From Leucothrix mucor DSM 2157 (GTDB lineage: Bacteria; Pseudomonadota; Gammaproteobacteria; Thiotrichales; Thiotrichaceae): a stretch of DNA of 64,000 nt. Of this stretch, positions 1 to 64,000 are shown in pieces. The stretch spans positions 930,001 through 994,000 of the forward strand of contig NZ_ATTE01000001.1 of NCBI RefSeq assembly GCF_000419525.1, written 5' to 3'. The notes beneath the pieces are model-generated. The model worked only from the letters and a program-made list of their open reading frames with translations. It was not told the origin of the DNA and did no database searches. Position 1 is the first letter of the stretch. Every line of letters starts with the position of its first letter. The position numbers were made by a program, and so were the translations under genes.

Positions 1-62
1 TTAGCTCAAATCTAACCTGACAGACACCGGTAAAAGACGGGTAACTGTCAGATCAAGTCTGA

Positions 63-93
63 GCGAGCCTGTAAATCTAACTGTGTAAATGCC
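63..93 (+). repeat. IS256 left terminal inverted repeat
   Basis: This segment pairs with 1339-1369 in inverse orientation. The best-conserved block is CTGTGTAAATGCC here against CTGTGTATCTGCC on the other end (reverse complement). It lies just beyond the transposase stop codon. Confidence 0.75.
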
Positions 94-102
94 ATTTCGG
101 GT

Positions 103-1311
103 TTACAGGTAATTCGTTAGTCTATCTTCAAATTCAATAATAAATCGATTTAATGCCGATTTCCAATTACGAATCGGCATGCTCCACTTTTTAGAGGCTT
201 CTTGGATGGCTAAATAAACGACTTTCTTTGCGGAGTCGTCATTTGGAAAGCGCTTTCTATGCTTGGTTGATTTTCGAATCACGCTATTCAGCGACTCAAT
301 CGCGTTGGTTGTATAAATCGCTTTTCGGATGTCGCTTGGGTAAAGAAACAAGGTATTTAAGTTTGCCCAGTGTGACCGCCATGCACGGCTAATTAAAGGG
401 TATTTTTCATCCCATTTTGTGGCAAAACTTTCCAACTCAAGCAGCCCTTCTTCTTCAGTCGCAGACTGGTAAATTCGTTTCAGATCTGTCGTTACTTCGC
501 GGTAGTCTTTCCAGGGAACAAACTTCAGTGAGTTTCGTACCATGTGGACAATACAGAGCTGTATTTGAGTCTTTGGAAAGACGGTGTTAATGGCGTCAGG
601 AAAGCCTTTCAGCCCGTCCACACACGCGATCAGGACGTCATTCACGCCCCGGTTGTTGAGTTCAGTGAGTACGCCCAGCCAGAACTTAGCCCCTTCATTC
701 TCTGTGATCCAGAGTCCTAACAGTTCTTTATGACCCTCCATAGTCACGCCTAACGCAAGGTACATCGCCTTATTGATCACCTGTTTGTCTTGGCGAATTT
801 TGAGCACGATACAGTCCAAATAGACAATGGGATACACCTCATCCAGTGGTCGTGATTGCCATTCGGTAACCAGGTCTAGAACACCCTCGGTGACTTTAGA
901 AATCAGCGTCGGCGAGACGTCTGTATCGTAAAATTCACTGAGGGTATCAACGATGGTTCGTGTGGTCATTCCTTTTGCATACAAACTCAGAATTTTACTG
1001 TCCAAAGCGGGTGTGCGCGTTTGGCGCTTCTTGATAATTTGCGGTTCAAACTCACTTTGACGATCACGGGGTGTGTTAATTTCTAACTCACCCTCATCCG
1101 TTTTCACTGTCTTTTTAGTGTAACCATTACGGCTATTCGTGCTGGGCTTTGTATCATGACGATCATAACCAAGGTGGTCATCTAGCTCAGCATCAAGCGC
1201 TTTTTCATAGAATGATTGGCGCAGCAGTTTGGTTAATGCAGCAATATCTTCTTCCGAGTTGAGGCCTTGAGCGGCCTCTTTAGCCAGGGCTTTTAATTGT
1301 TTCTTATTCAT
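103..1311 (-). CDS. IS256-family transposase (Mutator-type DDE)
   Basis: This 402-residue protein catalyses cut/copy-and-paste movement of the surrounding element. The acidic triad of the Mutator-type RNase H fold is visible: D166 (VYLDCIVLK), D232 (ACVDGLKGF) and E339 (TTNAIESLN). A CxxH pair (C253, H256) lies between the second Asp and the Glu, as in the family. The length is the usual 390-410 residues and the frame is uninterrupted. It begins at an ATG and reads towards the left terminal repeat. Nothing in the flanking genes looks disrupted by it. The family call is firm; activity is not shown. Confidence 0.95.
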   Translation of the reverse strand: MNKKQLKALAKEAAQGLNSEEDIAALTKLLRQSFYEKALDAELDDHLGYDRHDTKPSTNSRNGYTKKTVKTDEGELEINTPRDRQSEFEPQIIKKRQTRTPALDSKILSLYAKGMTTRTIVDTLSEFYDTDVSPTLISKVTEGVLDLVTEWQSRPLDEVYPIVYLDCIVLKIRQDKQVINKAMYLALGVTMEGHKELLGLWITENEGAKFWLGVLTELNNRGVNDVLIACVDGLKGFPDAINTVFPKTQIQLCIVHMVRNSLKFVPWKDYREVTTDLKRIYQSATEEEGLLELESFATKWDEKYPLISRAWRSHWANLNTLFLYPSDIRKAIYTTNAIESLNSVIRKSTKHRKRFPNDDSAKKVVYLAIQEASKKWSMPIRNWKSALNRFIIEFEDRLTNYL

Positions 1312-1338
1312 GTGATCTACTCTAACAGGTTAGGATTA

Positions 1339-1369
1339 GGCAGATACACAGTTCAATTTACAGCCTCGT
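1339..1369 (-). repeat. IS256 right terminal inverted repeat
   Basis: This is the inverse partner of 63-93, on the 5' side of the transposase gene. It probably also carries the transposase promoter, but no clear promoter motif was assigned. Confidence 0.75.
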
Positions 1370-1499
1370 CTGAGCTAGTACATTTTAAGGTTCCCGCAAA
1401 CTACATAATCTCCCTCCTAGCCCACTAGAGTTCTAAATAACGAAAAACTCTAAAGCCCTTTTGCTCGGTGACCTTGAGGTAGAGGTGTTCAAGGAAAAC

Positions 1500-1973
1500 T
1501 CAATCCGCCTCTTTAATATCCTCATACCATCGCTTCATCAAGAGCGCTCTTTGTTTTGTCACTGGCACCATGAGATCTGAGACGTGTCCGGCCCTTATAG
1601 CCGTGTAAATTTCCCCCTCTTTGTCCGCATAGATCTTGTCCATCAGTGCAGAGTTGAAGGCCCGCGCTTCATCTCTACTTTTTATCCAAGCCAGTTGGGC
1701 CGTTTTTAACGTGTCCTTCTCTGCAGCATTGAGCACTGAGCGCAAGCGGCCATAGTAATAATTGAGTTCTTCATCCCACTCTTGGTAATACCTGACAAAA
1801 CACGCAACGGCTCCGGACCCTCCGCCGGAAGCATCAAGGCATAATTGTCGCTGAGCGATTATAGACTCCTCAAACATGGTGGCCTTTTCAAAGCTGCGAA
1901 GACTAAGATTATCATCACCGGCAAATAGGTCGCCTGAAAATAATAGAAAAATCACAAAACACATTCGCTTCAT
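1500..1973 (-). CDS. LprI-like (DUF1311) secreted protein, possible lysozyme inhibitor
   Basis: The start used is the ATG at 1973, which follows AAGGA and begins a signal peptide (MKRMCFVIFLLFSGDLFAG). An in-frame start 19 codons upstream would bury the signal peptide. The mature part has the LprI/DUF1311 pattern: two Cys in the first half, then WDEELNYYYGRL, then KTAQLAWIKSRDEARAF. Members of this family are periplasmic or lipoprotein-like, and some inhibit lysozyme. The usual third Cys after the W..RD motif is replaced by Ala, so the normal disulfide set is incomplete. It stands alone between the IS and a diguanylate cyclase gene, with no operon partner. Confidence 0.7.
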   Translation of the reverse strand: MKRMCFVIFLLFSGDLFAGDDNLSLRSFEKATMFEESIIAQRQLCLDASGGGSGAVACFVRYYQEWDEELNYYYGRLRSVLNAAEKDTLKTAQLAWIKSRDEARAFNSALMDKIYADKEGEIYTAIRAGHVSDLMVPVTKQRALLMKRWYEDIKEAD

Positions 1974-2181
1974 TGTAATATCCTTATTTTTATGACTTAA
2001 AGTTATTGCATAGTAGCAAGTGATTAACACCTTTAGAACACTTTAGGTCAAGTATTAACGTTCACCTTTTTGGTTGGATGATACTGGTTAGAAACTAAGA
2101 TTGATAAGTTAGCGGGACAGTAAAGAGGTCTTACGCTATCTAATAGCTGCACGATAATGATCGTCTACAGAGAAGGTTTTA

Positions 2182-3339
2182 TTAGAGGCTTGATACTGCA
2201 GTACTGGGCGGTTTGACCTTCTTAACCTCGTACATTTTTTGGTCTGCAATATTGATCAAATCTTCAATATTATCACCATGCTTTGGGTAAATGGCCACAC
2301 CAATACTCGCGCCGACTTTCAACGCTTTGCCTTCAATATTCATCGGTTGACCAATAATTTTTGCATATTTATTGGCGATACCTTCAACCTTGGTGATATC
2401 TTTTTTGTCTAGAATAAGCCCCATGAGATATTCATCACCGCCTAAGCGTGACAAATGGTCACCTCTGCGTATGGCTAACTCAAGACGCTTTGCGATGATT
2501 GTCAGGGTTTCATCGCCTGCGTTATGGCCGTATACATCATTGATTTGTTTAAAGCCGTTGAGGTCGATGAATAGAATAACTAAGATCTTTTCTTGAATGC
2601 GGGCTTTATCAAGCGACTCATTCAGTAGCTTCATCATGTAGCGACGGTTTGGGAGTTCGGTCAATGCATCATGGTTCGCCAGATATTGGTTGTCATGTGC
2701 TTCTGCTGACTTTTGCTCATAGGCAAGCTTTAGCGACTGCTGGAGTAAAAAGTTTTCTTTTAGGTATTGATCACGAACGTACTGGGTTACAAATCCAATA
2801 ACGGATGCGCACACCAGGAAAAAACAGTTAGATAGAACCGTCGGCAAAAAAGAATTTGGCTCCCCAGCATGTTTATAAAACTCTACATAGACATACAGTC
2901 CTATGATCGTAAAAGCACTGAGCGACACCGATAACAGGTTTAAGTAAGCCCATGAAAAAATGGCCATAATGACTAGTATAAGACCTGCAAAATAGATATC
3001 GGATGCCTCATCTGTGGGACTGGATATGAGAATCATTAGGTTTATACTGACACCGGCCAAAAAGTAAGGCGTTGCTTGTACAAGGTGATAGTATTTGGAA
3101 AATTTGCTGGTAAATGAAAAGACAATAGCAAAACCTAAACTCGCTATAACAAACAGTCTTATGACGAAAGCTTCGTATACAACCGATGGTAGTGCATAAA
3201 TATCTATCACAATAAAGGCTGAATACAAGAGTAGCGCCAATACAGACATTACCCGCGTAGATCTTATCTTTTCAGGGGTAAGATACGACTGATAATCCTT
3301 TTCCATCGAACTGGGGATATGGGTGGTTTTAAGGGTCAT
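2182..3339 (-). CDS. Membrane-bound diguanylate cyclase (GGDEF)
   Basis: The protein should make cyclic di-GMP from two GTP at the inner membrane. The N-terminal ~200 residues hold about six hydrophobic segments with short loops and no recognised sensor fold. A short coiled linker (about 195-220) leads to the GGDEF domain (about 220-380). The active-site motif is GGDEY. The allosteric I-site RRGD sits exactly five residues before it, so product inhibition is expected. The ATG at 3339 has no clear Shine-Dalgarno; a second ATG twelve codons in (3306) is also possible. There is no EAL domain. The gene is monocistronic, and its input signal cannot be told from sequence. Confidence 0.9.
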   Translation of the reverse strand: MTLKTTHIPSSMEKDYQSYLTPEKIRSTRVMSVLALLLYSAFIVIDIYALPSVVYEAFVIRLFVIASLGFAIVFSFTSKFSKYYHLVQATPYFLAGVSINLMILISSPTDEASDIYFAGLILVIMAIFSWAYLNLLSVSLSAFTIIGLYVYVEFYKHAGEPNSFLPTVLSNCFFLVCASVIGFVTQYVRDQYLKENFLLQQSLKLAYEQKSAEAHDNQYLANHDALTELPNRRYMMKLLNESLDKARIQEKILVILFIDLNGFKQINDVYGHNAGDETLTIIAKRLELAIRRGDHLSRLGGDEYLMGLILDKKDITKVEGIANKYAKIIGQPMNIEGKALKVGASIGVAIYPKHGDNIEDLINIADQKMYEVKKVKPPSTAVSSL

Positions 3340-3527
3340 TATATTTTTTATTATTGGGTTTTGAGCAGTATAAAACCCATAGGTACATTCTTCAGGAATT
3401 TCAGATAAAAGGGGAGCAGTGTTTGCGCCATATTATCTTTGCCCAAGCTAGCTAATTAATGCTCGAATGGCGAAGCGCTCTCGAGGCGCAGTTAAAGGTG
3501 GGAAGTTTGGGCTGGTTTAATAAGTGA

Positions 3528-4235
3528 TTACCGTGGCAATTGCTTGATCAGCTCCGCAACTTCCAGAGTCTTGATATCATCATCACCAAAGGTCAGCTTG
3601 CTGGCCGCTAAGGCTTTTTCATAATAGTCTTTGGCAATGGCGTATTCTTTTTTCATAACGTGCAGCGCGCCTAATTGCTTAAAAGTGGCAATAGTCCCCG
3701 CATGGTTTAATCGTTTGTATTCCACTTGGGCATTTTGCATGCCTTCGAAGAAACCTTCCTCATCGTCTGGCTTTATGTCAACCAGCTTGGTCGATAATGA
3801 CTGCTCATAATAGTGTTGAGCCTGATCGTATTGCTGCTCTGCTTCAGCGATGGTTCCGAGTTTGAAGTAGGTGTGTGCAAGGCTATACGGGCTAACTTTT
3901 TTTAGTTGCTTCTTAATGTCTAATGACTTCAGGTAGTGGGCTTTTTCTTCAGCTTTATTACCAGCAAGCGCGTGTAAGCTTGCCATTGCCTCATACATAT
4001 TGGCGGTTCCAATGGTGAATTCATTGCTATCGCTGATTCTCTGATCTACCAGTGTTTGATAGATGCTTAGCGCTTTGTTGTGATTACCTTGGACGACGGC
4101 TTCTTTGATGGCGAGCTCTTCCTTACTCTTTGACATGTCACCAAAAAAATCGGGATATAAATTACTGACGATGAGTCCGCAAATGACCGTGGCGATAACA
4201 CCATAAAAGATTATGTTTGATTGGCGGTTTGTCAT
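3528..4235 (-). CDS. Membrane-anchored TPR protein
   Basis: This 235-residue protein has one N-terminal membrane segment (about residues 8-28), which would place the rest in the periplasm. The remainder is helical and built of tetratricopeptide-like units. The clearest are around SLAHTYFKLGTIAEAEQQYD and FKQLGALHVMKKEYAIAKDY. Such repeats form protein-binding scaffolds. The gene lies between the diguanylate cyclase and the Gln/Arg-rich protein on the same strand, with wide gaps (188 and 278 bp) that argue against one operon. No partner or function can be assigned. Confidence 0.75.
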   Translation of the reverse strand: MTNRQSNIIFYGVIATVICGLIVSNLYPDFFGDMSKSKEELAIKEAVVQGNHNKALSIYQTLVDQRISDSNEFTIGTANMYEAMASLHALAGNKAEEKAHYLKSLDIKKQLKKVSPYSLAHTYFKLGTIAEAEQQYDQAQHYYEQSLSTKLVDIKPDDEEGFFEGMQNAQVEYKRLNHAGTIATFKQLGALHVMKKEYAIAKDYYEKALAASKLTFGDDDIKTLEVAELIKQLPR

Positions 4236-4513
4236 TTAATCACTACTTCGTTGATATCAGTTGGTGTTCTTCGAGGCTAAATCTTTAGCGAACGGCTTAG
4301 TCATACTTTAGGCACAGCATGTGCAAGCACTAAAATAATCGACCAGTATAAATACTTTGCTCTGACTTCACACCTGATAAAAGCGCATCAGCTGTACATC
4401 AACATTAGAAAGGTGATGAGGGGGTAAAAGGGGATTTGGGAGGAGCATCAGCCCGAGTACTTAAGTCCTCAGACTGATGCGGAGATATGCATGCGATATA
4501 AGATTTTACTGGA

Positions 4514-5314
4514 TTAGTTGGCCCGAGCTCTAGCCATCTCTTGCTGACGCATTCGCTGCTTTTCCCAGTGTGCCTCTCTGGCGCGTTTCTGTTCAATCAC
4601 TCGTTGACGTTGACGCTCTTGGTTCTGTGCAATTTGCAGCTGGCGTTGTTTAGCATAGGCTTCTTGCAAACGTATCTGTTGAAGCTTTGCTTGTTTGCGA
4701 AGTTGAATCTGCTGGCGCTGCTGCTGCGTCGCTTGGTGTTTTGCTTGAGCTGCCGCTTGAGTATTAGCAACTTGTGGTGCAGGTCTTGCAGCTTGCCTTG
4801 GTGCCGGAGTTGCTCGTGAAGGCACATCATCTAACCACAGCGCGGCATAAGCTTCCTGAGAAATCTCCATGGTCGTCTGTGGCGGGCTTACCGGAGGTCG
4901 CTGGGAAATAACAACGGGAGCAGGGGGCGGAGTACTTGGCCTTGCCGCTACTTGAGGCGCAGCTTGCGGCTTTTTCGCGACCTGAAATGAGTTGTATCCA
5001 TGCTTTTGCTTTTTAATCAGATTAAAGCGGCTACCGATAAAGCTGATCATTTCACGGTTGTTACGGTTATTGATATGCGGTGCGCAAGCCGAAGCGCTAC
5101 CCATGTAATTAACGCGGGAGTTGAGCTTCGCTTCCAAGTCCTGGCAGTCAGTTTTACACGTGCCATAACTGGTTAATAAATCTTGAGCGGTCTGTACATC
5201 CTGCGTCAGTGCAGCGGCGTGGCTCCACTCGCAGCTAGTATTGTTAGCCTTGGCGGCCACCGAAAACACTAAGCAGGCAGACACGATAAATAGGCGTTTT
5301 ATCTGATGTTTCAT
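4514..5314 (-). CDS. Secreted Cys-containing protein with Gln/Arg-rich coiled-coil tail
   Basis: I do not recognise the family. The ATG at 5314 follows AAGGGGG and starts a signal peptide ending near VAAKA. Residues 25-80 contain four Cys (CEW, GTCKTDCQDLE, SACAPH), compatible with two disulfides. A Pro/Ala-rich linker (about 110-190) follows. The last ~80 residues are almost entirely Gln, Arg, Ala, Lys and Glu and should form a long charged coiled coil. The layout (export signal, small disulfide domain, linker, basic helix) suggests an envelope protein that binds an acidic partner such as DNA, LPS or another protein; that is inference. Confidence 0.7.
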   Translation of the reverse strand: MKHQIKRLFIVSACLVFSVAAKANNTSCEWSHAAALTQDVQTAQDLLTSYGTCKTDCQDLEAKLNSRVNYMGSASACAPHINNRNNREMISFIGSRFNLIKKQKHGYNSFQVAKKPQAAPQVAARPSTPPPAPVVISQRPPVSPPQTTMEISQEAYAALWLDDVPSRATPAPRQAARPAPQVANTQAAAQAKHQATQQQRQQIQLRKQAKLQQIRLQEAYAKQRQLQIAQNQERQRQRVIEQKRAREAHWEKQRMRQQEMARARAN

Positions 5315-5380
5315 TACGAAACCCCCTTCAGAAAATCAGAATTTTAGAACAAGCTTGGGGATTATACGTTCCCCTTAGCC

Positions 5381-6592
5381 TTAGATTATGCCATCGGCCT
5401 TGAGCTTAGCAATTATATCAGACGAGTAGCCAAGCCCTTCCAGCACAGAGTCGGTGTGTTCGCCAAGCTCTGGCCCTAACCAACGCGTGCCGCCCGGCGT
5501 TACACTCATCTTTGGAACCACACCCGGAATATCAATCGGCGAGCCATCGGGCATGGCATGGCGCTCAATCATCTCTCGGGCGCGGTAGTGCGGGTCTTCA
5601 TAGATATCTTTAGCGGTGTAGATCTTGCTGGCAGGCACTTCGGCTTGCTCCAGCGCATCCAATACGCTGTCGATATCAAACAGCATGGTCCACTCGCTAA
5701 TGGCCTGATCAATGGCATCGGTATGAATCACGCGGCCATCGTTTTGCTCCATTTCAGGGTTATCTGCCATATCATCACGACCCATTAAGCGCATCAGTCG
5801 TTTAAAAATACTGTCGCCATTGGCAGCAATAATCACGTATTCGCCATCCTTGCAGGGATAGGTACTAGAGGGCACGATGCCGGGTAAGCTGGCCCCGCTG
5901 CGCTCGCGAATAAAGCCCGCTTGCGCATATTCCGGAATCAAGCTTTCCATCACGCCAAACACTGATTCATATAGCGCTACATCAATAAACTGACCTTGGC
6001 CGGGATGACTTTGCAGGTGATGCATTGCCATCAATGCGCCGATCACGCCATACAGAGAGGAGAGGGTGTCACCAATACTAATACCGGTACGCACCGGCGG
6101 GCGGTCGGGAAAGCCTGCCAGATAACGCATACCACCAATCGATTCAGCAATCGCCGCAAATCCCGGACGGCTACTGTAAGGGCCGGTCTGGCCATAACCT
6201 GAAACACGCACCATAACGAGTGATGGCTTAATCGCGGATAAGGTTTCCCAGCCTAATCCCCATTTTTCCAGCGTGCCGGGGCGGAAATTTTCAATCACGA
6301 TATCCGCATCTTTCACCAGATCGCGCACTACTTGTTGGCCTTGTTCGCTGCGTAAATTGAGGGTGATGGATTTCTTATTGCGGCTGTGAGCGTACCACCA
6401 AAGTGAAGTGTCTTTGTGCAGCTTGCGCCATTTACGCAGCGGGTCGCCAGCCTCAGGGGATTCGATTTTGATAACTTCTGCGCCGAATTGCGCGAGGATG
6501 GAGGCAGCATAAGGCCCCGCGATCAGCGCACCAAGTTCGAGAACTTTGATATTGCTGAGGGGGCCGTTTGTGCTTGTCTTGCTGTCTGTCAT
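5381..6592 (-). CDS. CaiB/BaiF (family III) CoA-transferase
   Basis: The enzyme moves CoA between carboxylic acids through aspartyl-CoA chemistry. The N-terminal signature VLELGALIAGPYAASILAQF and VIKIESPEAGDPLRKW is typical. The catalytic Asp is most likely the one in GISIGDTLSSLYG. About 403 residues is the family norm. I chose the ATG at 6592; the longer frame starts with TTG at 6625. The gene follows the formate dehydrogenase gamma gene by 98 bp on the same strand with no clear terminator between. Because formyl-CoA transferases belong to this family, a link between formate and formyl-CoA is possible, but substrate cannot be read from the sequence. Confidence 0.85.
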   Translation of the reverse strand: MTDSKTSTNGPLSNIKVLELGALIAGPYAASILAQFGAEVIKIESPEAGDPLRKWRKLHKDTSLWWYAHSRNKKSITLNLRSEQGQQVVRDLVKDADIVIENFRPGTLEKWGLGWETLSAIKPSLVMVRVSGYGQTGPYSSRPGFAAIAESIGGMRYLAGFPDRPPVRTGISIGDTLSSLYGVIGALMAMHHLQSHPGQGQFIDVALYESVFGVMESLIPEYAQAGFIRERSGASLPGIVPSSTYPCKDGEYVIIAANGDSIFKRLMRLMGRDDMADNPEMEQNDGRVIHTDAIDQAISEWTMLFDIDSVLDALEQAEVPASKIYTAKDIYEDPHYRAREMIERHAMPDGSPIDIPGVVPKMSVTPGGTRWLGPELGEHTDSVLEGLGYSSDIIAKLKADGII

Positions 6593-6690
6593 GGGGAATC
6601 TCAACGATTGATCATCCCCAGACAATACCTTGTCAGAACCGGTTTGTCATGCCTCGACTGAGGGCATAGCGAGCCGGTAACTGTGTCACA

Positions 6691-7728
6691 TTAGCTAGCT
6701 GTTTTAGGGCTCTCGCCAGCAGCGACTTGATCCGCTGTCGGCTCCAGTTGTTCAACCGGAACCACGACGCCTTGCTCAACTAACTCTTCATACCAAAGGT
6801 CATGATGCTCTTTCGCCCAGTTCGCATCACAAGAGCCGGTCTGCATCGCTTCAAAGGCACCTTCCATGGCAATCGTACCCATGTAAATATGGCCTAATGA
6901 ACCGGCCATAATACCAACCGCTGAGATGCTGTGTACCCAATGCGCAAAGGTAATATTATTGCGGGTGCGTCCATAGCTGGTGAAGTCCAGAATCTGTGTG
7001 AAATCCAGTACTAAACCACTGGTAACCACAATGATTCCAACCAGCACGGCGATCCAATACCAGCCCTTTTCACCGGCATTGTAACGACCTGCCGGAGCAT
7101 GTCCGCCCAGCAGTCCACCGCCTTTAACGATCCACTTGAGATCGACCCATTTCGGGAAGTTTCCCTTCATAAAGGTGAAGGCAAGCACCACTAAAGCAAC
7201 CGCAAAAGCAGGGCCGGCAAAGTCATGAATGCGCTTCATCAGCAGCGTCAGCGGTCCGCCAATTTCAGGGCCAATGTAGGGAATAATCACAAAGCGCCCA
7301 AACATCAGCACGGCACCGGTAATTCCCAGCGCCACAAATAAGATGGCGGTGGTCCAATGCACATAGCGTTGAAAGCGGGTAAAACGTTTAATTTTCTGTG
7401 TCGAGCGACCAGCTTTGATTTTAATTTTTCCGCGAACTAAGCGGAACAGTAAAATCGCAATAATCGTGAATCCCAACACTTTAGCCGCCAAGGGGATTAA
7501 CTCACCCATGCGGAAGTGTCGCCAATCATCCCCGTCTTTATTGACCAGCACGGTGCTGTCAATGCCTTTGACCTGTGAGCGTACATCGCCATGGTCTGCG
7601 CCTTCACGGCCGCGCACGGCATTCCAAAGCTCAGCGCCGGGGTCTTGCTGGATTACTGAAGGGCCAGCTGCCTGAGTGATGGCTGGCAGTGTTAGCAACA
7701 GCATCAGGCTTAATAAAAGTATTCGCAT
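6691..7728 (-). CDS. fdhC: Formate dehydrogenase gamma subunit (cytochrome b556)
   Basis: This is the membrane subunit that passes electrons from the iron-sulfur subunit to quinone through two b hemes. It has a cleavable signal peptide (to about residue 20) and a periplasmic extension of ~75 residues. One extra membrane segment (about 78-98) comes before the four-helix FdoI-type core. Histidines that could ligate heme lie in RYVHWTTAILF, RIHDFAG, HWVHSIS and SLGHIYMG. At 345 residues it is longer than E. coli FdoI and matches the long gamma-subunit type. A Shine-Dalgarno (GAGGAG) precedes the ATG. A terminator-like hairpin separates it from the beta gene, so its level may be set separately. 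Confidence 0.92.
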   Translation of the reverse strand: MRILLLSLMLLLTLPAITQAAGPSVIQQDPGAELWNAVRGREGADHGDVRSQVKGIDSTVLVNKDGDDWRHFRMGELIPLAAKVLGFTIIAILLFRLVRGKIKIKAGRSTQKIKRFTRFQRYVHWTTAILFVALGITGAVLMFGRFVIIPYIGPEIGGPLTLLMKRIHDFAGPAFAVALVVLAFTFMKGNFPKWVDLKWIVKGGGLLGGHAPAGRYNAGEKGWYWIAVLVGIIVVTSGLVLDFTQILDFTSYGRTRNNITFAHWVHSISAVGIMAGSLGHIYMGTIAMEGAFEAMQTGSCDANWAKEHHDLWYEELVEQGVVVPVEQLEPTADQVAAGESPKTAS

Positions 7729-7766
7729 ACGTATCGCGCTCCTCGCCAGTGTGTATCCAAAATACG

Positions 7767-7799
7767 AAAAGCCCCCTTGTGCATAACACGCAAGGGGGC
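7767..7799 (-). terminator. Intrinsic terminator or attenuator between fdhB and fdhC
   Basis: On the minus strand the RNA would form a nine-pair GC-rich stem, GCCCCCTTG with CAAGGGGGC, around an 11-nt loop. It is followed by TTTTCG. The hairpin falls inside the 84-bp gap between the beta and gamma subunit genes. The short U-tract suggests partial termination or an mRNA 3'-end protector rather than a full stop. Confidence 0.65.
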
Positions 7800-7812
7800 C
7801 ATAGCTTGCCGC

Positions 7813-8478
7813 TTAGTTGCTTGCGTCAGGCTTCCATTGCTGCACGCCATCCACACCGGTTGCCCGTCCACTTAGGGAAGGGTTGGGTTGGAAGTTAGCT
7901 TTTTGCTGCAAACGGGTCTGGCTAAAGGCTGCCGCACCGCGATTGATTACGCGATCACGGTACACATCAGCGACCATGTTAGCGTCACCGGCCAGTAGTG
8001 CTTTAGTGGCACACATCTCAGCACACAGTGGCAATTTACCTTCTGCGATACGGTTGCTGCCGTACTTAGTGTACTCAGCAGGGCTCATGTCTTCCTCTTC
8101 AGGGCCACCGGCGCAGAAAGTACATTTGTCCATCTTACCGCGCGACGAGAAAGCGCCGTCGGTAGGGAACTGCGGTGCGCCAAATGGGCAGGCGTAGAAG
8201 CAGTAGCCACAACCAATGCAGGTATCTTTATTGTGTAAAACGATACCTTCGTCGGTGATTTCAAAACAATCAACCGGGCAAACTGCTGCGCAAGGTGCAT
8301 CGGAACAATGCATGCAGGCAACGGATAAGGAGCGCTCGCCAGGCTCACCATCTTTAATGGTCACCACGCGGCGACGGTTTACACCGACCGGAATCTCGTG
8401 CTCATTCTTACAAGCCGTTACACAGGCGTTACATTCAATGCAGCGTTCAGCATCGCAATAAAACTTCATTCTTGCCAT
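7813..8478 (-). CDS. fdhB: Formate dehydrogenase beta subunit, four-cluster ferredoxin
   Basis: This 221-residue protein carries electrons from the molybdenum subunit to the cytochrome b subunit. Four Cys groups for [4Fe-4S] clusters are visible: CIECNACVTACKNEH, CMHCSDAPCAAVCPVDC, CIGCGYCFYACPFGAP, and the last split between CTFCAGG and CAEMCATKAL. It lacks the C-terminal membrane anchor of E. coli FdoH, as is normal for the Fdh3-type beta subunit. The ATG follows GGAG and lies 11 bp after the alpha stop codon, so the two are co-translated. It has no signal peptide of its own and is presumably exported bound to the Tat-carrying alpha subunit. Confidence 0.95.
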   Translation of the reverse strand: MARMKFYCDAERCIECNACVTACKNEHEIPVGVNRRRVVTIKDGEPGERSLSVACMHCSDAPCAAVCPVDCFEITDEGIVLHNKDTCIGCGYCFYACPFGAPQFPTDGAFSSRGKMDKCTFCAGGPEEEDMSPAEYTKYGSNRIAEGKLPLCAEMCATKALLAGDANMVADVYRDRVINRGAAAFSQTRLQQKANFQPNPSLSGRATGVDGVQQWKPDASN

Positions 8479-8489
8479 GATTTATTCTC

Positions 8490-11400
8490 CTAAGCTTTGC
8501 TAATACGACACAGGCTACACTTGGTTTCCTGCATTTGAGTGACTGAGTCATAACCATAGGTCATGGCCGTATTGACCGCCTCACCCAAGGCATAAGGGTC
8601 GGAACCGGCAGGGTATTTGCTGCGCAGGTCTTCACCTTGGAAGTGTCCACCAAAGTGGAATGGAGAGAACGCGACGCCCGCTGCCACACGACGAGTCACC
8701 ATCGCTTTTACTTTGATCTTGCCGCCTTCCGGACTTTCAATCCACACATCGTCGCCTTCACGAATGCCATTGTTGTTCGCATCACGTGGGTTGATTTCAA
8801 CGAACATGTCTGGCTGTAGTTCTGCCAGCCAAGGGTTGGAACGGGTCTCATCACCACCCCCTTCATATTCCACCAATCGACCTGAGGTCATAATGATTGG
8901 GAAATCTTTCGAGTAGTCTTTACTCTGGATGGAGTTGTAACGAGTCGGCAAACGCCAGAACGATTTACGATCTTCGTAGGTTGGGTATTGCTCAACCAAG
9001 TCACGGCGTGAGGTGTAAAGCGGCTCACGGTGAATCGGCACTGGGTCTGGGAAAGTCCATACTTTTACGCGAGCTTTCGCGTTTCCGTAAGGTGCGCAGC
9101 CGTGCTTAATCGCAACACGCTGAATACCACCGGACAAGTCAGTCTTCCAGTTAACGCCGGCTACTTTGTCATCAAAGTCAGATGGGAATCCAGCCTGAGA
9201 GGCTTCGCCAACTTCTTTGCCTTCATCACTAAGGATGTTAGCAACTTTACCGATTGAACGCTTTTCTTCATTCGTCAGGTCATCCGCCCAACCAAGGCTC
9301 ACCAGCATCTTGTAGGTGAACTCAGGGTAGCCGTCTTGGATATCTGAGCCAGCGGACCAGGAGTCTTCTGCCAGAATGTTAGTGCCTTCGTATTCCACAC
9401 CAAAGCGCGCACGGAATGGCATTCCACCTTCAGCGACTGTTTTACTGGTGTCGTACAAGTTACCAGAACCAGGGTGATTCATTTCTGGCGTGCCCCAACA
9501 AGGCCATGGCAAACCATAAGTATCGCCATCACAAGCGCCACCTTCGGCTTTTAGTGAATCGTAATCAAACGTACCCCAGTTTTGCTGGTGCTTCTTCAAA
9601 CGCTCAGGGCTTTGGCCGGTGTAACCAATCGTCCACATACCTTTGTTGAATTCGCGGGTAACGTCTTCGATGACGGGCTCATTGCCTTTTACTTCAATGT
9701 TCTTAAACAGCTCTTTTTCAAAGCCTAACTTCTTAGCCAGCAGGTACATGATTTCATGATCTGGCTTAGACTCAAACAGTGGCTCAATGACTTTATCGCG
9801 CCATTGGATTGAACGGTTTGAAGCCGTCACCGAACCCGTGGTTTCAAACTGAGTGGTTGCTGGTAATAGATACACACCATCTTTACGATCGTGCATAACC
9901 GCCGTCACCGTTGGGTAAGGATCAACCACGACTAATAAGTCCAGTTTCTCCATTGCGGCTTTCATTTCCACACCACGGGTCTGACTGTTTGGTGCGTGAC
10001 CCCAGAAGAACATGGCTCGCAGCGCGTCTTTTTGCGCCGTGTTTGCTTTGTCTTCTAAGACACCATCAATCCAGCGTGAAACCGGAATACCTTTGGTGAA
10101 CATGACTGGCTCAGCCTTGTCCGGTAGGTTTCCATCTTCATCCGCGTAGAACTCATTTCCACTCTTATCATAAGCCGTGTTGTCGAAACGGTCTTTGATC
10201 CAATCGAAATCCAGATCCCAAACTCTTGCCCAATGCTTCCAAGAGCCTTCAGCCAAGCCATAGTAGCCCGGCAGCGTGTCAGCTAGTACACCAAGGTCAG
10301 TTGCACCCTGAACGTTATCGTGGCCACGGAAGATATTGGTACCACCACCAGATACACCCATATTACCGAGTGCCAGCTGGAAGGCGCAGTACGCGCGAGT
10401 ATTGTTGTTACCAATCGTGTGCTGAGTACCACCCATGCACCAGATAAAGGTACCAGGACGGTTACGTGCCATGGCTTTTGCTGCGCCATACACTTTAGCT
10501 TCTGGTACGCCGGTTACGCGCTCAACTTCTTCCGGCGTCCATTTCATGACTTCGGCTTTGACATCTTCCATTCCGTACACGCGCTGGCGGATAAATTCTT
10601 TATCTTCCCAGCCGTTTTTGAAGATGTGGTACATCATGCCCCAGATAATGGGCACGTCTGTTCCAGGGCGAATTTGCAGGAAGTGATCCGCATGCGCTGC
10701 AGTACGGGTAAAGCGAGGGTCGATCACGATTACAGGAGCATTGTTCTCTTCTTTGGCTTTGAAGATATGCTGCATAGAAACCGGATGCGCTTCAGTTGGG
10801 TTAGAGCCGATGAGCAGAATCGCTTTGGAGTGATGAATATCATTGTAGGAGTTGGTCATCGCCCCATAACCCCAGGTATTCGCTACCCCGGCAACCGTGG
10901 TGGAGTGACAAATACGCGCCTGATGGTCGACGTTGTTGGTGCCCCACATGGCGGCCATTTTACGGAACAGGTAAGCCTGCTCGTTGTTGTGCTTCGCTGA
11001 ACCTAGCAGGTAAACCGAATCAGGGCCGGACTCTTCACGAATCTTTAACAGCTTGTCACCGATTTCGGAGATCGCTTCTTCCCAGGATACTTTTTTCCAC
11101 TTACCATCAACTAGCTTAGTTGGGTATTTCAGGCGGCGCTCACCGTGACCGTGTTCACGCAGCGTTGCACCTTTAGCGCAATGCGCGCCTTGGTTAAACG
11201 GGTGATCAAAGGCAGGTTCTTGACCAGTCCATACGCCACTTTTTACTTCAGCGATAACACCACAACCTACCGAGCAGTGAGTACAAATAGTACGTACTTC
11301 TTTGGCTGCGCTGCTAGCGCCTGGAGTGGTTGCTGCTTCTGCTTTACGCATCATGCCGGCGCTCAGCCCGGTACCCAAAATGGCACCACCGGCAGCAGTC

Positions 11401-11516
11401 AGACTAGAGTTGCGTAAAAATTCGCGGCGATTAAGCATCCAGCCACTACCGGGTATTTTGCACTGCGTGTCCGCATTGGCGTCCTGTTTGGCCGCACTTA
11501 TTTTTTCTAATTTCAT
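8490..11516 (-). CDS. fdhA: Formate dehydrogenase alpha subunit (Mo/W-bis-MGD, Tat-exported, Cys form)
   Basis: The catalytic subunit oxidises formate to CO2. I start at the ATG at 11516 (after GAGGA), giving 1008 residues; the longer frame adds 18 unlikely residues. A Tat signal (NRREFLRNS, Arg30-Arg31) shows export as a folded holoprotein. The N-terminal [4Fe-4S] site is C78, C81, C85 and C113. The metal ligand region reads ARICHSTTVAG, with Cys203 where E. coli FdnG has selenocysteine, followed by the conserved His204. The C-terminal molydopterin-binding domain ends near CSLCRISKA. Mo versus W use cannot be told. It lies third from the end of the operon behind its small Tat protein and chaperone. 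Confidence 0.96.
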   Translation of the reverse strand: MKLEKISAAKQDANADTQCKIPGSGWMLNRREFLRNSSLTAAGGAILGTGLSAGMMRKAEAATTPGASSAAKEVRTICTHCSVGCGVIAEVKSGVWTGQEPAFDHPFNQGAHCAKGATLREHGHGERRLKYPTKLVDGKWKKVSWEEAISEIGDKLLKIREESGPDSVYLLGSAKHNNEQAYLFRKMAAMWGTNNVDHQARICHSTTVAGVANTWGYGAMTNSYNDIHHSKAILLIGSNPTEAHPVSMQHIFKAKEENNAPVIVIDPRFTRTAAHADHFLQIRPGTDVPIIWGMMYHIFKNGWEDKEFIRQRVYGMEDVKAEVMKWTPEEVERVTGVPEAKVYGAAKAMARNRPGTFIWCMGGTQHTIGNNNTRAYCAFQLALGNMGVSGGGTNIFRGHDNVQGATDLGVLADTLPGYYGLAEGSWKHWARVWDLDFDWIKDRFDNTAYDKSGNEFYADEDGNLPDKAEPVMFTKGIPVSRWIDGVLEDKANTAQKDALRAMFFWGHAPNSQTRGVEMKAAMEKLDLLVVVDPYPTVTAVMHDRKDGVYLLPATTQFETTGSVTASNRSIQWRDKVIEPLFESKPDHEIMYLLAKKLGFEKELFKNIEVKGNEPVIEDVTREFNKGMWTIGYTGQSPERLKKHQQNWGTFDYDSLKAEGGACDGDTYGLPWPCWGTPEMNHPGSGNLYDTSKTVAEGGMPFRARFGVEYEGTNILAEDSWSAGSDIQDGYPEFTYKMLVSLGWADDLTNEEKRSIGKVANILSDEGKEVGEASQAGFPSDFDDKVAGVNWKTDLSGGIQRVAIKHGCAPYGNAKARVKVWTFPDPVPIHREPLYTSRRDLVEQYPTYEDRKSFWRLPTRYNSIQSKDYSKDFPIIMTSGRLVEYEGGGDETRSNPWLAELQPDMFVEINPRDANNNGIREGDDVWIESPEGGKIKVKAMVTRRVAAGVAFSPFHFGGHFQGEDLRSKYPAGSDPYALGEAVNTAMTYGYDSVTQMQETKCSLCRISKA

Positions 11517-11538
11517 CAGATAATTCCTCGTGGTCGGC

Positions 11539-11748
11539 TTAGCTGGACAGTGTCCGGTAATAGGCTGCAACGTGATCGGTTACCCGGTAGCCTTTACGTG
11601 CTGGCTTTTCCTCTTTGGTCACTTCAATGGTTGGCTCTGGTGAAGCAGTCGCGGTACCGGTGGCGACTAAAGTGGCACCGGCTCCGGCGGCCACACTGCC
11701 GCGAAGGAATGCTCTGCGTTTGCTGTCGTGTGCTTCTGGTTTACTCAT
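11539..11748 (-). CDS. Small Tat-signal protein of formate dehydrogenase operons
   Basis: This is a 69-residue protein starting at the ATG at 11748, preceded by AGGAG. It opens with a Tat motif (SKRRAFLRGSVAAGAG), then a short tail ending in YRVTDHVAAYYRTLSS. Proteins of this size and pattern sit directly upstream of fdhA in many proteobacteria and are known only as the formate dehydrogenase region Tat target. The role is not established; a maturation or assembly factor is a reasonable guess. It ends 22 bp before the fdhA start and begins 4 bp after the chaperone stop, so it is tightly coupled to both. Confidence 0.85.
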   Translation of the reverse strand: MSKPEAHDSKRRAFLRGSVAAGAGATLVATGTATASPEPTIEVTKEEKPARKGYRVTDHVAAYYRTLSS

Positions 11749-11752
11749 TAGC

Positions 11753-12415
11753 TTACTCCTGAATGTCCAGCCCAAAATACTGCTGTTCGAAATTGAAAAA
11801 GGCTGCGCCAAAGCGCGCCACTGCCTGATAAAACGATGCGGAATCGGCAGCACTCAGGTCGTCGAAAAAACGACCCAGCCATTTCAGCATATGTTGGGAG
11901 AAAAATTGTTGCTGCACATCGGTCGAACGACCTTCCTGTATCAACATGCCCATAACTTCACACAGTGCTGCCACGTGATCTTCCGGTTCTTTCACCGAAG
12001 GGTCGCGCTGATAGCCCAATGCGCTTAAGTGCTCACGTAACTCACCAAGTGGCTTTTCCATCAGGAAGCCAGTGAGATACCACGAGCCATAAGGCACTAC
12101 TTCACCGCGCCCCAAGCCGATAAACAAGTCGTGATATTCATCGTCCACCGCGTCCAGATCCGTATGTTCCGCTGCCAGTCCCAGCATCGACATGGCAATG
12201 CCTAAGTCGTCGCTTTTCGTGGCCGCATCTTTCAGGGTGGTCGTGTGAGCAAGTAGCTCAGCCGTTGGCACGTTCCTTAGCAATGCGCCAAGCAAGGCAT
12301 AGGTGCCCGCCCGGTACTGTTGTTCCGGTGCTTGTAGTGCAGTTTCATTAATAATGGGAATGGCCACGCTGTGCTCGGCGTTGGCGTCTTCTTGTTGTGC
12401 GTTTGTCAAAGTCAT
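11753..12415 (-). CDS. TorD/DmsD-family chaperone for formate dehydrogenase
   Basis: This all-helical 220-residue protein belongs to the Tat proofreading chaperones, which bind the signal peptide of a molybdoenzyme until the cofactor is inserted. Family features include YALLGALLRNVP near the N-terminus and the central DEYHDLFIGLGRGEVVPYGSWYL, of which the YxxLFxGxGxGxxxPYxS pattern is diagnostic. The start is the ATG at 12415 after GGAG. It sits immediately upstream of the small Tat protein and fdhA, so FdhA is the expected client. Confidence 0.9.
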   Translation of the reverse strand: MTLTNAQQEDANAEHSVAIPIINETALQAPEQQYRAGTYALLGALLRNVPTAELLAHTTTLKDAATKSDDLGIAMSMLGLAAEHTDLDAVDDEYHDLFIGLGRGEVVPYGSWYLTGFLMEKPLGELREHLSALGYQRDPSVKEPEDHVAALCEVMGMLIQEGRSTDVQQQFFSQHMLKWLGRFFDDLSAADSASFYQAVARFGAAFFNFEQQYFGLDIQE

Positions 12416-12514
12416 TCATTCTCCTCAACTCTCAAATTACTATGCAATCTGAGTGCCAGTATTTTCAGGAAAAAAGTCAGTAATACGGATGATAAGTCGG
12501 TAGATTTTCTCCAA

Positions 12515-14755
12515 TCAATGACGATTTGTCGCAGTCGATGGGTCCGTTATGCCAGGTTGACCCATTGCTTCCTCATCTTGAACCACATCAATCACGCGGC
12601 AGTCTTCGCACATTTTCAGTCGATTCTTCGCGCGCTCGGTCTGGAACATGGCATGGCCTTGTAATTTACCCAGCATGTTCAGAATCATGCTTTGGCTAGC
12701 GAATGGTTTGCGACAAGTAATGCAGTGGAATGGCTTCTCTTCGTTAAGCAGTACCGGACGATTACGCTTTTCGCGATTGCTGATATACAACGGCTCCAGT
12801 GTAATGGCTTTTTCCGGACAACCGGTTTCGCACAAGCCACATTGCACGCAATTGGCCGTGTGTAATTTTAGTACGGGCGAGTCGCTACCGCCGCTCAAGG
12901 CTTGAGCAGGGCAGACCGTGGCGCAAGCCATGCATAAGGTGCAGCTGTCTTTATCGACTTTCAGACGACCAAATGGCGCGCCAGAGGGCAGTGGAATTTC
13001 ATCTTCTGGCTGCGGCGCATACTTATATAAGTGATCCAGTGCCAAAATCCATTGCTGACGTTTATTGTTCAGGCCGCCTTGCGTGGCGGGCGGGAAGTAG
13101 GGCATGGACTCGCCGCTATCCAGCAATTCCTGAAAATCATGAGGCTGTGAATCGCTAGCCACGGGAATCAAGCGAACCGCGCTATCCGGATAACCCAAAC
13201 CTGCTATCTGCGTATTGAGAATGCTCAGCTGATGGCGTAGCGCCTGACGCGAAACCTTTGGCGTGATGGCATCATCCAAAAGCAATATCTGCGAAGCACC
13301 AAAACTCAGTGCCACCGACCATAAATCAGCACCGGCACTGGCTAATTCTTCCAGCGCAATCGGCAGAATGTTTTCTGGCAGTGTGTTGATGTCTACTGCC
13401 GTATCATTGGCATGGAATAGAATGACTGGCTGCTCACCACCGGCATCCCGATAGCTTTTTAGCAAGCGACGTAACTGATCAACATAATGCGCAGGGGAAG
13501 GGTAGTTATAGCGAATCGCGCCAGTCGGGCAGACCGTTGCACAAGTACCGCCACCTTGGCATAACTGCGGCTCAACCTTGATGCGCTCACCAATTGAAAT
13601 AATAGCCTCGGTTGGGCAGGCGTCGATACACAGCGTGCAACCATCCAGGCCACTGCGACTGTGCGCGCAAATATCGGCGTTGTATTCAAAGAATTTGGGC
13701 TTAGCAAAGCGACCTTCCAATCCACTGATATCTTCCAGCGCTTCGGCAAGCTCTGTTTTAGCGGTACTGAAATAACCTGGTGGTGGTACTTCGACCGTGA
13801 GTAGTGGCGCTTCGCTTAAATCCAGAATCACATCAGCGCTGAGTACTTCTGGCGCGGCGTCTGGGTTTTGTGGGTCGCTCAGGCTTAGGCTAAATTGGCC
13901 GAGCCAACCTTTAAGGCTGATATCGCGACCTTGCTGCAAGGTGACGATGGATTTACCTGCGGCAATATCCACGGCTTCAGTCAGTAGAATAGTGGGGTGC
14001 AGGCTATCCGGCAATTGCGTGGCAATCTGCAAGGCTTGCTGGCCACCGACAATTAGCACGCGACCTTGAGAATAGTACTCCACTTGGCTAGTTGGTGCGG
14101 AGTTGAAGTCTTGCAGGGTCTGCATGGCTGTGTCGCGGGCGGTGGCTGGCGTCATATTATTACCTTCGTTTGAGAGAGTTTTTTCTAATGCACGGCGAGC
14201 TTCAACCCCCGCCATGTGTTTCATATCACTGGTGACCAGATCGCCACGCGGCACGAAGCTGGTGTAGTCATCATCATAATCATCCAGCCCATCGCGCACA
14301 TTAAATACGCTGGCTTTAAACATTTTGCGCAAGGCTAGTTTACGTATCTCGGCGCTCACGCCTGAGGACATAAAGCCGGTGAAGTCGGAGTTTTCGTCCA
14401 AGCTTTCGATGGGAGGCATATCCGCATCGGTGAGTGGCGGGGGTGTGGCTGTTTCACTGGTGCTTGATTCGTCGGGTGATGCTTGGTCGGAGGCTTGTGG
14501 GTTAGCTGCAGCGCTCTGATCTGCGGAGTGAGGTGCCTGATCTGCTGTTGGACTACCTTCTTCCGCCGGTGTTGCCGAACCTGCAGTTGTAGCGCCTTGC
14601 GACTTCTTATCAATCGGCGAAGTGCTATCAGCATTGTCAGCAGCATTTGTTTTATCTACGGATTGATCTTCCGCGTCATTATCTTCCGGCTTTGCCTCTG
14701 TTTTTTTGAGGCGTGCCCAGCGGCTTAAAAAGTTTTCATCATCAGTCTTTTTCAT
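12515..14755 (-). CDS. DUF3306 domain fused to multi-cluster 4Fe-4S ferredoxin
   Basis: Residues 1-190 match DUF3306: the opening NFLSRWARLKK, a low-complexity Ser/Ala/Pro/Gln linker (about 20-108), then SLDENSDFTGFM, ALRKMFK and GLDDYDDDYT. From about 225 onward is the ferredoxin-like protein of formate dehydrogenase operons. It shows a nucleotide-fold-like start (GRVLIVGG), two cluster groups (CTLCIDACP, CATVCP), a spacer domain, two more (CTLCMACATVCP, CVQCGLCETGCP) and a final CxxC pair (CITC, CEDC). In many relatives these are two adjacent genes. The start overlaps the DUF3305 stop (ATGA). It probably supplies electrons or assembles cofactors for formate dehydrogenase; that role is not proven. 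Confidence 0.88.
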   Translation of the reverse strand: MKKTDDENFLSRWARLKKTEAKPEDNDAEDQSVDKTNAADNADSTSPIDKKSQGATTAGSATPAEEGSPTADQAPHSADQSAAANPQASDQASPDESSTSETATPPPLTDADMPPIESLDENSDFTGFMSSGVSAEIRKLALRKMFKASVFNVRDGLDDYDDDYTSFVPRGDLVTSDMKHMAGVEARRALEKTLSNEGNNMTPATARDTAMQTLQDFNSAPTSQVEYYSQGRVLIVGGQQALQIATQLPDSLHPTILLTEAVDIAAGKSIVTLQQGRDISLKGWLGQFSLSLSDPQNPDAAPEVLSADVILDLSEAPLLTVEVPPPGYFSTAKTELAEALEDISGLEGRFAKPKFFEYNADICAHSRSGLDGCTLCIDACPTEAIISIGERIKVEPQLCQGGGTCATVCPTGAIRYNYPSPAHYVDQLRRLLKSYRDAGGEQPVILFHANDTAVDINTLPENILPIALEELASAGADLWSVALSFGASQILLLDDAITPKVSRQALRHQLSILNTQIAGLGYPDSAVRLIPVASDSQPHDFQELLDSGESMPYFPPATQGGLNNKRQQWILALDHLYKYAPQPEDEIPLPSGAPFGRLKVDKDSCTLCMACATVCPAQALSGGSDSPVLKLHTANCVQCGLCETGCPEKAITLEPLYISNREKRNRPVLLNEEKPFHCITCRKPFASQSMILNMLGKLQGHAMFQTERAKNRLKMCEDCRVIDVVQDEEAMGQPGITDPSTATNRH
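14153..14175 (-). other. Possible internal start of the ferredoxin part
   Basis: Met201 of the fusion is an in-frame ATG (first base at 14155). It is preceded by GAAGG with a seven-base spacer on the minus strand. It lies exactly at the boundary between the DUF3306 part and the ferredoxin part. It may be a leftover start codon of a once separate gene, and could still give a ~546-residue ferredoxin. Confidence 0.4.
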
Positions 14756-15228
14756 GAGGCTGGTTTCTCGCTGCCATGTTTCCAGTCTTTCAGTTTGCGC
14801 TTGAATCGTTTTTCTGGAAAGTAGTTATCAATCATATAACTTTCCATCCACTCATACAGCTCAGCAGGGATTTCAACGGAGTAGGCCTGATCCTCATTTT
14901 CCTGATACGCATGGGCTTCATCGAAGCTCATGCTCACTAAAAACGGTTTGGGAATGCCATCTTCCGCCGTGCGCGCAACGATGTAACAGCTGGGATTGGG
15001 AGACATCATATTGTGGTAATAGCTCTCGCACTCGTCACGGTGCAGGCTCACAGTCAGATTGGGATACAGATATTGCTCGATATCGCCATCGGTGTGTAGC
15101 AAGGTCATTTCAGTGGCTGCTTGCTTGCCGACAATTAAGCCAACAGCGGCCCAGTAAGCGTCTGCCCATCGGCTTACTGAGGGTCGTTTTTCCATAATGA
15201 CAGAGATCGGAAATTGGGTTTTACTCAC
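14752..15228 (-). CDS. DUF3305 protein, first gene of the formate dehydrogenase operon
   Basis: The protein has 158 residues and starts with GTG at 15228 behind a strong AGGAGG. The sequence opens with FPISVIMEKRPSVSRWADAYWAAVGL and has the internal HRDECESYYHNM and the C-terminal EKRFKRKLKDW, all typical of DUF3305. The family is known almost only from formate dehydrogenase operons, next to DUF3306, and its role is not established. The four-base overlap with the next gene indicates translational coupling. Being the first cistron, its upstream region should hold the operon promoter. Confidence 0.85.
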   Translation of the reverse strand: MSKTQFPISVIMEKRPSVSRWADAYWAAVGLIVGKQAATEMTLLHTDGDIEQYLYPNLTVSLHRDECESYYHNMMSPNPSCYIVARTAEDGIPKPFLVSMSFDEAHAYQENEDQAYSVEIPAELYEWMESYMIDNYFPEKRFKRKLKDWKHGSEKPAS

Positions 15229-15277
15229 CTTACTATCCTCCTGATTGCTGTGTTCTTTGTTCTTGATTTATTCCTGT

Positions 15278-15295
15278 GCTCAGGAAGCCCTGAGC
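15278..15295. promoter_or_regulatory. Inverted repeat in the fdh/regulator intergenic region
   Basis: GCTCAGG and CCTGAGC form perfect seven-base arms around AAGC. It lies 50 bp upstream of the DUF3305 start. It could be a regulator site or a leader hairpin; no U-tract follows on either strand. Confidence 0.4.
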
Positions 15296-15331
15296 AAGTA
15301 ACGTGCCAGCCACTAGTAGCGCGCTATGCGG

Positions 15332-15348
15332 TGATAACGCTGTTATCA
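15332..15348. promoter_or_regulatory. Candidate operator between fdh operon and its regulator
   Basis: TGATAAC-GCT-GTTATCA has perfect seven-base arms with a three-base centre. It lies about 104 bp upstream of the DUF3305 gene and 179 bp upstream of the divergent regulator. Its symmetry and place fit binding by a dimeric regulator. Which protein binds it is inferred only from position. Confidence 0.5.
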
Positions 15349-15526
15349 GTATAGGCTTGATGGTTCATTTTGTCCCAACAGAATAAATAAAGTGTGTCAT
15401 TCTGATCCGTTAGGCCGATTTTCTCGGAGTGATTCTGGTGTCGATTCCAATAGCACCGCTAAAATTCAGTCCGGCACGATAATTGCTGCACAAACTGAAA
15501 AAGACGCAGCCATCAGGAGAAGCGAA

Positions 15527-16432
15527 ATGTCGATAGAAGTTCACGAGCCGTACATGAGTGTGCGTCAGGTTGCTGAATATTTGCATCTGAATGAAAAAAA
15601 GGTGTACGAGATGCTCAAAGAAGAGCAGATCCCCGCGACCAAAGTGACCGGAAAATGGCTGTTTCCACGCAATCTGGTGGATCGCTGGCTGATCGAGTCG
15701 GCACACGGTGGTACCTTAACCGATCGCTTGAATATTGCTGGCAGCGATGATCCCTTATTGTATCGCTTAGTGCTGGCCCACACCCATGAAATCAATTCAC
15801 GCGGCATGGTGAACTACACGCCAACCGGCACGCGCATGGGCTTGCGCTTATTGCAGTCGCGTCGCATTGACGCCTGTTGCATGCATTGGGGGCCAAGTGA
15901 GGAAAGTAGTCTGCGCCATCCGGCCTTACTCAAGCAACATAAGCAATATCGGCAATGGGTGTTGCTACACTTATTCAAACGCGAACAAGGGATTATGGTG
16001 CATCCTGAAGTGATGGTGCAGATTACCGATACCGTGCAGTTATTTGAAGGCGAATGGCAATGGGTGCAGCGCCAGTCTGGCTCTGGTTCGCAGCGGTTTT
16101 TAATGGAAGTGCTGGGCAAATCCGGCAAAAATATTGATGATCTCAATGCCGTGGTCAATGCGCATTCTGAGCATGAAGCGGCCAGCTTAATTGTTATGCG
16201 CCAAGCCGATGCCGCACCGGGGCCACGAGCTGCCGCCACAGAAGCAGGGCTGGGCTTTATTAGCTTGGGCTGGGAGTCGTTTGATGTGGCGATGACACGG
16301 GGAATCTGGTTTCGTCATTTATTTCAGGCACTACTTAAACGCTTGCAATCGGATGAAGCACAGCGCATGGCGATGTTGCTGCAAGGCTATGATTTGTCAG
16401 CCTGCGGGAAGTTAGTTTGGGGCGATGAATAG
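15527..16432 (+). CDS. Excisionase-type HTH regulator with periplasmic-binding-like sensor domain
   Basis: I start at the ATG at 15527 (after CAGGAGA), where homology begins; the longer frame adds 45 residues of non-coding look. Residues ~8-58 form an excisionase/MerR-like winged helix (SVRQVAEYLHLNEKKVYEML, then KWLFPRNLVDRWL). The rest (about 70-300) is a PBP-like ligand domain of the sort found in regulators of molybdenum enzymes, with SGSGSQRFL as a likely anion-binding loop. It faces away from the formate dehydrogenase operon across a shared 298-bp region. The likely ligand is molybdate, tungstate or a related anion, and the likely target is the operon; both are inference from family and context. 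Confidence 0.8.
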   Translation: MSIEVHEPYMSVRQVAEYLHLNEKKVYEMLKEEQIPATKVTGKWLFPRNLVDRWLIESAHGGTLTDRLNIAGSDDPLLYRLVLAHTHEINSRGMVNYTPTGTRMGLRLLQSRRIDACCMHWGPSEESSLRHPALLKQHKQYRQWVLLHLFKREQGIMVHPEVMVQITDTVQLFEGEWQWVQRQSGSGSQRFLMEVLGKSGKNIDDLNAVVNAHSEHEAASLIVMRQADAAPGPRAAATEAGLGFISLGWESFDVAMTRGIWFRHLFQALLKRLQSDEAQRMAMLLQGYDLSACGKLVWGDE

Positions 16433-16434
16433 TT

Positions 16435-16463
16435 TTGTGAAGCGGCGCTGAACCCGTTATAAT
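16435..16463 (+). promoter_or_regulatory. Sigma70-type promoter of ygiQ, probably giving a leaderless mRNA
   Basis: TTGTGA (16435-16440) and TATAAT (16458-16463) are 17 bp apart. The ygiQ ATG begins at 16470, about where transcription should start, and there is no Shine-Dalgarno. The -35 box directly follows the stop codon of the upstream regulator. Confidence 0.65.
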
Positions 16464-16469
16464 CGCGCG

Positions 16470-18683
16470 ATGAATACTCAAGCTCGCGATATCTTCTCGC
16501 ACCGTAAATACTGGCCGCACAAGTTTGGCCCTGCCACAGAACTACCCATGACTCGTGAAGAGATGGATATTCTGGGATGGGATTCCTGTGACATCATCAT
16601 TCTCACCGGCGATGCCTATGTCGATCACCCTAGTTTTGGTATGGCTATTATTGGCCGCCTGCTGGAATCGCAAGGCTTTCGCGTGGGCATTATCGCGCAA
16701 CCGAATTGGCATAACGTTGACGATTTTCAGCGCTTAGGCAAACCTAACCTGTTCTTCGGGGTTGCCTCGGGCAATATGGATTCGATGGTGAATCACTACA
16801 CCTCCGACCGTAAACGCCGCTCGGATGATGCCTACACGCCTAATGGTGAAGGCTTTAAACGCCCTGATCGTGCGACGATTGTTTACTCGCAGCGCGCCAA
16901 AGAAGCCTATAAAGGTGTGCCGGTTGTTATCGGTGGGATTGAAGCCAGCTTACGCCGTATCGCGCAGTATGATTATTGGTCTGAGAAAGTCCGTCGTTCT
17001 ATTTTGCCAGACTCCAAAGCCGATTTATTGGTATATGGAAATGCTGAGCGAGCGATTGTTGAAGTTGCGCATCGTTTAGCCGGCGGTGACAAGATTACGG
17101 ACATTACCGATATTCGCGGCACCGCGTTTATGCGCCAAGGCATTCCGGAAGGCTGGACCGTAATCGACTCCACCAGCATCGACGAGCCGGTCACACTGGA
17201 GCATCCTGAAGCCAATCCTTATATCGACACGACCAAGCAAAATGATTGCGAAAAAAGCAATACTGATGCGGTAGCCAAGATCGAAAAGGAAAATGAAGGC
17301 GCGGCGCAGGTGGTGTTCTTTGACCATCGCCCAAAAAATATTGATCGCGATACCAGTGTTATTCGTCTGCCATCCTATGATCAGGTAGTCGAAGATAAAT
17401 ACCTTTATGCGCATACCTCGCGCGTGTTCCACTTGGAAACCAATCCGGGTAATGCGCGGGCGTTGATTCAGCGTCACGGTAAGCGTGATGTGTGGCTAAA
17501 CCCACCGCCGATTCCGTTGAGTATGTCGGAATTCGATAAAGTATTTGAAATGCCGTATACCCGTAAGCCGCACAGCTCGTATGGCGATGCGACCAACCCC
17601 GCTTACAATATGATCCGTTTCTCGGTGAATATTATGCGTGGTTGTTTTGGTGGCTGTACGTTCTGCTCGATCACCGAGCATGAAGGGCGGATTATCCAAA
17701 GCCGTTCGGAAGATTCCGTTATTCGTGAAGTGGAAACCATCCGCGATACGGTGCCGGGCTTTACGGGTAATATTTCTGACTTGGGTGGCCCGACGGCGAA
17801 CATGTATCGTCTGGCTTGTAAGAGCCCGAAGATTGAAGCCTCTTGCCGTCGCTTGTCCTGCGTGTTCCCTGGTATTTGTAGCAATCTGAATACCAATCAC
17901 AAGCCGCTGATTAATCTGTATCGCCGTGCGCGTGCGTTGCCGGGTATTAAGAAGATCTTTATTGCCTCTGGTTTGCGTTATGACTTGGCGGTGGAAGATC
18001 CGGAATACGTAAAAGAGTTAGTCACGCATCATGTGGGAGGCTATCTGAAGATCGCTCCAGAGCATACCGAAGCACAGCCGCTGTCTAAAATGATGAAGCC
18101 GGGAATTGGCACTTATGATCGCTTTAAGCAGCTGTTTGATAAGTACTCGACTGAAGCGGACAAAGAGCAGTATTTGATTCCGTACTTTATCTCGGCGCAT
18201 CCGGGAACTACGGATGAAGATATGTTGAATCTGGCGCTGTGGCTGAAGAAAAGTAACTTCCGACCTGATCAGGTACAGGCATTCTTGCCAACACCGATGG
18301 CACTGGCCTCGGCGATGTACCACACGGAGTTGAATCCACTTAAGAAAGTTGACCGTAACTCTGAACGTGTAGGCAGTGTGCGTGATTCAGGGCAACGTCG
18401 TTTGCATAAAGCCTTGCTGCGCTACCATGCACCAGAAAACTGGCCGATTATTCGCCAAGCACTGAAAAAGATGGGCCGCGCTGAGTTGATCGGAAACGGC
18501 AAGCACCATTTAGTACCTGCCTGGGACCCAGCAACGCCACGGGCGAAATCAGATGGCGGAAGCGGTAGCGACTTGCACCACCGGATACGCGGTAAAGCAG
18601 GCAAAGGCGCTGCACCCTTTAAGGGAAAAGCAGGGCGCGGCGGTCGCGGTAAAGGCGGCGGTGCACCGGCTGGAAAACGTTAG
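16470..18683 (+). CDS. ygiQ: YgiQ-family radical SAM protein
   Basis: This is a 737-residue cytoplasmic protein. The N-terminal domain ([20 protein letters not shown]) matches the YgiQ family. The radical SAM cluster is C392, C396, C399 in CFGGCTFC. The start aligns with the usual N-terminus, with [14 protein letters not shown] at the expected distance. The tail after about residue 690 is rich in Gly, Lys and Arg and is probably disordered and nucleic-acid binding. The reaction of YgiQ is not known to me. A strong promoter lies only seven bases before the ATG, so translation is probably leaderless. Confidence 0.95.
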
Positions 18684-18730
18684 GTAATTCGCATTCAAAC
18701 AGCTAAAACCTTATTGCTGGAGTAAATGAA

Positions 18731-19102
18731 ATGGCTTTAATCTCTGCAACGACACAGTTATATCGCAAGTGCTTATTCGCATGTTTGTTGATAGGTAGTG
18801 CAGGGATTAGCTTTTTAGAACCGGCCTACGCGATTGTCGCAGGCGGGGTTCGCTCGGAGCCGGTGATCGTCTTTTTTGGTATACCTGCACCGCTGTTGAT
18901 AGGCTTTATTGTTATCAGTTTGGCGCTGCTGGCAATCTGGCTGATTACCCGTTCGATGATTTTTGCAGTGTTGTTTGCCATCATCGAAATCGGTGGACTT
19001 TCGGCAATGGCGAAAAGCGTTGGCTGGGATGTTGTAGAGGCTGATGTGGTTTGCCATATGTATGGGACACTGCCGACGTTTGAGGTAGTTGGTTCGATTT
19101 AG
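18731..19102 (+). CDS. Small inner-membrane protein
   Basis: I do not recognise the family. It is 123 residues with about three hydrophobic segments (roughly 13-35, 47-70 and 73-95) and a short C-terminal tail with one Cys. The first segment could be a signal peptide ending at PAYA. The ATG follows GGAG. It lies 47 bp after ygiQ on the same strand and is followed by a clear intrinsic terminator, so it may be the last gene of the ygiQ transcript. Confidence 0.6.
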   Translation: MALISATTQLYRKCLFACLLIGSAGISFLEPAYAIVAGGVRSEPVIVFFGIPAPLLIGFIVISLALLAIWLITRSMIFAVLFAIIEIGGLSAMAKSVGWDVVEADVVCHMYGTLPTFEVVGSI

Positions 19103-19122
19103 TTAGTTTGAATGAGTGATTT

Positions 19123-19157
19123 AAAAAGCCCCTGCATTGGTTTGTAGGGGCTTTTTT
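19123..19157 (+). terminator. Intrinsic terminator after the small membrane protein gene
   Basis: AAAAAGCCCCT and AGGGGCTTTTT pair around a 12-13 base loop, followed by a run of T. It closes the ygiQ region transcript. The A-run on the other side makes it potentially bidirectional. Confidence 0.85.
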
Positions 19158-19225
19158 ATGCCTGCTATTTTTCAATTAGTGCTCAGCGCTCCAAGTACTC
19201 AAACCTCATAGCACCCACCCAGCAA

Positions 19226-19294
19226 GGCCAATTATTCCATTAAACAAGCGCCTTACGACGTAGGAGTTGAAGCGTTTTCATGGAACAATTGGCC
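19226..19294. repeat. 69-bp palindromic repeat, copy A
   Basis: The 15-base arms GGCCAATTATTCCAT and ATGGAACAATTGGCC enclose a 39-base core shared with copies B and C. One arm pair is mismatched here; on the minus strand it would be G-U. Within the core, AAAC/GTTT extends the stem and CCTT..TAGG forms the tip (the other copies have a perfect CCTT/AAGG). It lies between a terminator and the osmoprotectant operon promoter. Confidence 0.85.
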
Positions 19295-19314
19295 GCCCCC
19301 AAAAACCTTATGAT

Positions 19315-19342
19315 TTGCTAACTGTCCTAAAACACTTAAAAT
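19315..19342 (+). promoter_or_regulatory. Putative promoter of the osmoprotectant operon
   Basis: TTGCTA (19315-19320) and TAAAAT (19337-19342) are 16 bp apart. The start of the binding-protein gene is 63 bp further on. The match is moderate. In E. coli the equivalent operon is RpoS-dependent, but that cannot be decided here. Confidence 0.4.
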
Positions 19343-19405
19343 ATAGCAACACTAAACCCCCGTCTCATTGACAACCAACCGACATCACACAGGAAGTACC
19401 CAATC

Positions 19406-20314
19406 ATGAACATCAAACGTGCTTTTGCCGCTGCTAGTATCAGTTTTGCACTCACCGGCGTCGCGCAGGCCGACATTGTGGTCTCGTCCAAGATCGACAC
19501 CGAAGGCGGCTTGCTTGGCAATGTCATCGCGCTTGCCTTAGAGGATGCCGGCTTACCCGTAGAGCGTCGCTTGCAGCTGGGCGGCACACAGGTTGTGCGT
19601 GAAGCTTTGCTGGCTGACCAGATTGACATTTATCCTGAATACACTGGCAATGCGGCGTTCTTCTTTAATGAAGCCGATAGCCCAATCTGGAAAGACGCCA
19701 AAGCCGCTTATGAGCGCGCTGCGGAGTTGGACGCTGAGAAAAACAAACTGACATGGCTGCAATCTGCGCCTGCTAATAACACGTGGGCCATTGCCCTGAC
19801 TGGTAAAGTCGCTGAAGAAAACAAGCTGACCACCATGTCCGAATTTGGTGCTTGGGTTGCGGGCGGTGGTGAAGTGAAGCTGGCCGCATCCACTGAATTT
19901 GTTTCCTCGCCAGCGGTACTGCCAGCGATGCAGGAAGCTTATCAGTTTAAGCTAACACCAGACCAAACCGTCGTGCTTTCAGGTGGCGATACGGCGGCAA
20001 CGATTCAGGCAGCAGCGCGCGGAACTTCCGGCGTGAACGCGGCAATGGCTTATGGTACTGACGGTGGCGTTGGGGCAACGGGCTTAGTGGTGATGGCAGA
20101 TGACAAGGGTGTGCAGCCGGTTTACGAGCCTGCGCCAGTGGTTCGCGATGCGGTATTAAAAGAATACCCTTCAATTGCTGAAGTGCTGAATCCGATTTTC
20201 GCTGAGCTGGATATGGCGACGCTGCAAAAGCTGAATGGCCGCATCCAAGTCGGTGGCGAACCCGCTGAAGCCGTGGCTCGCGATTACCTCACTCAAACTG
20301 GCGTGCTGGACTAA
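19406..20314 (+). CDS. osmF: Osmoprotectant (quaternary amine) ABC transporter binding protein, OsmF/YehZ-like
   Basis: The 302-residue periplasmic protein has a signal peptide cut near VAQA. The mature start IVVSSKIDTEGGLLGNVIAL and the motif DIYPEYTGNAAFFF are typical of the OpuBC/ProX-like glycine betaine or choline binding family. WLQSAPANNTWAIAL gives aromatic residues for the ligand cage. The ATG follows AGGAAG. It is the first of four genes in the order yehZ, yehY, yehX, yehW, identical to E. coli. The exact substrate (glycine betaine, choline or a related amine) is not readable. Confidence 0.9.
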   Translation: MNIKRAFAAASISFALTGVAQADIVVSSKIDTEGGLLGNVIALALEDAGLPVERRLQLGGTQVVREALLADQIDIYPEYTGNAAFFFNEADSPIWKDAKAAYERAAELDAEKNKLTWLQSAPANNTWAIALTGKVAEENKLTTMSEFGAWVAGGGEVKLAASTEFVSSPAVLPAMQEAYQFKLTPDQTVVLSGGDTAATIQAAARGTSGVNAAMAYGTDGGVGATGLVVMADDKGVQPVYEPAPVVRDAVLKEYPSIAEVLNPIFAELDMATLQKLNGRIQVGGEPAEAVARDYLTQTGVLD

Positions 20315-20325
20315 TCGCGGCGCTA

Positions 20326-21498
20326 ATGCCGGTGCGCGCCGCAGGTCCTCGTGTATCCGCGCCGGGCCTGTTGCTCGCACTGCTTGGATTTGCGGCGCTG
20401 CTTGCGCCGTTTATGACGCTGGCAGCCAATCGCATCGTTGCGGGTGAGGGCATCACCGCTTGGCAACTTGCAGGGCCGGAGGTGACATTACCTGGCTTGA
20501 CTGCGATTGTGGCCGGTTTGGTTCTTGGGATCTTTGCTGCATGGCCGCGTGTGCGGTTGGTGGGTGCAGCCTTGGGGTTGGCTGGTTTGGTTTGGCTGCT
20601 TTCCCAGAGCGCGCCGCAGCTATTGGAGGGAGCAGGGAGTTATGCTCGGGTTTCTCCAGGCTTAGGCTTTTGGTGCCTGTTAGCCGTTCTGATTTTGCTG
20701 ATGGCTGATGCTTTGACTAGCTTGTCACCGGGGCCATTTGCACGGATTGGTTTATTGCTGGCGATGCTGAGTTTGCTCGCCATTGTGCTTGGCTCTGGTC
20801 TGCTTTCCGATCTTTCAATCATGCAGGAATATGCCAGTCGCAAAGCCGCTTTTGGTGATGCTGCGCTGCGCCACCTTAGTCTTGCCTTCGGCTCTTTAGC
20901 GGCGGCAACTGTTATTGGTATTCCGCTTGGCATTCTCTGTTACCACGGCGAGAGGCTGCGCAAAATAGCACTTCCCGTGCTGAGCTTCCTGCAAACCATT
21001 CCATCGCTGGCGATGTTCGGCATTATGATTCCTTTGCTGGGTTGGGTTGCAAATACTTATACGGCGGCCAAGGCGATGGGAATTGCTGGAGTAGGTTTTG
21101 CCCCAGCCTTTCTAGCTTTATTGCTCTATTCACTGTTACCCGTTGTGGCGAATATGGTGGCCGGATTACAAAGCGCGCCTGAGAAAGCTCGCGATGCCGC
21201 GCGCGGAATGGGAATGACTGTATGGCAGCGGCTGATCCATGTTGAATTGCCGCTGGGTTTGCCGATGATTCTTGCTGGATTGCGCATCGCCTTGGTGCAA
21301 AATATCGGGCTGGTGGTGATCGCCGGATTAATTGGTGGTGGCGGCTTTGGCTCCTTTGTGTTTCAAGGGCTCAACCAGACAGCCACCGACCTGATACTAC
21401 TGGGCGCATTGCCCACCGTAGCGCTGGCTCTAACCGCCGCAATTCTTATGGATGTACTGGTCGAACTGACCAAACCGACATCAAGGAAAGCCTCATGA
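20326..21498 (+). CDS. yehY: Osmoprotectant ABC transporter permease, YehY-like
   Basis: This 390-residue inner-membrane protein has an N-terminal block of about four to five extra membrane helices. A BPD permease domain follows (about residues 180-385), with the ATPase contact loop around AARGMGMTVWQRLIHVELPL. The long N-terminal extension is characteristic of YehY and absent in YehW. It begins 11 bp after the binding-protein stop and its stop overlaps the ATPase start by four bases, so the operon is translationally coupled. Confidence 0.92.
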   Translation: MPVRAAGPRVSAPGLLLALLGFAALLAPFMTLAANRIVAGEGITAWQLAGPEVTLPGLTAIVAGLVLGIFAAWPRVRLVGAALGLAGLVWLLSQSAPQLLEGAGSYARVSPGLGFWCLLAVLILLMADALTSLSPGPFARIGLLLAMLSLLAIVLGSGLLSDLSIMQEYASRKAAFGDAALRHLSLAFGSLAAATVIGIPLGILCYHGERLRKIALPVLSFLQTIPSLAMFGIMIPLLGWVANTYTAAKAMGIAGVGFAPAFLALLLYSLLPVVANMVAGLQSAPEKARDAARGMGMTVWQRLIHVELPLGLPMILAGLRIALVQNIGLVVIAGLIGGGGFGSFVFQGLNQTATDLILLGALPTVALALTAAILMDVLVELTKPTSRKAS

Positions 21499-22430
21499 TC
21501 GAGATCGACAAGATAAGCAAACTCTATGATGGCAAGCCAGCGGTAGATGCGGTGTCGATGACGGTAGAGACGGCTTCCATTACCGTGATTGTGGGAACGT
21601 CTGGCTCAGGTAAAACGACGTTGCTACGGATGATCAATCGCTTAGTCGAGCCAAGCTCCGGCGACGTACGCATTAATGGCGAATCAATCCATGCAGTATC
21701 AAAAACGGCTTTGCGGCGGCGCATCGGCTATGCCATTCAAGGGCATGGCTTGTTTCCGCATTACACTGTCGGGCGCAATATCGGGACTGTGCCAACATTG
21801 CTAGGCTGGCCTCAGGACAAAATCAATGCACGCGTAGATGAGTTATTAGATCTGTTTTCAATGGAGCCCAGTCAATTTCGTGATCGCTATCCCGCCGAGT
21901 TATCGGGTGGTCAGCAACAACGGGTAGGAGTGGCGCGCGCACTTGCTTCGCGACCGGATCTGTTATTGATGGATGAACCCTTCGGCGCACTCGACCCCAT
22001 CATTCGGGCAAGGGCGCAGGAGGACTTACGACGCATACAACGCGCGCTCGGCTCAACCATTATGCTAGTCACACATGATATGGAAGAAGCCATTCAACTT
22101 GGCGATCGGGTAGCGGTAATGGATGCCGGGAAGCTAGTGCAATACGGCACACCCGCCGAAATTATCCAGCAGCCAGCAACCGAATTTGTAGCGAATATGG
22201 TGGGCGGCGTAGAGCGACCATTACGGCTTTTATCGTTATATCCAGTCTCTGATATTGTCGAGGAAGGAGCGGCAGACGGTGAGCCGCTGGAGGCAAATAC
22301 CAGCCTGCGTGATGCGCTGTCAATTTGCTTGTGGACGGGTAGGGAAGCACTGCCTGTGGTAAAAGAAGGCGTACTTTTAGGTCGGGTAACCTTAGATGCT
22401 ATCCGCGCCTGCGCTGAAGGTCCAAAATGA
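21495..22430 (+). CDS. yehX: Osmoprotectant ABC transporter ATP-binding protein, YehX-like
   Basis: This 311-residue protein powers the transporter. It shows Walker A GTSGSGKTT, the signature LSGGQQQR, Walker B LLLMDEPFGALD and the switch His in VTHDMEEA. After the ATPase (about residues 1-235) the C-terminal ~75 residues contain a single CBS-like segment (ALPVVKEGVLLGRVTLD). OpuA-type relatives carry two CBS domains that sense ionic strength, so regulation by ion strength may be reduced here. It overlaps both neighbours by four bases. Confidence 0.95.
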   Translation: MIEIDKISKLYDGKPAVDAVSMTVETASITVIVGTSGSGKTTLLRMINRLVEPSSGDVRINGESIHAVSKTALRRRIGYAIQGHGLFPHYTVGRNIGTVPTLLGWPQDKINARVDELLDLFSMEPSQFRDRYPAELSGGQQQRVGVARALASRPDLLLMDEPFGALDPIIRARAQEDLRRIQRALGSTIMLVTHDMEEAIQLGDRVAVMDAGKLVQYGTPAEIIQQPATEFVANMVGGVERPLRLLSLYPVSDIVEEGAADGEPLEANTSLRDALSICLWTGREALPVVKEGVLLGRVTLDAIRACAEGPK

Positions 22431-23182
22431 AGTTGGCGACAATATTTCGGGCAGCGCTGGTTGCACTGCTATTAGCACTGGTACTCAAACCGACGTGGTT
22501 TACCTGGGTTTTTGCACCCTTTGCGCCAGTTAATGGCCCGATTATTTATGAACGGGCATCGCTGCTCTCGTTGTCGCTCAGCCATTTGGGCTTGGTAGCG
22601 CTGGCTTCCAGCGTGGCAACATTAGTCGCGGTCGCCTTAGCCATTTTAGTCACCCGTCCAGCGGGCGCGGCATTTTTACCCTTATCGCGCACCATTACGA
22701 ATATGGGGCAAACCTTTCCGCCGGTTGCCGTACTGGCATTGGCTGTACCCGCACTAGGCTTTGGCGCAGGTCCAACTTTAGTGGCACTGTTTCTCTACGG
22801 CCTGTTGCCGATCTTCGAAAACGCAATCACCGGATTCTCAACCCTACCACCTGCAACCATGGAAGCCGCCCGAGGGCTCGGCCTAAGCCGCTGGCAACGA
22901 CTTACCCGAGTCGAACTACCACTCGCCATGCCCGTTATCCTAACCGGCATCCGCCTATCCGTAGTCATCGCACTTGGCACCGCCACCATCGGCTCGACCG
23001 TCGCCGCCAGAACCTTAGGTGAAGTCATCATCGCCGGATTACTCACAAATAACACCGCCTACGTACTACAAGGCGGCCTAATCGTAGGCCTCTTCGCCGT
23101 ACTCATCTACGACAGCCTAGTCCAACTAGAAGCCAAATTAGTCCAAAAATACTCCAACTCAAATCCTCACTCAAAAACATAG
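22427..23182 (+). CDS. yehW: Osmoprotectant ABC transporter permease, YehW-like
   Basis: This 251-residue inner-membrane protein has about six membrane helices and the permease contact loop AARGLGLSRWQRLTRVELPL. It completes the YehZYXW set, with two different permeases forming the channel. From about 22,800 to the stop the coding strand becomes very C-rich and G-poor, unlike the first half of the gene; see the findings. The reading frame is intact and the protein looks normal throughout. Confidence 0.92.
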   Translation: MKLATIFRAALVALLLALVLKPTWFTWVFAPFAPVNGPIIYERASLLSLSLSHLGLVALASSVATLVAVALAILVTRPAGAAFLPLSRTITNMGQTFPPVAVLALAVPALGFGAGPTLVALFLYGLLPIFENAITGFSTLPPATMEAARGLGLSRWQRLTRVELPLAMPVILTGIRLSVVIALGTATIGSTVAARTLGEVIIAGLLTNNTAYVLQGGLIVGLFAVLIYDSLVQLEAKLVQKYSNSNPHSKT

Positions 23183-23206
23183 AACCACCTAACCACCTAA
23201 CCACCC
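23183..23206 (+). repeat. Three tandem 8-mers directly after the yehW stop
   Basis: AACCACCT, AACCACCT and AACCACCC follow each other starting at the first base after the stop codon. The G-free tract sits in the C-rich zone before repeat copy B. Confidence 0.8.
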
Positions 23207-23222
23207 GCCATCCACATCACAA

Positions 23223-23291
23223 GGTCAATGATTCCATTAAACAAGCGCCTTACGACGAAGGAGTCGAAGCGTTTTCATGGAAACATTGGCC
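23223..23291. repeat. 69-bp palindromic repeat, copy B
   Basis: The arms are GGTCAATGATTCCAT and ATGGAAACATTGGCC. Compared with copy A, the eighth arm base changed T to G, and its partner changed A to C, keeping the pair. The third base T pairs with G as a wobble. The 39-base core differs from copy C at one base. It ends 10 bp before the stop codon of the convergent secreted-protein gene and 40 bp after yehW, where a terminator would be expected. Confidence 0.85.
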
Positions 23292-23301
23292 GCCCCAATA
23301 A

Positions 23302-26300
23302 CTACCGATCAATCACAACCTGATAACTCACAATCCCCTGCTGCCCACCCAGTAACGTCCCACTAAACTGCCACTGAATCCCCGCCCCACTAACCACCGG
23401 ATTACAACTCAAACTAGTCGGCGTACTCACACAAGCCGCCGAGCCACTGCTCAACTCCGTCATCACCGGCACTGAGTCATTAATCACCAAATCGTTAATC
23501 GCCCCACGGCCCGTATTTCGATAATGAATACGATAGCGCAAAGTCTCACCCGGCAGGGCAGTATTCAGTGTTTCCGTTTCAGGTGATCCCTGAGTCAAAT
23601 TCTGTACCTTCTTCACCAGTTTAAGACGCGATGCACCAACACTATTATCCGCAACCGCCGCTTGTTGCGCAGTGGTTATATCACGCACGGTCAACATTTG
23701 ACTGCCAGATAAACTATTCCCAGCATCAAACATCGCTGTCAGCGTTTGCAGGTATTGATCACCCGCTGGCGTATTGGCAGGCGCGAACACTTTATTAATC
23801 ACGCAGACCGGAACACCACCACTCACGGCGATTGGATTACTCAACGCCACACTGACTTCATTATCATTCAAAGTCCCACTACAATCGGCATCGAGATACA
23901 GCAAGCTCGACCATGCCGTATTGGTATTGCTTTGGGTAATACTGACATTGCCACTTAATGCGCTGCTAAAGCGGTGCGCATAAAAGGCCACATTGCCTGG
24001 CAGTATTTGCCCCTGATGGTCTGGCTCAAAGCGTACCGGACTAATATCACCAAAGTTTTGATTGGCAATTGATTCGCCGGCACTAAGTGTGAAAATAGTC
24101 CCAGCATTGAGGCTGGTTGAGCGATAGTTTGCAGGGTCTCTGGCAAATTCCACACCACAGTTTTTCGGGACAGGAGCTGTTTCATTGGCCGCTTCATAGA
24201 CTTGGTAGGAGCCAGCGTCTAACCCACTAAATCGGTATTCACCGCTACCGGTTGTTTGGGTGCTGACACAGGCGAGCGTATCGGTATTTAGTAGCACGAC
24301 GGTCACGCTGCCGATTCCCGACTCACCGGAGTCATAGCTCGCGTTGCTATTATCGTCATGATAAACGCGGCCGCTCACGCTCATTTTTCCGCTAATGGTA
24401 ATCGGATAATCCTCAACTTCACCGTCACGTTTTTCACCGCTAGGCTCTTCATTGCTTAAGCCTTTGCTGGTCAGTCGTAAGCGCAGGTGAGTATTGCCGG
24501 ACTGGCTATCCAATGGAATATCTGACCATTGCAAGGTGAGGTTAGCGCTATTAGTGCCATTGGCAATTTGCCTAATCGCCGCTTCATCGGGTTCGAAAAT
24601 GCCGTTTTGGTCGAAGTCGATCCAGCCAATTAATGTAGCCGCCGTGCCGCTTAAATTGGTGACATTGCTTGTTACACGGTATATGCGATCGGTTTCTTTC
24701 AGTGGCGAAAAGCTGCTGATACTGTCTTCGTCGTCGGTACCGGAGTTGTCATCGCCATCGCTATCGGGGCTGTATTGGCTGGCGGCTTCCTCATCAATGC
24801 TAGCGCCAAGTCGTAAGCTGGGAATGAGTGGGCCAACGTGGTGAGCGATGCCGTAACTGGCAGGCGCATCACCGAAGTCATTGAGAAAATCACAGTCTCT
24901 AACGGTCATATTATCAATGTAATAATCATTCCCTGTTTTCTCGTTGTTTACCGATGAAAGCACGATATCGGCACTGCTTGATGCGCCATTGGTAAAGGTA
25001 AATGAGTGAAGCTGCCAAGGCAGTGCCGAATTATCAGCGAGCAGCGGGCCAGTGGTGTACAGGATGTTGCCATCAACGGAGACGGTAATCTCATTGGGAT
25101 TGCCCGCGCGCTCAGAGTTAGCCGCCCAGAAGGAGTATTCGTATTGCGCAAAGGGCGTAAGCCCACTGAGTGTGAGGCTGATCTTCGTGGGATTGCCATC
25201 CGGATCAGCAACAAAAAAGCGTCCGGTCATGCCATATACAGGATCAACTACCGGCTCATGTTGTGAGGTATTTCTGGCGATGACTACATTGGAGACATAG
25301 GCGAATTGCCCGTGTAGGGGCGCGCCATCTGGGTTGTTGGTACTGCGCGACTGATATTGCCCATAAGTGCTGCCCGTCACCGCGCCAAGGTACGGATCGG
25401 TAGCAGGAGATTGCCCCGGATTGCCGTTTTCGGTGCCGAAGCTACCGGCATCAAACTGTGTGATTAAGTTATCGCTGCCTATCGCGCCACCTTCAGCAAC
25501 ACAGGCGCCGTTCGGTGGCTCGCTCATGGTTTGCTTGGCAATGCTCAGGATATAATCTTCAACTTCACCGTCGATTGCCGAGCCGGTAGCCGATGCGACT
25601 TCATTGGCATCGCTGGCGGTTCTTACGCGTACATAAGTCAGCGAAGGCATTAGCCCGATTAGGTTTGACCATTCCAGCGTGGCAACCCCGGCACCACAAG
25701 TGATGGGGTGATTATTGTTTTGTTCTGAGTCATCAAAAATGCCGTTATTATTAAAGTCGATCCAAGCGGTAACTGTACTGCTGACGCCTGAGCAGCTGAC
25801 ATCGACACTGTATTCTGTGCTGCTATCGAGTAGAACAGGGAAGTCAGCGACTCCATCTTCATCGTCGCTGCCGAGTGAGTCATCACCGTCGGCATTAATC
25901 TCTGACGGGCTGCTGGTTTCGGCATCGGGTGGCGTGCTGCCTAGGTAGACACTGCCGCCAATGGCGTGGCGGGCATGTCCGTAGCCGGTGTTTGCGGTTG
26001 GCGCATCGCCCCAATCTTCCTCTTGGCATAAGGCTGCTGAAATCGCGTAGTCATTTTCGAAGCGGTCACTGTTTGTGGTGGAAATTCGCAATTGGCTAGC
26101 CGCTTGCTGTGATTGCCAGATAAAGGCTTGGCTTTGGACGCTCGCAGCAGGGCCAGCTTCGACGTGGTAATCCAGTTGTCCGGTAGCCTGAACGGCTCCA
26201 TAAAAATAGCCACTCGGTGCGGTGTTTATTGGGCTGTAGAGCGAGCCATCTAAAGCGCTAAAGCCATCAATCTTGCCATCGCCGCTCAGCGTTGCCGCGT

Positions 26301-28176
26301 GTTCTACTCGTAAGTAGAGAGGGTAGTTTGGACTGCTAAATGTCCAGTCAGCGGCTTGCGATTGTGAGGTGGTAAAGCGATTGCTGCGAATAGCCGCATT
26401 GCTCAAATTTAGACTGATCACGCCGTTTGATAAGCCAAATAAGCTGCTGACGTCATAGCTGCCAGAGATATTATTTTGGCTGGCAGTATCGGACAGGCCT
26501 AAGTCTGCCGGTCGGATATCGATATAGCTGACCGCGCTACAACCGGGGAATTCAGCTTGGTCATTATTGTTAAAGGTACAGCTGACGTTGTCGCCATCGC
26601 TTAAGGTAAGTTGATCGCCAACTAAGGTGCCGCCGGTGCAACTGATACTGGTGCGCAAGTAATCGCTAGGGCCAAGCTCCGATAAGGTGTAAGTGCCGGT
26701 GCTAACCACCGCATTGGTGATGCTGTCATCGCCAGTAATGCCACTGTAGGTTTGGTTGGTGCCAATGGCGCGTAGTGTCCAGTCTGAGGGTAGGGCATTG
26801 CCGCCATTATCATTGCTGACGTTTTTAATCAGCGTTAAGAATACGGGTGGAAAAACAGTCACCAGATAATCTTCGGCTTCACCATCGCTAGCCTCGCCAG
26901 TTTGAGCGACATTGCGGTCAGTCGACCATCGAAAGCGAGCGCTGGTTTGAGTGGTTTGTGCGGTTTCAGGTACGGTGATGGCAAGCTCTATCGTGCCATT
27001 GTTATCGGTATCCTGAATATTGCTGGCGATGCGCTCGGCGGTATCAAATACGCCATTGGCATTCCAATCTATCCATGCTTGCAGGTATCCAGAAGCGCCA
27101 TTAACGGTCACGCTAATAGTAGCCGCTTGGCCTCGAACTAAGGTCGGAAAGCTAACACCATCTTCATCATCGCCACCATCATTATCATCGCCCAAGCCAT
27201 CAACGCTGCCGTTATTAGAGTTCTTGGGTGAGCTATCGATATCCGGCTTGGTAGTCCCTAAATAGACAGTGGGAATGGCGGCAACGCGGTGTGGTGAGTC
27301 GCCATAGCTGGGCGCGGCATCACCATAATCCAGTAGCGGTAATAGGGCCGGGCCACGGCAGCTCAAACCATCATTGGTGCCGCCTTCATCGATCGGGCTG
27401 GTGGCGATATAAGTGGCTTCACCGGTGCCTGAGCCAAGCACGCCCGCATCGATAATAAATAGGTTATTAGTACCATTATCGTAGGCGTAAAAATAACCAT
27501 CTTCATCGAACCATTGAGCACCATAGCTGCCGGTGAGGTTTGAACCGCCAAAGTAGGTGGTGGCTCCGGTATCGACATCAAAGTAAAAGACCCGATCAGT
27601 TCTTGAGTCAACGGCATACATTTTGCCATCAACAGGATTGAGGGCCATATCGACATAAGAGGCATTAGATGCAGGGCCGGTCAGATTAAAGGATGAGTTG
27701 ATGGTATAAGGCTCGCTGGTGAGATCCAGCGTCATAATGGTGCCTTTGTTGTTCTTAAAGATCATCGTACCATCGGGCAAAATATCGCCCGCGTTACTGC
27801 CTTTGGTATTGCCCATTCCGGCTACCGTACCTAGGTTGGTAAAGGTGCCGTCACCATCGACTACAAATAAATCTTGAGTACCGCTACGGATACCATAGCC
27901 TAAGCTATCAATGACGTTATAACCCCAGCCGCCATTAATTTTCATACCGGCACTGGAGCCAACATCAATAAATTCGGCGGTAGTGCCCGTGACACTAATC
28001 CGAATGAGTTGGGAGTCTTGGCGAGCAATTTGATAGACCGGAGACTCGCACACAAATGCCTTAGCATTAGCCGGAGGCCCTGCCAAACTAGCGGTTGAGA
28101 GGAGGACTAGCAGTAAGCCAAGCCAGCAAATCAGAGCGCGACGAAGCCTTGAGAGTTCTATTATTGTTATTTGCAT
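23302..28176 (-). CDS. Large secreted multidomain protein with three GEVED repeats and SdrD-like B domain
   Basis: The protein has 1624 residues. A signal peptide (about 1-37) is followed by a DUF6923-like repeat region with beta-propeller look (about 40-275). Three ~150-residue units each start with DYGDA/DWGDA/DFGDA and end in DGEAEDY, DGEVEDY or DGEVEDY (ends near 432, 870 and 1253). Each holds an Asp-rich DGDD..DEDG loop and WIDxNxNGxF, which suggest calcium binding. A prealbumin-like domain follows the first unit. An SdrD-type B domain (GRVYHDDNSNASYDSGESG) begins near 1258, and a DUF11-like segment ends the protein. No membrane anchor, sorting motif or autotransporter domain is visible at the C-terminus. 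It is probably a surface or matrix protein; its export route is unknown. Confidence 0.85.
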   Translation of the reverse strand: MQITIIELSRLRRALICWLGLLLVLLSTASLAGPPANAKAFVCESPVYQIARQDSQLIRISVTGTTAEFIDVGSSAGMKINGGWGYNVIDSLGYGIRSGTQDLFVVDGDGTFTNLGTVAGMGNTKGSNAGDILPDGTMIFKNNKGTIMTLDLTSEPYTINSSFNLTGPASNASYVDMALNPVDGKMYAVDSRTDRVFYFDVDTGATTYFGGSNLTGSYGAQWFDEDGYFYAYDNGTNNLFIIDAGVLGSGTGEATYIATSPIDEGGTNDGLSCRGPALLPLLDYGDAAPSYGDSPHRVAAIPTVYLGTTKPDIDSSPKNSNNGSVDGLGDDNDGGDDEDGVSFPTLVRGQAATISVTVNGASGYLQAWIDWNANGVFDTAERIASNIQDTDNNGTIELAITVPETAQTTQTSARFRWSTDRNVAQTGEASDGEAEDYLVTVFPPVFLTLIKNVSNDNGGNALPSDWTLRAIGTNQTYSGITGDDSITNAVVSTGTYTLSELGPSDYLRTSISCTGGTLVGDQLTLSDGDNVSCTFNNNDQAEFPGCSAVSYIDIRPADLGLSDTASQNNISGSYDVSSLFGLSNGVISLNLSNAAIRSNRFTTSQSQAADWTFSSPNYPLYLRVEHAATLSGDGKIDGFSALDGSLYSPINTAPSGYFYGAVQATGQLDYHVEAGPAASVQSQAFIWQSQQAASQLRISTTNSDRFENDYAISAALCQEEDWGDAPTANTGYGHARHAIGGSVYLGSTPPDAETSSPSEINADGDDSLGSDDEDGVADFPVLLDSSTEYSVDVSCSGVSSTVTAWIDFNNNGIFDDSEQNNNHPITCGAGVATLEWSNLIGLMPSLTYVRVRTASDANEVASATGSAIDGEVEDYILSIAKQTMSEPPNGACVAEGGAIGSDNLITQFDAGSFGTENGNPGQSPATDPYLGAVTGSTYGQYQSRSTNNPDGAPLHGQFAYVSNVVIARNTSQHEPVVDPVYGMTGRFFVADPDGNPTKISLTLSGLTPFAQYEYSFWAANSERAGNPNEITVSVDGNILYTTGPLLADNSALPWQLHSFTFTNGASSSADIVLSSVNNEKTGNDYYIDNMTVRDCDFLNDFGDAPASYGIAHHVGPLIPSLRLGASIDEEAASQYSPDSDGDDNSGTDDEDSISSFSPLKETDRIYRVTSNVTNLSGTAATLIGWIDFDQNGIFEPDEAAIRQIANGTNSANLTLQWSDIPLDSQSGNTHLRLRLTSKGLSNEEPSGEKRDGEVEDYPITISGKMSVSGRVYHDDNSNASYDSGESGIGSVTVVLLNTDTLACVSTQTTGSGEYRFSGLDAGSYQVYEAANETAPVPKNCGVEFARDPANYRSTSLNAGTIFTLSAGESIANQNFGDISPVRFEPDHQGQILPGNVAFYAHRFSSALSGNVSITQSNTNTAWSSLLYLDADCSGTLNDNEVSVALSNPIAVSGGVPVCVINKVFAPANTPAGDQYLQTLTAMFDAGNSLSGSQMLTVRDITTAQQAAVADNSVGASRLKLVKKVQNLTQGSPETETLNTALPGETLRYRIHYRNTGRGAINDLVINDSVPVMTELSSGSAACVSTPTSLSCNPVVSGAGIQWQFSGTLLGGQQGIVSYQVVIDR

Positions 28177-28425
28177 ATCACTCTTATCGTTGGTGAGTCG
28201 TGATTATTTTGTAGGCCTAAGCCATTTTAACCAAGCATGACTACGTTGACATTTTATGAGCAAGATTTTCTAGCAAGGCTCCTCTGACCCTAACACGGCA
28301 GGAATGAATGCTTGTTGAATGCCAATTATCACGCACTAGTCCTTAAATATTTTCAGTGTAAATTTCCGACTAAAGCGTTATAAATGATTTACGTACTTCG
28401 AAAATGCTACCTCATCATCCAACAA
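28177..28425. other. Intergenic region upstream of the large secreted protein
   Basis: Together with repeat copy C and 30 more bases this makes a 348-bp gap between two divergent genes. It should hold both promoters. I see no convincing promoter pair, RNA gene or ORF here. Confidence 0.5.
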
Positions 28426-28494
28426 GGCTAATTATTCCATTAAACAAGCGCCTTACGACGAAGGAGTTGAAGCGTTTTCATGGAATAATTAGCC
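28426..28494. repeat. 69-bp palindromic repeat, copy C
   Basis: The arms GGCTAATTATTCCAT and ATGGAATAATTAGCC are perfectly complementary over 15 bases. Relative to copy A, the fourth base changed C to T and its partner G to A, a compensatory change. The core carries CCTT-ACGACG-AAGG as a perfect small hairpin. It ends 30 bp before the ATG of the Gfo/Idh/MocA gene, so it would lie in that gene's 5' leader. Confidence 0.85.
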
Positions 28495-28524
28495 GACCCA
28501 CCAACTTAAGAGGAGCCGGAAAAC

Positions 28525-29520
28525 ATGAATCAAAAAACCTTCAACTGGGGCATTATCGCGCCAGGCAGAATAGCCAGAACATTTGCCAAAGGCCTAAGCG
28601 TTATCGACGATGCAACCCTGTATGCCGTGGCCAGCTCAGACCACTCACGGGCTAAAGTTTTTGCTGATGAATTTGGCGGCGCAGAGCAGGTGTATGGCAG
28701 TTACGATGAGTTAATTGCCGACCCTAATGTCGATGGTATTTACATCGCTAATCCTCACCGCTATCACTACGATTGCGTGGAGCGCTGCCTAAATGCAGGC
28801 AAGCCGGTATTATGTGAAAAACCACTCACAGTGACCGCTGCTGAAAGTGAGCGTTTATTTGAGCTGGCAGAGTCAAACGGCGTATTTTTGATGGAAGCTT
28901 TGTGGTCTCGTTTCTTGCCGGTTTGGCAGCAGGTTAAGCAGTGGTTAGAGGCGGGCTTGATTGGTGATGTGCGCGTCATTAACTGCACTTTTGGTTTTAA
29001 TATTCCACGCAATACTGGCGATCGTTTATTAAATCTGGAGCTTGCGGGTGGCGTCTTGCTGGATATGGGCGTCTATTGTGTAGCGATGTCGCAGTTTGTG
29101 ATGGGGCGTGATCCTGAGCGTATTCTGGCGGATGGCATTGTGGGGGAAACCGGCGTTGATGAGCGCAGTTCTGCACTGCTAAATTATGGCGGCCCGGTGA
29201 GTATGATGACCTCAAACTTTCAGGCGCAAACGGCGAATAATTTCGTTATTTCTGGTACTCATGGCTCGATTACGGTCGATGCTGAGTTTTGGGCGGCTAA
29301 GCGCGCAACGTTGACGGTTGATGGTGAGGTGACGGTATTTGAAGGGCCATTCAGAGCATCAGGTTTTGAGTATCAAACGGAAGAGGCGATGCGCTGTATT
29401 CGAGCTGGGAAGCTACAAAGTGAGGTGATTCCATGGCGCGATACTTTGGGTAATATGCGCACCATGGATGAAATGTTGACTCAGATTGGCGTGGAGTATC
29501 CGTTTAGCCCCAGATCTTAG
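28525..29520 (+). CDS. Gfo/Idh/MocA-family NAD(P)-dependent oxidoreductase
   Basis: This 331-residue soluble enzyme has the N-terminal Rossmann start NWGIIAPGRIARTFAKGL (GxGxxA variant). The family motif CEKPLTV follows, whose Lys is catalytic, and then the conserved GGVLLDMGVYCVAMSQF with DxGxY. It probably oxidises a sugar or sugar derivative, as in the trans-dihydrodiol/D-xylose dehydrogenase branch; the substrate is unknown. The Shine-Dalgarno AGGAG precedes the ATG. The gene stands alone, and its leader carries palindromic repeat copy C. Confidence 0.88.
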   Translation: MNQKTFNWGIIAPGRIARTFAKGLSVIDDATLYAVASSDHSRAKVFADEFGGAEQVYGSYDELIADPNVDGIYIANPHRYHYDCVERCLNAGKPVLCEKPLTVTAAESERLFELAESNGVFLMEALWSRFLPVWQQVKQWLEAGLIGDVRVINCTFGFNIPRNTGDRLLNLELAGGVLLDMGVYCVAMSQFVMGRDPERILADGIVGETGVDERSSALLNYGGPVSMMTSNFQAQTANNFVISGTHGSITVDAEFWAAKRATLTVDGEVTVFEGPFRASGFEYQTEEAMRCIRAGKLQSEVIPWRDTLGNMRTMDEMLTQIGVEYPFSPRS

Positions 29521-29588
29521 TGAAAGCTTTGGGGCAGGTAATCGACCTCATTTACTGAGTCTGGTTTTGCTAGTTGTCTTTTTCTAAC

Positions 29589-30263
29589 TTAGAGGTCTGT
29601 TAAGTGGCCCGTTTTGATCCAGACCTTAGCGCCATCAGCACCTGCCTGAAAGCTTGCTTTATCGCCTGCTTTATAATTTAAGGGTAGGCGCAACCATGAG
29701 TTTTTGACCAGCTCATCGCCGGACTCATTAAAGCTGCCGTTAAGTACAAATAACTCAGCACCACCATCGGTGATTAGCTCAATGGTTGCGCCGGCATCCC
29801 AGTACTCGACACGCACATTTTCGTACTGATCTTTGTAGAGGGGAGTGACCCAAACACCAACGCGATTGCTGTCAGGCACGCTATCAATTTTGTTAGTATC
29901 GATATGTACAAAGGTGCGGTCATCGGCTTGGAACTGGCCTAGCTTAACCATAATCACACAGCCGGGCTCTGAGCCTGGTTGATGGCGCGAGGTTGGGGGA
30001 TTGCGTACATAGGAGCCAGCTGGCCAGTGGCCGTAATCATCTTGAAATACACCGTCGAGCACCACAAATTCTTCGCCGGTATCATGCGTGTGAGGCGAAA
30101 AATGGCTACCCGGCGCATAGCGAACCACGGTTGTGACGCGCTCATCATTAGCGCCCACGCGATCTAAACGGCGACGGTCGACTCCGGCCATTGGCGAGCT
30201 TTCCCAAGCCAGCGTGTCGGAGTGTACAAGGACACGTTTTGAAAAATCGTCGTTTACGTTCAT
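29589..30263 (-). CDS. Double-cupin ChrR-like protein
   Basis: This 224-residue protein is built of two cupin modules. The first (about 25-110) has RYAPGSHFSPHTHDTGEEFVV, with His and Glu residues placed to bind a metal (zinc, iron or manganese), and a later His in TSRHQPGS. The second (about 125-215) is weaker and lacks the His cluster, so it is probably structural. It resembles the cupin part of ChrR anti-sigma factors but has no zinc-binding anti-sigma domain and no sigma factor nearby. An enzymatic or small-molecule-binding role is more likely. AAGG precedes the ATG. Confidence 0.75.
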   Translation of the reverse strand: MNVNDDFSKRVLVHSDTLAWESSPMAGVDRRRLDRVGANDERVTTVVRYAPGSHFSPHTHDTGEEFVVLDGVFQDDYGHWPAGSYVRNPPTSRHQPGSEPGCVIMVKLGQFQADDRTFVHIDTNKIDSVPDSNRVGVWVTPLYKDQYENVRVEYWDAGATIELITDGGAELFVLNGSFNESGDELVKNSWLRLPLNYKAGDKASFQAGADGAKVWIKTGHLTDL

Positions 30264-30439
30264 GAGCGGACCTTAATTATCGTTAAATTTGTGTGTATGA
30301 GACGCATGATATTCCAATTCAGTGCGATACTCTAAATCCGGCGGAATCTATGCCGGTAATTATTTCGATGGTTGGATAAGCGTTTGACTGTGTGCGGCCA
30401 TTTCCACCGGAACTTAATCTATTTAATGGAGTGTTAATC

Positions 30440-31144
30440 ATGAATGTTAGCGGCAAAAAAGCCATTGTATTTGGCGGTACCTCGGGTATTGGTTTGGCAG
30501 CGGTTCAACAGTTGGCTGCGAAGGGTGCAGAGGTTATCGCGGTCAGCCGTAATCCGGATAAAGCTGGCGAGATGCCAGCAAATGTCACTCTGAGACAGTG
30601 TGATGTACTGGATCGCGAAGCGCTGCAAGCACTGTTTAGTGAAGTGGCTCCATTTGATATTTTGGTGAGCGCTGCAACCGGTGGCGGACGCGTATTTGGT
30701 CCATTTGCAGAGATGGATATGGATGGGTATAAAGCGTCGTTTGATAAGCTTTGGGGCTATACCAATGTCGTGCGTTTTGGTCTGGAGCACTTGAATGAGA
30801 CAGGCGTGATCGTAGTGGTTAGTGGTACGCCAGCACGTTATTGCAACCCAGGGCAAATTGCGTTGTCATCGGTTGGTGGCGCGGTTGAGGCTATGGTGCG
30901 TGGTGTGGCGAAAGAGATTAAACCGAAGCGAATCAATGCAATGTCGCCGGGCTTAATCGATACACCGATGGTGAGTTTAGAAGGCGAGGCGCGTGAGGCA
31001 CATTACAATAAACTGACTGCTAAGAATCTGATTCCGCGCGCGGGTACGTCAGATGAAGCCGCGCATGGCATCATGTTCCTGATTGAGAATGACTTTGTGA
31101 CCGGCTCGGTTGTGGATGTTGATGGCGGCTTGCTGTTGTCATGA
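30440..31144 (+). CDS. Short-chain dehydrogenase-like protein lacking the YxxxK motif
   Basis: The ATG at 30440 gives 234 residues; the longer frame adds 16 unlikely ones. The cofactor site is KKAIVFGGTSGIGLAAVQQL, and the C-terminal INAMSPGLIDTPM is standard. The catalytic stretch reads VVVSGTPARYCNPGQIALSS followed by VGGAVEAM. The Ser is present but no Tyr-x-x-x-Lys exists; the only Tyr is not followed by Lys at +4. The protein probably still binds NAD(P) but may use other chemistry or be non-catalytic. It is convergent with the DUF2007 gene and has no evident operon. Confidence 0.8.
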   Translation: MNVSGKKAIVFGGTSGIGLAAVQQLAAKGAEVIAVSRNPDKAGEMPANVTLRQCDVLDREALQALFSEVAPFDILVSAATGGGRVFGPFAEMDMDGYKASFDKLWGYTNVVRFGLEHLNETGVIVVVSGTPARYCNPGQIALSSVGGAVEAMVRGVAKEIKPKRINAMSPGLIDTPMVSLEGEAREAHYNKLTAKNLIPRAGTSDEAAHGIMFLIENDFVTGSVVDVDGGLLLS

Positions 31145-31206
31145 GCGCTATGTAAAACATGGAGCGTGTTGCTGTCGTTACTAACACCATCTTAGGGATG
31201 GGCCGT

Positions 31207-31518
31207 TTAGTCAGCAGCACGCTCGGTTTGGCAATTCCAGCAGCTTTCAAATGCTGCGCCGTTGGGTTCTTGGCAGTGGCTGCATATCCAGTCCGGACCG
31301 CTGATTTTCTCGGTTAATACCTGCAAAATACTAGCCGCTTCATCGTAGTGTGCTTCATCTAAAACCCAAAGCTCCGGCCACGTTTCTGCTGGGACTAAAT
31401 CGCCTGCGGCACCTGACGCGAATTCATTTTTTAGAACCGTTTCGATGTTTTTGAGAGAAAGCATGTTTCTTGCGTTTTCAACGAGCACTTTGTTTTCGTG
31501 GGTGTAGACGAGTTTCAT
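31207..31518 (-). CDS. DUF2007 domain protein with C-terminal zinc ribbon
   Basis: This 103-residue soluble protein has a DUF2007 domain at residues 1-70 (KLVYTHENKVLVENARNML, then ELWVLDEAHYDEAASIL). The domain is a small alpha-beta fold once called putative signal transducer. Residues 76-98 form a RanBP2-type zinc ribbon with four Cys: WICSHCQEPNGAAFESCWNC. The combination is common in proteobacteria and suggests a small adaptor. No target is known. The gene is single and ends convergently against the SDR gene. Confidence 0.82.
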   Translation of the reverse strand: MKLVYTHENKVLVENARNMLSLKNIETVLKNEFASGAAGDLVPAETWPELWVLDEAHYDEAASILQVLTEKISGPDWICSHCQEPNGAAFESCWNCQTERAAD

Positions 31519-31777
31519 GGTGGGTGATTACCGAGGTTGGGGAAAGTTATTTTAGCACTGTTGGGGAGGAGTGTGGATTGGTGGGATATTGTTGGTGGGG
31601 AATTACTTAATAGATTTGAATATTAAGAGTGATTAAATTCGTAGTAAATATGTTATGTTAAATAATAGGGTCAAATCATTTCTATCTGCAACAAGTGCTT
31701 CGGTTGAATAGGGCGATGCACTGTAAGTGTGTTTAATGTTCAATGCCCAGCTTTCCGGAATATTGACGTATACGACT
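31519..31777. other. Gene-free region, 259 bp plus adjoining terminator
   Basis: The stretch between the DUF2007 start and the terminator of the nitrilase gene is AT-rich in its middle. I see no ORF with a ribosome site, no RNA gene and no repeat in it. It should hold the promoter of the DUF2007 gene. Confidence 0.5.
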
Positions 31778-31808
31778 AAAAAAGCCACCCCAAAAAACAG
31801 GGTGGCTT
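31778..31808 (-). terminator. Intrinsic terminator of the C45/nitrilase operon
   Basis: On the minus strand AAGCCACCC and GGGTGGCTT pair around a short T-rich loop and are followed by a run of T. It lies 36 bp past the nitrilase-fold gene stop. Confidence 0.85.
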
Positions 31809-31843
31809 GATTCAGCATTTGATTAAATACTGCCTATCGCAAT

Positions 31844-32698
31844 TTACTCACCGCGAACTGGCAATTTCAACTCGCCCAAGCTATTCAGGTAAGTGGCATC
31901 AAAGTTTTCACGGTCGTACACCGGGAAATCAACTGGACGGTCACGGAAGCTTTTCATTGGCTGACCCATATTACGCAGACCACGCTCACGCTGACGACGC
32001 ACCTTCTTAAAGTCAACTTCAATCGGAATCAGTTCTTCTTCAACCGACGCCTGATGTAGAATGCGTCCACTCGGGCTAACCACCAACGAACGACCATTTC
32101 CGCCAGCACCCAAACCATTGATATGGAACATATAAGTCTGGAACATCGCCGCATTGGCTTGGGCAATCACCAGATCCATATCGCGATCAATAAAGTGTGC
32201 CAGTACCGGGCTAATAATCACCTCAGCACCCATGGTCGTTAGGGTACGGTTGATCTCCGGGAACCACACGTCATAGCAAATGTTCAGGCCGATACGACCG
32301 ACATCAGGCACATCAAATACGCAGAACTCAGTACCCGGAGTAACGCCTTTTTCATACGGCGTAAATGGGAACATTTTACGGTAGCGCGTAACGATCTCAC
32401 CGGCTGGATTAATGACTGGCGCTGTGTTGTAAACCAGCTCTCCTTGCTTCTCAAAGTAAGAACCCGGAATCAGCCAAACGCCATGCTTCAGCGCGATTTC
32501 CTGACAAGCCGTTTCATAAGGGCCACCCATTTCTTCAGCCGTGGCATGGATTGGGCCAGAAGCCGCCAGCTCACTGAACACCACCATCTGAGTCCAAGGG
32601 TAGATGTACATCAGCAGCTCTACTTTTTGCTTCAAATGCTCAATGTTGTTTTGAGTAGTGATGTGCGTTTGGATTCCTGCAATAGCTAAATTTGACAT
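31844..32698 (-). CDS. Nitrilase-superfamily carbon-nitrogen hydrolase
   Basis: This 284-residue cytoplasmic enzyme cleaves or forms amide-type C-N bonds. The catalytic triad is visible as E43 (FSELAASG), K108 (RYRKMFPF) and C141 (NICYDVWFPE). A second conserved Glu may be in HFIDRDMDL or the following strand. It is closest in look to amidases and carbamoylputrescine-type enzymes, but the substrate is not readable. It starts 30 bp after the C45 acyltransferase stop on the same strand and shares its terminator, so the two form an operon. The pairing suggests they act on the same amide. Confidence 0.88.
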   Translation of the reverse strand: MSNLAIAGIQTHITTQNNIEHLKQKVELLMYIYPWTQMVVFSELAASGPIHATAEEMGGPYETACQEIALKHGVWLIPGSYFEKQGELVYNTAPVINPAGEIVTRYRKMFPFTPYEKGVTPGTEFCVFDVPDVGRIGLNICYDVWFPEINRTLTTMGAEVIISPVLAHFIDRDMDLVIAQANAAMFQTYMFHINGLGAGGNGRSLVVSPSGRILHQASVEEELIPIEVDFKKVRRQRERGLRNMGQPMKSFRDRPVDFPVYDRENFDATYLNSLGELKLPVRGE

Positions 32699-32728
32699 AT
32701 AAAGCTTACTCCAATGATTGTCTTAAAG

Positions 32729-33898
32729 TTAGTTGTGCCACGAGGTTGCAAACCCGCGCCAACTTCTTTTTATTAATTGCACCACCTCTGGCGTGAGATA
32801 ACTTTCAGCGCCCCAGAGGTTCTCTTCGGATAAATTCTCATCGTTCGCTGGCGCTACCTGAGGGGCTGCCGCGACGGCTGCAGCGTGTTGCTCACCATAG
32901 TGCTCACCGACGATGCTGGTGTTGCTATATTTGACCAGTTGGCTGCGGGCGGTGAAATGCTCGAAACTCTGCGTCAGGGGTTGATGACCTGGCCACAACA
33001 GCTCCATGTTGCCGGTCATCGGGCGGTACAGTGCGGTAAACACGGTACCAAATCCTTTATCGTAGCCACGTCGAAATACGGGCTCACTTAAAAAGCGTTG
33101 CTTTAAGCTATCTTCATTCTGCGGAAGCCCCAAAAAGTGCTTTAGAATGTCAGCACGCTCCAGCGTCTGAGACATTCGCGCATGTGCTGGCCACTCATTC
33201 CCTAACTGATGGTTGGTAGTAAATGGTTTGCGGTCAATGATTACCGGGCGATCTGGCGACATAAATACGGTTGCTAAGGTGCCGGCTTTATCCACCAACG
33301 TCAGGTTGTAGGACATGTGCGAGGGGATATTGCGTAAAATCTCCAGCGCATCCTGCGTATCCCGTGCCATTTCCAACACATAGCGCATAATTAGCGGAAT
33401 ACCAAAGCCTTTACCCGCCGCTGCTCGACCGCCAAAGGTCAGTGAGATAGCCAGTCCGGCATCATTCATGCCATCGGATAAACCCGACATGCCTTCGACC
33501 ATACCCATTACTCGCCGGTTACCGGTCCAGTTTGTTGAGTAAAGGGTTGCTTCGTTTAATCTTGGGTCAAGGTCGTAGTTGCGAATCAGTAAAGGGCCGC
33601 TATTAGCATCGTTTAGCACTGCTTGTGAACAGTTCACCAAATAACGCGGTGGCGTCCAGAAGCTTAAGAAACGAGCCGTTAAGGGGTCACCGTTTATCAG
33701 TTCTAGCTGTTTTTCCCAGATCGGGTGATACTCTGGCACGTGGCGTTTCAGTGCTCGCTCACAGAGCGTCAGATCGGGAGTCGCTTCACCAATCCGCTCA
33801 AGAAACCATTGCCGCCAACCCGGCGCACCGTGATTGAACACCGTTTTCCAGGCTTCACCGGGTTCATTTTCTTTTAACGATCGGAATGCAAGTTGCAT
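32729..33898 (-). CDS. C45-family Ntn acyltransferase/amidohydrolase
   Basis: This 389-residue enzyme is of the penicillin acyl-CoA:6-APA acyltransferase type. The probable nucleophile is Cys90 in YLVNCSQAVL, followed by the family pattern LLIRNYDLDP and GMSGLSDGMNDAGLAISL. In this family the precursor cuts itself just before the Cys, which would leave an ~89-residue propeptide here and a ~300-residue mature chain. The C-terminal ~60 residues (Ala/Glu-rich linker then SYLTPEVVQLIKRSWRGF) are an extra piece. No signal peptide. It is upstream of the nitrilase gene and near an ATP-grasp ligase gene; together they suggest a pathway making or breaking acyl amides. Confidence 0.85.
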   Translation of the reverse strand: MQLAFRSLKENEPGEAWKTVFNHGAPGWRQWFLERIGEATPDLTLCERALKRHVPEYHPIWEKQLELINGDPLTARFLSFWTPPRYLVNCSQAVLNDANSGPLLIRNYDLDPRLNEATLYSTNWTGNRRVMGMVEGMSGLSDGMNDAGLAISLTFGGRAAAGKGFGIPLIMRYVLEMARDTQDALEILRNIPSHMSYNLTLVDKAGTLATVFMSPDRPVIIDRKPFTTNHQLGNEWPAHARMSQTLERADILKHFLGLPQNEDSLKQRFLSEPVFRRGYDKGFGTVFTALYRPMTGNMELLWPGHQPLTQSFEHFTARSQLVKYSNTSIVGEHYGEQHAAAVAAAPQVAPANDENLSEENLWGAESYLTPEVVQLIKRSWRGFATSWHN

Positions 33899-34016
33899 GG
33901 TGGCTCCTTGAGTATTTGTATGATGCGGTATGGAAGTTCAATGACAAACTATACATCATGGGTCATAATGTATTCCTGAAATCCTCAGTTGTCTACTAAA
34001 CGGAGTGAAATAATTT

Positions 34017-34388
34017 ATGGCACCTCTACCTTTGTACACAGAAAACGGTGTTTTTGTGCGTCAATCCGATCTCGCTGAGTTACGGGCGCAGTATCGAATA
34101 GCTGAATATCCCATTGTGTGGCGCATTCCAAGAATGACGCAGGGTGGCGGCTTTGGGGATTACAGCAAACACCCGCATGCATGGGGTGTAAAATTTAAGG
34201 TAGACGGACAGTGGGCGACAGTGATTAGTGCCCGGGGGTTGACCCGCGAGTGGTCGTGTTTGGATAAGCTGGAGCGCTGGTTTAGAGTGCAAGGATTTCA
34301 GAGTTTCTGGCTCGAAAATAATTTAGACCCGGTGGGTGAAGCGGCGTCAGGTAATAATGGCCTGACGCCCGACATATCACTTAAGTAG
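34017..34388 (+). CDS. Small protein of unknown function between the C45 and ATP-grasp genes
   Basis: I do not recognise the family. It is 123 residues, soluble, with no signal peptide, motifs or Cys pairs typical of a known fold. It is rich in Trp and Arg (YPIVWRIPRMTQGGGFGDYS, KLERWFRVQGFQSFW). It reads opposite to its neighbours and ends convergently 5 bp from the ATP-grasp stop codon. Its last codons contain a nine-base inverted repeat. The codon usage and a plausible leader (GGAGTGAAATAATTT before the ATG) support a real gene. Confidence 0.6.
   Translation: MAPLPLYTENGVFVRQSDLAELRAQYRIAEYPIVWRIPRMTQGGGFGDYSKHPHAWGVKFKVDGQWATVISARGLTREWSCLDKLERWFRVQGFQSFWLENNLDPVGEAASGNNGLTPDISLK
34343..34369. 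terminator. Strong hairpin at the convergent end of two genes
   Basis: GGCGTCAGG and CCTGACGCC pair perfectly around TAATAATGG. The hairpin lies in the last codons of the + strand gene and just beyond the ATP-grasp gene stop. It has no T-run, so it may protect 3' ends or end transcription only weakly. Confidence 0.4.
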
Positions 34389-34393
34389 TTGGT

Positions 34394-35854
34394 TTAGAAC
34401 CACTTAGTTGAGGTATAGCCGTCTGGAATCACCGTGGTGTCATCTGGCTCAAGTGGCACAATTTTAAACTGTGACTTGATGCCCGCATTCCACGCTTTAG
34501 CCCGTGGGAATAGCTCACGGTCAGCCGTTTGCATACGACCACGCGCAATCAATACGCCCAAATCAGCACCGTGATAGCTGTAATCACCTTCGGCATACAC
34601 GCGCATATAGAACGCTTCATCTTCATGAGTCACACTGGTGACCTGTTGTGCGCGACGACCGAACTCAATGTGTCCGTCCTCATGCATGGTCCAGATACCA
34701 GACGCAGGTGCTTGTGTGATCAGTCCAACTTCATCCTCAGTTTGCTTAAGGATTAACTGGCTCCAGTTGTCATAGTCGCGCCAGCGGGCTTGCACATTGT
34801 GCAGGCTCAAGTCGTAGTCGACATCCAGGAATTCCAATAGATGGAACAGGAATAATGGCAATCCACCATAGGTCGTAGTGATCAGATTGGTCATTGGCGA
34901 TGCGCCACTGATGCGTGGGTTTACTTCACCCAAGTACACATCATTGGTGTCGGTATCGACCAAAAAGTCAAAACAGAACACGCCTTTATAGCCTTCCTGC
35001 CACAAACGATCACCCAATTTGCGGGCCATCTTCTGTACTTTGTTAACGATTTTGCGATCCAGCAAATTGTGTGACACATCGTTTCCACACCAGCCGCCTT
35101 TATAAGGAGTAATTTCCTCAAAGCCGGTAATGTCGGTCATCACTGGGCCAACCAGTGTGCCGTGGCGGGTTGCACAGGCTTCTACAGTACCCGGCAAATG
35201 GTTGATGCGCTTCATGATCTTCAGATCTTGCCCACGCATTTTCGACGCGTAGCGATCCCAGTCTTCTTCACTGCTGATAAAGAAAGTGGTGCGGCCAGAG
35301 TCGCCATAAGGGGTTTGAACCACCAAATCGCTGCCTAGCTCAGCGTCTTCTGCTAGCTTGCACAGTGTTTCATAGTCATCAGCTTCGGCTAAGATGTTTG
35401 GAGCACTGGCAACGCCGGCTTCATTACCTAAACGCGTGGTTTCCATTTTGGAGTCGATACGCGTGCGAAGGGATTCCGGAGGCAGGGCAATCTCTAAGCC
35501 TAGCTTAGCTGCCAGCTCTTCGGTTTCCTCGTCAAACATCACGAACAGGGCTTTACCGCCGCCGCCATTGGCTTCGACGCGTGCTTTAAACTCTGGGTGT
35601 CCCAATAAGTAATTGGCCACATCTTCCATCGATTTAAAGTCTTGATAGCCTTGGTCTGATGGCACAAGTACATCACGGTGTCCGCCGGCAAAGGTATCAA
35701 AGTAGTTTATATATTCGAAATTACCAACCCATTGCTCAATACCCAATAAACTAAACGGGGTTGGGGAGATGAAGTAGATCGGTGTGGTGTTCTTTCTGAG
35801 ATATTCAAGAATTTCAGATATATTTTTGAGTTTAACTTTCGCTTTTTCACTCAT
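34394..35854 (-). CDS. ATP-grasp ligase, biotin-carboxylase-like fold
   Basis: This 486-residue protein starts at the ATG at 35854 (GGAGG upstream); the longer TTG-start frame is less likely. The ATP-grasp core spans about residues 120-350: the Lys in IDSKMETTRLGNEAG, LVVQTPYGDSGRTTFFI for phosphate and nucleotide binding, and the metal-binding YLGEVNPRISGAS with Glu and Asn. The biotin-carboxylase C-terminal domain and the biotin carrier partner are absent, so it probably joins a carboxylate to an amine or similar nucleophile rather than carboxylating biotin. Nearby amide-cleaving enzymes fit with that. The true substrates are unknown. Confidence 0.8.
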   Translation of the reverse strand: MSEKAKVKLKNISEILEYLRKNTTPIYFISPTPFSLLGIEQWVGNFEYINYFDTFAGGHRDVLVPSDQGYQDFKSMEDVANYLLGHPEFKARVEANGGGGKALFVMFDEETEELAAKLGLEIALPPESLRTRIDSKMETTRLGNEAGVASAPNILAEADDYETLCKLAEDAELGSDLVVQTPYGDSGRTTFFISSEEDWDRYASKMRGQDLKIMKRINHLPGTVEACATRHGTLVGPVMTDITGFEEITPYKGGWCGNDVSHNLLDRKIVNKVQKMARKLGDRLWQEGYKGVFCFDFLVDTDTNDVYLGEVNPRISGASPMTNLITTTYGGLPLFLFHLLEFLDVDYDLSLHNVQARWRDYDNWSQLILKQTEDEVGLITQAPASGIWTMHEDGHIEFGRRAQQVTSVTHEDEAFYMRVYAEGDYSYHGADLGVLIARGRMQTADRELFPRAKAWNAGIKSQFKIVPLEPDDTTVIPDGYTSTKWF

Positions 35855-35881
35855 CGAGTGTAATCCTCCAATGATCAATTT

Positions 35882-36022
35882 CTAGGTCGCATCAGCTCGC
35901 CATAGCGCAATCTCTGGAAATGCCACCACCAGCGCCGGGCCGATCATCTGCAGAATATTAGGGGTATACATGGGAAGCGACAATCCGAACTGTTGCCAAT
36001 GCCTCCGGTTACGATCTTTCAT
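35882..36022 (-). pseudogene. 46-codon reading frame resembling a TRAP permease C-terminus
   Basis: On the minus strand an ATG at 36022 opens a 46-residue frame ending with TAG just upstream of the ATP-grasp gene. Its second half (ILQMIGPALVVAFPEIALW) looks like the C-terminal end of DctM-type TRAP transporter large subunits. No Shine-Dalgarno precedes it. It may be the remnant of a deleted transporter gene, or chance. Confidence 0.3.
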
Positions 36023-36041
36023 TAACGATAATGAATGAAAG
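36016..36041. promoter_or_regulatory. Inverted repeat upstream of the ATP-grasp gene
   Basis: CTTTCATT and AATGAAAG are perfect eight-base arms around a ten-base spacer, with a nested CATTA/TAATG. It lies about 160 bp upstream of the ATP-grasp start and could bind a dimeric regulator. Confidence 0.35.
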
Positions 36042-36121
36042 CAGGCCAGTAATCAACGGGCGCGCGGGATTCTGTCAGTTTATTAGCGCAAAGCCGATTT
36101 AGATCAGTCGGAAGAGGGATG

Positions 36122-36151
36122 AAAAAAGCCCTGAGTTGAGTGTCAGGGCTT
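36122..36151 (-). terminator. Intrinsic terminator of the flippase gene
   Basis: On the minus strand AAGCCCTGA pairs with TCAGGGCTT around a ten-to-twelve-base loop, followed by six T. It lies 31 bp beyond the flippase stop. Confidence 0.85.
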
Positions 36152-36181
36152 GATCGTTGGATGCGTGAGTAAACGAGCGGT

Positions 36182-37609
36182 TTAGGAAGCAGCTCTTCGG
36201 GCAAGCCGCTCTGCCAGTAGCTGCCTTACACCACCGATATTCAGTAAATACCCCGCTGCGCCATAAGCCGCTAAACCAAGCATTAATTGCAGGAATAGCC
36301 AATGCCAACCGCGTAGATCTTTCACCCAGTACAGGCAAGCGCCCATAATCAGCGTCGCGATAACAATTTTGATTACATCCCGACTTGGAAATGGAATTGG
36401 GAAGACTTTTTTCCCAAGATAGAAGCCTAATCCACTACTAATCATAAATGACAACAGCGTGGCGATGGCCGCGCCAAACATGCCCATACGTGGGATTAAA
36501 ATCAAATTCAGAATAATATTAACAACTGCAGTAAAGGCCGCAATCTTGAAAATGCCGAAGTTACTGTTACCCAATTGGAACGGTAAATGAGCATAGAATG
36601 CACCCAGTCCCATAAAGAAAATCGCGCTGGCGACCCATGGCAATAGCATCTTAACGGACGCCTGATACTCCTCGCCGATCAACAGATCAACCAAGCCCGG
36701 TCCAACTAAGGACAAGCCCATCACTGCAGGAATCGAGATCCCCAAGAGTAGAATGACGTAGGTATTGAAGTATTCCAGCGCCGCTTGCTTGCCCTTGGTA
36801 TCCAGCAGTTTCACAATCATTGGATAGGCCGCAAGGTTTACCGCATTCATAATCATTAGGATGGAGTTACCGGCTAAATCATAGCCTACCGCGTATTTAC
36901 CCGCTTCGGCTTCACCCGACATCCACGCCAACATATAGCGGTCAGATACATTGGCGATCTCATCCATAAAAAAGGATGCAGCTAGCGGTGTGCCGTACAT
37001 TAATAGCTTGCCAGTAAGCTCAGGAGAGTAGGTGGAGCGGTCAAACAAGGCCCAACTTTTAGCACTAATCAATAATGCCGGAGCCAACATGCCGCAAGCC
37101 ACACCAAGTACCACACCAACAGGGCCAAAGCCCAAATAAGCCATTAAGCCGCCAATGGAAAGTGCGAGTATCGAATAACTAATAGTCATTAGCGCATAGC
37201 TATTGGGCCGCATTTGCGCTGAGAGCATCTGTTGCCCGACGGTGAGTGTGGCAAATCCGGTTAGTAATAATAAGCCTGCCAAGATGGGTAAGGCCCACTC
37301 CATACCCGCGATGGCAATGGCCAGTGCGGTACAAATCAGCACCGGTATGCTTAGCCGGAAATAGAGTACGCCGAGGGTCGATACAAAGCTAGTATCGGTA
37401 TACGTGCCGCCCGGCCAAAACCGCATCAGGCCAACGGGTAGCCAGTTATAAATAGCACTGTGCAGGAATAATGCCGCTGAGAAAATCAGCGTGTAAATTC
37501 CGTATTCTGAGGGGGTAAGCAAATGCGTATAGACAGCCAGTGCGCTAAATGCCATCAAGCCGGGTATCGTTTTGGCTAGTATGTAGATACCACTATTTTT
37601 TAATAACAT
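36182..37609 (-). CDS. Oligosaccharide flippase (Wzx/MATE-like polysaccharide exporter)
   Basis: This 475-residue inner-membrane protein has about 12-14 hydrophobic helices spread over the whole length. The N-terminal KNSGIYILAKTIPGLMAFSA and the central region around DEIANVSDRYMLAWMSGEAEAGKYAVGYDL are typical of polysaccharide biosynthesis flippases. These move undecaprenyl-linked sugars across the membrane. No glycosyltransferase or polymerase gene lies nearby, so the polymer it serves cannot be named. The last residues (ERLARRAAS) are basic and cytoplasmic. Confidence 0.87.
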   Translation of the reverse strand: MLLKNSGIYILAKTIPGLMAFSALAVYTHLLTPSEYGIYTLIFSAALFLHSAIYNWLPVGLMRFWPGGTYTDTSFVSTLGVLYFRLSIPVLICTALAIAIAGMEWALPILAGLLLLTGFATLTVGQQMLSAQMRPNSYALMTISYSILALSIGGLMAYLGFGPVGVVLGVACGMLAPALLISAKSWALFDRSTYSPELTGKLLMYGTPLAASFFMDEIANVSDRYMLAWMSGEAEAGKYAVGYDLAGNSILMIMNAVNLAAYPMIVKLLDTKGKQAALEYFNTYVILLLGISIPAVMGLSLVGPGLVDLLIGEEYQASVKMLLPWVASAIFFMGLGAFYAHLPFQLGNSNFGIFKIAAFTAVVNIILNLILIPRMGMFGAAIATLLSFMISSGLGFYLGKKVFPIPFPSRDVIKIVIATLIMGACLYWVKDLRGWHWLFLQLMLGLAAYGAAGYLLNIGGVRQLLAERLARRAAS

Positions 37610-37834
37610 GCAGAGTTCTCGTTGGGTACTTGCGACGATCTATAATAATGAGTGTCAGAATGCCTTGAGTATCGGCTGAATTTTAATTGTTGTGATGACT
37701 CAATTTACTAGCATTTAACCTAGCCAGTTTAGCCGGAATTTGCGATTTATTAGACAAACTCAGGATAGAGGCGGGTATATACCCGAAGGATGGTCTAAGC
37801 TAAAGATCGTGACTATTTAACAGGAAGCTCCATT

Positions 37835-38821
37835 ATGCGAATACTCTCACGCTATTGTTTGTCGTTTTTGCTGCTACTGGCTTGCCAGTTGTCGTTGGCG
37901 GCTCCGGCAATTATCGAGGCCAGCGGCCAGAAAATTATGACAGCCTCAGCGGTTAGGGTGCGCATTGCGCCGGATACTCGTGCGGATGAAGTCGGCAAGC
38001 TGGATCTTGGAACCTTGGTCTCGCTAAAGCAGCAAACTAAGGATAAACAAAAGATCGGCAGCCTGTTTAATTATTGGTTTAAGGTCAATTCAGGCGAATT
38101 ATCAGGTTGGGTGTTTGGGGATTTTCTGATCGACTTTAAAGCCGCTGATCAAGACAAAATCTGGGCTGATATCGCTCAAGACCGGCTTAGCAAAAAAGAA
38201 ATGCTATTCACCGATTGGACCGATCTTTATAACTTTGCTGACCAGTCCTTAGCACAAGCCAAAAACAAAACGACTATCGGCTGGCTAGAGCTGGCTCGCC
38301 TCAGTGCTTTACAAGGCAGCTTTGCCCAAATCAATTTTGAGAACGAAAAAGAAAGCCCGTATATGGAGTGGCTAGCGGAGCATAAAGACAAAGTCTATAA
38401 CGATGAAATCTCTGCGATGTGGTTACTCTCTGCGGAGAAGCTCTGGAAACTGGCAGACAGGCACGCCTATAGCAAGCTGGGTGATGAGATTGCCTGGGCT
38501 GCAGCTTCGGCGCAATTAGGCGGTGAGTGCGAAGGTGATGTGGAATGTAATCTGCGCCGCGAAGGCATGACAACCATTGATTACTTACAGCGTTATCCAA
38601 CTGGCGATCACATTGCCGAGGCGCTAACCGGGCTGGAAGAGGTGCTGGTTTATCTGGTCGCTGAGCTTAAAAGAGAGCCTGACTATTTTCGAGTGATGCC
38701 TGAAATGTTAGACAGAATAAAACGCTATATTTACACCGTTGAAAAAACTTGTGGCGATCAGGCGGTAAAGCGCGGCTCGGTCATCACTCAGCTAAAAGTC
38801 ATCGAATCCTATATTCCTTAA
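37835..38821 (+). CDS. Secreted protein with bacterial SH3 domain
   Basis: The 328-residue protein starts with a signal peptide cleaved near LSLAA (a Cys at residue 17 is in the hydrophobic core, not a clear lipobox). Residues ~30-105 form an SH3_3 domain (TASAVRVRIAPDTRADEVGK, then SGWVFGDFLIDF), a fold that binds peptidoglycan or proteins in the envelope. The remaining 220 residues are helical with no recognised domain and contain a CEGDVEC pair. The gene is single and convergent with rep. Confidence 0.75.
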   Translation: MRILSRYCLSFLLLLACQLSLAAPAIIEASGQKIMTASAVRVRIAPDTRADEVGKLDLGTLVSLKQQTKDKQKIGSLFNYWFKVNSGELSGWVFGDFLIDFKAADQDKIWADIAQDRLSKKEMLFTDWTDLYNFADQSLAQAKNKTTIGWLELARLSALQGSFAQINFENEKESPYMEWLAEHKDKVYNDEISAMWLLSAEKLWKLADRHAYSKLGDEIAWAAASAQLGGECEGDVECNLRREGMTTIDYLQRYPTGDHIAEALTGLEEVLVYLVAELKREPDYFRVMPEMLDRIKRYIYTVEKTCGDQAVKRGSVITQLKVIESYIP

Positions 38822-38837
38822 GGGCTGAGCAGGGGGA

Positions 38838-40847
38838 TTAATCGTCCCCCAGCATGTCCTGCAAATTATTGATGTAACTCTTCGCCGTTTGCTGTTGTTG
38901 CTCGGGTGAGACTTTTATCCGGTCTTCCCATTCGATATGTTCTTCTGGCAACTCATCTAAAAAGCGGCTTGGCTCACAAGTGATTTTTTCACCGAAGCGA
39001 TTACGGGTTTTGGCGTAGCTAATGGTCAAGTGCTTTTGGGCACGAGTGATGCCCACATAAGCCAAACGTCGCTCCTCTTCCAAGCCATCTTCTTCCAATG
39101 AGTTGGCATGCGGCAGAATATCTTCTTCCACGCCGACCATAAACACATAGGGAAACTCTAGCCCTTTCGCGGTGTGCAGGGTCATCAAGCTTACAGAGTC
39201 CTGATCATCTTCTTCCTGATTGCGCTCCAGAATATCCATCAAGCTCATGTGTGCCGCCATATCGGCTAAATCCTGCTGCTTACCATCGCCGTCATCATAC
39301 AAGCGCTTAATCCAGTCGATCACTTCCTGCACGTTTTCCATGCGGCGCTCGGCCATTTTTGGCGAGTTACTGGTGACTTGCAGCCATTCGCCATAGGAAA
39401 TATCAGTGATTAATTTCTCAACGATTTTATGCGGCTCAGTCTCGCGGCTGGCATAGGATAAGTCCGTCACCCATTTTGCAAATCCGGCTAAGCGCTGGCG
39501 GGCACGTTCACCCAACTGCTGTGCCAATCCCATTTCGGTAGAGGCCGCGAATAAACTGATCTCCCGTTGATTGGCATAGTCACCCAGCTTTTCCATCGTG
39601 GTTGCGCCAATTTCGCGCTTCGGTGTGTTAATGACCCGTAAAAAGGCGGCATCGTCGGCGGGATTGCTAATTAGGCGAATGTAAGCAAGGGTATCCTTAA
39701 CCTCAGCGCGCGAGAAAAAAGAGGTGCCGCCACTGATTTTATAGGGAATGTTGTTTTGCCGTAAGTAGCGCTCAAATAAGCGACTTTGGTGGTTACTTCG
39801 GTACAAAATCGCAAAGTCACGGTATTCCACGCGATCACGGAAGTTGTATTTCATGATCTCGCCAATCACTTTTTCAATTTCGTGCTCGGCAGTACGGCAA
39901 GGCATAATTCGAATCTTGTCACCTGCGCCCAAGGCACTCCACAGCGTCTTTTCATACAAGTGAGGGTTATTGGCGATCAGGAAGTTAGCGCTATCCAAAA
40001 TACTGGAGGTAGAGCGGTAGTTTTGCTCCAGCTTGATCAGCTTTAGGGTGGGGTAATCCTTTTGCAGCTCACCGATATTCTCAGGCCGCGCACCACGCCA
40101 AGCATAGATCGACTGGTCATCATCACCCACCACGGTAAGTTCAGCACGCACACCGGCTAACTGACGCACCATATTGTACTGACAGTTATTAGTATCCTGA
40201 TACTCATCCACCAGCAGGTAACGTAGCTTGTTTTGCCATTTGGCCAAAATCTCAGGATGGTCATTAAACAGCTGCACCGGCAGTACAATCAAGTCATCGA
40301 AATCCAGCGCATTATAGGCTTTGAGCTGGCGCTGATAGCGTTGGTAAACCTTGGCAGCCAGTAAATCCTTAGGCGTCATGGCTTGTTCAAAAGCTTTGGT
40401 TGGCGAGATAAAGTCATTCTTCCAGCGGGAAATAATCCAACGGAAGTCGTCATCCGGTTCAGGGCTGTCTTCATCGCGTAGCATCAGGTCTTTGATTATG
40501 GTGCTGGTGTCTTGTGCATCCAAAATACTGAAGCCCGGCTTATAGCCCAGAGCTTTGTACTCGCGGCGAATAATATTCAGGCCAAGGTTGTGGAAGGTAG
40601 CCACGGTCAGGCCGCGCGCTTCTTCTTTACTCAATAGCTGCGACGCACGTTCCTTCATCTCTCGGGAGGCTTTATTGGTAAAAGTGATCGCGGCGATGTT
40701 TTTGGCGCTGATATTAGCATTGCGGATAAGCCAGGCAATTTTCTGGGTAATTACCCGCGTTTTACCACTGCCGGCACCCGCTAACACGAGTAACGGGGAG
40801 CCGATATGTTCGACAGCTGCTTGTTGTTCTGGATTTAAACCTGACAT
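38838..40847 (-). CDS. rep: ATP-dependent DNA helicase Rep
   Basis: The 3'-5' superfamily 1 helicase helps replication forks pass bound proteins. The ATG at 40847 gives 669 residues, matching E. coli Rep (673); the longer frame is unlikely. The Walker A segment VLAGAGSGKTRVITQKIAWL, DEYQDTN (motif II), DDDQSIYAWRGA (motif III), EQNYRS (motif IV) and MTLHTAKGLEFPYVF are all intact. The start MSGLNPEQQAAVEHIGSPLL separates it from UvrD. It is transcribed away from the aminotransferase gene across 186 bp. Confidence 0.95.
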   Translation of the reverse strand: MSGLNPEQQAAVEHIGSPLLVLAGAGSGKTRVITQKIAWLIRNANISAKNIAAITFTNKASREMKERASQLLSKEEARGLTVATFHNLGLNIIRREYKALGYKPGFSILDAQDTSTIIKDLMLRDEDSPEPDDDFRWIISRWKNDFISPTKAFEQAMTPKDLLAAKVYQRYQRQLKAYNALDFDDLIVLPVQLFNDHPEILAKWQNKLRYLLVDEYQDTNNCQYNMVRQLAGVRAELTVVGDDDQSIYAWRGARPENIGELQKDYPTLKLIKLEQNYRSTSSILDSANFLIANNPHLYEKTLWSALGAGDKIRIMPCRTAEHEIEKVIGEIMKYNFRDRVEYRDFAILYRSNHQSRLFERYLRQNNIPYKISGGTSFFSRAEVKDTLAYIRLISNPADDAAFLRVINTPKREIGATTMEKLGDYANQREISLFAASTEMGLAQQLGERARQRLAGFAKWVTDLSYASRETEPHKIVEKLITDISYGEWLQVTSNSPKMAERRMENVQEVIDWIKRLYDDGDGKQQDLADMAAHMSLMDILERNQEEDDQDSVSLMTLHTAKGLEFPYVFMVGVEEDILPHANSLEEDGLEEERRLAYVGITRAQKHLTISYAKTRNRFGEKITCEPSRFLDELPEEHIEWEDRIKVSPEQQQQTAKSYINNLQDMLGDD

Positions 40848-41033
40848 CAAAAATCTATCCGTAATGACTGCCGCAAGGGCGCTTGCGAAGAGCGCGATAA
40901 TAGCAGATGCCAAAGGGCTAATCTAATGAACTCATGGCTAGTTTTAGGGGATATTCTTGTTGTGAAGTGCGCCGCTTCGTTTTATTGTTCTAAGTCATTA
41001 ACCTTTATCAATTTATCAGCGTGGTTACCCCTC

Positions 41034-42305
41034 ATGCAGCTTACTCAGGCCACACCCGCGCAGTTGCGCGAATTTGAACAAACCCTTTCACAGCAATATG
41101 CCGAGTTACAGGCACAAGGTCTGAAGCTGGATTTAACGCGAGGTAAACCCTCCGCTGAGCAGCTGAATTTGGCCGATGCGCTGGACGGGATTTTAGCCGG
41201 CGACTATCAGGCACCCGATGCCGATACCCGTAACTATGGCGGCTTGCGTGGGATTTTAAGCGCCCGTGAATTAGGCGCTGAATTACTGGGCACGGATGTT
41301 AAAAACACACTGGCTGGCGGCAGTAGCAGTTTAACGTTGATGTTTATGGTACTGCTCAATCAGTATCAGTTTGGCTGCCGCGATGAAGCAAGCGCTTGGC
41401 GTCATCTGAAAGCACCTAAGATGCTGTGCCCAGTACCGGGTTATGACCGCCACTTTACCATTACTGAAAAGCTTGGCATTGAAATGATTAATGTCACGAT
41501 GAATGACGATGGTCCTGATATGGATCAGGTCGAAGCGTTGATCAAAGCGGATGATGAAATCATCGGTATGTGGTGTGTGCCTAAATACTCTAATCCGACG
41601 GGTACGGTTTACTCCGATGCTGTCGTTGATCGCATTGCTAAATTGGGCTTGATTGCCAATCCAAGTTTTCGTGTGATGTGGGATAACGCCTATGCGGTGC
41701 ATGATCTGGTTGAGAATCCACCAGAGTTAAGCAATATCACCGAACGGTGTGCTGCGCATGGCACACAAGACAGCGTTTGGCAGTTTGCCTCGACCTCTAA
41801 AATCACTTTTGCCAGTGCTGGCATTAGCTTCTTTGCAAGCTCTGAAGCCAATGTGCTGAACTTTGAAAAGCTGTACGGCGTAAGCACCATTGGCCCTGAT
41901 AAGGTCAATCAGCTGCGTACCATCAAACTGCTACCTGATCTGGCCAGTATGAAAGCCCATATGCAGAAACACAGCGCCATTCTAAAGCCGCGCTTTGATG
42001 CGGTGTTAGAAGCACTGGACAATGAGTTGGGCGAAGAATTTGGTACCTGGACGCGCCCGCAAGGTGGCTATTTTGTTTCCTTAGATACCAAGCCAGGCCT
42101 AGCTAAAACCGTGGTTGAACTAGCCGATGCCGCAGGCGTAAAACTCACAGCTGCCGGCGCGCCATTCCCTTATGGTAAAGACCCTGATAACTGCAATATC
42201 CGCATTTCACCCAGTTTCCCGCCACTGCATGAGCTGGAAACAGCCATGAAAGTACTGGTGACATGCGTTAAACTCGCCACCATTCGACAACAGTTAGCAG
42301 GTTAA
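41034..42305 (+). CDS. PLP-dependent aminotransferase (class I/II, Asp/MocR-like)
   Basis: I start at the ATG at 41034, giving 423 residues; the longer frame runs 36 codons into the intergenic region. The N-terminal GLKLDLTRGKPSAEQLNLAD and the PLP lysine in ASTSKITFASAG are typical of the aspartate-aminotransferase-like PF12897 group. WDNAYAVHDL supplies the Asp and Tyr that contact PLP, and NIRISPSFPPL the substrate Arg. The amino donor is unknown. The DHH gene starts two bases after its stop, so the two are co-transcribed. Confidence 0.88.
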   Translation: MQLTQATPAQLREFEQTLSQQYAELQAQGLKLDLTRGKPSAEQLNLADALDGILAGDYQAPDADTRNYGGLRGILSARELGAELLGTDVKNTLAGGSSSLTLMFMVLLNQYQFGCRDEASAWRHLKAPKMLCPVPGYDRHFTITEKLGIEMINVTMNDDGPDMDQVEALIKADDEIIGMWCVPKYSNPTGTVYSDAVVDRIAKLGLIANPSFRVMWDNAYAVHDLVENPPELSNITERCAAHGTQDSVWQFASTSKITFASAGISFFASSEANVLNFEKLYGVSTIGPDKVNQLRTIKLLPDLASMKAHMQKHSAILKPRFDAVLEALDNELGEEFGTWTRPQGGYFVSLDTKPGLAKTVVELADAAGVKLTAAGAPFPYGKDPDNCNIRISPSFPPLHELETAMKVLVTCVKLATIRQQLAG

Positions 42306-42307
42306 AC

Positions 42308-43273
42308 ATGAAAATTATTGATGTATTTAATGGCGATGCCGATGGTATTTGCGCCTTAATCCAACTGCGCAATGCGAAGCCATTGGATAGCGAGCTAGTC
42401 ACCGGCGTAAAGCGTGATATCAAACTTTTATCACGTGTTGACGCGTCCGTTGGCGATAACGTGACCGTGCTGGATATTTCTTTAGACAGCAACCGTGAAG
42501 GCCTGACGAAACTGTTAGAGCAGGGCGCGAAAGTACAATATTTCGATCACCACTTCGCCGGTGACGAAATGATGGAGCATCCTAATCTTGAAACGTTTAT
42601 CAATACCGCCGCGGATTGCTGTACCAGTACGCTAGTGAACTTGCAGCTGGAAGGCGCGTATCAGCATTGGGCGATTGTCGGTGCTTACGGTGATAACTTA
42701 TTCAAAGTGGGTGAAGCGCTGAGTAAAGCGTCTGGCCTGAGCGAAAGCCAGCGTGAGCAGTTGGAAAAGCTAGGTACTTACATTAATTACAATGGCTATG
42801 GCGCGACCGTGGAAGATCTTCATTTCCCACCGGCTGAACTGTATTTGGCAATGAAAGACTTTGCGACGCCGTTCGATTTCTTCGAGCAAGGCAAAGCGAC
42901 CTTTGAAAAGCTGGAAAATGGCTATCTGGAAGACATGGAAAGCGCGGCGAAAACACCAGCGATGCACGAGACCGCTGCTAGTGCGGCCTTCTTATTGCCA
43001 AATGCCGCTTGGGCGCGTCGGGTCAGTGGTGTGTATGGCAATGCCTTGGCTAATGACTTCCCATCACGTGCACATGCGGTAATCACCGAGCGCGAGCAGG
43101 GTGGTTATTTAGTGAGTGTACGTGCGCCACTGAATAATAAAACCGGTGCTGATGAAATCTGTCGCCAGTTCCCATCCGGTGGCGGGCGTGAAGCCGCCGC
43201 AGGGATTAATGAATTACCTGAAGATCAGTTGCAGGCATTTATTGATACGCTTGATGCGTTTTATGCAGCCTAA
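42308..43273 (+). CDS. DHH/DHHA1-family phosphoesterase
   Basis: This 321-residue cytoplasmic protein has the DHH-family metal motifs: NGDADGICALI, VLDIS and FDHHFAG. The C-terminal DHHA1 region ends with RQFPSGGGREAAAGI, the GGGH-like motif that binds the substrate phosphate, with an Arg in the His position. Relatives degrade short oligonucleotides or cyclic dinucleotides. The variant motif makes substrate assignment uncertain. It sits in a three-gene operon with the aminotransferase and acpH. Confidence 0.85.
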   Translation: MKIIDVFNGDADGICALIQLRNAKPLDSELVTGVKRDIKLLSRVDASVGDNVTVLDISLDSNREGLTKLLEQGAKVQYFDHHFAGDEMMEHPNLETFINTAADCCTSTLVNLQLEGAYQHWAIVGAYGDNLFKVGEALSKASGLSESQREQLEKLGTYINYNGYGATVEDLHFPPAELYLAMKDFATPFDFFEQGKATFEKLENGYLEDMESAAKTPAMHETAASAAFLLPNAAWARRVSGVYGNALANDFPSRAHAVITEREQGGYLVSVRAPLNNKTGADEICRQFPSGGGREAAAGINELPEDQLQAFIDTLDAFYAA

Positions 43274-43303
43274 TCAGGCGATCATGATGCGCCGGAGTTC
43301 GCA

Positions 43304-43888
43304 ATGAACTATCTGGCGCATCTGTATTTATCCCAAGATAATGGCCTGTCGATGGCTGGCAATCTGATGGCTGACTTTTTAAAACATGTCGAGCTTTCAG
43401 AGCTGCCACCGGCGGTGCTTAATGGCATTGAAAACCATCGTGCGACCGATAAATTTACCGATCACCATCCTGTGGTGCTTGGCTTAAAAGAAGACTTCCA
43501 TCCTGACTTCAGACGCTTTGTGCCGATCATGCTGGATGTGACTTTTGACCATATGCTGGCAAAATCCTGGAATGATTATCACGATTTGGAGCTTACTGAA
43601 TTTACCCGCCACGCCTACGCGCAACTGGCCGAAGCCGAAGCGCACATGCCAGAGGTAATGCGCAAACGGCTGCAAGGCATGGCCAAGCGCGATTGGTTGG
43701 CTCGTTATATCGAAACCGATACCGTTGAAAAGACGCTGCAGGCCATTAGCGATCGGATTCGTTTTGAAAATTCCTTAGATCAATCCTTTAGTGAAGTCAT
43801 GCGCCAGTATGAGCTGATTGAGCGCAGCTTTAAGGTGTTTTTCCCTGAGCTGGTCACTCATATCCAAAGCTTGAAGCTAGAGCAATAA
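43304..43888 (+). CDS. acpH: Acyl carrier protein phosphodiesterase AcpH
   Basis: The 194-residue protein removes the phosphopantetheine arm from acyl carrier protein. The family opening MNYLAHLYLSQDNGLSMAGN, with GNLMADFLK next, and the HD-like NHRATDKFTDHHPVV are both present. DVTFDHMLAKSW supplies another conserved Asp/His pair. Length matches E. coli AcpH (193). It starts 30 bp after the DHH gene with a CGGAG ribosome site and is the last gene of the operon. Confidence 0.93.
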   Translation: MNYLAHLYLSQDNGLSMAGNLMADFLKHVELSELPPAVLNGIENHRATDKFTDHHPVVLGLKEDFHPDFRRFVPIMLDVTFDHMLAKSWNDYHDLELTEFTRHAYAQLAEAEAHMPEVMRKRLQGMAKRDWLARYIETDTVEKTLQAISDRIRFENSLDQSFSEVMRQYELIERSFKVFFPELVTHIQSLKLEQ

Positions 43889-44119
43889 GCCAACAACTCT
43901 CCCGCCTTACCCGTCAGTAAGTCATTACTCCGCCCTTATCGCTTTGCTCAAAAGTACAGTTTATAACCTCAATAGCGATGTATTTTTTCTAATTGCAATT
44001 GGTTAAATGATGTAGTTTCTGGAAAAAATGTTCATTTACTGTACCTAGGTGATAGCATTCAAGCGAATCTAAACAGATCTATCCTGTACAAAAACTCACA
44101 TTTCTCTAGAGATAATTTT

Positions 44120-46660
44120 ATGGCTGATTCGAGAGCATATTGGTTTGTTGGTGCATCTTATGGTGGTAGCAATGATCAGACAGATCGCTTCATAGCAGAG
44201 GGGATCTGGCAGAACGGTTATGAAAATAAGTATCTCGATGTGGTTCGCTCGATCAAGTCGGGCGACAAGATTGCCATCAAATCCTCCTATGTAAGAAAAT
44301 ACCACCTGCCATTTGATGCGAAAGGTCAGTCGGTGTCGGTGATGTGCATTAAGGCGATTGGAATAGTGACCCGAAACCTCGGTGATGGGCAAACTTTAGA
44401 AGTTGACTGGGACGCCAGAATGGAGCCTGCAAAGGAATGGTATTTCTATACTAACCGAAGCACGATATGGCGAGTAACTGCCAATGACTGGTTGACTGAA
44501 GGTCTGATCGATTTTGCATTTAACAATGCTGAACAAGATATTAGTCGTTTTCGCAATGCACCCTATTGGAGTGAGCGATATGGAGATGCGGAGACAGAAA
44601 AGCAGCGCTTTAAGTGGACATCATTCTACGAAGCCATTGCAGATAAATTAGTCACCTATAAAAATGACCGAGCGTCATTAATGAAGATGATTCATGAGCT
44701 GCCAAATAAAATAGAAAGCATCTCTGTATTATTGGATCAGCCTGAAAAGGGTGTGAAAGAACCACTTCAGGATATTTGTCCTTTTACGGTGTTTGCCTTG
44801 TTTAACCGGGGCATTACCGATGCCAATAGAAAAGCTATTGCTCGTGAGTTGGCTGATTTTCTGGATGTTGATGTTCCTGTGCCTGAGTCTTTTGAAGGAA
44901 TTCCGCTAGCTAATAATCAGAGTACTTGGTTTTTTGGTTACAAATACAGAAGAGGTGAAGATGACATTGATACCTTGTGGGAGCTTTTCACTACAGCAAT
45001 TGAATACTCAAATAACAAGGAAACTGACTCGGTTGAGGAGCTTGCCAGAGCCTACGAAAAGGCGTCTAACTGCCATGGCGTCGGCTGGAATGCCACAATG
45101 GGCTTGTATTGGATTCGACCATGGACCTTTCTAACACTTGATGGACAATCCAGAACTTATATTACGCAAAAGCTAGATTTAGACATCGGGTTAAGTGGCG
45201 TAAAAGGGCGTGCCAGCGCTGCCGACTACTTTAAATTGTCGCGTGAGTTGGAAGCTAGATTTCAAGAGGATGCCTATCCAGTTCACTCGTTTCCGGATTT
45301 GTCGCAGGCTGCATGGCTTTACGAGGATAGTGAGAAGCCTAAGCTCACATATGATTTGAATATAGACTCTGATGATGAAGACTTTGTTGAAGATGAGTCA
45401 GCAACAGTAACCAAAGATGTTATCCCTAAATTTGATGAATTAGCAGTACCTTTGCTTCAAGCCGTTAAGGACGGTGAAACCCATCTGAGTAGATCCGTAT
45501 TTGAGATAATCAAGCATGATTTGGATATGGAAAAATATGACACCATTACTTTGGAGTCCACGGGAAAACCTCTATTCGACAATCGTATTGCATGGGCCAA
45601 GTCTTACCTGAAACGAGCTGGCTTACTTGAGTTTCCGTTGCGAGCGCACATGCGTATTACAGAAAAGGGGCTGCAGTTTCTAGACCAACCAGAGGATGTA
45701 TTAGCTAGCTATAAAGTGGCAGCAGATTTGATTGATCAGGCATTGGAACCGGTAGAGGAGGAGGCCGTTTTTGACCCATACTCTCTTGATGATATTATGA
45801 ATGACGGCTGTTTCATCAGCCATGAATCACTTGAGAATATGCTGGAGCGTCTCCGAGTTAAGAAAAATCTCATTCTACAAGGCCCTCCGGGTACCGGAAA
45901 AACATGGCTAGCCAAGAAATTAGCCTTTGCCCTGATGGGGGAGAAAAACGATAGCAAGTTACGTGCGGTACAGTTTCATCCTAACTTATCCTATGAAGAC
46001 TTTGTACGGGGCTGGAGGCCGTCGGGCGATGGCAAGCTAAGTTTGTGTGATGGTCCATTTTTGGAGATGATCAATTCGGCCAAAAAGAATGCCAAGACTC
46101 AATATGTATTGGTTATTGAAGAAATTAATCGGGGTAACCCCGCTCAAATTTTCGGTGAAATGCTGACATTATTAGAGGCAGATAAACGAACACCGAATGA
46201 GGCGCTGGAACTGAGCTATCGACGAGCCGTTGGTGAGCGAGTTTATATTCCCGCTAATTTATTTGTGATTGGCACTATGAATATTGCGGATCGGTCTCTG
46301 GCAATGGTCGACTTAGCTTTACGTCGTCGTTTTGCATTTATTGATCTGAAGCCAGTTTTTGGAGAGGCATGGCGTAACTGGGTTCATCGAGAGGCCAAGA
46401 TCGATATGGTACTGCTAGAGGAAATAGAGTCGCGAATGAAGGCATTAAATAATGACATTACTAACGACCGCAACCTTGGCTCGCAGTTTATGGTTGGTCA
46501 TAGTTATGTAACGCCTGCACTTAAGAATACGTTCAGTGATGGTGCTAAGTGGTTTAAAAGTGTCGTTGAGACTGAGATTGGCCCGTTGCTTGATGAATAT
46601 TGGTTTGATGATTTGGATCGCGCCAGAAAAGCACGCGAATCACTGGTCGAAGGTCTCTGA
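44120..46660 (+). CDS. mcrB: McrB-like GTPase/ATPase with EVE-like N-terminal domain
   Basis: The motor subunit of a modification-dependent restriction system, 846 residues. Residues 1-125 look like an EVE/YTH-type modified-base reader (YWFVGASYGG, GDKIAIKSSY, WRVTANDW). Residues 215-405 are a conserved middle region with FNRGITDANRKAI. Residues 435-525 are a Mrr_N winged helix. The AAA motor follows: Walker A GPPGTGKT (588-595), Walker B YVLVIEEIN (662-670), and GTMNIADRSLAMVDLALRRR (718-737), matching the MNxxD GTP signature of McrB. The stop overlaps the mcrC start by one base. The upstream 230 bp is AT-rich. Together with McrC it should cut foreign DNA carrying modified bases; which base is unknown. 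Confidence 0.9.
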   Translation: MADSRAYWFVGASYGGSNDQTDRFIAEGIWQNGYENKYLDVVRSIKSGDKIAIKSSYVRKYHLPFDAKGQSVSVMCIKAIGIVTRNLGDGQTLEVDWDARMEPAKEWYFYTNRSTIWRVTANDWLTEGLIDFAFNNAEQDISRFRNAPYWSERYGDAETEKQRFKWTSFYEAIADKLVTYKNDRASLMKMIHELPNKIESISVLLDQPEKGVKEPLQDICPFTVFALFNRGITDANRKAIARELADFLDVDVPVPESFEGIPLANNQSTWFFGYKYRRGEDDIDTLWELFTTAIEYSNNKETDSVEELARAYEKASNCHGVGWNATMGLYWIRPWTFLTLDGQSRTYITQKLDLDIGLSGVKGRASAADYFKLSRELEARFQEDAYPVHSFPDLSQAAWLYEDSEKPKLTYDLNIDSDDEDFVEDESATVTKDVIPKFDELAVPLLQAVKDGETHLSRSVFEIIKHDLDMEKYDTITLESTGKPLFDNRIAWAKSYLKRAGLLEFPLRAHMRITEKGLQFLDQPEDVLASYKVAADLIDQALEPVEEEAVFDPYSLDDIMNDGCFISHESLENMLERLRVKKNLILQGPPGTGKTWLAKKLAFALMGEKNDSKLRAVQFHPNLSYEDFVRGWRPSGDGKLSLCDGPFLEMINSAKKNAKTQYVLVIEEINRGNPAQIFGEMLTLLEADKRTPNEALELSYRRAVGERVYIPANLFVIGTMNIADRSLAMVDLALRRRFAFIDLKPVFGEAWRNWVHREAKIDMVLLEEIESRMKALNNDITNDRNLGSQFMVGHSYVTPALKNTFSDGAKWFKSVVETEIGPLLDEYWFDDLDRARKARESLVEGL

Positions 46661-47766
46661 TGAATGTCGTGCAGGGACCTGCCTCATTCAACGAGGATGG
46701 TGTTCGACTACTAGGAAAAATACCAGTCAGAAATTTATGGCTGCTCATGCTATATGCATCCGACCTGTATCGGCAGCTGGGCTCTGCCAAAATTGCAGTA
46801 GAAGATAATCCTGAAGATATCGCCGATTTGGTCGCAGAGATCTTATGCCATCAAGCCGAGCAGCGGTTAATGAGAAATCTAAGTTTTGGCTATGAAGATA
46901 GAGTGGCCGTATTGGGGCGAGTTCGGGGGCGCATTGACTCACTGTATACCGAGCGACATCGTTTACTTGAAAAAGGGAAAGTCCGTTGTCGTTTTGAAGC
47001 GCTCACGGTGGATACACCAAGAAACCGATATGTGCGTGCCGCTTTAGAAAAACTAACCTCGATACTGAGCAATACGTCATTGATTCGGCGCTGTCGTGCT
47101 TTAGTTGCTAGCTTGGAGCGTTTAGGAGTTAGTCAAGGAAAGCCTATTGCCTACAATGGAAAGAGTGAGCGCTTTGGTCGGCATGATTCTGCAGATCAAA
47201 AAATGGTGGCTGCGGCAGACTTAGCATTCTCATTGGCATTACCGACTGAGTTTGTTGGACAGCACCATCTAACAATGCCGGATAAACAAGTTCATTGGCT
47301 CAGAAATCTATTTGAAAAAGCGATTGCTGGATTTTACTCAGTTGCACTTGATCCATCTGAGTGGAAAGTGTCAGCTGGTCGTCAATTTCGTTGGAAAATC
47401 TCAGATAAAACGGCTGGTATTGATGCGATTCTACCAATCATGAAAACAGATATTATGATTGATCGCTTGTCATCTGGAGAGCGCTTAGTGATTGATACCA
47501 AATTTAATTCGGTGACTGTGAAAGGGCAGTACCGAGATGAATCCATCAGAAGCGGCTATATTTATCAAATGTATGCGTACTTGCGCAGTCAGGAAGAGTC
47601 TGATCAGTCATTATCACTGGTGACCTCTGGAATGCTGCTGCATCCATCGATTGACCTTGAAGTGAATGAGCGTGTGACTATTCAGGGACACTCTATTGCG
47701 TTTTGTACGGTTAACCTTGGAAACGGTGCGACAAAAGTTCGTGAGCAATTGTTGAGCTTGATATGA
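46660..47766 (+). CDS. mcrC: McrC-family nuclease subunit
   Basis: This 368-residue partner is recruited by the McrB ring. The N-terminal IPVRNLWLLMLYASDLYR is the McrC-type region. The PD-(D/E)xK nuclease centre lies near the end: D264 in MKTDIMID, then D279 and K281 in RLVIDTKFNS, with the supporting YQMYAYLRS helix. All residues needed for cleavage are present, so the nuclease should be active. E. coli McrC is 348 residues. It overlaps mcrB by one base (TGATG), a sign of coupled synthesis in fixed ratio. Confidence 0.92.
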   Translation: MNVVQGPASFNEDGVRLLGKIPVRNLWLLMLYASDLYRQLGSAKIAVEDNPEDIADLVAEILCHQAEQRLMRNLSFGYEDRVAVLGRVRGRIDSLYTERHRLLEKGKVRCRFEALTVDTPRNRYVRAALEKLTSILSNTSLIRRCRALVASLERLGVSQGKPIAYNGKSERFGRHDSADQKMVAAADLAFSLALPTEFVGQHHLTMPDKQVHWLRNLFEKAIAGFYSVALDPSEWKVSAGRQFRWKISDKTAGIDAILPIMKTDIMIDRLSSGERLVIDTKFNSVTVKGQYRDESIRSGYIYQMYAYLRSQEESDQSLSLVTSGMLLHPSIDLEVNERVTIQGHSIAFCTVNLGNGATKVREQLLSLI

Positions 47767-47857
47767 ATGCGATGGTGGTTCATCAATTGGTACAGCAGCA
47801 TTAGCTGCTTAGCGCTTTCACAAAATGCTTAGAGCGTAATAATAAGGAGAGTAGATT

Positions 47858-48673
47858 ATGGGACGTATAACACTTGGTGGGTTGCTTCTGACTATTTTGA
47901 TGTCACTACATGGCCCAGCTAACGCCGTAGAATTCAAAGAATGCGCAAAATTCATCAATAAAAATGAGCAAAAATACCTCCAGTGTACCGAGTACAGCTT
48001 CATCGAAGCGACCAAAAAAGGCGACTACCAGAAAGCTAGCCAATGGTTGAACGAAGGCGGAGAAGACGAAAAACAAAACTACAATAAACTGCTGTCCATT
48101 TTTATGTGCGAAAGTTATGAGCATAGAGGGAGCAGACCCTTTAAAGGCAATAGAGAAGATGTTATTCGCTTAATCGATGATCTGTTGGACCGTGGAGCGT
48201 CGTTTCATTCAATGCCGACCGATATTGTCACCCCGTTATATTGCCTTACTAACCGCAAAGATAGTGTCATTCTGGAGCATGTCATAACTCGCACTAATAT
48301 AACGAGCGAAAGGCTGAATATTAGCCAGTATGAAGGCACTGACCCAAATTATTTACCGTTGCATAGAGCAATTATGAATGATGACCTGGAGTCAGCAAAA
48401 GTACTGGTTAAATATGGCGCCTCGCCGGATACCAGTAGCATGTTCAATGAAACGGCGCTAAAGAAGGCGCTAGAGCTGCACAATGTTAGAATGGCTAACT
48501 GGTTACTTGATACCAATTCCTCAGTCCATAAGCGGGATGATGAAAGAGGCTGTTCTGGTAAGTCTGCACTGGATTACGCTTTGGAAATTCCACCTAATGT
48601 TGAGGGTAGAGATCAACTCGTTGAACGTATCGAAGCGCTAATGCAGATACCTGCAACGAAACCGTGCAGATAA
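47858..48673 (+). CDS. Secreted ankyrin-repeat protein
   Basis: This 271-residue protein has a signal peptide cut near PANA and three to four ankyrin-like repeats. The best are LPLHRAIMNDDLESAKVLVK and TALKKALELHNVRMANWLLD. Cys residues at the N-terminus and in CRE-like positions may form disulfides in the periplasm. GGAGA precedes the ATG. It lies 91 bp after mcrC on the same strand, but a periplasmic repeat protein is not an expected part of a restriction system. It may be a neighbour only, or an immunity or scaffold protein. Confidence 0.78.
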   Translation: MGRITLGGLLLTILMSLHGPANAVEFKECAKFINKNEQKYLQCTEYSFIEATKKGDYQKASQWLNEGGEDEKQNYNKLLSIFMCESYEHRGSRPFKGNREDVIRLIDDLLDRGASFHSMPTDIVTPLYCLTNRKDSVILEHVITRTNITSERLNISQYEGTDPNYLPLHRAIMNDDLESAKVLVKYGASPDTSSMFNETALKKALELHNVRMANWLLDTNSSVHKRDDERGCSGKSALDYALEIPPNVEGRDQLVERIEALMQIPATKPCR

Positions 48674-48986
48674 TAGCCACGTTGTTATATGGCTCAGAAG
48701 TCTACAGTTTTTTAGCCAGCCTGAGGTGCTTGATGCATCAAAGATTCATTGCCAACATAAACACCAGCTTGTCGTAAAAGGCTTTTGATTGGTAAAAGTG
48801 CATGTAACAATAGCCGCAGTTCCCCCCAATAATTTATAAAAATAAAATGGCCATAGTTAATAAAAAAAGGCTGCCTACTCGTTGTATTGCGAACAATTAC
48901 GGCGCGTTGACTGCGCTGCAGGTATTCTTTTTTCCGAATAACAGACTGAATAAAGCCGAGTACAATCTGCAAGGACGCGCACATTG
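48674..48986. other. Gene-free region of 313 bp
   Basis: Between the ankyrin gene and the diguanylate cyclase gene there is no supported gene. A 90-codon frame on the minus strand overlaps it but lacks a ribosome site and recognisable sequence. No repeat, RNA gene or terminator was found. Confidence 0.5.
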
Positions 48987-50891
48987 ATGTGTCGTAGCAG
49001 AAGGCGAACCCATGCCTATTCGTTCTTATTCATTGCACTGCTGAGCTTATTTACTTGCTTTCAGCATGCCGTTGCGGCCCAAAAGTCTGCAGCGATGCAC
49101 TGGATCGAGGATAAGTCTGGCTCGCTGACCTTTGAAGAGGTGCGCGATAAAGATTTATCGACACAGTGGAACCTTGCCTTAAAACCTTCCCCCAACTTTG
49201 GTTTCACTGAAAGTATTTATTGGCTGAGCCTGCCATTTGAAAATGATAGCGATACTTCAGCGTCGATGTTGTTGGAGATGGGTTTTCCCTTGCATGACAA
49301 GATTGATGTGTATCTGTTAGACGGCAAGGAGGTGGTTAAAAGCTTCCATACGGGGGACCAGATTCCCTTTTCCCAACGGCCATTAGATCACCGCAATTTT
49401 ATGTTTCCGCAGACTGTTGCGCCCGAGCAAAAGCTTCGGGCGATCGTGCGTGTTCAGAGTACGGATACCATGTACTTTCCGGTCAGGGTGTGGGAAAGCA
49501 ATGACTTTTTAACCATGGACCAGCATCACATATTGGTATTGGGGGTCTTTTTCGGCTTTTTGCTGATCATGATGGTTTATAACCTGTTCTTGTACTTCTC
49601 AACCCGTGATAAAAACTATCTGTATTACGTGTGGTGCACGGCAACGATTATTCATTTGCAACTGACTCAAAAGGGCTTGGGATTTCAGTTTCTATGGTCT
49701 GATAGCATTCTCTTCAATCATCTGAGTGTGCCAATGGCCAGTTTTGTAACCATGGTCAGTGGTGCGTTTTTCATTCTGAATTTTCTGGAATTGGACGAGC
49801 AGCATAAGAAAACCATTTGGGTATTCAAAGGGTTAATTACGTTATCCCTGATCGGCTTAATATGGACTTGCTCGATTTTTTATACGCAGACATACCTTAT
49901 TTCTTATACCAGCCTGCTGGTCATCTCGGCAGTATTTGGCATCATTATCACTCTAGTGGTGATGGGGCTACTGCTTAAGTTGTCAATTAAAGGCAGTACC
50001 ACCGCACAGATTCTATCGGTTGCTTGGTTGTTCTTACTCATGGGCACGGTCTTATTTGCGCTCGGACGATTAGGTGCGCCATTGCCAATGATGCTGACTG
50101 AAAATGCGATGCTGATTGGTTCTAGTTTTGAAGCCGTGATGATCTCGTTTGCCTTGGCCAGACACATTAAGACTGAGCGCGATGCACGCATGGCCGCTCA
50201 GGAGTTAGCCTTAAGCAATGAACGCGAAACGCATAAGGTGCAGAAATCACTCTTAACACTTCAGGAGCGAACCACTCAGCAATTGGAGCAGGAAGTTAAA
50301 GAGCGCACATTAAAGCTTGAAACCGCGATGAAAAAGCTCACGTTTGCCAATGAAAAGTTAGATAGCTTGGCGCGTTTGGATAGCCTGACTGGGCTCTCAA
50401 ATCGCCGTAATTTCGACCAGGCCTTTGATATTGCTTGGCGCGAGACGCTGCAACAACGCCAACCCATGTCGATGATGATGGCGGATATCGATCACTTCAA
50501 GAAGATCAATGATACTTATGGTCACTTGTTTGGTGATCAGTGCTTGATGAAAGTTGCCAATATTCTGAAAAAATGTGTCACCAATCCCAGTGATCTGGCT
50601 GCACGTTTTGGTGGGGAGGAGTTCATTATTATGCTGCCCGATACCGACAGTAAAGTTGCAACTTCCATTGCCGAGCTGATCAGAAAGAATATTGAAAAGT
50701 TGCGTATGAATTATGAAGGTGAGCAGATCAAATTCACCATCAGTATTGGCGTTGCGACTATCGTGCCGACACGGGTTATCAATAGCTCAGACTTAAACGA
50801 GCGTGCCGACCAAGCGCTTTATCTGGCGAAAGAGGAAGGTCGAAATCGGGTGGTTGCGACTGATGGCGAGTCGGCTTTAACGCCGTCATAG
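48987..50891 (+). CDS. 7TMR-DISM diguanylate cyclase (GGDEF)
   Basis: The ATG at 48987 is used (AAGGA upstream; a TTG is one codon earlier). After a signal peptide (to about residue 30) comes the periplasmic DISMED2 sensor domain (about 40-170), with LALKPSPNFGFTESIYWLSL and the HRNFMFPQ segment. Seven membrane helices (about 180-390) and a coiled coil (about 400-460) lead to the GGDEF domain. The active site reads RFGGEEF. The I-site position has NPSD instead of RxxD, so product inhibition is probably lost. Such receptors sense sugars or other periplasmic ligands; the ligand here is unknown. Confidence 0.92.
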   Translation: MCRSRRRTHAYSFLFIALLSLFTCFQHAVAAQKSAAMHWIEDKSGSLTFEEVRDKDLSTQWNLALKPSPNFGFTESIYWLSLPFENDSDTSASMLLEMGFPLHDKIDVYLLDGKEVVKSFHTGDQIPFSQRPLDHRNFMFPQTVAPEQKLRAIVRVQSTDTMYFPVRVWESNDFLTMDQHHILVLGVFFGFLLIMMVYNLFLYFSTRDKNYLYYVWCTATIIHLQLTQKGLGFQFLWSDSILFNHLSVPMASFVTMVSGAFFILNFLELDEQHKKTIWVFKGLITLSLIGLIWTCSIFYTQTYLISYTSLLVISAVFGIIITLVVMGLLLKLSIKGSTTAQILSVAWLFLLMGTVLFALGRLGAPLPMMLTENAMLIGSSFEAVMISFALARHIKTERDARMAAQELALSNERETHKVQKSLLTLQERTTQQLEQEVKERTLKLETAMKKLTFANEKLDSLARLDSLTGLSNRRNFDQAFDIAWRETLQQRQPMSMMMADIDHFKKINDTYGHLFGDQCLMKVANILKKCVTNPSDLAARFGGEEFIIMLPDTDSKVATSIAELIRKNIEKLRMNYEGEQIKFTISIGVATIVPTRVINSSDLNERADQALYLAKEEGRNRVVATDGESALTPS

Positions 50892-50940
50892 CGTTCAGAG
50901 TTCCAATTTACTAAGGGTCACTTATCGTTATTCAGTGCCC

Positions 50941-51834
50941 TTAGTAGGGAGATGTTTGAAAGTCTTCCAACGCAAAATCAATCAACGCACGCACTTTACG
51001 GGGTAGTACATTGCCTTCCAAATACATGGCTGCAATCGGGTAGCTTTGCGTATCAAAGTCTTCCAGCAGGCTTACTAAGCGCCCATCAGCCAGATGTTGA
51101 CTCAAGACAAAATCGGGGCAATATGCAATGCCACGGCCTTCCGTAGCCCAGTCCCGGGTAACTCTGGCGCTATTCACCATAAATTGGCGCGATACAACGG
51201 CAGTGAACTCCTCTCCATCCTTTTTAAATACCCAGCGATTAATATCGGGATGGTTGGTATCAGCAATGCATTGATGCTTTTCCAGTTCCTCTGGCGTGCT
51301 TGGTGTGCCATGCTCGGCAAGGTATTCAGGCGAGGCAACCACCACACTTTTCATAATGCCAAGTTTGCGCATTTTAAGCGATGAAGCTTCTGGTATGCCG
51401 ATGCGAAAAGCCAGATCAAAGCCATTTGCCGCAAGATCAACAAAGGCATCATTCAGGCGTAAGTCAATCGATAAGTTCGGGTGCATGTTGGTAAATCGAT
51501 CCAATAAATCTTTGATATAGACCTCACCAAAGGTCACTGGCGCAGAGATACGAATGGTGCCTGAAAAGCCCTTTGATTCCTCAGTAATCGAGCCGAGCAT
51601 ATCATCCAGCTCATCCAGTAAAGCGGGGGCGCGAGCTAACAAATCTTGGCCAGTCGAGGTAAGGCCAACTTTACGGGTTGTGCGCTGTAATAAGCGTGCG
51701 CCAATTCGAGTTTCCAGCTCTGCAACGTACTTGGAGGTCAGGCGATTGGATACGCCCATGCGCTCAGCCGCTTCGGTAAACGAGCCAGTTTGAGCGGTGG
51801 CAACAAATGCACGTAAGCCATCAATTAGATCCAT
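50941..51834 (-). CDS. LysR-type transcriptional regulator
   Basis: This 297-residue regulator has an N-terminal winged helix (residues 1-60: DGLRAFVATAQTGSFTEAAE then TSKYVAELETRIGARLL) and a LysR substrate domain after about 90. It belongs to the CrgA/DsdC-like group with a short hinge. It is transcribed away from the DoxX gene across 121 bp, the usual arrangement for a regulator and its target. Its ligand is unknown, but the adjacent DoxX and dioxygenase genes point to a redox or aromatic stress signal. Confidence 0.9.
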   Translation of the reverse strand: MDLIDGLRAFVATAQTGSFTEAAERMGVSNRLTSKYVAELETRIGARLLQRTTRKVGLTSTGQDLLARAPALLDELDDMLGSITEESKGFSGTIRISAPVTFGEVYIKDLLDRFTNMHPNLSIDLRLNDAFVDLAANGFDLAFRIGIPEASSLKMRKLGIMKSVVVASPEYLAEHGTPSTPEELEKHQCIADTNHPDINRWVFKKDGEEFTAVVSRQFMVNSARVTRDWATEGRGIAYCPDFVLSQHLADGRLVSLLEDFDTQSYPIAAMYLEGNVLPRKVRALIDFALEDFQTSPY

Positions 51835-51955
51835 ATTGCTATTCTCTGATTAGGAATAAATCGTTGATAGTCATTCTATATAATCTCCATTGTGTTGATA
51901 AGCGATAAAGCGCATATTTCTCCCCATCGAAACTTATAAATCTTAGGAGAACACA

Positions 51956-52378
51956 ATGATTGATCAAAAAACGGCACCATACGCGGCACTAGTACTTCGC
52001 TTATCACTGGGCGTTATGTTTATTGCACACGGCTTAATGAAAGTACTGATCTTTACCCCAGCGGGCACGGTTGGCTATTTTGAGTCGATTGGTTTACCGG
52101 GCGTATTGGCTTACGCCACCATCTTTGCAGAACTAGCCGGTGGCGCTGCGTTGATACTCGGCTTCGCAACCCGTTGGGTGGCTTTGGCCTTAGTTCCGGT
52201 ATTACTCGGCGCGCTGATCTTTGGTCATGCCGCTAATGGCTGGGCATTTACTAATGCAGGCGGCGGCTGGGAATACCCATTATTTTTAGCGATGGCAGCA
52301 CTGGTACAAGTGTTGTTGGGCGATGGTGCTTATGCACTGAACCCGTTTAAAGCTAAACAGGCTTCAGCGACAGCTTAA
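51956..52378 (+). CDS. DoxX-family inner-membrane protein
   Basis: This 140-residue protein has four membrane helices. The family pattern LVLRLSLGVMFIAHGLMKVL and GLPGVLAYATIFAELAGGAALILGF is clear. DoxX relatives are linked to oxidative stress defence and quinone or thiol oxidation, though no reaction is fixed. GGAGA precedes the ATG. It faces the LysR gene and is followed 148 bp later by the ygiD-like dioxygenase gene on the same strand, which may be under the same control. Confidence 0.9.
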   Translation: MIDQKTAPYAALVLRLSLGVMFIAHGLMKVLIFTPAGTVGYFESIGLPGVLAYATIFAELAGGAALILGFATRWVALALVPVLLGALIFGHAANGWAFTNAGGGWEYPLFLAMAALVQVLLGDGAYALNPFKAKQASATA

Positions 52379-52525
52379 CTTGCCTGAAAATGCAGTCTGC
52401 TAGATTCGCAAACTGAGCCTCAGACTTGAAGGCACATTGGGCTCTACTTTGAGCTCAATGTCAGTTAAGCATTAGGTCATGTATCAGGTTCAGGGTTTGA
52501 AAAAAACATAGCAAGGAGACACATA

Positions 52526-53311
52526 ATGAACACGAAACAACCGACGTTATTTATCTCTCATGGTTCGCCCATGATGGCGCTTGATGATAGCCCAACATCG
52601 CGCTTTTTAAAGCAATTGGGCAACACACTCAGTAAGCCAAAAGCGATCGTAGTGTTTTCGGCGCATTTTGATGTCCCCGGCGATATTGTGATTACAGCTG
52701 GTGAGCGACCTGAAACCATTCACGACTTTGGCGGGTTTCCGCAAGAGTTATATGAGGTCGAGTACCCAGCACCTGGCGCGCCAGAGTTGGCTAAAGGCAT
52801 TGCAACTCGCTTCGAGCAAGCTGGTTTACAGCCAATCCTTGATAAGACCCAGGGCTGGGATCATGGCGTGTGGGTACCATTGCGCCTGATGTTTCCGGAA
52901 GCTGATATTCCGGTGGTTGCAGTATCGATTAATAGCCGATTAGGGGCAGAAGCTAATTACGCATTTGGCAAACTGCTGGCGTCATTAAAAGATGAGAATA
53001 TTCTGATTATTGGTTCTGGGAGTATCACCCACAATTTGCGTGAAATATACACGGGTGCGAGAACGCCTAAGCGCCTTGAAATGTCAGAAGCGTTCACTAG
53101 CTGGATTTATGAAAAGCTGATGGCGAAAGAGACTGATGCCTTGCTGGATTATAGGGAGCAAGCGCCATTTGTACGCTTTAATCATCCTTCACAGGAGCAT
53201 TTCTTGCCACTGATTGCAGCGATGGGGAGTAGTGATTTACAAACGGTTGAGCGACTACATCAAGGATTTGAGGCTGAGATCTTGGGCATGGATGCTTATC
53301 GGTTTAACTAA
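52526..53311 (+). CDS. DODA-type class III extradiol ring-opening dioxygenase, YgiD-like
   Basis: This 261-residue cytoplasmic enzyme opens catechol-type rings using a non-heme metal (zinc or iron). Metal ligands are likely H12 in FISHGSP, the His in VFSAHFDVP and the His in WDHGVWVPLRLMFP. GSGSITHNL and RFNHPSQEHFLPLI are also conserved. It is of the YgiD/4,5-DOPA type. A strong AAGGAG precedes the ATG. With DoxX and LysR it forms a recurring group, often seen with pirin. Confidence 0.93.
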   Translation: MNTKQPTLFISHGSPMMALDDSPTSRFLKQLGNTLSKPKAIVVFSAHFDVPGDIVITAGERPETIHDFGGFPQELYEVEYPAPGAPELAKGIATRFEQAGLQPILDKTQGWDHGVWVPLRLMFPEADIPVVAVSINSRLGAEANYAFGKLLASLKDENILIIGSGSITHNLREIYTGARTPKRLEMSEAFTSWIYEKLMAKETDALLDYREQAPFVRFNHPSQEHFLPLIAAMGSSDLQTVERLHQGFEAEILGMDAYRFN

Positions 53312-53331
53312 ACTAGATAGCCCAGATAAAC

Positions 53332-53371
53332 AAAAGCACATTCACCAACGAGCGGTGAGTGTGCTTTTTTT
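53332..53371. terminator. Bidirectional intrinsic terminator between dioxygenase and SIP genes
   Basis: AAAGCACATTCACC and GGTGAGTGTGCTTT pair with one internal mismatch around a seven-base loop, followed by T7 on the + strand. It separates two convergent genes. Confidence 0.88.
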
Positions 53372-53389
53372 GGTTTATGGCGAGAGCAG

Positions 53390-54181
53390 TTATTCGTTTA
53401 CAGCATCTTCCTGTTTAATGGCTTTGTGCTGATCTTCCGTATTGCCTTTTTTCCAGTAGCTTGAGATATAAAGATGCGAGCGTTCCACACCACGTATCAC
53501 TTTAAGATACTGGCGAATCTTCTTCATCGTACCAAACTCACAAGCGGCCCAAACAGCAACTTGTCCACTTTCCCAAGCAGCTTGTTCAATCGCATGAAAC
53601 AGTGGCGACTCATCAGAGCCAGGTTCCGCATTAACCACCCAAACCAGCTCCACACTCTCAGGCTTTTGCAAGTCTTGCTTATCCGCTTCCGCCAGAATTT
53701 CGATATAAGCTTTGCCGCGCGCATCGGCTGGCAGTAATTTTAAATTAGCCGTCAATGCGGGCAGGGCAGTCATATCTGCGGCCAGCAAAAAGTAGTCAGC
53801 ATCGGTATTGATAAACTTGGCAGGGCCGGGGCCCATTAATGCCAAGGTATCGCCAGCTTTAGCATTCATTGACCAGGGTGCGGCAACGTCATATTCCGAG
53901 CCGTCGTTACTGGTGTGCAGCATAAAATCCACATCGATTTCATTTTGCTCCGAGCGCTGTTCAGACACGGTGTAAGTACGCATGACCGGTTTGCCATTTG
54001 CGCCTTCACCAAATACTAACTTGATATACGCGCCTTCTGAATTAGCAGGGAAGTTTGCTAAATCATCACCATGCAAGGTCACGCGGCGCATATTGGCCGT
54101 GAGATTAGTCGCTGATTTCACCGTTAACTGACGGGCAACGCGACGTGCTTTAATATTTTTTACTTTATCGATAATGCTCAT
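53390..54181 (-). CDS. Siderophore-interacting protein (ViuB-type ferric reductase)
   Basis: This 263-residue flavoprotein reduces iron in ferric siderophores to release it inside the cell. The FAD part has VMRTYTVSE (the RxYTxR-like motif), followed by FMLHTSNDGSEYDVAAPWSM with the pyrophosphate loop GDTLALMGPGPAKF. The C-terminal reductase domain has LLAADMTALPAL. The last ~45 residues (ISSYWKKGNTEDQHK) match SIP. It is transcribed away from a LysR gene, its probable regulator. Confidence 0.9.
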   Translation of the reverse strand: MSIIDKVKNIKARRVARQLTVKSATNLTANMRRVTLHGDDLANFPANSEGAYIKLVFGEGANGKPVMRTYTVSEQRSEQNEIDVDFMLHTSNDGSEYDVAAPWSMNAKAGDTLALMGPGPAKFINTDADYFLLAADMTALPALTANLKLLPADARGKAYIEILAEADKQDLQKPESVELVWVVNAEPGSDESPLFHAIEQAAWESGQVAVWAACEFGTMKKIRQYLKVIRGVERSHLYISSYWKKGNTEDQHKAIKQEDAVNE

Positions 54182-54263
54182 TTTATTCCTTATGGTTAAT
54201 GGTTGTGTGGCACTGCGCTATACTGCGACTTCAATGCTATTTTTATAACGAGTGCTGCCTGCG

Positions 54264-55181
54264 ATGCCAAAGATCAATTACCTTAGTCTGGACCTCAGGG
54301 TGTTACATACGTTTCTGATCATTATGGAAACCAACTCCATTACGGCCAGCGCTAATCAACTCAATATTACGCAATCTGCCGTCAGCCATAGCCTCGACAA
54401 ACTGCGGGAGATTTTTCAAGATCCCTTATTTATCCGCTCCGGTCGTGGCATTACGCCAACCCCGCGAGCGACTGAGGTGGCCAATGAACTGCGGCCCTTA
54501 CTCAAACAAATCGAAGCACTCACCACACCATCCCACTTTAATCCGGCAGAAGCTGAATTAAAGTGGGTGGTTGCTGCGAATGACTTTCAGCGTGACTTGT
54601 TATTGCCTGCTTTTTATCAGCGGGTAAGTACACAAGTTGCTGATTTTTCCTTACACATCGAGCCTTCTGAAATTCCAACCGTTGAATCCTTGCGCGATGG
54701 TGACTTCGATCTGATTCTCAGTCCGATGGCACCCGACGCGCCGGATGTTATGCAAAAGCGCTTATTTGTTTCTGGTGGCAGCTGTTTTTACGATGCTAAT
54801 GTCCGCGAAGCGCCAAGCTCCGAAGCCGATTATAAAAATGCCCGCTATATCAGCCTTACCTTTATGGCTGGTAAAAATGGCAAGGGTGATATTCATCCCG
54901 TGGTTACGGCGGTTGATCACAATGTTAAAGTTCGGGTATCCAATTTTGCAGGGCTGGCAGAGTTTCTAAAAGGATCGGATCTGCTGGCTGTTGTGCCTTC
55001 GCTTATGAAAAATAGTCAGCTAAAAGGCTTTGCCTCGGTTCCATTTCCCTATCAGGCTGAAAACCTCTCGATGTATATGCTATGGCACCAACGCAATCAA
55101 TTGGATGCCGCTCACACTTGGCTACGACAGCAACTGATTGAAACCAATAAACTGCTGGGGCTGCCAGAAATGGTGAGTTAA
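54264..55181 (+). CDS. LysR-type transcriptional regulator
   Basis: The protein has 305 residues from the ATG at 54264; a GTG four codons earlier is also in frame. The winged helix is DLRVLHTFLIIMETNSITAS and NITQSAVSHSLDKLREIF (residues about 8-65). The ligand domain starts near residue 90 and resembles the NodD/LinR group. It is divergent from the siderophore-interacting protein gene with 82 bp between them, so it probably regulates that gene. The signal is unknown. Confidence 0.9.
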   Translation: MPKINYLSLDLRVLHTFLIIMETNSITASANQLNITQSAVSHSLDKLREIFQDPLFIRSGRGITPTPRATEVANELRPLLKQIEALTTPSHFNPAEAELKWVVAANDFQRDLLLPAFYQRVSTQVADFSLHIEPSEIPTVESLRDGDFDLILSPMAPDAPDVMQKRLFVSGGSCFYDANVREAPSSEADYKNARYISLTFMAGKNGKGDIHPVVTAVDHNVKVRVSNFAGLAEFLKGSDLLAVVPSLMKNSQLKGFASVPFPYQAENLSMYMLWHQRNQLDAAHTWLRQQLIETNKLLGLPEMVS

Positions 55182-55295
55182 GCGACACCTTTAGTGACAT
55201 GCATTAAAACCACCTGCAGCACTAGTTACTATGAAGCGATTATTGACTGTTTAAAGCATGAGATAAACCATGCCTTACTCATAGATACCATGAGT

Positions 55296-55312
55296 CAGAC
55301 TATGGGAGTCTG
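55296..55312. promoter_or_regulatory. Inverted repeat upstream of the His/Cys-rich protein gene
   Basis: CAGACT-ATGGG-AGTCTG forms perfect six-base arms, 134 bp before the gene. It may be an operator for a dimeric regulator. Confidence 0.3.
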
Positions 55313-55445
55313 AGATACTGAAACAATGATTTGGCACCGTTTGCACTATAGAACGGGGATTCACCTTTCACCATGACGTGTTTGATGTGCTCCTTGTCTG
55401 AAAAACGTTGACCATTTTAATGGCACGCCACTACCATAGGTCATT

Positions 55446-55868
55446 ATGAAACACTACTTACTCATCGGCTTGCTATTACTCTCCTTCAATGCGAATGCCA
55501 TTGATGGGGTGCTAATGATGGTCCAAAAAAGCTTGATGCCTGCGGGTATGATGATGGGTGAGTCGGTGATGGCGATGCAGACTGAGGCAGCGGCTACTGC
55601 AAGCTCTATGCATCAGGAAATGACTGCTGATAGGCAGCTCCCCAATAAAAAACATAACCACGAACACAAAGATGGCCATGAGGACAATAATGGCTGTGAG
55701 CAGTGTAGTTCCTGTTTGGCACATTGCATGGGCGCAATCATAAGCAGTGTTAGCGCTATCAACTTTTCTTCCCGATTCACCTTTGAGTCGGAATATTTAC
55801 TGTGGACATCACTCCGCACAGTCTCCCGCCTTTTAAGACCTCCGCAGTCGCTTTTTATCGTTGTTTAA
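55446..55868 (+). CDS. Small exported His/Cys/Met-rich protein, probably metal related
   Basis: The protein has 140 residues, with a signal peptide ending near NANA. The mature part has many Met (VLMMVQ, AGMMMGE) and a metal-ligand cluster KKHNHEHKDGHEDNNGCEQ plus CSSCLAHC. It then has a hydrophobic stretch and ends in LRPPQSLFIVV. The C-terminal RPP ending and CxxC/His pattern are seen in small proteins next to copper or mercury genes. I infer copper or another soft metal as ligand. The GDCCVxC gene follows 50 bp later. Confidence 0.6.
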   Translation: MKHYLLIGLLLLSFNANAIDGVLMMVQKSLMPAGMMMGESVMAMQTEAAATASSMHQEMTADRQLPNKKHNHEHKDGHEDNNGCEQCSSCLAHCMGAIISSVSAINFSSRFTFESEYLLWTSLRTVSRLLRPPQSLFIVV

Positions 55869-55918
55869 ACTTTAAGATCATCCGTTATTTTTGCCATCAT
55901 TCAGAGGCACAGCAAACA

Positions 55919-56158
55919 ATGAAAAAGCTACATAATGAAGTGCGCCTCACGACGCTCATGTCTTGTCCGGGTTGTAAACATAAAACACCGGTCGCAATGG
56001 CAATCGGCCTACGCGAAGAGTTTTATCAATGTCCGAAGTGCAATACTTTGCATAATGCCAAGCTAGGAGATTGTTGCGTGTATTGCTCTTATGGCGATGT
56101 GGAGTGTCCGACCATTCAGGATATTTCACACCGGATGAGGGATACTTGTTTTAATTAA
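55919..56158 (+). CDS. GDCCVxC-domain protein (putative thiol/metal protein)
   Basis: The start is the ATG at 55919 after AGAGG; the longer frame overlaps the upstream gene and is not needed. The protein has 79 residues. Two CxxC pairs (SCPGCKHK, QCPKCN) come before the diagnostic GDCCVYCSYGDVECPTIQ, a motif that in some relatives contains selenocysteine. The family is found near mercury and other thiol or metal genes. Eight Cys in 79 residues suggest a metal-binding or redox role. The function is not established. Confidence 0.85.
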   Translation: MKKLHNEVRLTTLMSCPGCKHKTPVAMAIGLREEFYQCPKCNTLHNAKLGDCCVYCSYGDVECPTIQDISHRMRDTCFN

Positions 56159-56209
56159 AATTACGGAAATCCGCAAAGATAAACGACAGGATTTTCGTAG
56201 AGAGTTTGT

Positions 56210-56250
56210 AAAAAGAGCCAGCCATAGCCGGTCTATCGCTGGCTCTTTTT
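56210..56250. terminator. Bidirectional intrinsic terminator
   Basis: AAAAAGAGCCAGC and GCTGGCTCTTTTT pair perfectly around a 15-base loop, with a T-run on each strand. It lies between the GDCCVxC gene and the convergent indolepyruvate oxidoreductase gene. Confidence 0.9.
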
Positions 56251-56280
56251 ATTGCCGTAAATGAGGCAGTGCTTCAGGCC

Positions 56281-59200
56281 TTAACGCTGCACCTTCAATT
56301 GCTTTTGTAGTGCGGCTTTGCGCGTTTCGTAGCTGCGCATATTGGCTTCTTTAACATGCCCGAAGCCACGCACTTGTTCCGGTAGCTTAGCCAGCGTCAA
56401 TGCAGTGTCTGCTTGCTCACCTTTAGCGTGAGGCAAAATCGCCTCAATCAAATCCATATATTCCTGAATCATCCGGCGCTCCGCTTTGCGCTCGTCAGTA
56501 TAGCCAAACACATCCAATGGCGTACCGCGCAGCGATTTAAACTTTTGTAGCGTGTTAAAGCCTTTCATCATCCACGAGCCATATTCACGTTTCATTAAAT
56601 GGCCAGTTTGCGGATGGCGCTTGGAGAAGAGTGGTGGCGCAAGGTTAAATTTCAGCTCGGCTTCATCGCCAAAGGTTTTGCGTAACGAAGCTTGGAACTC
56701 CGGCAAGCTATACAGCCGCGCGACTTCGTATTCGTCTTTATAGGTCATTAACTTGGCAAGGTTATTGACTACGGCGCGAGTAAATTCGCTATCGCCAGTT
56801 TGTTGCTGAACCTTGGTGATGATATCTGAATAGCGCTTTGCCCAGCGGCGACTTTGGAAGTCAGTCAGGCGCTGGGTGTGAAAGGCGATCAACTCGTCCA
56901 ACGTATCGGGTGCGGCGACTTTTTTAGCCGGGCGCAGATCATCTAAAAGCGATTCATCGTGTGCCAGAATACGCCCGAGTAGCAGGGCATTTTTATTAAA
57001 CGGCACGGCCACGCCATTGTGTTCGATCGCTTGGTCTAGCGCTTCAGCAGAAACCGGCAACAGACCTTTTTGCAGCGCATAGCCGACCAGCATAAAGTTA
57101 ACCGCAATGGTATCGCCGCACAGCTCCATGGCTTGAGTCGTGGCATCAATAAAGTCGCTATTGCCTTCGCCGGTCGCATCAATCAGCTTTTGATTCACGA
57201 TGTGTTGATTAGGTCGGCCAGCATCGGTGCGATCCATCTGGAAAAATGAAGTCACGGCGATATCGGCATTACCTACCAACTTAGTATGGCCATGGTGAAT
57301 AGCGCTGGAAACATCGCCTTGCAAGGATGCCAGTAAATCAAACGCCAAGACTAAATCCGCTTCGCCTGCGCCAACCCGTTGTGGGCCTAATTCACTTTTA
57401 TCCGGTGCAATGCGTAAATGACTAAATACTGCGCCGTTTTTCTGCGCCAGTCCTGTCATATCATAAGTGGATGAAACCAATCCATCCAGATACGCCGCAC
57501 GTGCTAGAACTGCGCCAACGGTAATGACGCCTGTACCACCAATCCCTGCAATCATGGTGGCATGTGCACCGGTTTGTTGCGTGGGTATGGGGAGTTGTTT
57601 GGCTAATGCGCTAAAGTCGCTGCCTTTAGGCTTTGCCGGTTCTGCGTTAAGCACGAATACAAACGAGGGGCAGAAACCTTCCATGCAGGAGAAGTCTTTA
57701 TTACAGGCTGATTGGTCGATCTGGCGCTTGGTGCCGAGCGCCGTATCTTTTGGCAAGATAGACACGCAAGTCGAGACGGTCGAGCAATCACCACAACCTT
57801 CGCAAACTGCATCATAAATAAAGGCACGTTTAGCCGGATTGGGAAATTCGCCTTTTTTGCGACGACGGCGCTTTTCAGCGGCGCAGGTTTGATCATAAAT
57901 AATAATGGTACAGCCTGCGACTTCACGCAGTTCTTGCTGCACCAATTCCATTTCATTGCGCGGGCGCATCGTGACGCCTTTGCCTAACACACTGCCATTG
58001 CCATAACGTTCCGGCGTCTCGCTAATCACAATGATTTGCTTTACGCCTTCGGCAGCGACTTGATGGCTAATGGCTTCTACCGTGAGCGGGCCATCGTGAG
58101 TCTGGCCGCCAGTCATAGCGACCGCATCATTGTAGAGAATCTTAAAGGTGATATTAGTGCCAGCCGCCACTGCTGCACGAATCGAGAGAATGCCCGAGTG
58201 CATATAAGTGCCATCACCCAGATTCTGGAAAGCGTGCTTGGTATCGACAAACTTGGATAACCCAATCCAGTTAGAGCCTTCGCCGCCCATTTGTGTAGGA
58301 GGCAGGGTGTCGCCGGGTTTGCGCATAATGGCCATGGTATGGCAGCCAATTCCGCCAAACGCGACCGAGCCTTCCGGTACTTGAGTGGAGCGCCCATGTG
58401 GGCAGCCGCTGCAAAAGTAGGGGGCGCGTTGCAGTTCCGGCGTTAAGGCATTGAGATTAGCAGCAGGCTTATTAAAGCGTTCGGCATGTTTGAGGATATC
58501 GTCGCTAGTGAGTCTCGCAGCGGATAAGGCTTTTGTAATTGCTTGCGCTAATTGTACTGGCTCCAGCTGTACATCCGATGGCAATAGGTAATCGCCTTCT
58601 GGTGTGTTTTTACCAAAAATCTTCGGATGAATGGGGGAGGAATACAGAATATCTTTGGCTTGCGCTTCAATGAATGATTTCTTTTCCTCGGCAAATAATA
58701 GGGTATCGGCATTGGCTGCAAACTCCAGCAAACCCTCTGGCTCTAATGGCCAAATACAGCCCACTTTATACAGACCAAGCCCCATGGCGTTGGCCACTTC
58801 ATTGCTAATCCCCAATAAACTCAGCGACTGCAAAACATCATGATAAGCCTTACCTGCCGCGATAATACCAAAGCGAGGTTGAGCCGCACCAAAGGCCACG
58901 CGGTCAATGTGATTGGCGCGCACAAAGCGTTTGATTAATGGCAAACGATAGCGGGTAACGATCGACTCCAAGCCTTGCGGGTTAAACACATTCGGGCGAA
59001 TATGCAGGCCTTCCGGCGGTACATCGCCTTCTTGCAGCTCGGGAATCACAATCTCCAGCTGATCAAAATCCAAATCAACCGTGGTGGTTTGCTCAACCGT
59101 TTCGTTAATCGCTTTAAAGCCGACCCAACTGCCCGTAAAGCGGGACATAGCCCAGCCCAGCAATCCAAATCGAATAAAATCCTGCACATCCGCAGGGTAG

Positions 59201-59724
59201 AGGCTGGGGATGGAAACGCCCGCCAGCGCCTGCTCAGATTGGTGCGCCGTGGTGGAGGATTTACCGGGATGGTCATCCCCAAATAATACCAGTACACCAC
59301 CATTAGGATGGCTACCCGCCGTATTACCATGGCGCAATGCATCGGTGGCGCGCTCCACACCAGGGCCTTTGCCATACCAAATAGAGTACACGCCGTCGAC
59401 ATTTTTGCCGGGGACTGCATCCAGTTGTTGGGTCCCCCAAACGGCCGTGGCTGCCAGCTCTTCATTAATGGCTGGGAGGAATTCAATATGTGCTTCGGTG
59501 AGGGCGGCGCGGTTTTTATAGATCATAGAATCGTAACCACCGAGCGGTGAGCCACGATAGCCAGAGATAAAGCCCGCCGTATTGAGTCCCTGATTTTTAT
59601 CCCGCATGCGTTGGATCATCGGCAGACGCACCAGCGCCTGATTGCCGGTCATCATGGCAGGGCCATCCAGTTTGTACAGCCACTCCTGAACAGGCAGCAT
59701 TTTTTTGGGGGATAAATCAGACAT
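56281..59724 (-). CDS. Indolepyruvate:ferredoxin oxidoreductase, fused single-chain type
   Basis: This 1147-residue cytoplasmic enzyme decarboxylates 2-oxo acids of aromatic or branched amino acids to acyl-CoA, with reduced electron carrier. The N-terminal pyrimidine domain has GYRGSPLGGYD. The TPP domain holds YFCSGCPHGRST with GIGCHTMAIM and GDGTYMHSGI. The 4Fe-4S cluster Cys are in CEGCGDCSTVSTC and CNKDFSCMEGFC. The gamma domain with GIGGTGVITVGAVLARAA follows. The last ~200 residues are specific to the proteobacterial fused form. GGAG precedes the ATG. It stands alone. Confidence 0.93.
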   Translation of the reverse strand: MSDLSPKKMLPVQEWLYKLDGPAMMTGNQALVRLPMIQRMRDKNQGLNTAGFISGYRGSPLGGYDSMIYKNRAALTEAHIEFLPAINEELAATAVWGTQQLDAVPGKNVDGVYSIWYGKGPGVERATDALRHGNTAGSHPNGGVLVLFGDDHPGKSSTTAHQSEQALAGVSIPSLYPADVQDFIRFGLLGWAMSRFTGSWVGFKAINETVEQTTTVDLDFDQLEIVIPELQEGDVPPEGLHIRPNVFNPQGLESIVTRYRLPLIKRFVRANHIDRVAFGAAQPRFGIIAAGKAYHDVLQSLSLLGISNEVANAMGLGLYKVGCIWPLEPEGLLEFAANADTLLFAEEKKSFIEAQAKDILYSSPIHPKIFGKNTPEGDYLLPSDVQLEPVQLAQAITKALSAARLTSDDILKHAERFNKPAANLNALTPELQRAPYFCSGCPHGRSTQVPEGSVAFGGIGCHTMAIMRKPGDTLPPTQMGGEGSNWIGLSKFVDTKHAFQNLGDGTYMHSGILSIRAAVAAGTNITFKILYNDAVAMTGGQTHDGPLTVEAISHQVAAEGVKQIIVISETPERYGNGSVLGKGVTMRPRNEMELVQQELREVAGCTIIIYDQTCAAEKRRRRKKGEFPNPAKRAFIYDAVCEGCGDCSTVSTCVSILPKDTALGTKRQIDQSACNKDFSCMEGFCPSFVFVLNAEPAKPKGSDFSALAKQLPIPTQQTGAHATMIAGIGGTGVITVGAVLARAAYLDGLVSSTYDMTGLAQKNGAVFSHLRIAPDKSELGPQRVGAGEADLVLAFDLLASLQGDVSSAIHHGHTKLVGNADIAVTSFFQMDRTDAGRPNQHIVNQKLIDATGEGNSDFIDATTQAMELCGDTIAVNFMLVGYALQKGLLPVSAEALDQAIEHNGVAVPFNKNALLLGRILAHDESLLDDLRPAKKVAAPDTLDELIAFHTQRLTDFQSRRWAKRYSDIITKVQQQTGDSEFTRAVVNNLAKLMTYKDEYEVARLYSLPEFQASLRKTFGDEAELKFNLAPPLFSKRHPQTGHLMKREYGSWMMKGFNTLQKFKSLRGTPLDVFGYTDERKAERRMIQEYMDLIEAILPHAKGEQADTALTLAKLPEQVRGFGHVKEANMRSYETRKAALQKQLKVQR

Positions 59725-59962
59725 ACGTAACTCCGGGACAATAATGTGTGTGCATTGTTTTAGATTGAGGGCAGGAGTTTTGTGGCGGGGTGTGGTACCA
59801 GTGTGTTTCCTCCTATGTTAGCCATTGGTGTTGGCCAGTGCCTGAATCTTAGAGCCATGAGCCGCGAATTACTAGTTAATATAAATCGTATATTAAAAGA
59901 TGCTTATTTAGCTCCTTGTGCTAAAATTACCGCACAAAGTGTCGTCAATACAGAGGAATAGC

Positions 59963-61708
59963 ATGGATATCAAATCACTTACCGACAATCTCTCGGTTTC
60001 CGGACAAATTGCGCTGGCCGAGTTAGTTGCAATTAAAGAGCAGGGGTTCCGCTCCATAATCTGTAACCGTCCCGATGGCGAAGGGTCGGATCAACCCACT
60101 TTCGAAGAGATTTCAGCCGTTGCCAAAGCGCAGGGCTTAGAAGTGATTTATCAACCAGTCACTATGGTGACCGATGCCGATGCTGAAGCTTTCTCAAAAT
60201 CACTGACTGCACTGCCAAGCCCTACATTGGCGTATTGTCGCAGTGGTACACGTTGTTCCACGCTGTGGGCCTTAGGCCAGGCGGCTAATGGCACGATGGC
60301 AACGGATAAGATTCTGGCAACCACCAGCGCTGCAGGTTATGACTTAAGTGGAATGGCCGATCGACTGGCGACAAATGTAAAGCCCGCCGCTGAAGCCCCA
60401 AAAGCAGAGCCCGCTGCGCAAACCTCAAAAACACAAGCTGCTGCACAAGCGCCAACACAGGAAAAATCCATGACTAAATCCCACGAAGTAGTCATTGTTG
60501 GAGCAGGTGCTGCCGGTATTTCTCTGGCTGCCAGTTTAAAGTCCCGTCAGGCCGATCTTGAAGTTGTAGTTATTGACCCGGCAGACACGCATTATTACCA
60601 GCCTGGTTGGACCATGGTCGGCGGCGGTATTTTTGAAGCCAAGCAAACTGCTCACTCCATGACGTCGGTTATTCCTAAAGGCGTTGAGTGGATTAAGGCC
60701 AGCGTTGAAACGTTTAACCCAGCAGACAATGCTGTGGTGTTAAGCGATGGCCAAGTGGTGACTTACAAACGTTTGATCGTTTGCCCCGGTTTGAAGCTGG
60801 ATTGGGATAAAGTCGAAGGCTTAGCTGAGACTATTGGTAAGCATGGCGTTACGTCAAACTATCGCTACGACTTGGCTCCATACACATGGGAGCTAGTACA
60901 GGCTATGAAATCAGGGCGCGCTATTTTCACGCAGCCGCCAATGCCCATTAAGTGTGCCGGTGCGCCACAAAAAGCCATGTACTTATCGGGCGATGCTTGG
61001 TCGCGCAGTGGTGTGCTAAAAGATATCGATATCCAGTTCAACAATGCCGGTGGTGTGTTGTTCGGGGTAGCGGACTATGTTCCAGCGTTGATGGAATACG
61101 TGAAAAAGTACGATGCTTCACTTAACTTCTTCCATAATTTAGTGGCCGTTGATGGCGCCGCGAAAAAAGCATGGTTCGATGTGGCAAAGCCAGATACGCC
61201 AGTTGAGCGCATCGAAATGGAATTTGACATGATGCACGTGTGCCCGCCGCAGACTGCACCAGACTTTATCCGTAACTCGCCATTGGTCGATGCTGCTGGT
61301 TGGGTTGATGTTGATCAGGCGACCTTGCGCCATAAAACCTATGAGAACATTTGGTCTTTAGGCGATGTCATGAATGCACCGAATGCCAAAACCGCAGCGG
61401 CGGCACGCGTTCAGGCACCTATTGTTGCTGAGAATGTGTTGGCGGATATTCGCTCCAGCTCACCGGTTGCGCAGTACAATGGTTACGGCTCCTGTCCGCT
61501 AACGGTTGAGCGCGGTAAAATCGTACTGGCTGAATTTGGTTATGGTGGCGCGTTGTTACCAAGCTTTCCAAAGTTCTTGCTGGATGGCACCAAGCCAACG
61601 CGCTTGGCATGGATTCTGAAAGAGAAAATCCTGCCACCGTTGTACTGGAATGCGATGCTGAAAGGCCGTGAGTGGTTAGTAAAGCCAGAGACTAAAGCAG
61701 ATAGTTAA
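59963..61708 (+). CDS. Fusion of phosphatase-like Blh domain and sulfide:quinone oxidoreductase
   Basis: The ATG at 59963 follows AGAGGA and gives 581 residues; a longer frame starts in the promoter region. Residues 1-125 are a TIGR01244/Blh dual-specificity-phosphatase-like domain with the loop YCRSGTRCST (Cys92). A linker rich in Ala, Pro, Gln and Lys (140-169) leads to a flavoprotein: VVIVGAGAAGISLAASL for FAD and catalytic Cys274 (LIVCPGL) and Cys331 (IKCAGAPQK). The ending YGSCPLTVERGKIVLAEFGY matches mitochondrial-type SQR. It should oxidise sulfide and pass electrons to quinone. The Blh part is probably a sulfur-handling partner. Confidence 0.9.
   Translation: MDIKSLTDNLSVSGQIALAELVAIKEQGFRSIICNRPDGEGSDQPTFEEISAVAKAQGLEVIYQPVTMVTDADAEAFSKSLTALPSPTLAYCRSGTRCSTLWALGQAANGTMATDKILATTSAAGYDLSGMADRLATNVKPAAEAPKAEPAAQTSKTQAAAQAPTQEKSMTKSHEVVIVGAGAAGISLAASLKSRQADLEVVVIDPADTHYYQPGWTMVGGGIFEAKQTAHSMTSVIPKGVEWIKASVETFNPADNAVVLSDGQVVTYKRLIVCPGLKLDWDKVEGLAETIGKHGVTSNYRYDLAPYTWELVQAMKSGRAIFTQPPMPIKCAGAPQKAMYLSGDAWSRSGVLKDIDIQFNNAGGVLFGVADYVPALMEYVKKYDASLNFFHNLVAVDGAAKKAWFDVAKPDTPVERIEMEFDMMHVCPPQTAPDFIRNSPLVDAAGWVDVDQATLRHKTYENIWSLGDVMNAPNAKTAAAARVQAPIVAENVLADIRSSSPVAQYNGYGSCPLTVERGKIVLAEFGYGGALLPSFPKFLLDGTKPTRLAWILKEKILPPLYWNAMLKGREWLVKPETKADS
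60459..60472 (+). other. Possible internal start of the SQR part
   Basis: AGGA at 60459-60462 sits seven bases before an in-frame ATG (Met170, 60470). It lies at the end of the low-complexity linker and right before the SQR domain. Use of this site would make a free 412-residue SQR. Confidence 0.5.
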
Positions 61709-61742
61709 TCGCTAAGCCTGATTAACCTCAGCAAGCAATACC

Positions 61743-61771
61743 AAAAAGGCCTCATAGTGTGAGGCCTTTTT
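61743..61771. terminator. Bidirectional intrinsic terminator after the SQR fusion gene
   Basis: AAAAAGGCCTCA and TGAGGCCTTTTT pair perfectly around TAGTG. It lies 35 bp past the fusion gene stop and 74 bp before the iolG stop on the other strand. Confidence 0.92.
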
Positions 61772-61844
61772 GTATTCTTGATTTCTAGCCAGATACCACC
61801 GCTAATGACCGTCACATATAACAGTCACTAGCAGCTAGCTCAGT

Positions 61845-62831
61845 TTAGAGATCAATCGCTCTGCCAGACTTCAGCGACTCAACTGCCGCATCAGCCAAAG
61901 CCAATGCTTTCAGTCCATCATTCGCCGTAGTCGGTGGTGGGGTTTTATTCTGCAGCGCTTCCACAAAGCGAGTCAGCTCAATGCGGTAAGCATCGGCATA
62001 GCGCTCTAAAAAGAAGTACTGCGGTTTAGCCCCTGTTACACCGGTCTCACCGGAATAGACCAAGCCATTTTCCAGATTATTTTTAACCTGCAGCATGCCT
62101 TTCTCACCAAAGGCTTCCACCCGCTGATCATAACCATACGCTGCACGGCGATTATTGGTAATCACTACAATCGCACCGCTGGCAGTATTCAAGGTCACAC
62201 TCGCGGTATCGACATCGCCGGCTTCACCAATCGCCGGATCAACCATCACGCTGCCGGTGGCATAAAGTCGCGTTGGCTCCTCACCGAGTAACCAGCGTGC
62301 CATATCAAAATCATGAATCATCATGTCACGAAACAAACCGCCAGATACGCCAATATATTCAATCGGTGGGGGGGAAGGATCACGGCTAGTTATAACAATA
62401 GTTTCAAGCTGGCCAATCACGCCAGCCTCAATCTGCGCCTTCAGCGCTGAGAACTGCGGATCAAAGCGACGGTTAAAGCCAAGCATGCAAGTAATGCCCG
62501 CTGCATTCACTGCCTCAACGCATTTGGTCGCTTTGGCAAAGTCTAGATCAATCGGCTTTTCGCAGAATACCGGTTTGCCAACCGCAGCGCAGCGTTCCAT
62601 TAAAGGGGAGTGGGTATCGGTAGAGCTGGCAACGATAAAGGCATGAATCTCATCATTGGCAAAAGCTTCATCTAAAGAGGTCACTTGTGCGCCATGCGTT
62701 TTGGCCACTTCTGCCGCTCCTTCAGGATAAGGGTCAACAACATGGCTAATACGCGCGCCGGGGACTTTCTCGACCGCTAGCGCATGGACTTTACCAATGC
62801 GACCTGCGCCGATTAAACAGATATTTAACAT
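61845..62831 (-). CDS. iolG: Inositol 2-dehydrogenase (Gfo/Idh/MocA family)
   Basis: The ATG at 62831 follows AGAGG and gives 328 residues; the longer frame is upstream sequence. The NAD site is ICLIGAGRIGKVHALAV, and CEKPIDLD carries the catalytic Lys. SGGLFRDMMIHDFDMARWLL supplies the conserved Asp and His of inositol dehydrogenases. It oxidises myo-inositol to scyllo-inosose, the first step of inositol breakdown. The family is certain; the inositol substrate is likely but could be another cyclitol or sugar. It is divergent from a sugar-binding-protein gene, which supports uptake and breakdown of the same compound. Confidence 0.88.
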   Translation of the reverse strand: MLNICLIGAGRIGKVHALAVEKVPGARISHVVDPYPEGAAEVAKTHGAQVTSLDEAFANDEIHAFIVASSTDTHSPLMERCAAVGKPVFCEKPIDLDFAKATKCVEAVNAAGITCMLGFNRRFDPQFSALKAQIEAGVIGQLETIVITSRDPSPPPIEYIGVSGGLFRDMMIHDFDMARWLLGEEPTRLYATGSVMVDPAIGEAGDVDTASVTLNTASGAIVVITNNRRAAYGYDQRVEAFGEKGMLQVKNNLENGLVYSGETGVTGAKPQYFFLERYADAYRIELTRFVEALQNKTPPPTTANDGLKALALADAAVESLKSGRAIDL

Positions 62832-62866
62832 GTATTCCTCTCCATTGGGGTATTCATTATGTGTGA

Positions 62867-62882
62867 TGGAAAAGGTATTCCA
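62867..62882. promoter_or_regulatory. Candidate IolR-type operator
   Basis: TGGAA-AAGGTA-TTCCA contains GGAA-N6-TTCC with arms extended by one base. It lies 36 bp upstream of the iolG start. The same pattern has been reported for RpiR-type IolR regulators in rhizobia. No regulator gene lies in the window. Confidence 0.55.
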
Positions 62883-63049
62883 AGGGCGATCAAAAATCAA
62901 TTTAATTTGTAATAATTATTCCATTTTTAAAAATTATAGAATAATATGTTCTAAAAAATGTAGTTCTGAAGTTTTTTTGGGTAGGTCCGACAAGCTGGAA
63001 AGTTTGGAATATTTACCATTTTTGTTATGTAAATCTAGGAGGATTAATC

Positions 63050-63997
63050 ATGAAGAAAGTATTAAGTATGGCTGCTTTAGCTGTGTCTGTAGCATTAGGT
63101 GGCTCTACTGCGTTCGCGGCATCTCATAGCGAATCAGAAATCAATATCACGGTCGTTTCCCACGGTCAGGCCAATGACGCGTTTTGGTCAGTGGTCAAAA
63201 ATGGGGTTGAAGCAGCCGGTAAAGATATGGGCGTGAATGTGGATTATCGCTCACCAGAAACCTTCAATATGGTAGCCATGTCATCGCTAATCGATGCCGC
63301 AGTTAACCAAGAACCAGATGGCTTAGTGGTTTCGATTCCAGATGGCGATGCACTGGCAACAGCGATTCAAAAAGCCGTTGCAGCGGGTATTCCAGTGGTT
63401 TCTATGAACTCCGGTTCTAGCGTATCTGCCAAGTTGGGCGCACTGCTTCATGTTGGTCAGGAAGAGTTTGATGCGGGTAAAAAAGCCGGTGCAAAACTCA
63501 AAGAACTCGGCGGAACTAAAGCGCTCTGCGTTAACCACGAAGTGGGAAATGTCTCGCTAGATCAACGTTGTGCAGGTTTTGCTGAAGGCTTCGGCGCTTC
63601 AGAAGTACTGCCTACCACCAATGATCCAGGGGATATCAAATCCAAGCTGAAAGCCGCAATGTCTAAAGATGAAGATGTTGATACGGTTCTGACGTTGGGT
63701 GCTAGCACCGCAGGTGAGCCAGCACTAGCCGCGATTGAAGAGATGGGCCAAACCGGCGACATCAAAATCGGTACATTCGATATGTCAGCTAACTTCCTGC
63801 AAGCCGTTGCAGATGGTAAAGCGGCATTCTGTATTGATCAGCAGCAGTACCTACAAGGCTATCTGCCAGTGTCGTTCTTAGCACTGCATGCACGCTTTGG
63901 TTTAATGCCGGGGGGCGATGTGGCTTCAGGTCCAAACCTGATCACTAAAGACAAAGCCGCTCAGGTTGTTGAGCTAGCAGCAAAAGGTATTCGTTAA
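63050..63997 (+). CDS. Sugar ABC transporter periplasmic binding protein (inositol-like)
   Basis: This 315-residue type I periplasmic binding protein has a signal peptide cut near AFAA. It opens with INITVVSHGQANDAFWSVVK and has the DGLVVSIPDGDALATAI loop, AGIPVVSMNSGS and a late IGTFDMSANFLQAV, all typical of ribose/inositol-binding proteins. AGGAGG lies just before the ATG. Being divergent from iolG suggests that it carries inositol or a related cyclitol to an ABC importer whose other genes should follow beyond the window. The last codon is within the window and the reading frame is complete. Confidence 0.85.
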   Translation: MKKVLSMAALAVSVALGGSTAFAASHSESEINITVVSHGQANDAFWSVVKNGVEAAGKDMGVNVDYRSPETFNMVAMSSLIDAAVNQEPDGLVVSIPDGDALATAIQKAVAAGIPVVSMNSGSSVSAKLGALLHVGQEEFDAGKKAGAKLKELGGTKALCVNHEVGNVSLDQRCAGFAEGFGASEVLPTTNDPGDIKSKLKAAMSKDEDVDTVLTLGASTAGEPALAAIEEMGQTGDIKIGTFDMSANFLQAVADGKAAFCIDQQQYLQGYLPVSFLALHARFGLMPGGDVASGPNLITKDKAAQVVELAAKGIR

Positions 63998-64000
63998 TCC

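Follow-up and report, generated by a model that had tools for sequence, protein, structure and literature searches.

Hairpin repeats with a near-constant head and variable paired arms between the genes of Leucothrix

In attC sites the conserved boxes lie at the base of the stem and the tip is variable. The REP, REPIN and BIME sequences are short extragenic palindromes that often occur as inverted pairs; small families of them exist, and the REP families with a CGTC tag are without an associated transposase (PMC3733652, in excerpt). Palindromic elements derived from IS200/IS605 (PATEs) are mentioned in the genome paper of Thiomargarita, a more distant relative of the organism treated here (PMC4853749, in excerpt). 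The repeats described below, from Leucothrix, are likewise short extragenic palindromes, often in inverted pairs, and they resemble MITEs and PATEs in being small, intergenic, palindromic, dispersed and non-autonomous. With attC sites they share imperfect hairpins placed behind stop codons with a polarity, and an apical extension in the members of some genomes. With intrinsic terminators they share a strong hairpin a few bases after stop codons, at places where some relatives have a plain hairpin. They apparently represent a new, undescribed hairpin family of one genus of filamentous marine bacteria, with a lifestyle of the REP or MITE kind that is already known. The first-pass annotation had called the repeat undescribed, and this agrees with what was found: searches of open-licence papers brought up no description of such a repeat, and the excerpts of PMC4853749 and PMC5728499 describe no Leucothrix repeat. 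Rfam at its gathering score gave no match in the whole window, and in eight element-bearing loci it gave one FMN riboswitch and two tRNAs, none of them at an element.

The window is a stretch of 64,000 nt of Leucothrix mucor DSM 2157 (G000:C1:930001-994000), whose genome comprises 5.19 Mb in two contigs. This genome is one of seven Leucothrix genomes in the sample, G000 to G006, of which G003 is L. pacifica. Three copies of a 69-bp repeat, A, B and C, are present where the first-pass annotation had placed them, and all three lie between open reading frames, as it had said (Table 1). They form the sole direct-repeat family with more than two copies in the window at the settings used, and the likeness among them is confined to the unit plus a few bases. 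Their core pattern, with at most three mismatches, occurs three times in the window and in none of 100 shuffles. The folding z-scores on the plus strand are -5.34 for A, -5.12 for B and -7.51 for C, and no shuffle among 200 for each copy folded as well. All three are palindromic, but the 15-base complementary arms ascribed to them are perfect only in C (15/15) and imperfect in A and B. The two-sided arm changes reported among them, T-A to G-C in B and C-G to T-A in C, are both seen in the alignment. A and C stand in front of genes. A lies between a 123-aa ORF and an OpuAC gene, about 110 nt ahead of the latter, which belongs to an ABC operon of four genes and of glycine-betaine type; C is about 29 nt ahead of a GFO/IDH/MocA oxidoreductase gene. 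B lies between two convergent 3′ ends, the nearest being that of a 1624-aa minus-strand gene, to which it is antisense.

Table 1. Family-1 copies in the window and their head cores (window coordinates)
Feature	Position	Strand	Remarks
Copy A, family 1	19226..19294	+	15-bp arms around head, one A.C mismatch
Head core of copy A	19248..19277	+	T variant at the GNA triloop
Copy B, family 1	23223..23291	+	Arms with one T.G pair and one A.A mismatch
Conserved head core of copy B	23245..23274	+	
Copy C, family 1	28426..28494	+	Perfect 15-bp arms
Conserved head core of copy C	28448..28477	+	

The copies are not tied to this locus alone. Family 1, to which A, B and C belong, occupies 11 places in G000, whether these are sought by the core pattern with at most three mismatches or by a covariance model, R2, built from 12 members. 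Across 63 genomes of the bacterial family the pattern matched 11 times in G000, twice in G003 and not at all in the other 61, and its reversed control had no match. In a collection with one genome per species, which may lack G000, the exact core pattern matched only two stretches of L. pacifica. The family-1 core pattern was not found in viral contigs. The search of relatives with R2 gave counts of 11 in G000, 8 in G001, 6 in G003, 5 in G004, 3 in G005, 1 in G006 and 0 in G002; there was no match in 56 other genomes of the bacterial family. Distant BLAST searches gave no result, either for copy C among plasmids or for a family-2 element among phages.

A longer sister family, family 2, with long arms around the head CGCAGTCCTTACGAGCAAAGCGAGTCGGCGAAG, came to light when 400 kb of G000, the window and sampled DNA from relatives were surveyed for long hairpins. 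Among the same 63 genomes its pattern was found 16 times in G000, five times in G006, five times in G003, once in G001 and in none of the other 59, with one match for the reversed control, in G052. The covariance model of this family, R1, gave 23 rows in G000, equal to 22 places (one was read on both strands, and one is partial), with 15 in G003, 11 in G006, 7 in G005, 4 in G001, 3 in G004 and 0 in G002. Beyond Leucothrix it gave weak matches in G025 (one) and G097 (two), which belong to another genus; the remaining 54 had none. When 369 genomes sampled across the class were scanned, one look-alike, whose stem measures about 27 bp and whose apex is ACGAGCAAAGCGAGT, was added from G306. Absences in this sample are weak because the scan was limited to 12 candidates per genome and found again 12 of the 23 R1 rows known from G000. 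Both families are present in six of the seven Leucothrix genomes, and elsewhere only four weak look-alikes, in three genomes, were seen.

The unit of about 69–115 nt combines a near-constant, asymmetric head with long variable arms. Read inward, the proposed structure begins with the variable arms and an internal loop that is asymmetric; a short stem, which is conserved, and a bulge of three bases (CTT) come next, and the apical stem, containing tandem G.A/A.G, leads to a triloop, which is GNA in family 1 and AAA, GNA or others in family 2. The apical pairs of family 1 covary at columns 34-46 (C-G or A-T) and 38-42 (C-G or G-C), and the five G006 members of A2, in family 2, have G-C/C-G at the G.A/A.G positions. 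The inner head helices of family 2 have no two-sided covariation among 22 sequences, which counts against the proposed head, and 4 of the 22 rows do not pair at head columns 36-50. In G001, G004 and G005 the tip of several members is about 30 bases longer, through a variable apical extension. Most arms measure 15–25 bp in a survey of 40 elements, seven of which gave arms of 0–3 pairs because the register did not fit. Among 67 rows of the family-2 model, those of the 81 R1 rows that were kept for arm identities and pair counts, mean pairwise identity is 35% at the outer 12 arm positions and 57% in the inner arm. A protein could read the near-constant head. In L. pacifica a hairpin of a third kind, whose head is different, lies behind ygiQ and behind an SBP gene.

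With respect to position, 63 family-2 elements were taken from 81 R1 matches and 14 family-1 elements from 28 R2 matches. Omitted from the R1 matches were opposite-strand readings of one place; L158, L159, L166 and L182, as lying outside Leucothrix; those in L225, L170 and L030, which fitted family 1 instead; and a partial one in L070. From the R2 matches, duplicates of one place were omitted, along with weak ones, those on the opposite strand, and L032:12714. By gene calls that are simple ORF calls, and with orthologues included so that the elements are not independent, 48 of the 63 family-2 elements lie within 60 nt of the 3′ end of a gene, and for 11 a 5′ end is no farther away than that. 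Nine of the 48 are between two 3′ ends; the other 39 have one 3′ end nearby, to whose gene 35 of them are antisense and four sense (binomial p = 3.4e-7). Seven of the 14 family-1 elements are near a 3′ end (six antisense, one between two) and five near a 5′ end. The 3′ side of family-2 elements faces the nearer gene border in 46 and the farther in 10, with one tie and six not scored. Neighbouring elements less than 500 nt apart comprise nine minus/plus, two minus/minus and no plus/minus pairs; both minus/minus pairs involve one partial match, and convergent genes explain some of the neighbours.

The flanks of A, B and C, noted earlier as CAA on the left and GCC on the right, proved to be one instance of a wider A+C-rich strand context around the family. 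The adjoining 20 bases have A+C fractions of 0.67 and 0.68 in family 2 (57 elements) and of 0.74 and 0.64 in family 1 (14 elements), whereas 133 gene 3′ flanks from a G000 sample, few of them element-bearing, show no comparable bias, G+T being 0.51 over their first 20 bases. Counts of flank tags and T runs kept 46 of 53 family-2 elements. The base before the palindrome is C in 28 of these and the base after it is T in 33; TTTT occurs in the first 8 bases after the hairpin in 9/46, and at least six T of eight in 5/46.

It is clear that the arms of further members covary, as those of the window copies had suggested. Two-sided changes are present at 14 of 15 arm pairs in family 1 (12 sequences) and at all 23 in family 2 (22 sequences), in which 91.3% of arm cells are paired. 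The covariation score of family 1 is 0.393, compared to 0.056–0.102 for slid and 0.126 for shuffled alignments, and that of family 2 is 0.625, compared to 0.061–0.122 slid and a mean of 0.141 shuffled. Orthologous elements were identified by matching flanks, on both sides in five of six family-2 pairs and on one side in L157/L176. The six pairs hold 138 arm cells, of which 87 are the same, 24 have changed on both sides and are paired, 8 contain G.T, 18 are broken in at least one member and 1 is a gap; two of the six have no two-sided change. An orthologous family-1 pair (G000 L070:11095 and G003 L137:3863) has a common inner stem and outer arms that differ on both sides, and an inverted pair of elements is retained at one place in G000 and G006 with arms much changed. 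These comparisons show, at the level of sequence, that the arms change jointly in place at orthologous sites.

Selection on RNA is expected to leave many G.U pairs and few A.C. The ratio of G.T to A.C is 11:8 among 663 pairs from 40 elements and 53:30 among 1528 pairs from 67 rows (p = 0.015; G.T makes up 3.5% of pairs). The excess of G.T is at most mild in both counts, so they do not prove selection on RNA pairing; it also lies on the strand that, in most cases, runs antisense to the gene next to it. DNA template switching makes joint multi-base changes in a single step (PMC8794818, PMC8604942, both in excerpt); it is able to create and mend hairpins (PMC8794818, in excerpt) and may also invert the spacer (PMC8604942, in excerpt). 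RNA-level selection and template switching may both act on the arms. Selection for base pairing and homogenisation of a mobile palindrome, the two causes offered in the first-pass annotation, both stand as candidates. Because the arms covary in further members, the proposal also withstood the refuting condition that had been set with it.

At several orthologous gene ends no such element was seen: those of L107 (three relatives), L018 (two), L020 (two), L101 (one) and L017 (one), by a hairpin finder set to a minimum arm of 12 together with inspection by eye. A plain or a different hairpin stands at the element's orthologous place in some relatives; at the L112 site there is an orthologous element in G006, a different hairpin in G003 and a plain hairpin in G002. 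Larger segments also differ. The window from about 18.7 to 29.6 kb, between ygiQ and a cupin gene, holds A, B and C; because ygiQ adjoins the cupin gene in L. pacifica, the segment of A, operon, B, large gene, C and oxidoreductase gene is missing at that place. A 5.4-kb block of G000 bordered by family-2 elements is not there at the corresponding place in G002. At orthologous sites no duplication of a target site could be read, and the intergenic DNA of G000 and G002 hardly aligns.

A mobilising gene was not found. In G000 a Y1 (REP-type) transposase gave no match (PF01797, E<=0.001); in G003 there are three PF01797 matches, in open frames of 149 aa. The integron integrase TIGR02249 is over cut-off in G003, G004 and G006 and not in G000, and the DNA sampled around the integrases of these three genomes holds no element. 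One G006 element lies about 0.4 kb from a gene for a 292-aa tyrosine recombinase; the DNA sampled around the two other copies of that gene holds no element.

By the marks that were examined, the Leucothrix elements fit neither REPs with a RAYT nor attC sites, and neither classical MITEs nor Rfam families. Their arms are mostly 15–25 bp and their units about 69–115 nt, compared to stems of 5–13 bp and lengths of 20–40 in REPs (PMC3733652, in excerpt), and the tip of the hairpin rather than its base is conserved. No GTAG or CGTC tag was seen at the stem ends in 46 family-2 flanks or, by eye only, in those of family 1. The view that these are not REPs with GTAG is upheld for family 2 and by the lack of a Y1 match in G000, on which a REP with RAYT was rejected. 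In contrast to MITEs and PATEs, outer arms are not conserved between copies (35%), no parent element was found in G000 and no duplication was read. The first-pass annotation had thought of a MITE; a classical one with conserved transposase-type ends was not supported, given the 35% identity of the outer arms in family 2, although the family-1 copies A, B, C and that at 2205k do have arms in common. The attC site was rejected as well: the base of the Leucothrix stem is variable, without conserved boxes, and the head is conserved; no integrase is over cut-off in G000, and in the relatives the DNA sampled around the integrases holds no element. As to the textbook terminator, a T run follows the hairpin in few members only (TTTT 9/46) and is not consistent, while the head is conserved and there is a polarity; it too was rejected.

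The best explanation, which is held with moderate confidence, is that these are Leucothrix-limited, dispersed, non-autonomous extragenic palindromic repeats that are read by their head and that, after insertion, would act mainly as mRNA 3′-end structures. The head would be read as a folded hairpin, probably in single-stranded DNA, by a putative enzyme that copies the unit to gene ends. The hairpin may then form a strong mRNA 3′-end structure, as a transcription barrier or exonuclease block, so that broken stems would be selected against; this step is the least certain. Template switching between the arms would supply many of the joint changes. On the best reading the stems are kept paired by selection for the hairpin, by template switching, or by both. 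A role at 3′ ends does not explain 11 of the 63 family-2 and 5 of the 14 family-1 elements, because these lie within 60 nt of a 5′ end. A protein-binding site or a structured RNA, both proposed at the outset, is possible.

Several other readings have to be weighed. The elements might be purely selfish, a non-autonomous remnant of a single-strand transposon (REPIN-like or IS200/IS605-derived-like) with a target preference for gene ends, arms rewritten by template switching or hairpin repair, and no host function. The largely Watson-Crick arms with few G.T (3.5% of pairs; 11/663), the multi-base differences on both sides at orthologous sites, the nine minus/plus neighbours within 500 nt and the ability of template switching to create and mend hairpins (PMC8794818, in excerpt) are all in its favor. 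Yet there is no Y1 match in G000, two species share some elements at one and the same site, and the elements largely keep their polarity although template switching can invert the spacer (PMC8604942, in excerpt); we regard this reading as a real but rather unlikely one. If the elements were instead a vertically inherited structured RNA, a terminator-like 3′-UTR hairpin whose head is bound by an RNA-binding protein and which does not move, their placing behind stop codons, their polarity, their retention at orthologous sites, the plain hairpins that some relatives have there and the mild G.T excess of 53:30 would fit. Near-copies at unrelated sites (A, B and C), orthologous ends from which the element is absent and the scarcity of T runs do not, and the G.T excess is on the wrong strand for mRNA because most elements run antisense to the gene. 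Immobility of this kind seems unlikely.

A recombination site that delimits exchangeable gene blocks, as in integron-like cassettes, is suggested by the A-to-oxidoreductase segment missing at the ygiQ/cupin place in L. pacifica, by the 5.4-kb G000 block with family-2 borders missing at that place in G002 and by the fixed position behind stop codons. It is nevertheless very improbable: the L. pacifica insert at the second hot spot differs and no element was seen at its borders, a homologue of one block gene has different neighbours in L. pacifica, element orientation is not uniform, no integron integrase is over cut-off in G000, and the DNA sampled around the true integrases of relatives holds none of the elements. 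There is also a small chance that the elements are a new class of mobile hairpin in which a putative enzyme recognises the head, folded as single-stranded DNA, and places the unit behind stop codons with fixed polarity, hairpin-templated repair then rewriting both arms at once so that the stem evolves freely, and that they sometimes delimit exchangeable gene blocks.

A double compensatory change in a stem is usually taken as proof of RNA function. The many related hairpins of Leucothrix, some of them orthologous in two species, offer a test of selection through G.U intermediates against template switching, and their drifting paired stems around a near-constant tip are natural material on how stems stay paired. 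The position rule, mostly behind a stop codon, with a polarity and an A+C-rich strand, is a starting point for tracing whichever enzyme or binding protein would read the head.

Family-2 elements, the longer sister family of dispersed hairpins, lie inside and at the borders of a 5.4-kb gene block of L. mucor (see table), and a run of GGT trinucleotides adjoins one of them. The block is absent from the corresponding place in another Leucothrix genome, G002, and L. pacifica carries a different insert at its site. In both L. mucor and L. pacifica, a short stretch with TTTACAAAA is found at each of the two borders of the insert site.

Between the 69-bp palindromic copies B and C lies a gene for a large protein of 1624 aa, predicted from its sequence to be surface-located or secreted. 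A domain search gave three GEVED stretches together with SpaA_2, DUF6923 and SdrD_B matches; at the DNA level the gene had no matches in six genomes of the genus.

Integron integrases (TIGR02249, 429-444 bits) were found in three Leucothrix genomes. One of these, G006, also has three apparent copies of a 292-aa tyrosine recombinase gene, equal in score and frame length, which is a candidate mobile element.

Features discussed in the text (G000, L. mucor; G003, L. pacifica; G004 and G006, other Leucothrix; G097, another genus; L, extracted locus with its own numbering)
Feature	Position	Remark
5.4-kb block	L070 858-6106 (G000:C1:4350858-4356106)	
GGT run	L070 ~960-1010	
1624-aa gene	window 23302-28176	
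Integron integrase	G003:C102:2293-3228	
Integron integrase	G004:C122:1524-2453	
Integron integrase	G006:C44:2496-3440	
Tyrosine recombinase	G006:C7:49855-50622	
Tyrosine recombinase	G006:C34:146501-147268	
Tyrosine recombinase	G006:C44:1368-2135	adjoins integron integrase
Third-kind hairpin	L047 3000-3069 (G003:C95)	shortly 3' of gene
Third-kind hairpin	L137 ~2260-2490 (G003:C2)	close 3' of SBP gene
Long-arm hairpin	L158 1501-1584 (G097:C4:10701-10784)	apex CGAGCAAAGCGAG

L. pacifica has hairpins of a third kind, in which a head resembling AATGCCACCTGCGGTGGGAACATTT or AATGCCATCTTCGATGGGAACATTT stands between long arms, and these possibly form an additional family. 

A hairpin with arms of ~31 bp and a related apex occurs in another genus of the same taxonomic family, which hints that long-stem hairpins constitute a wider class.
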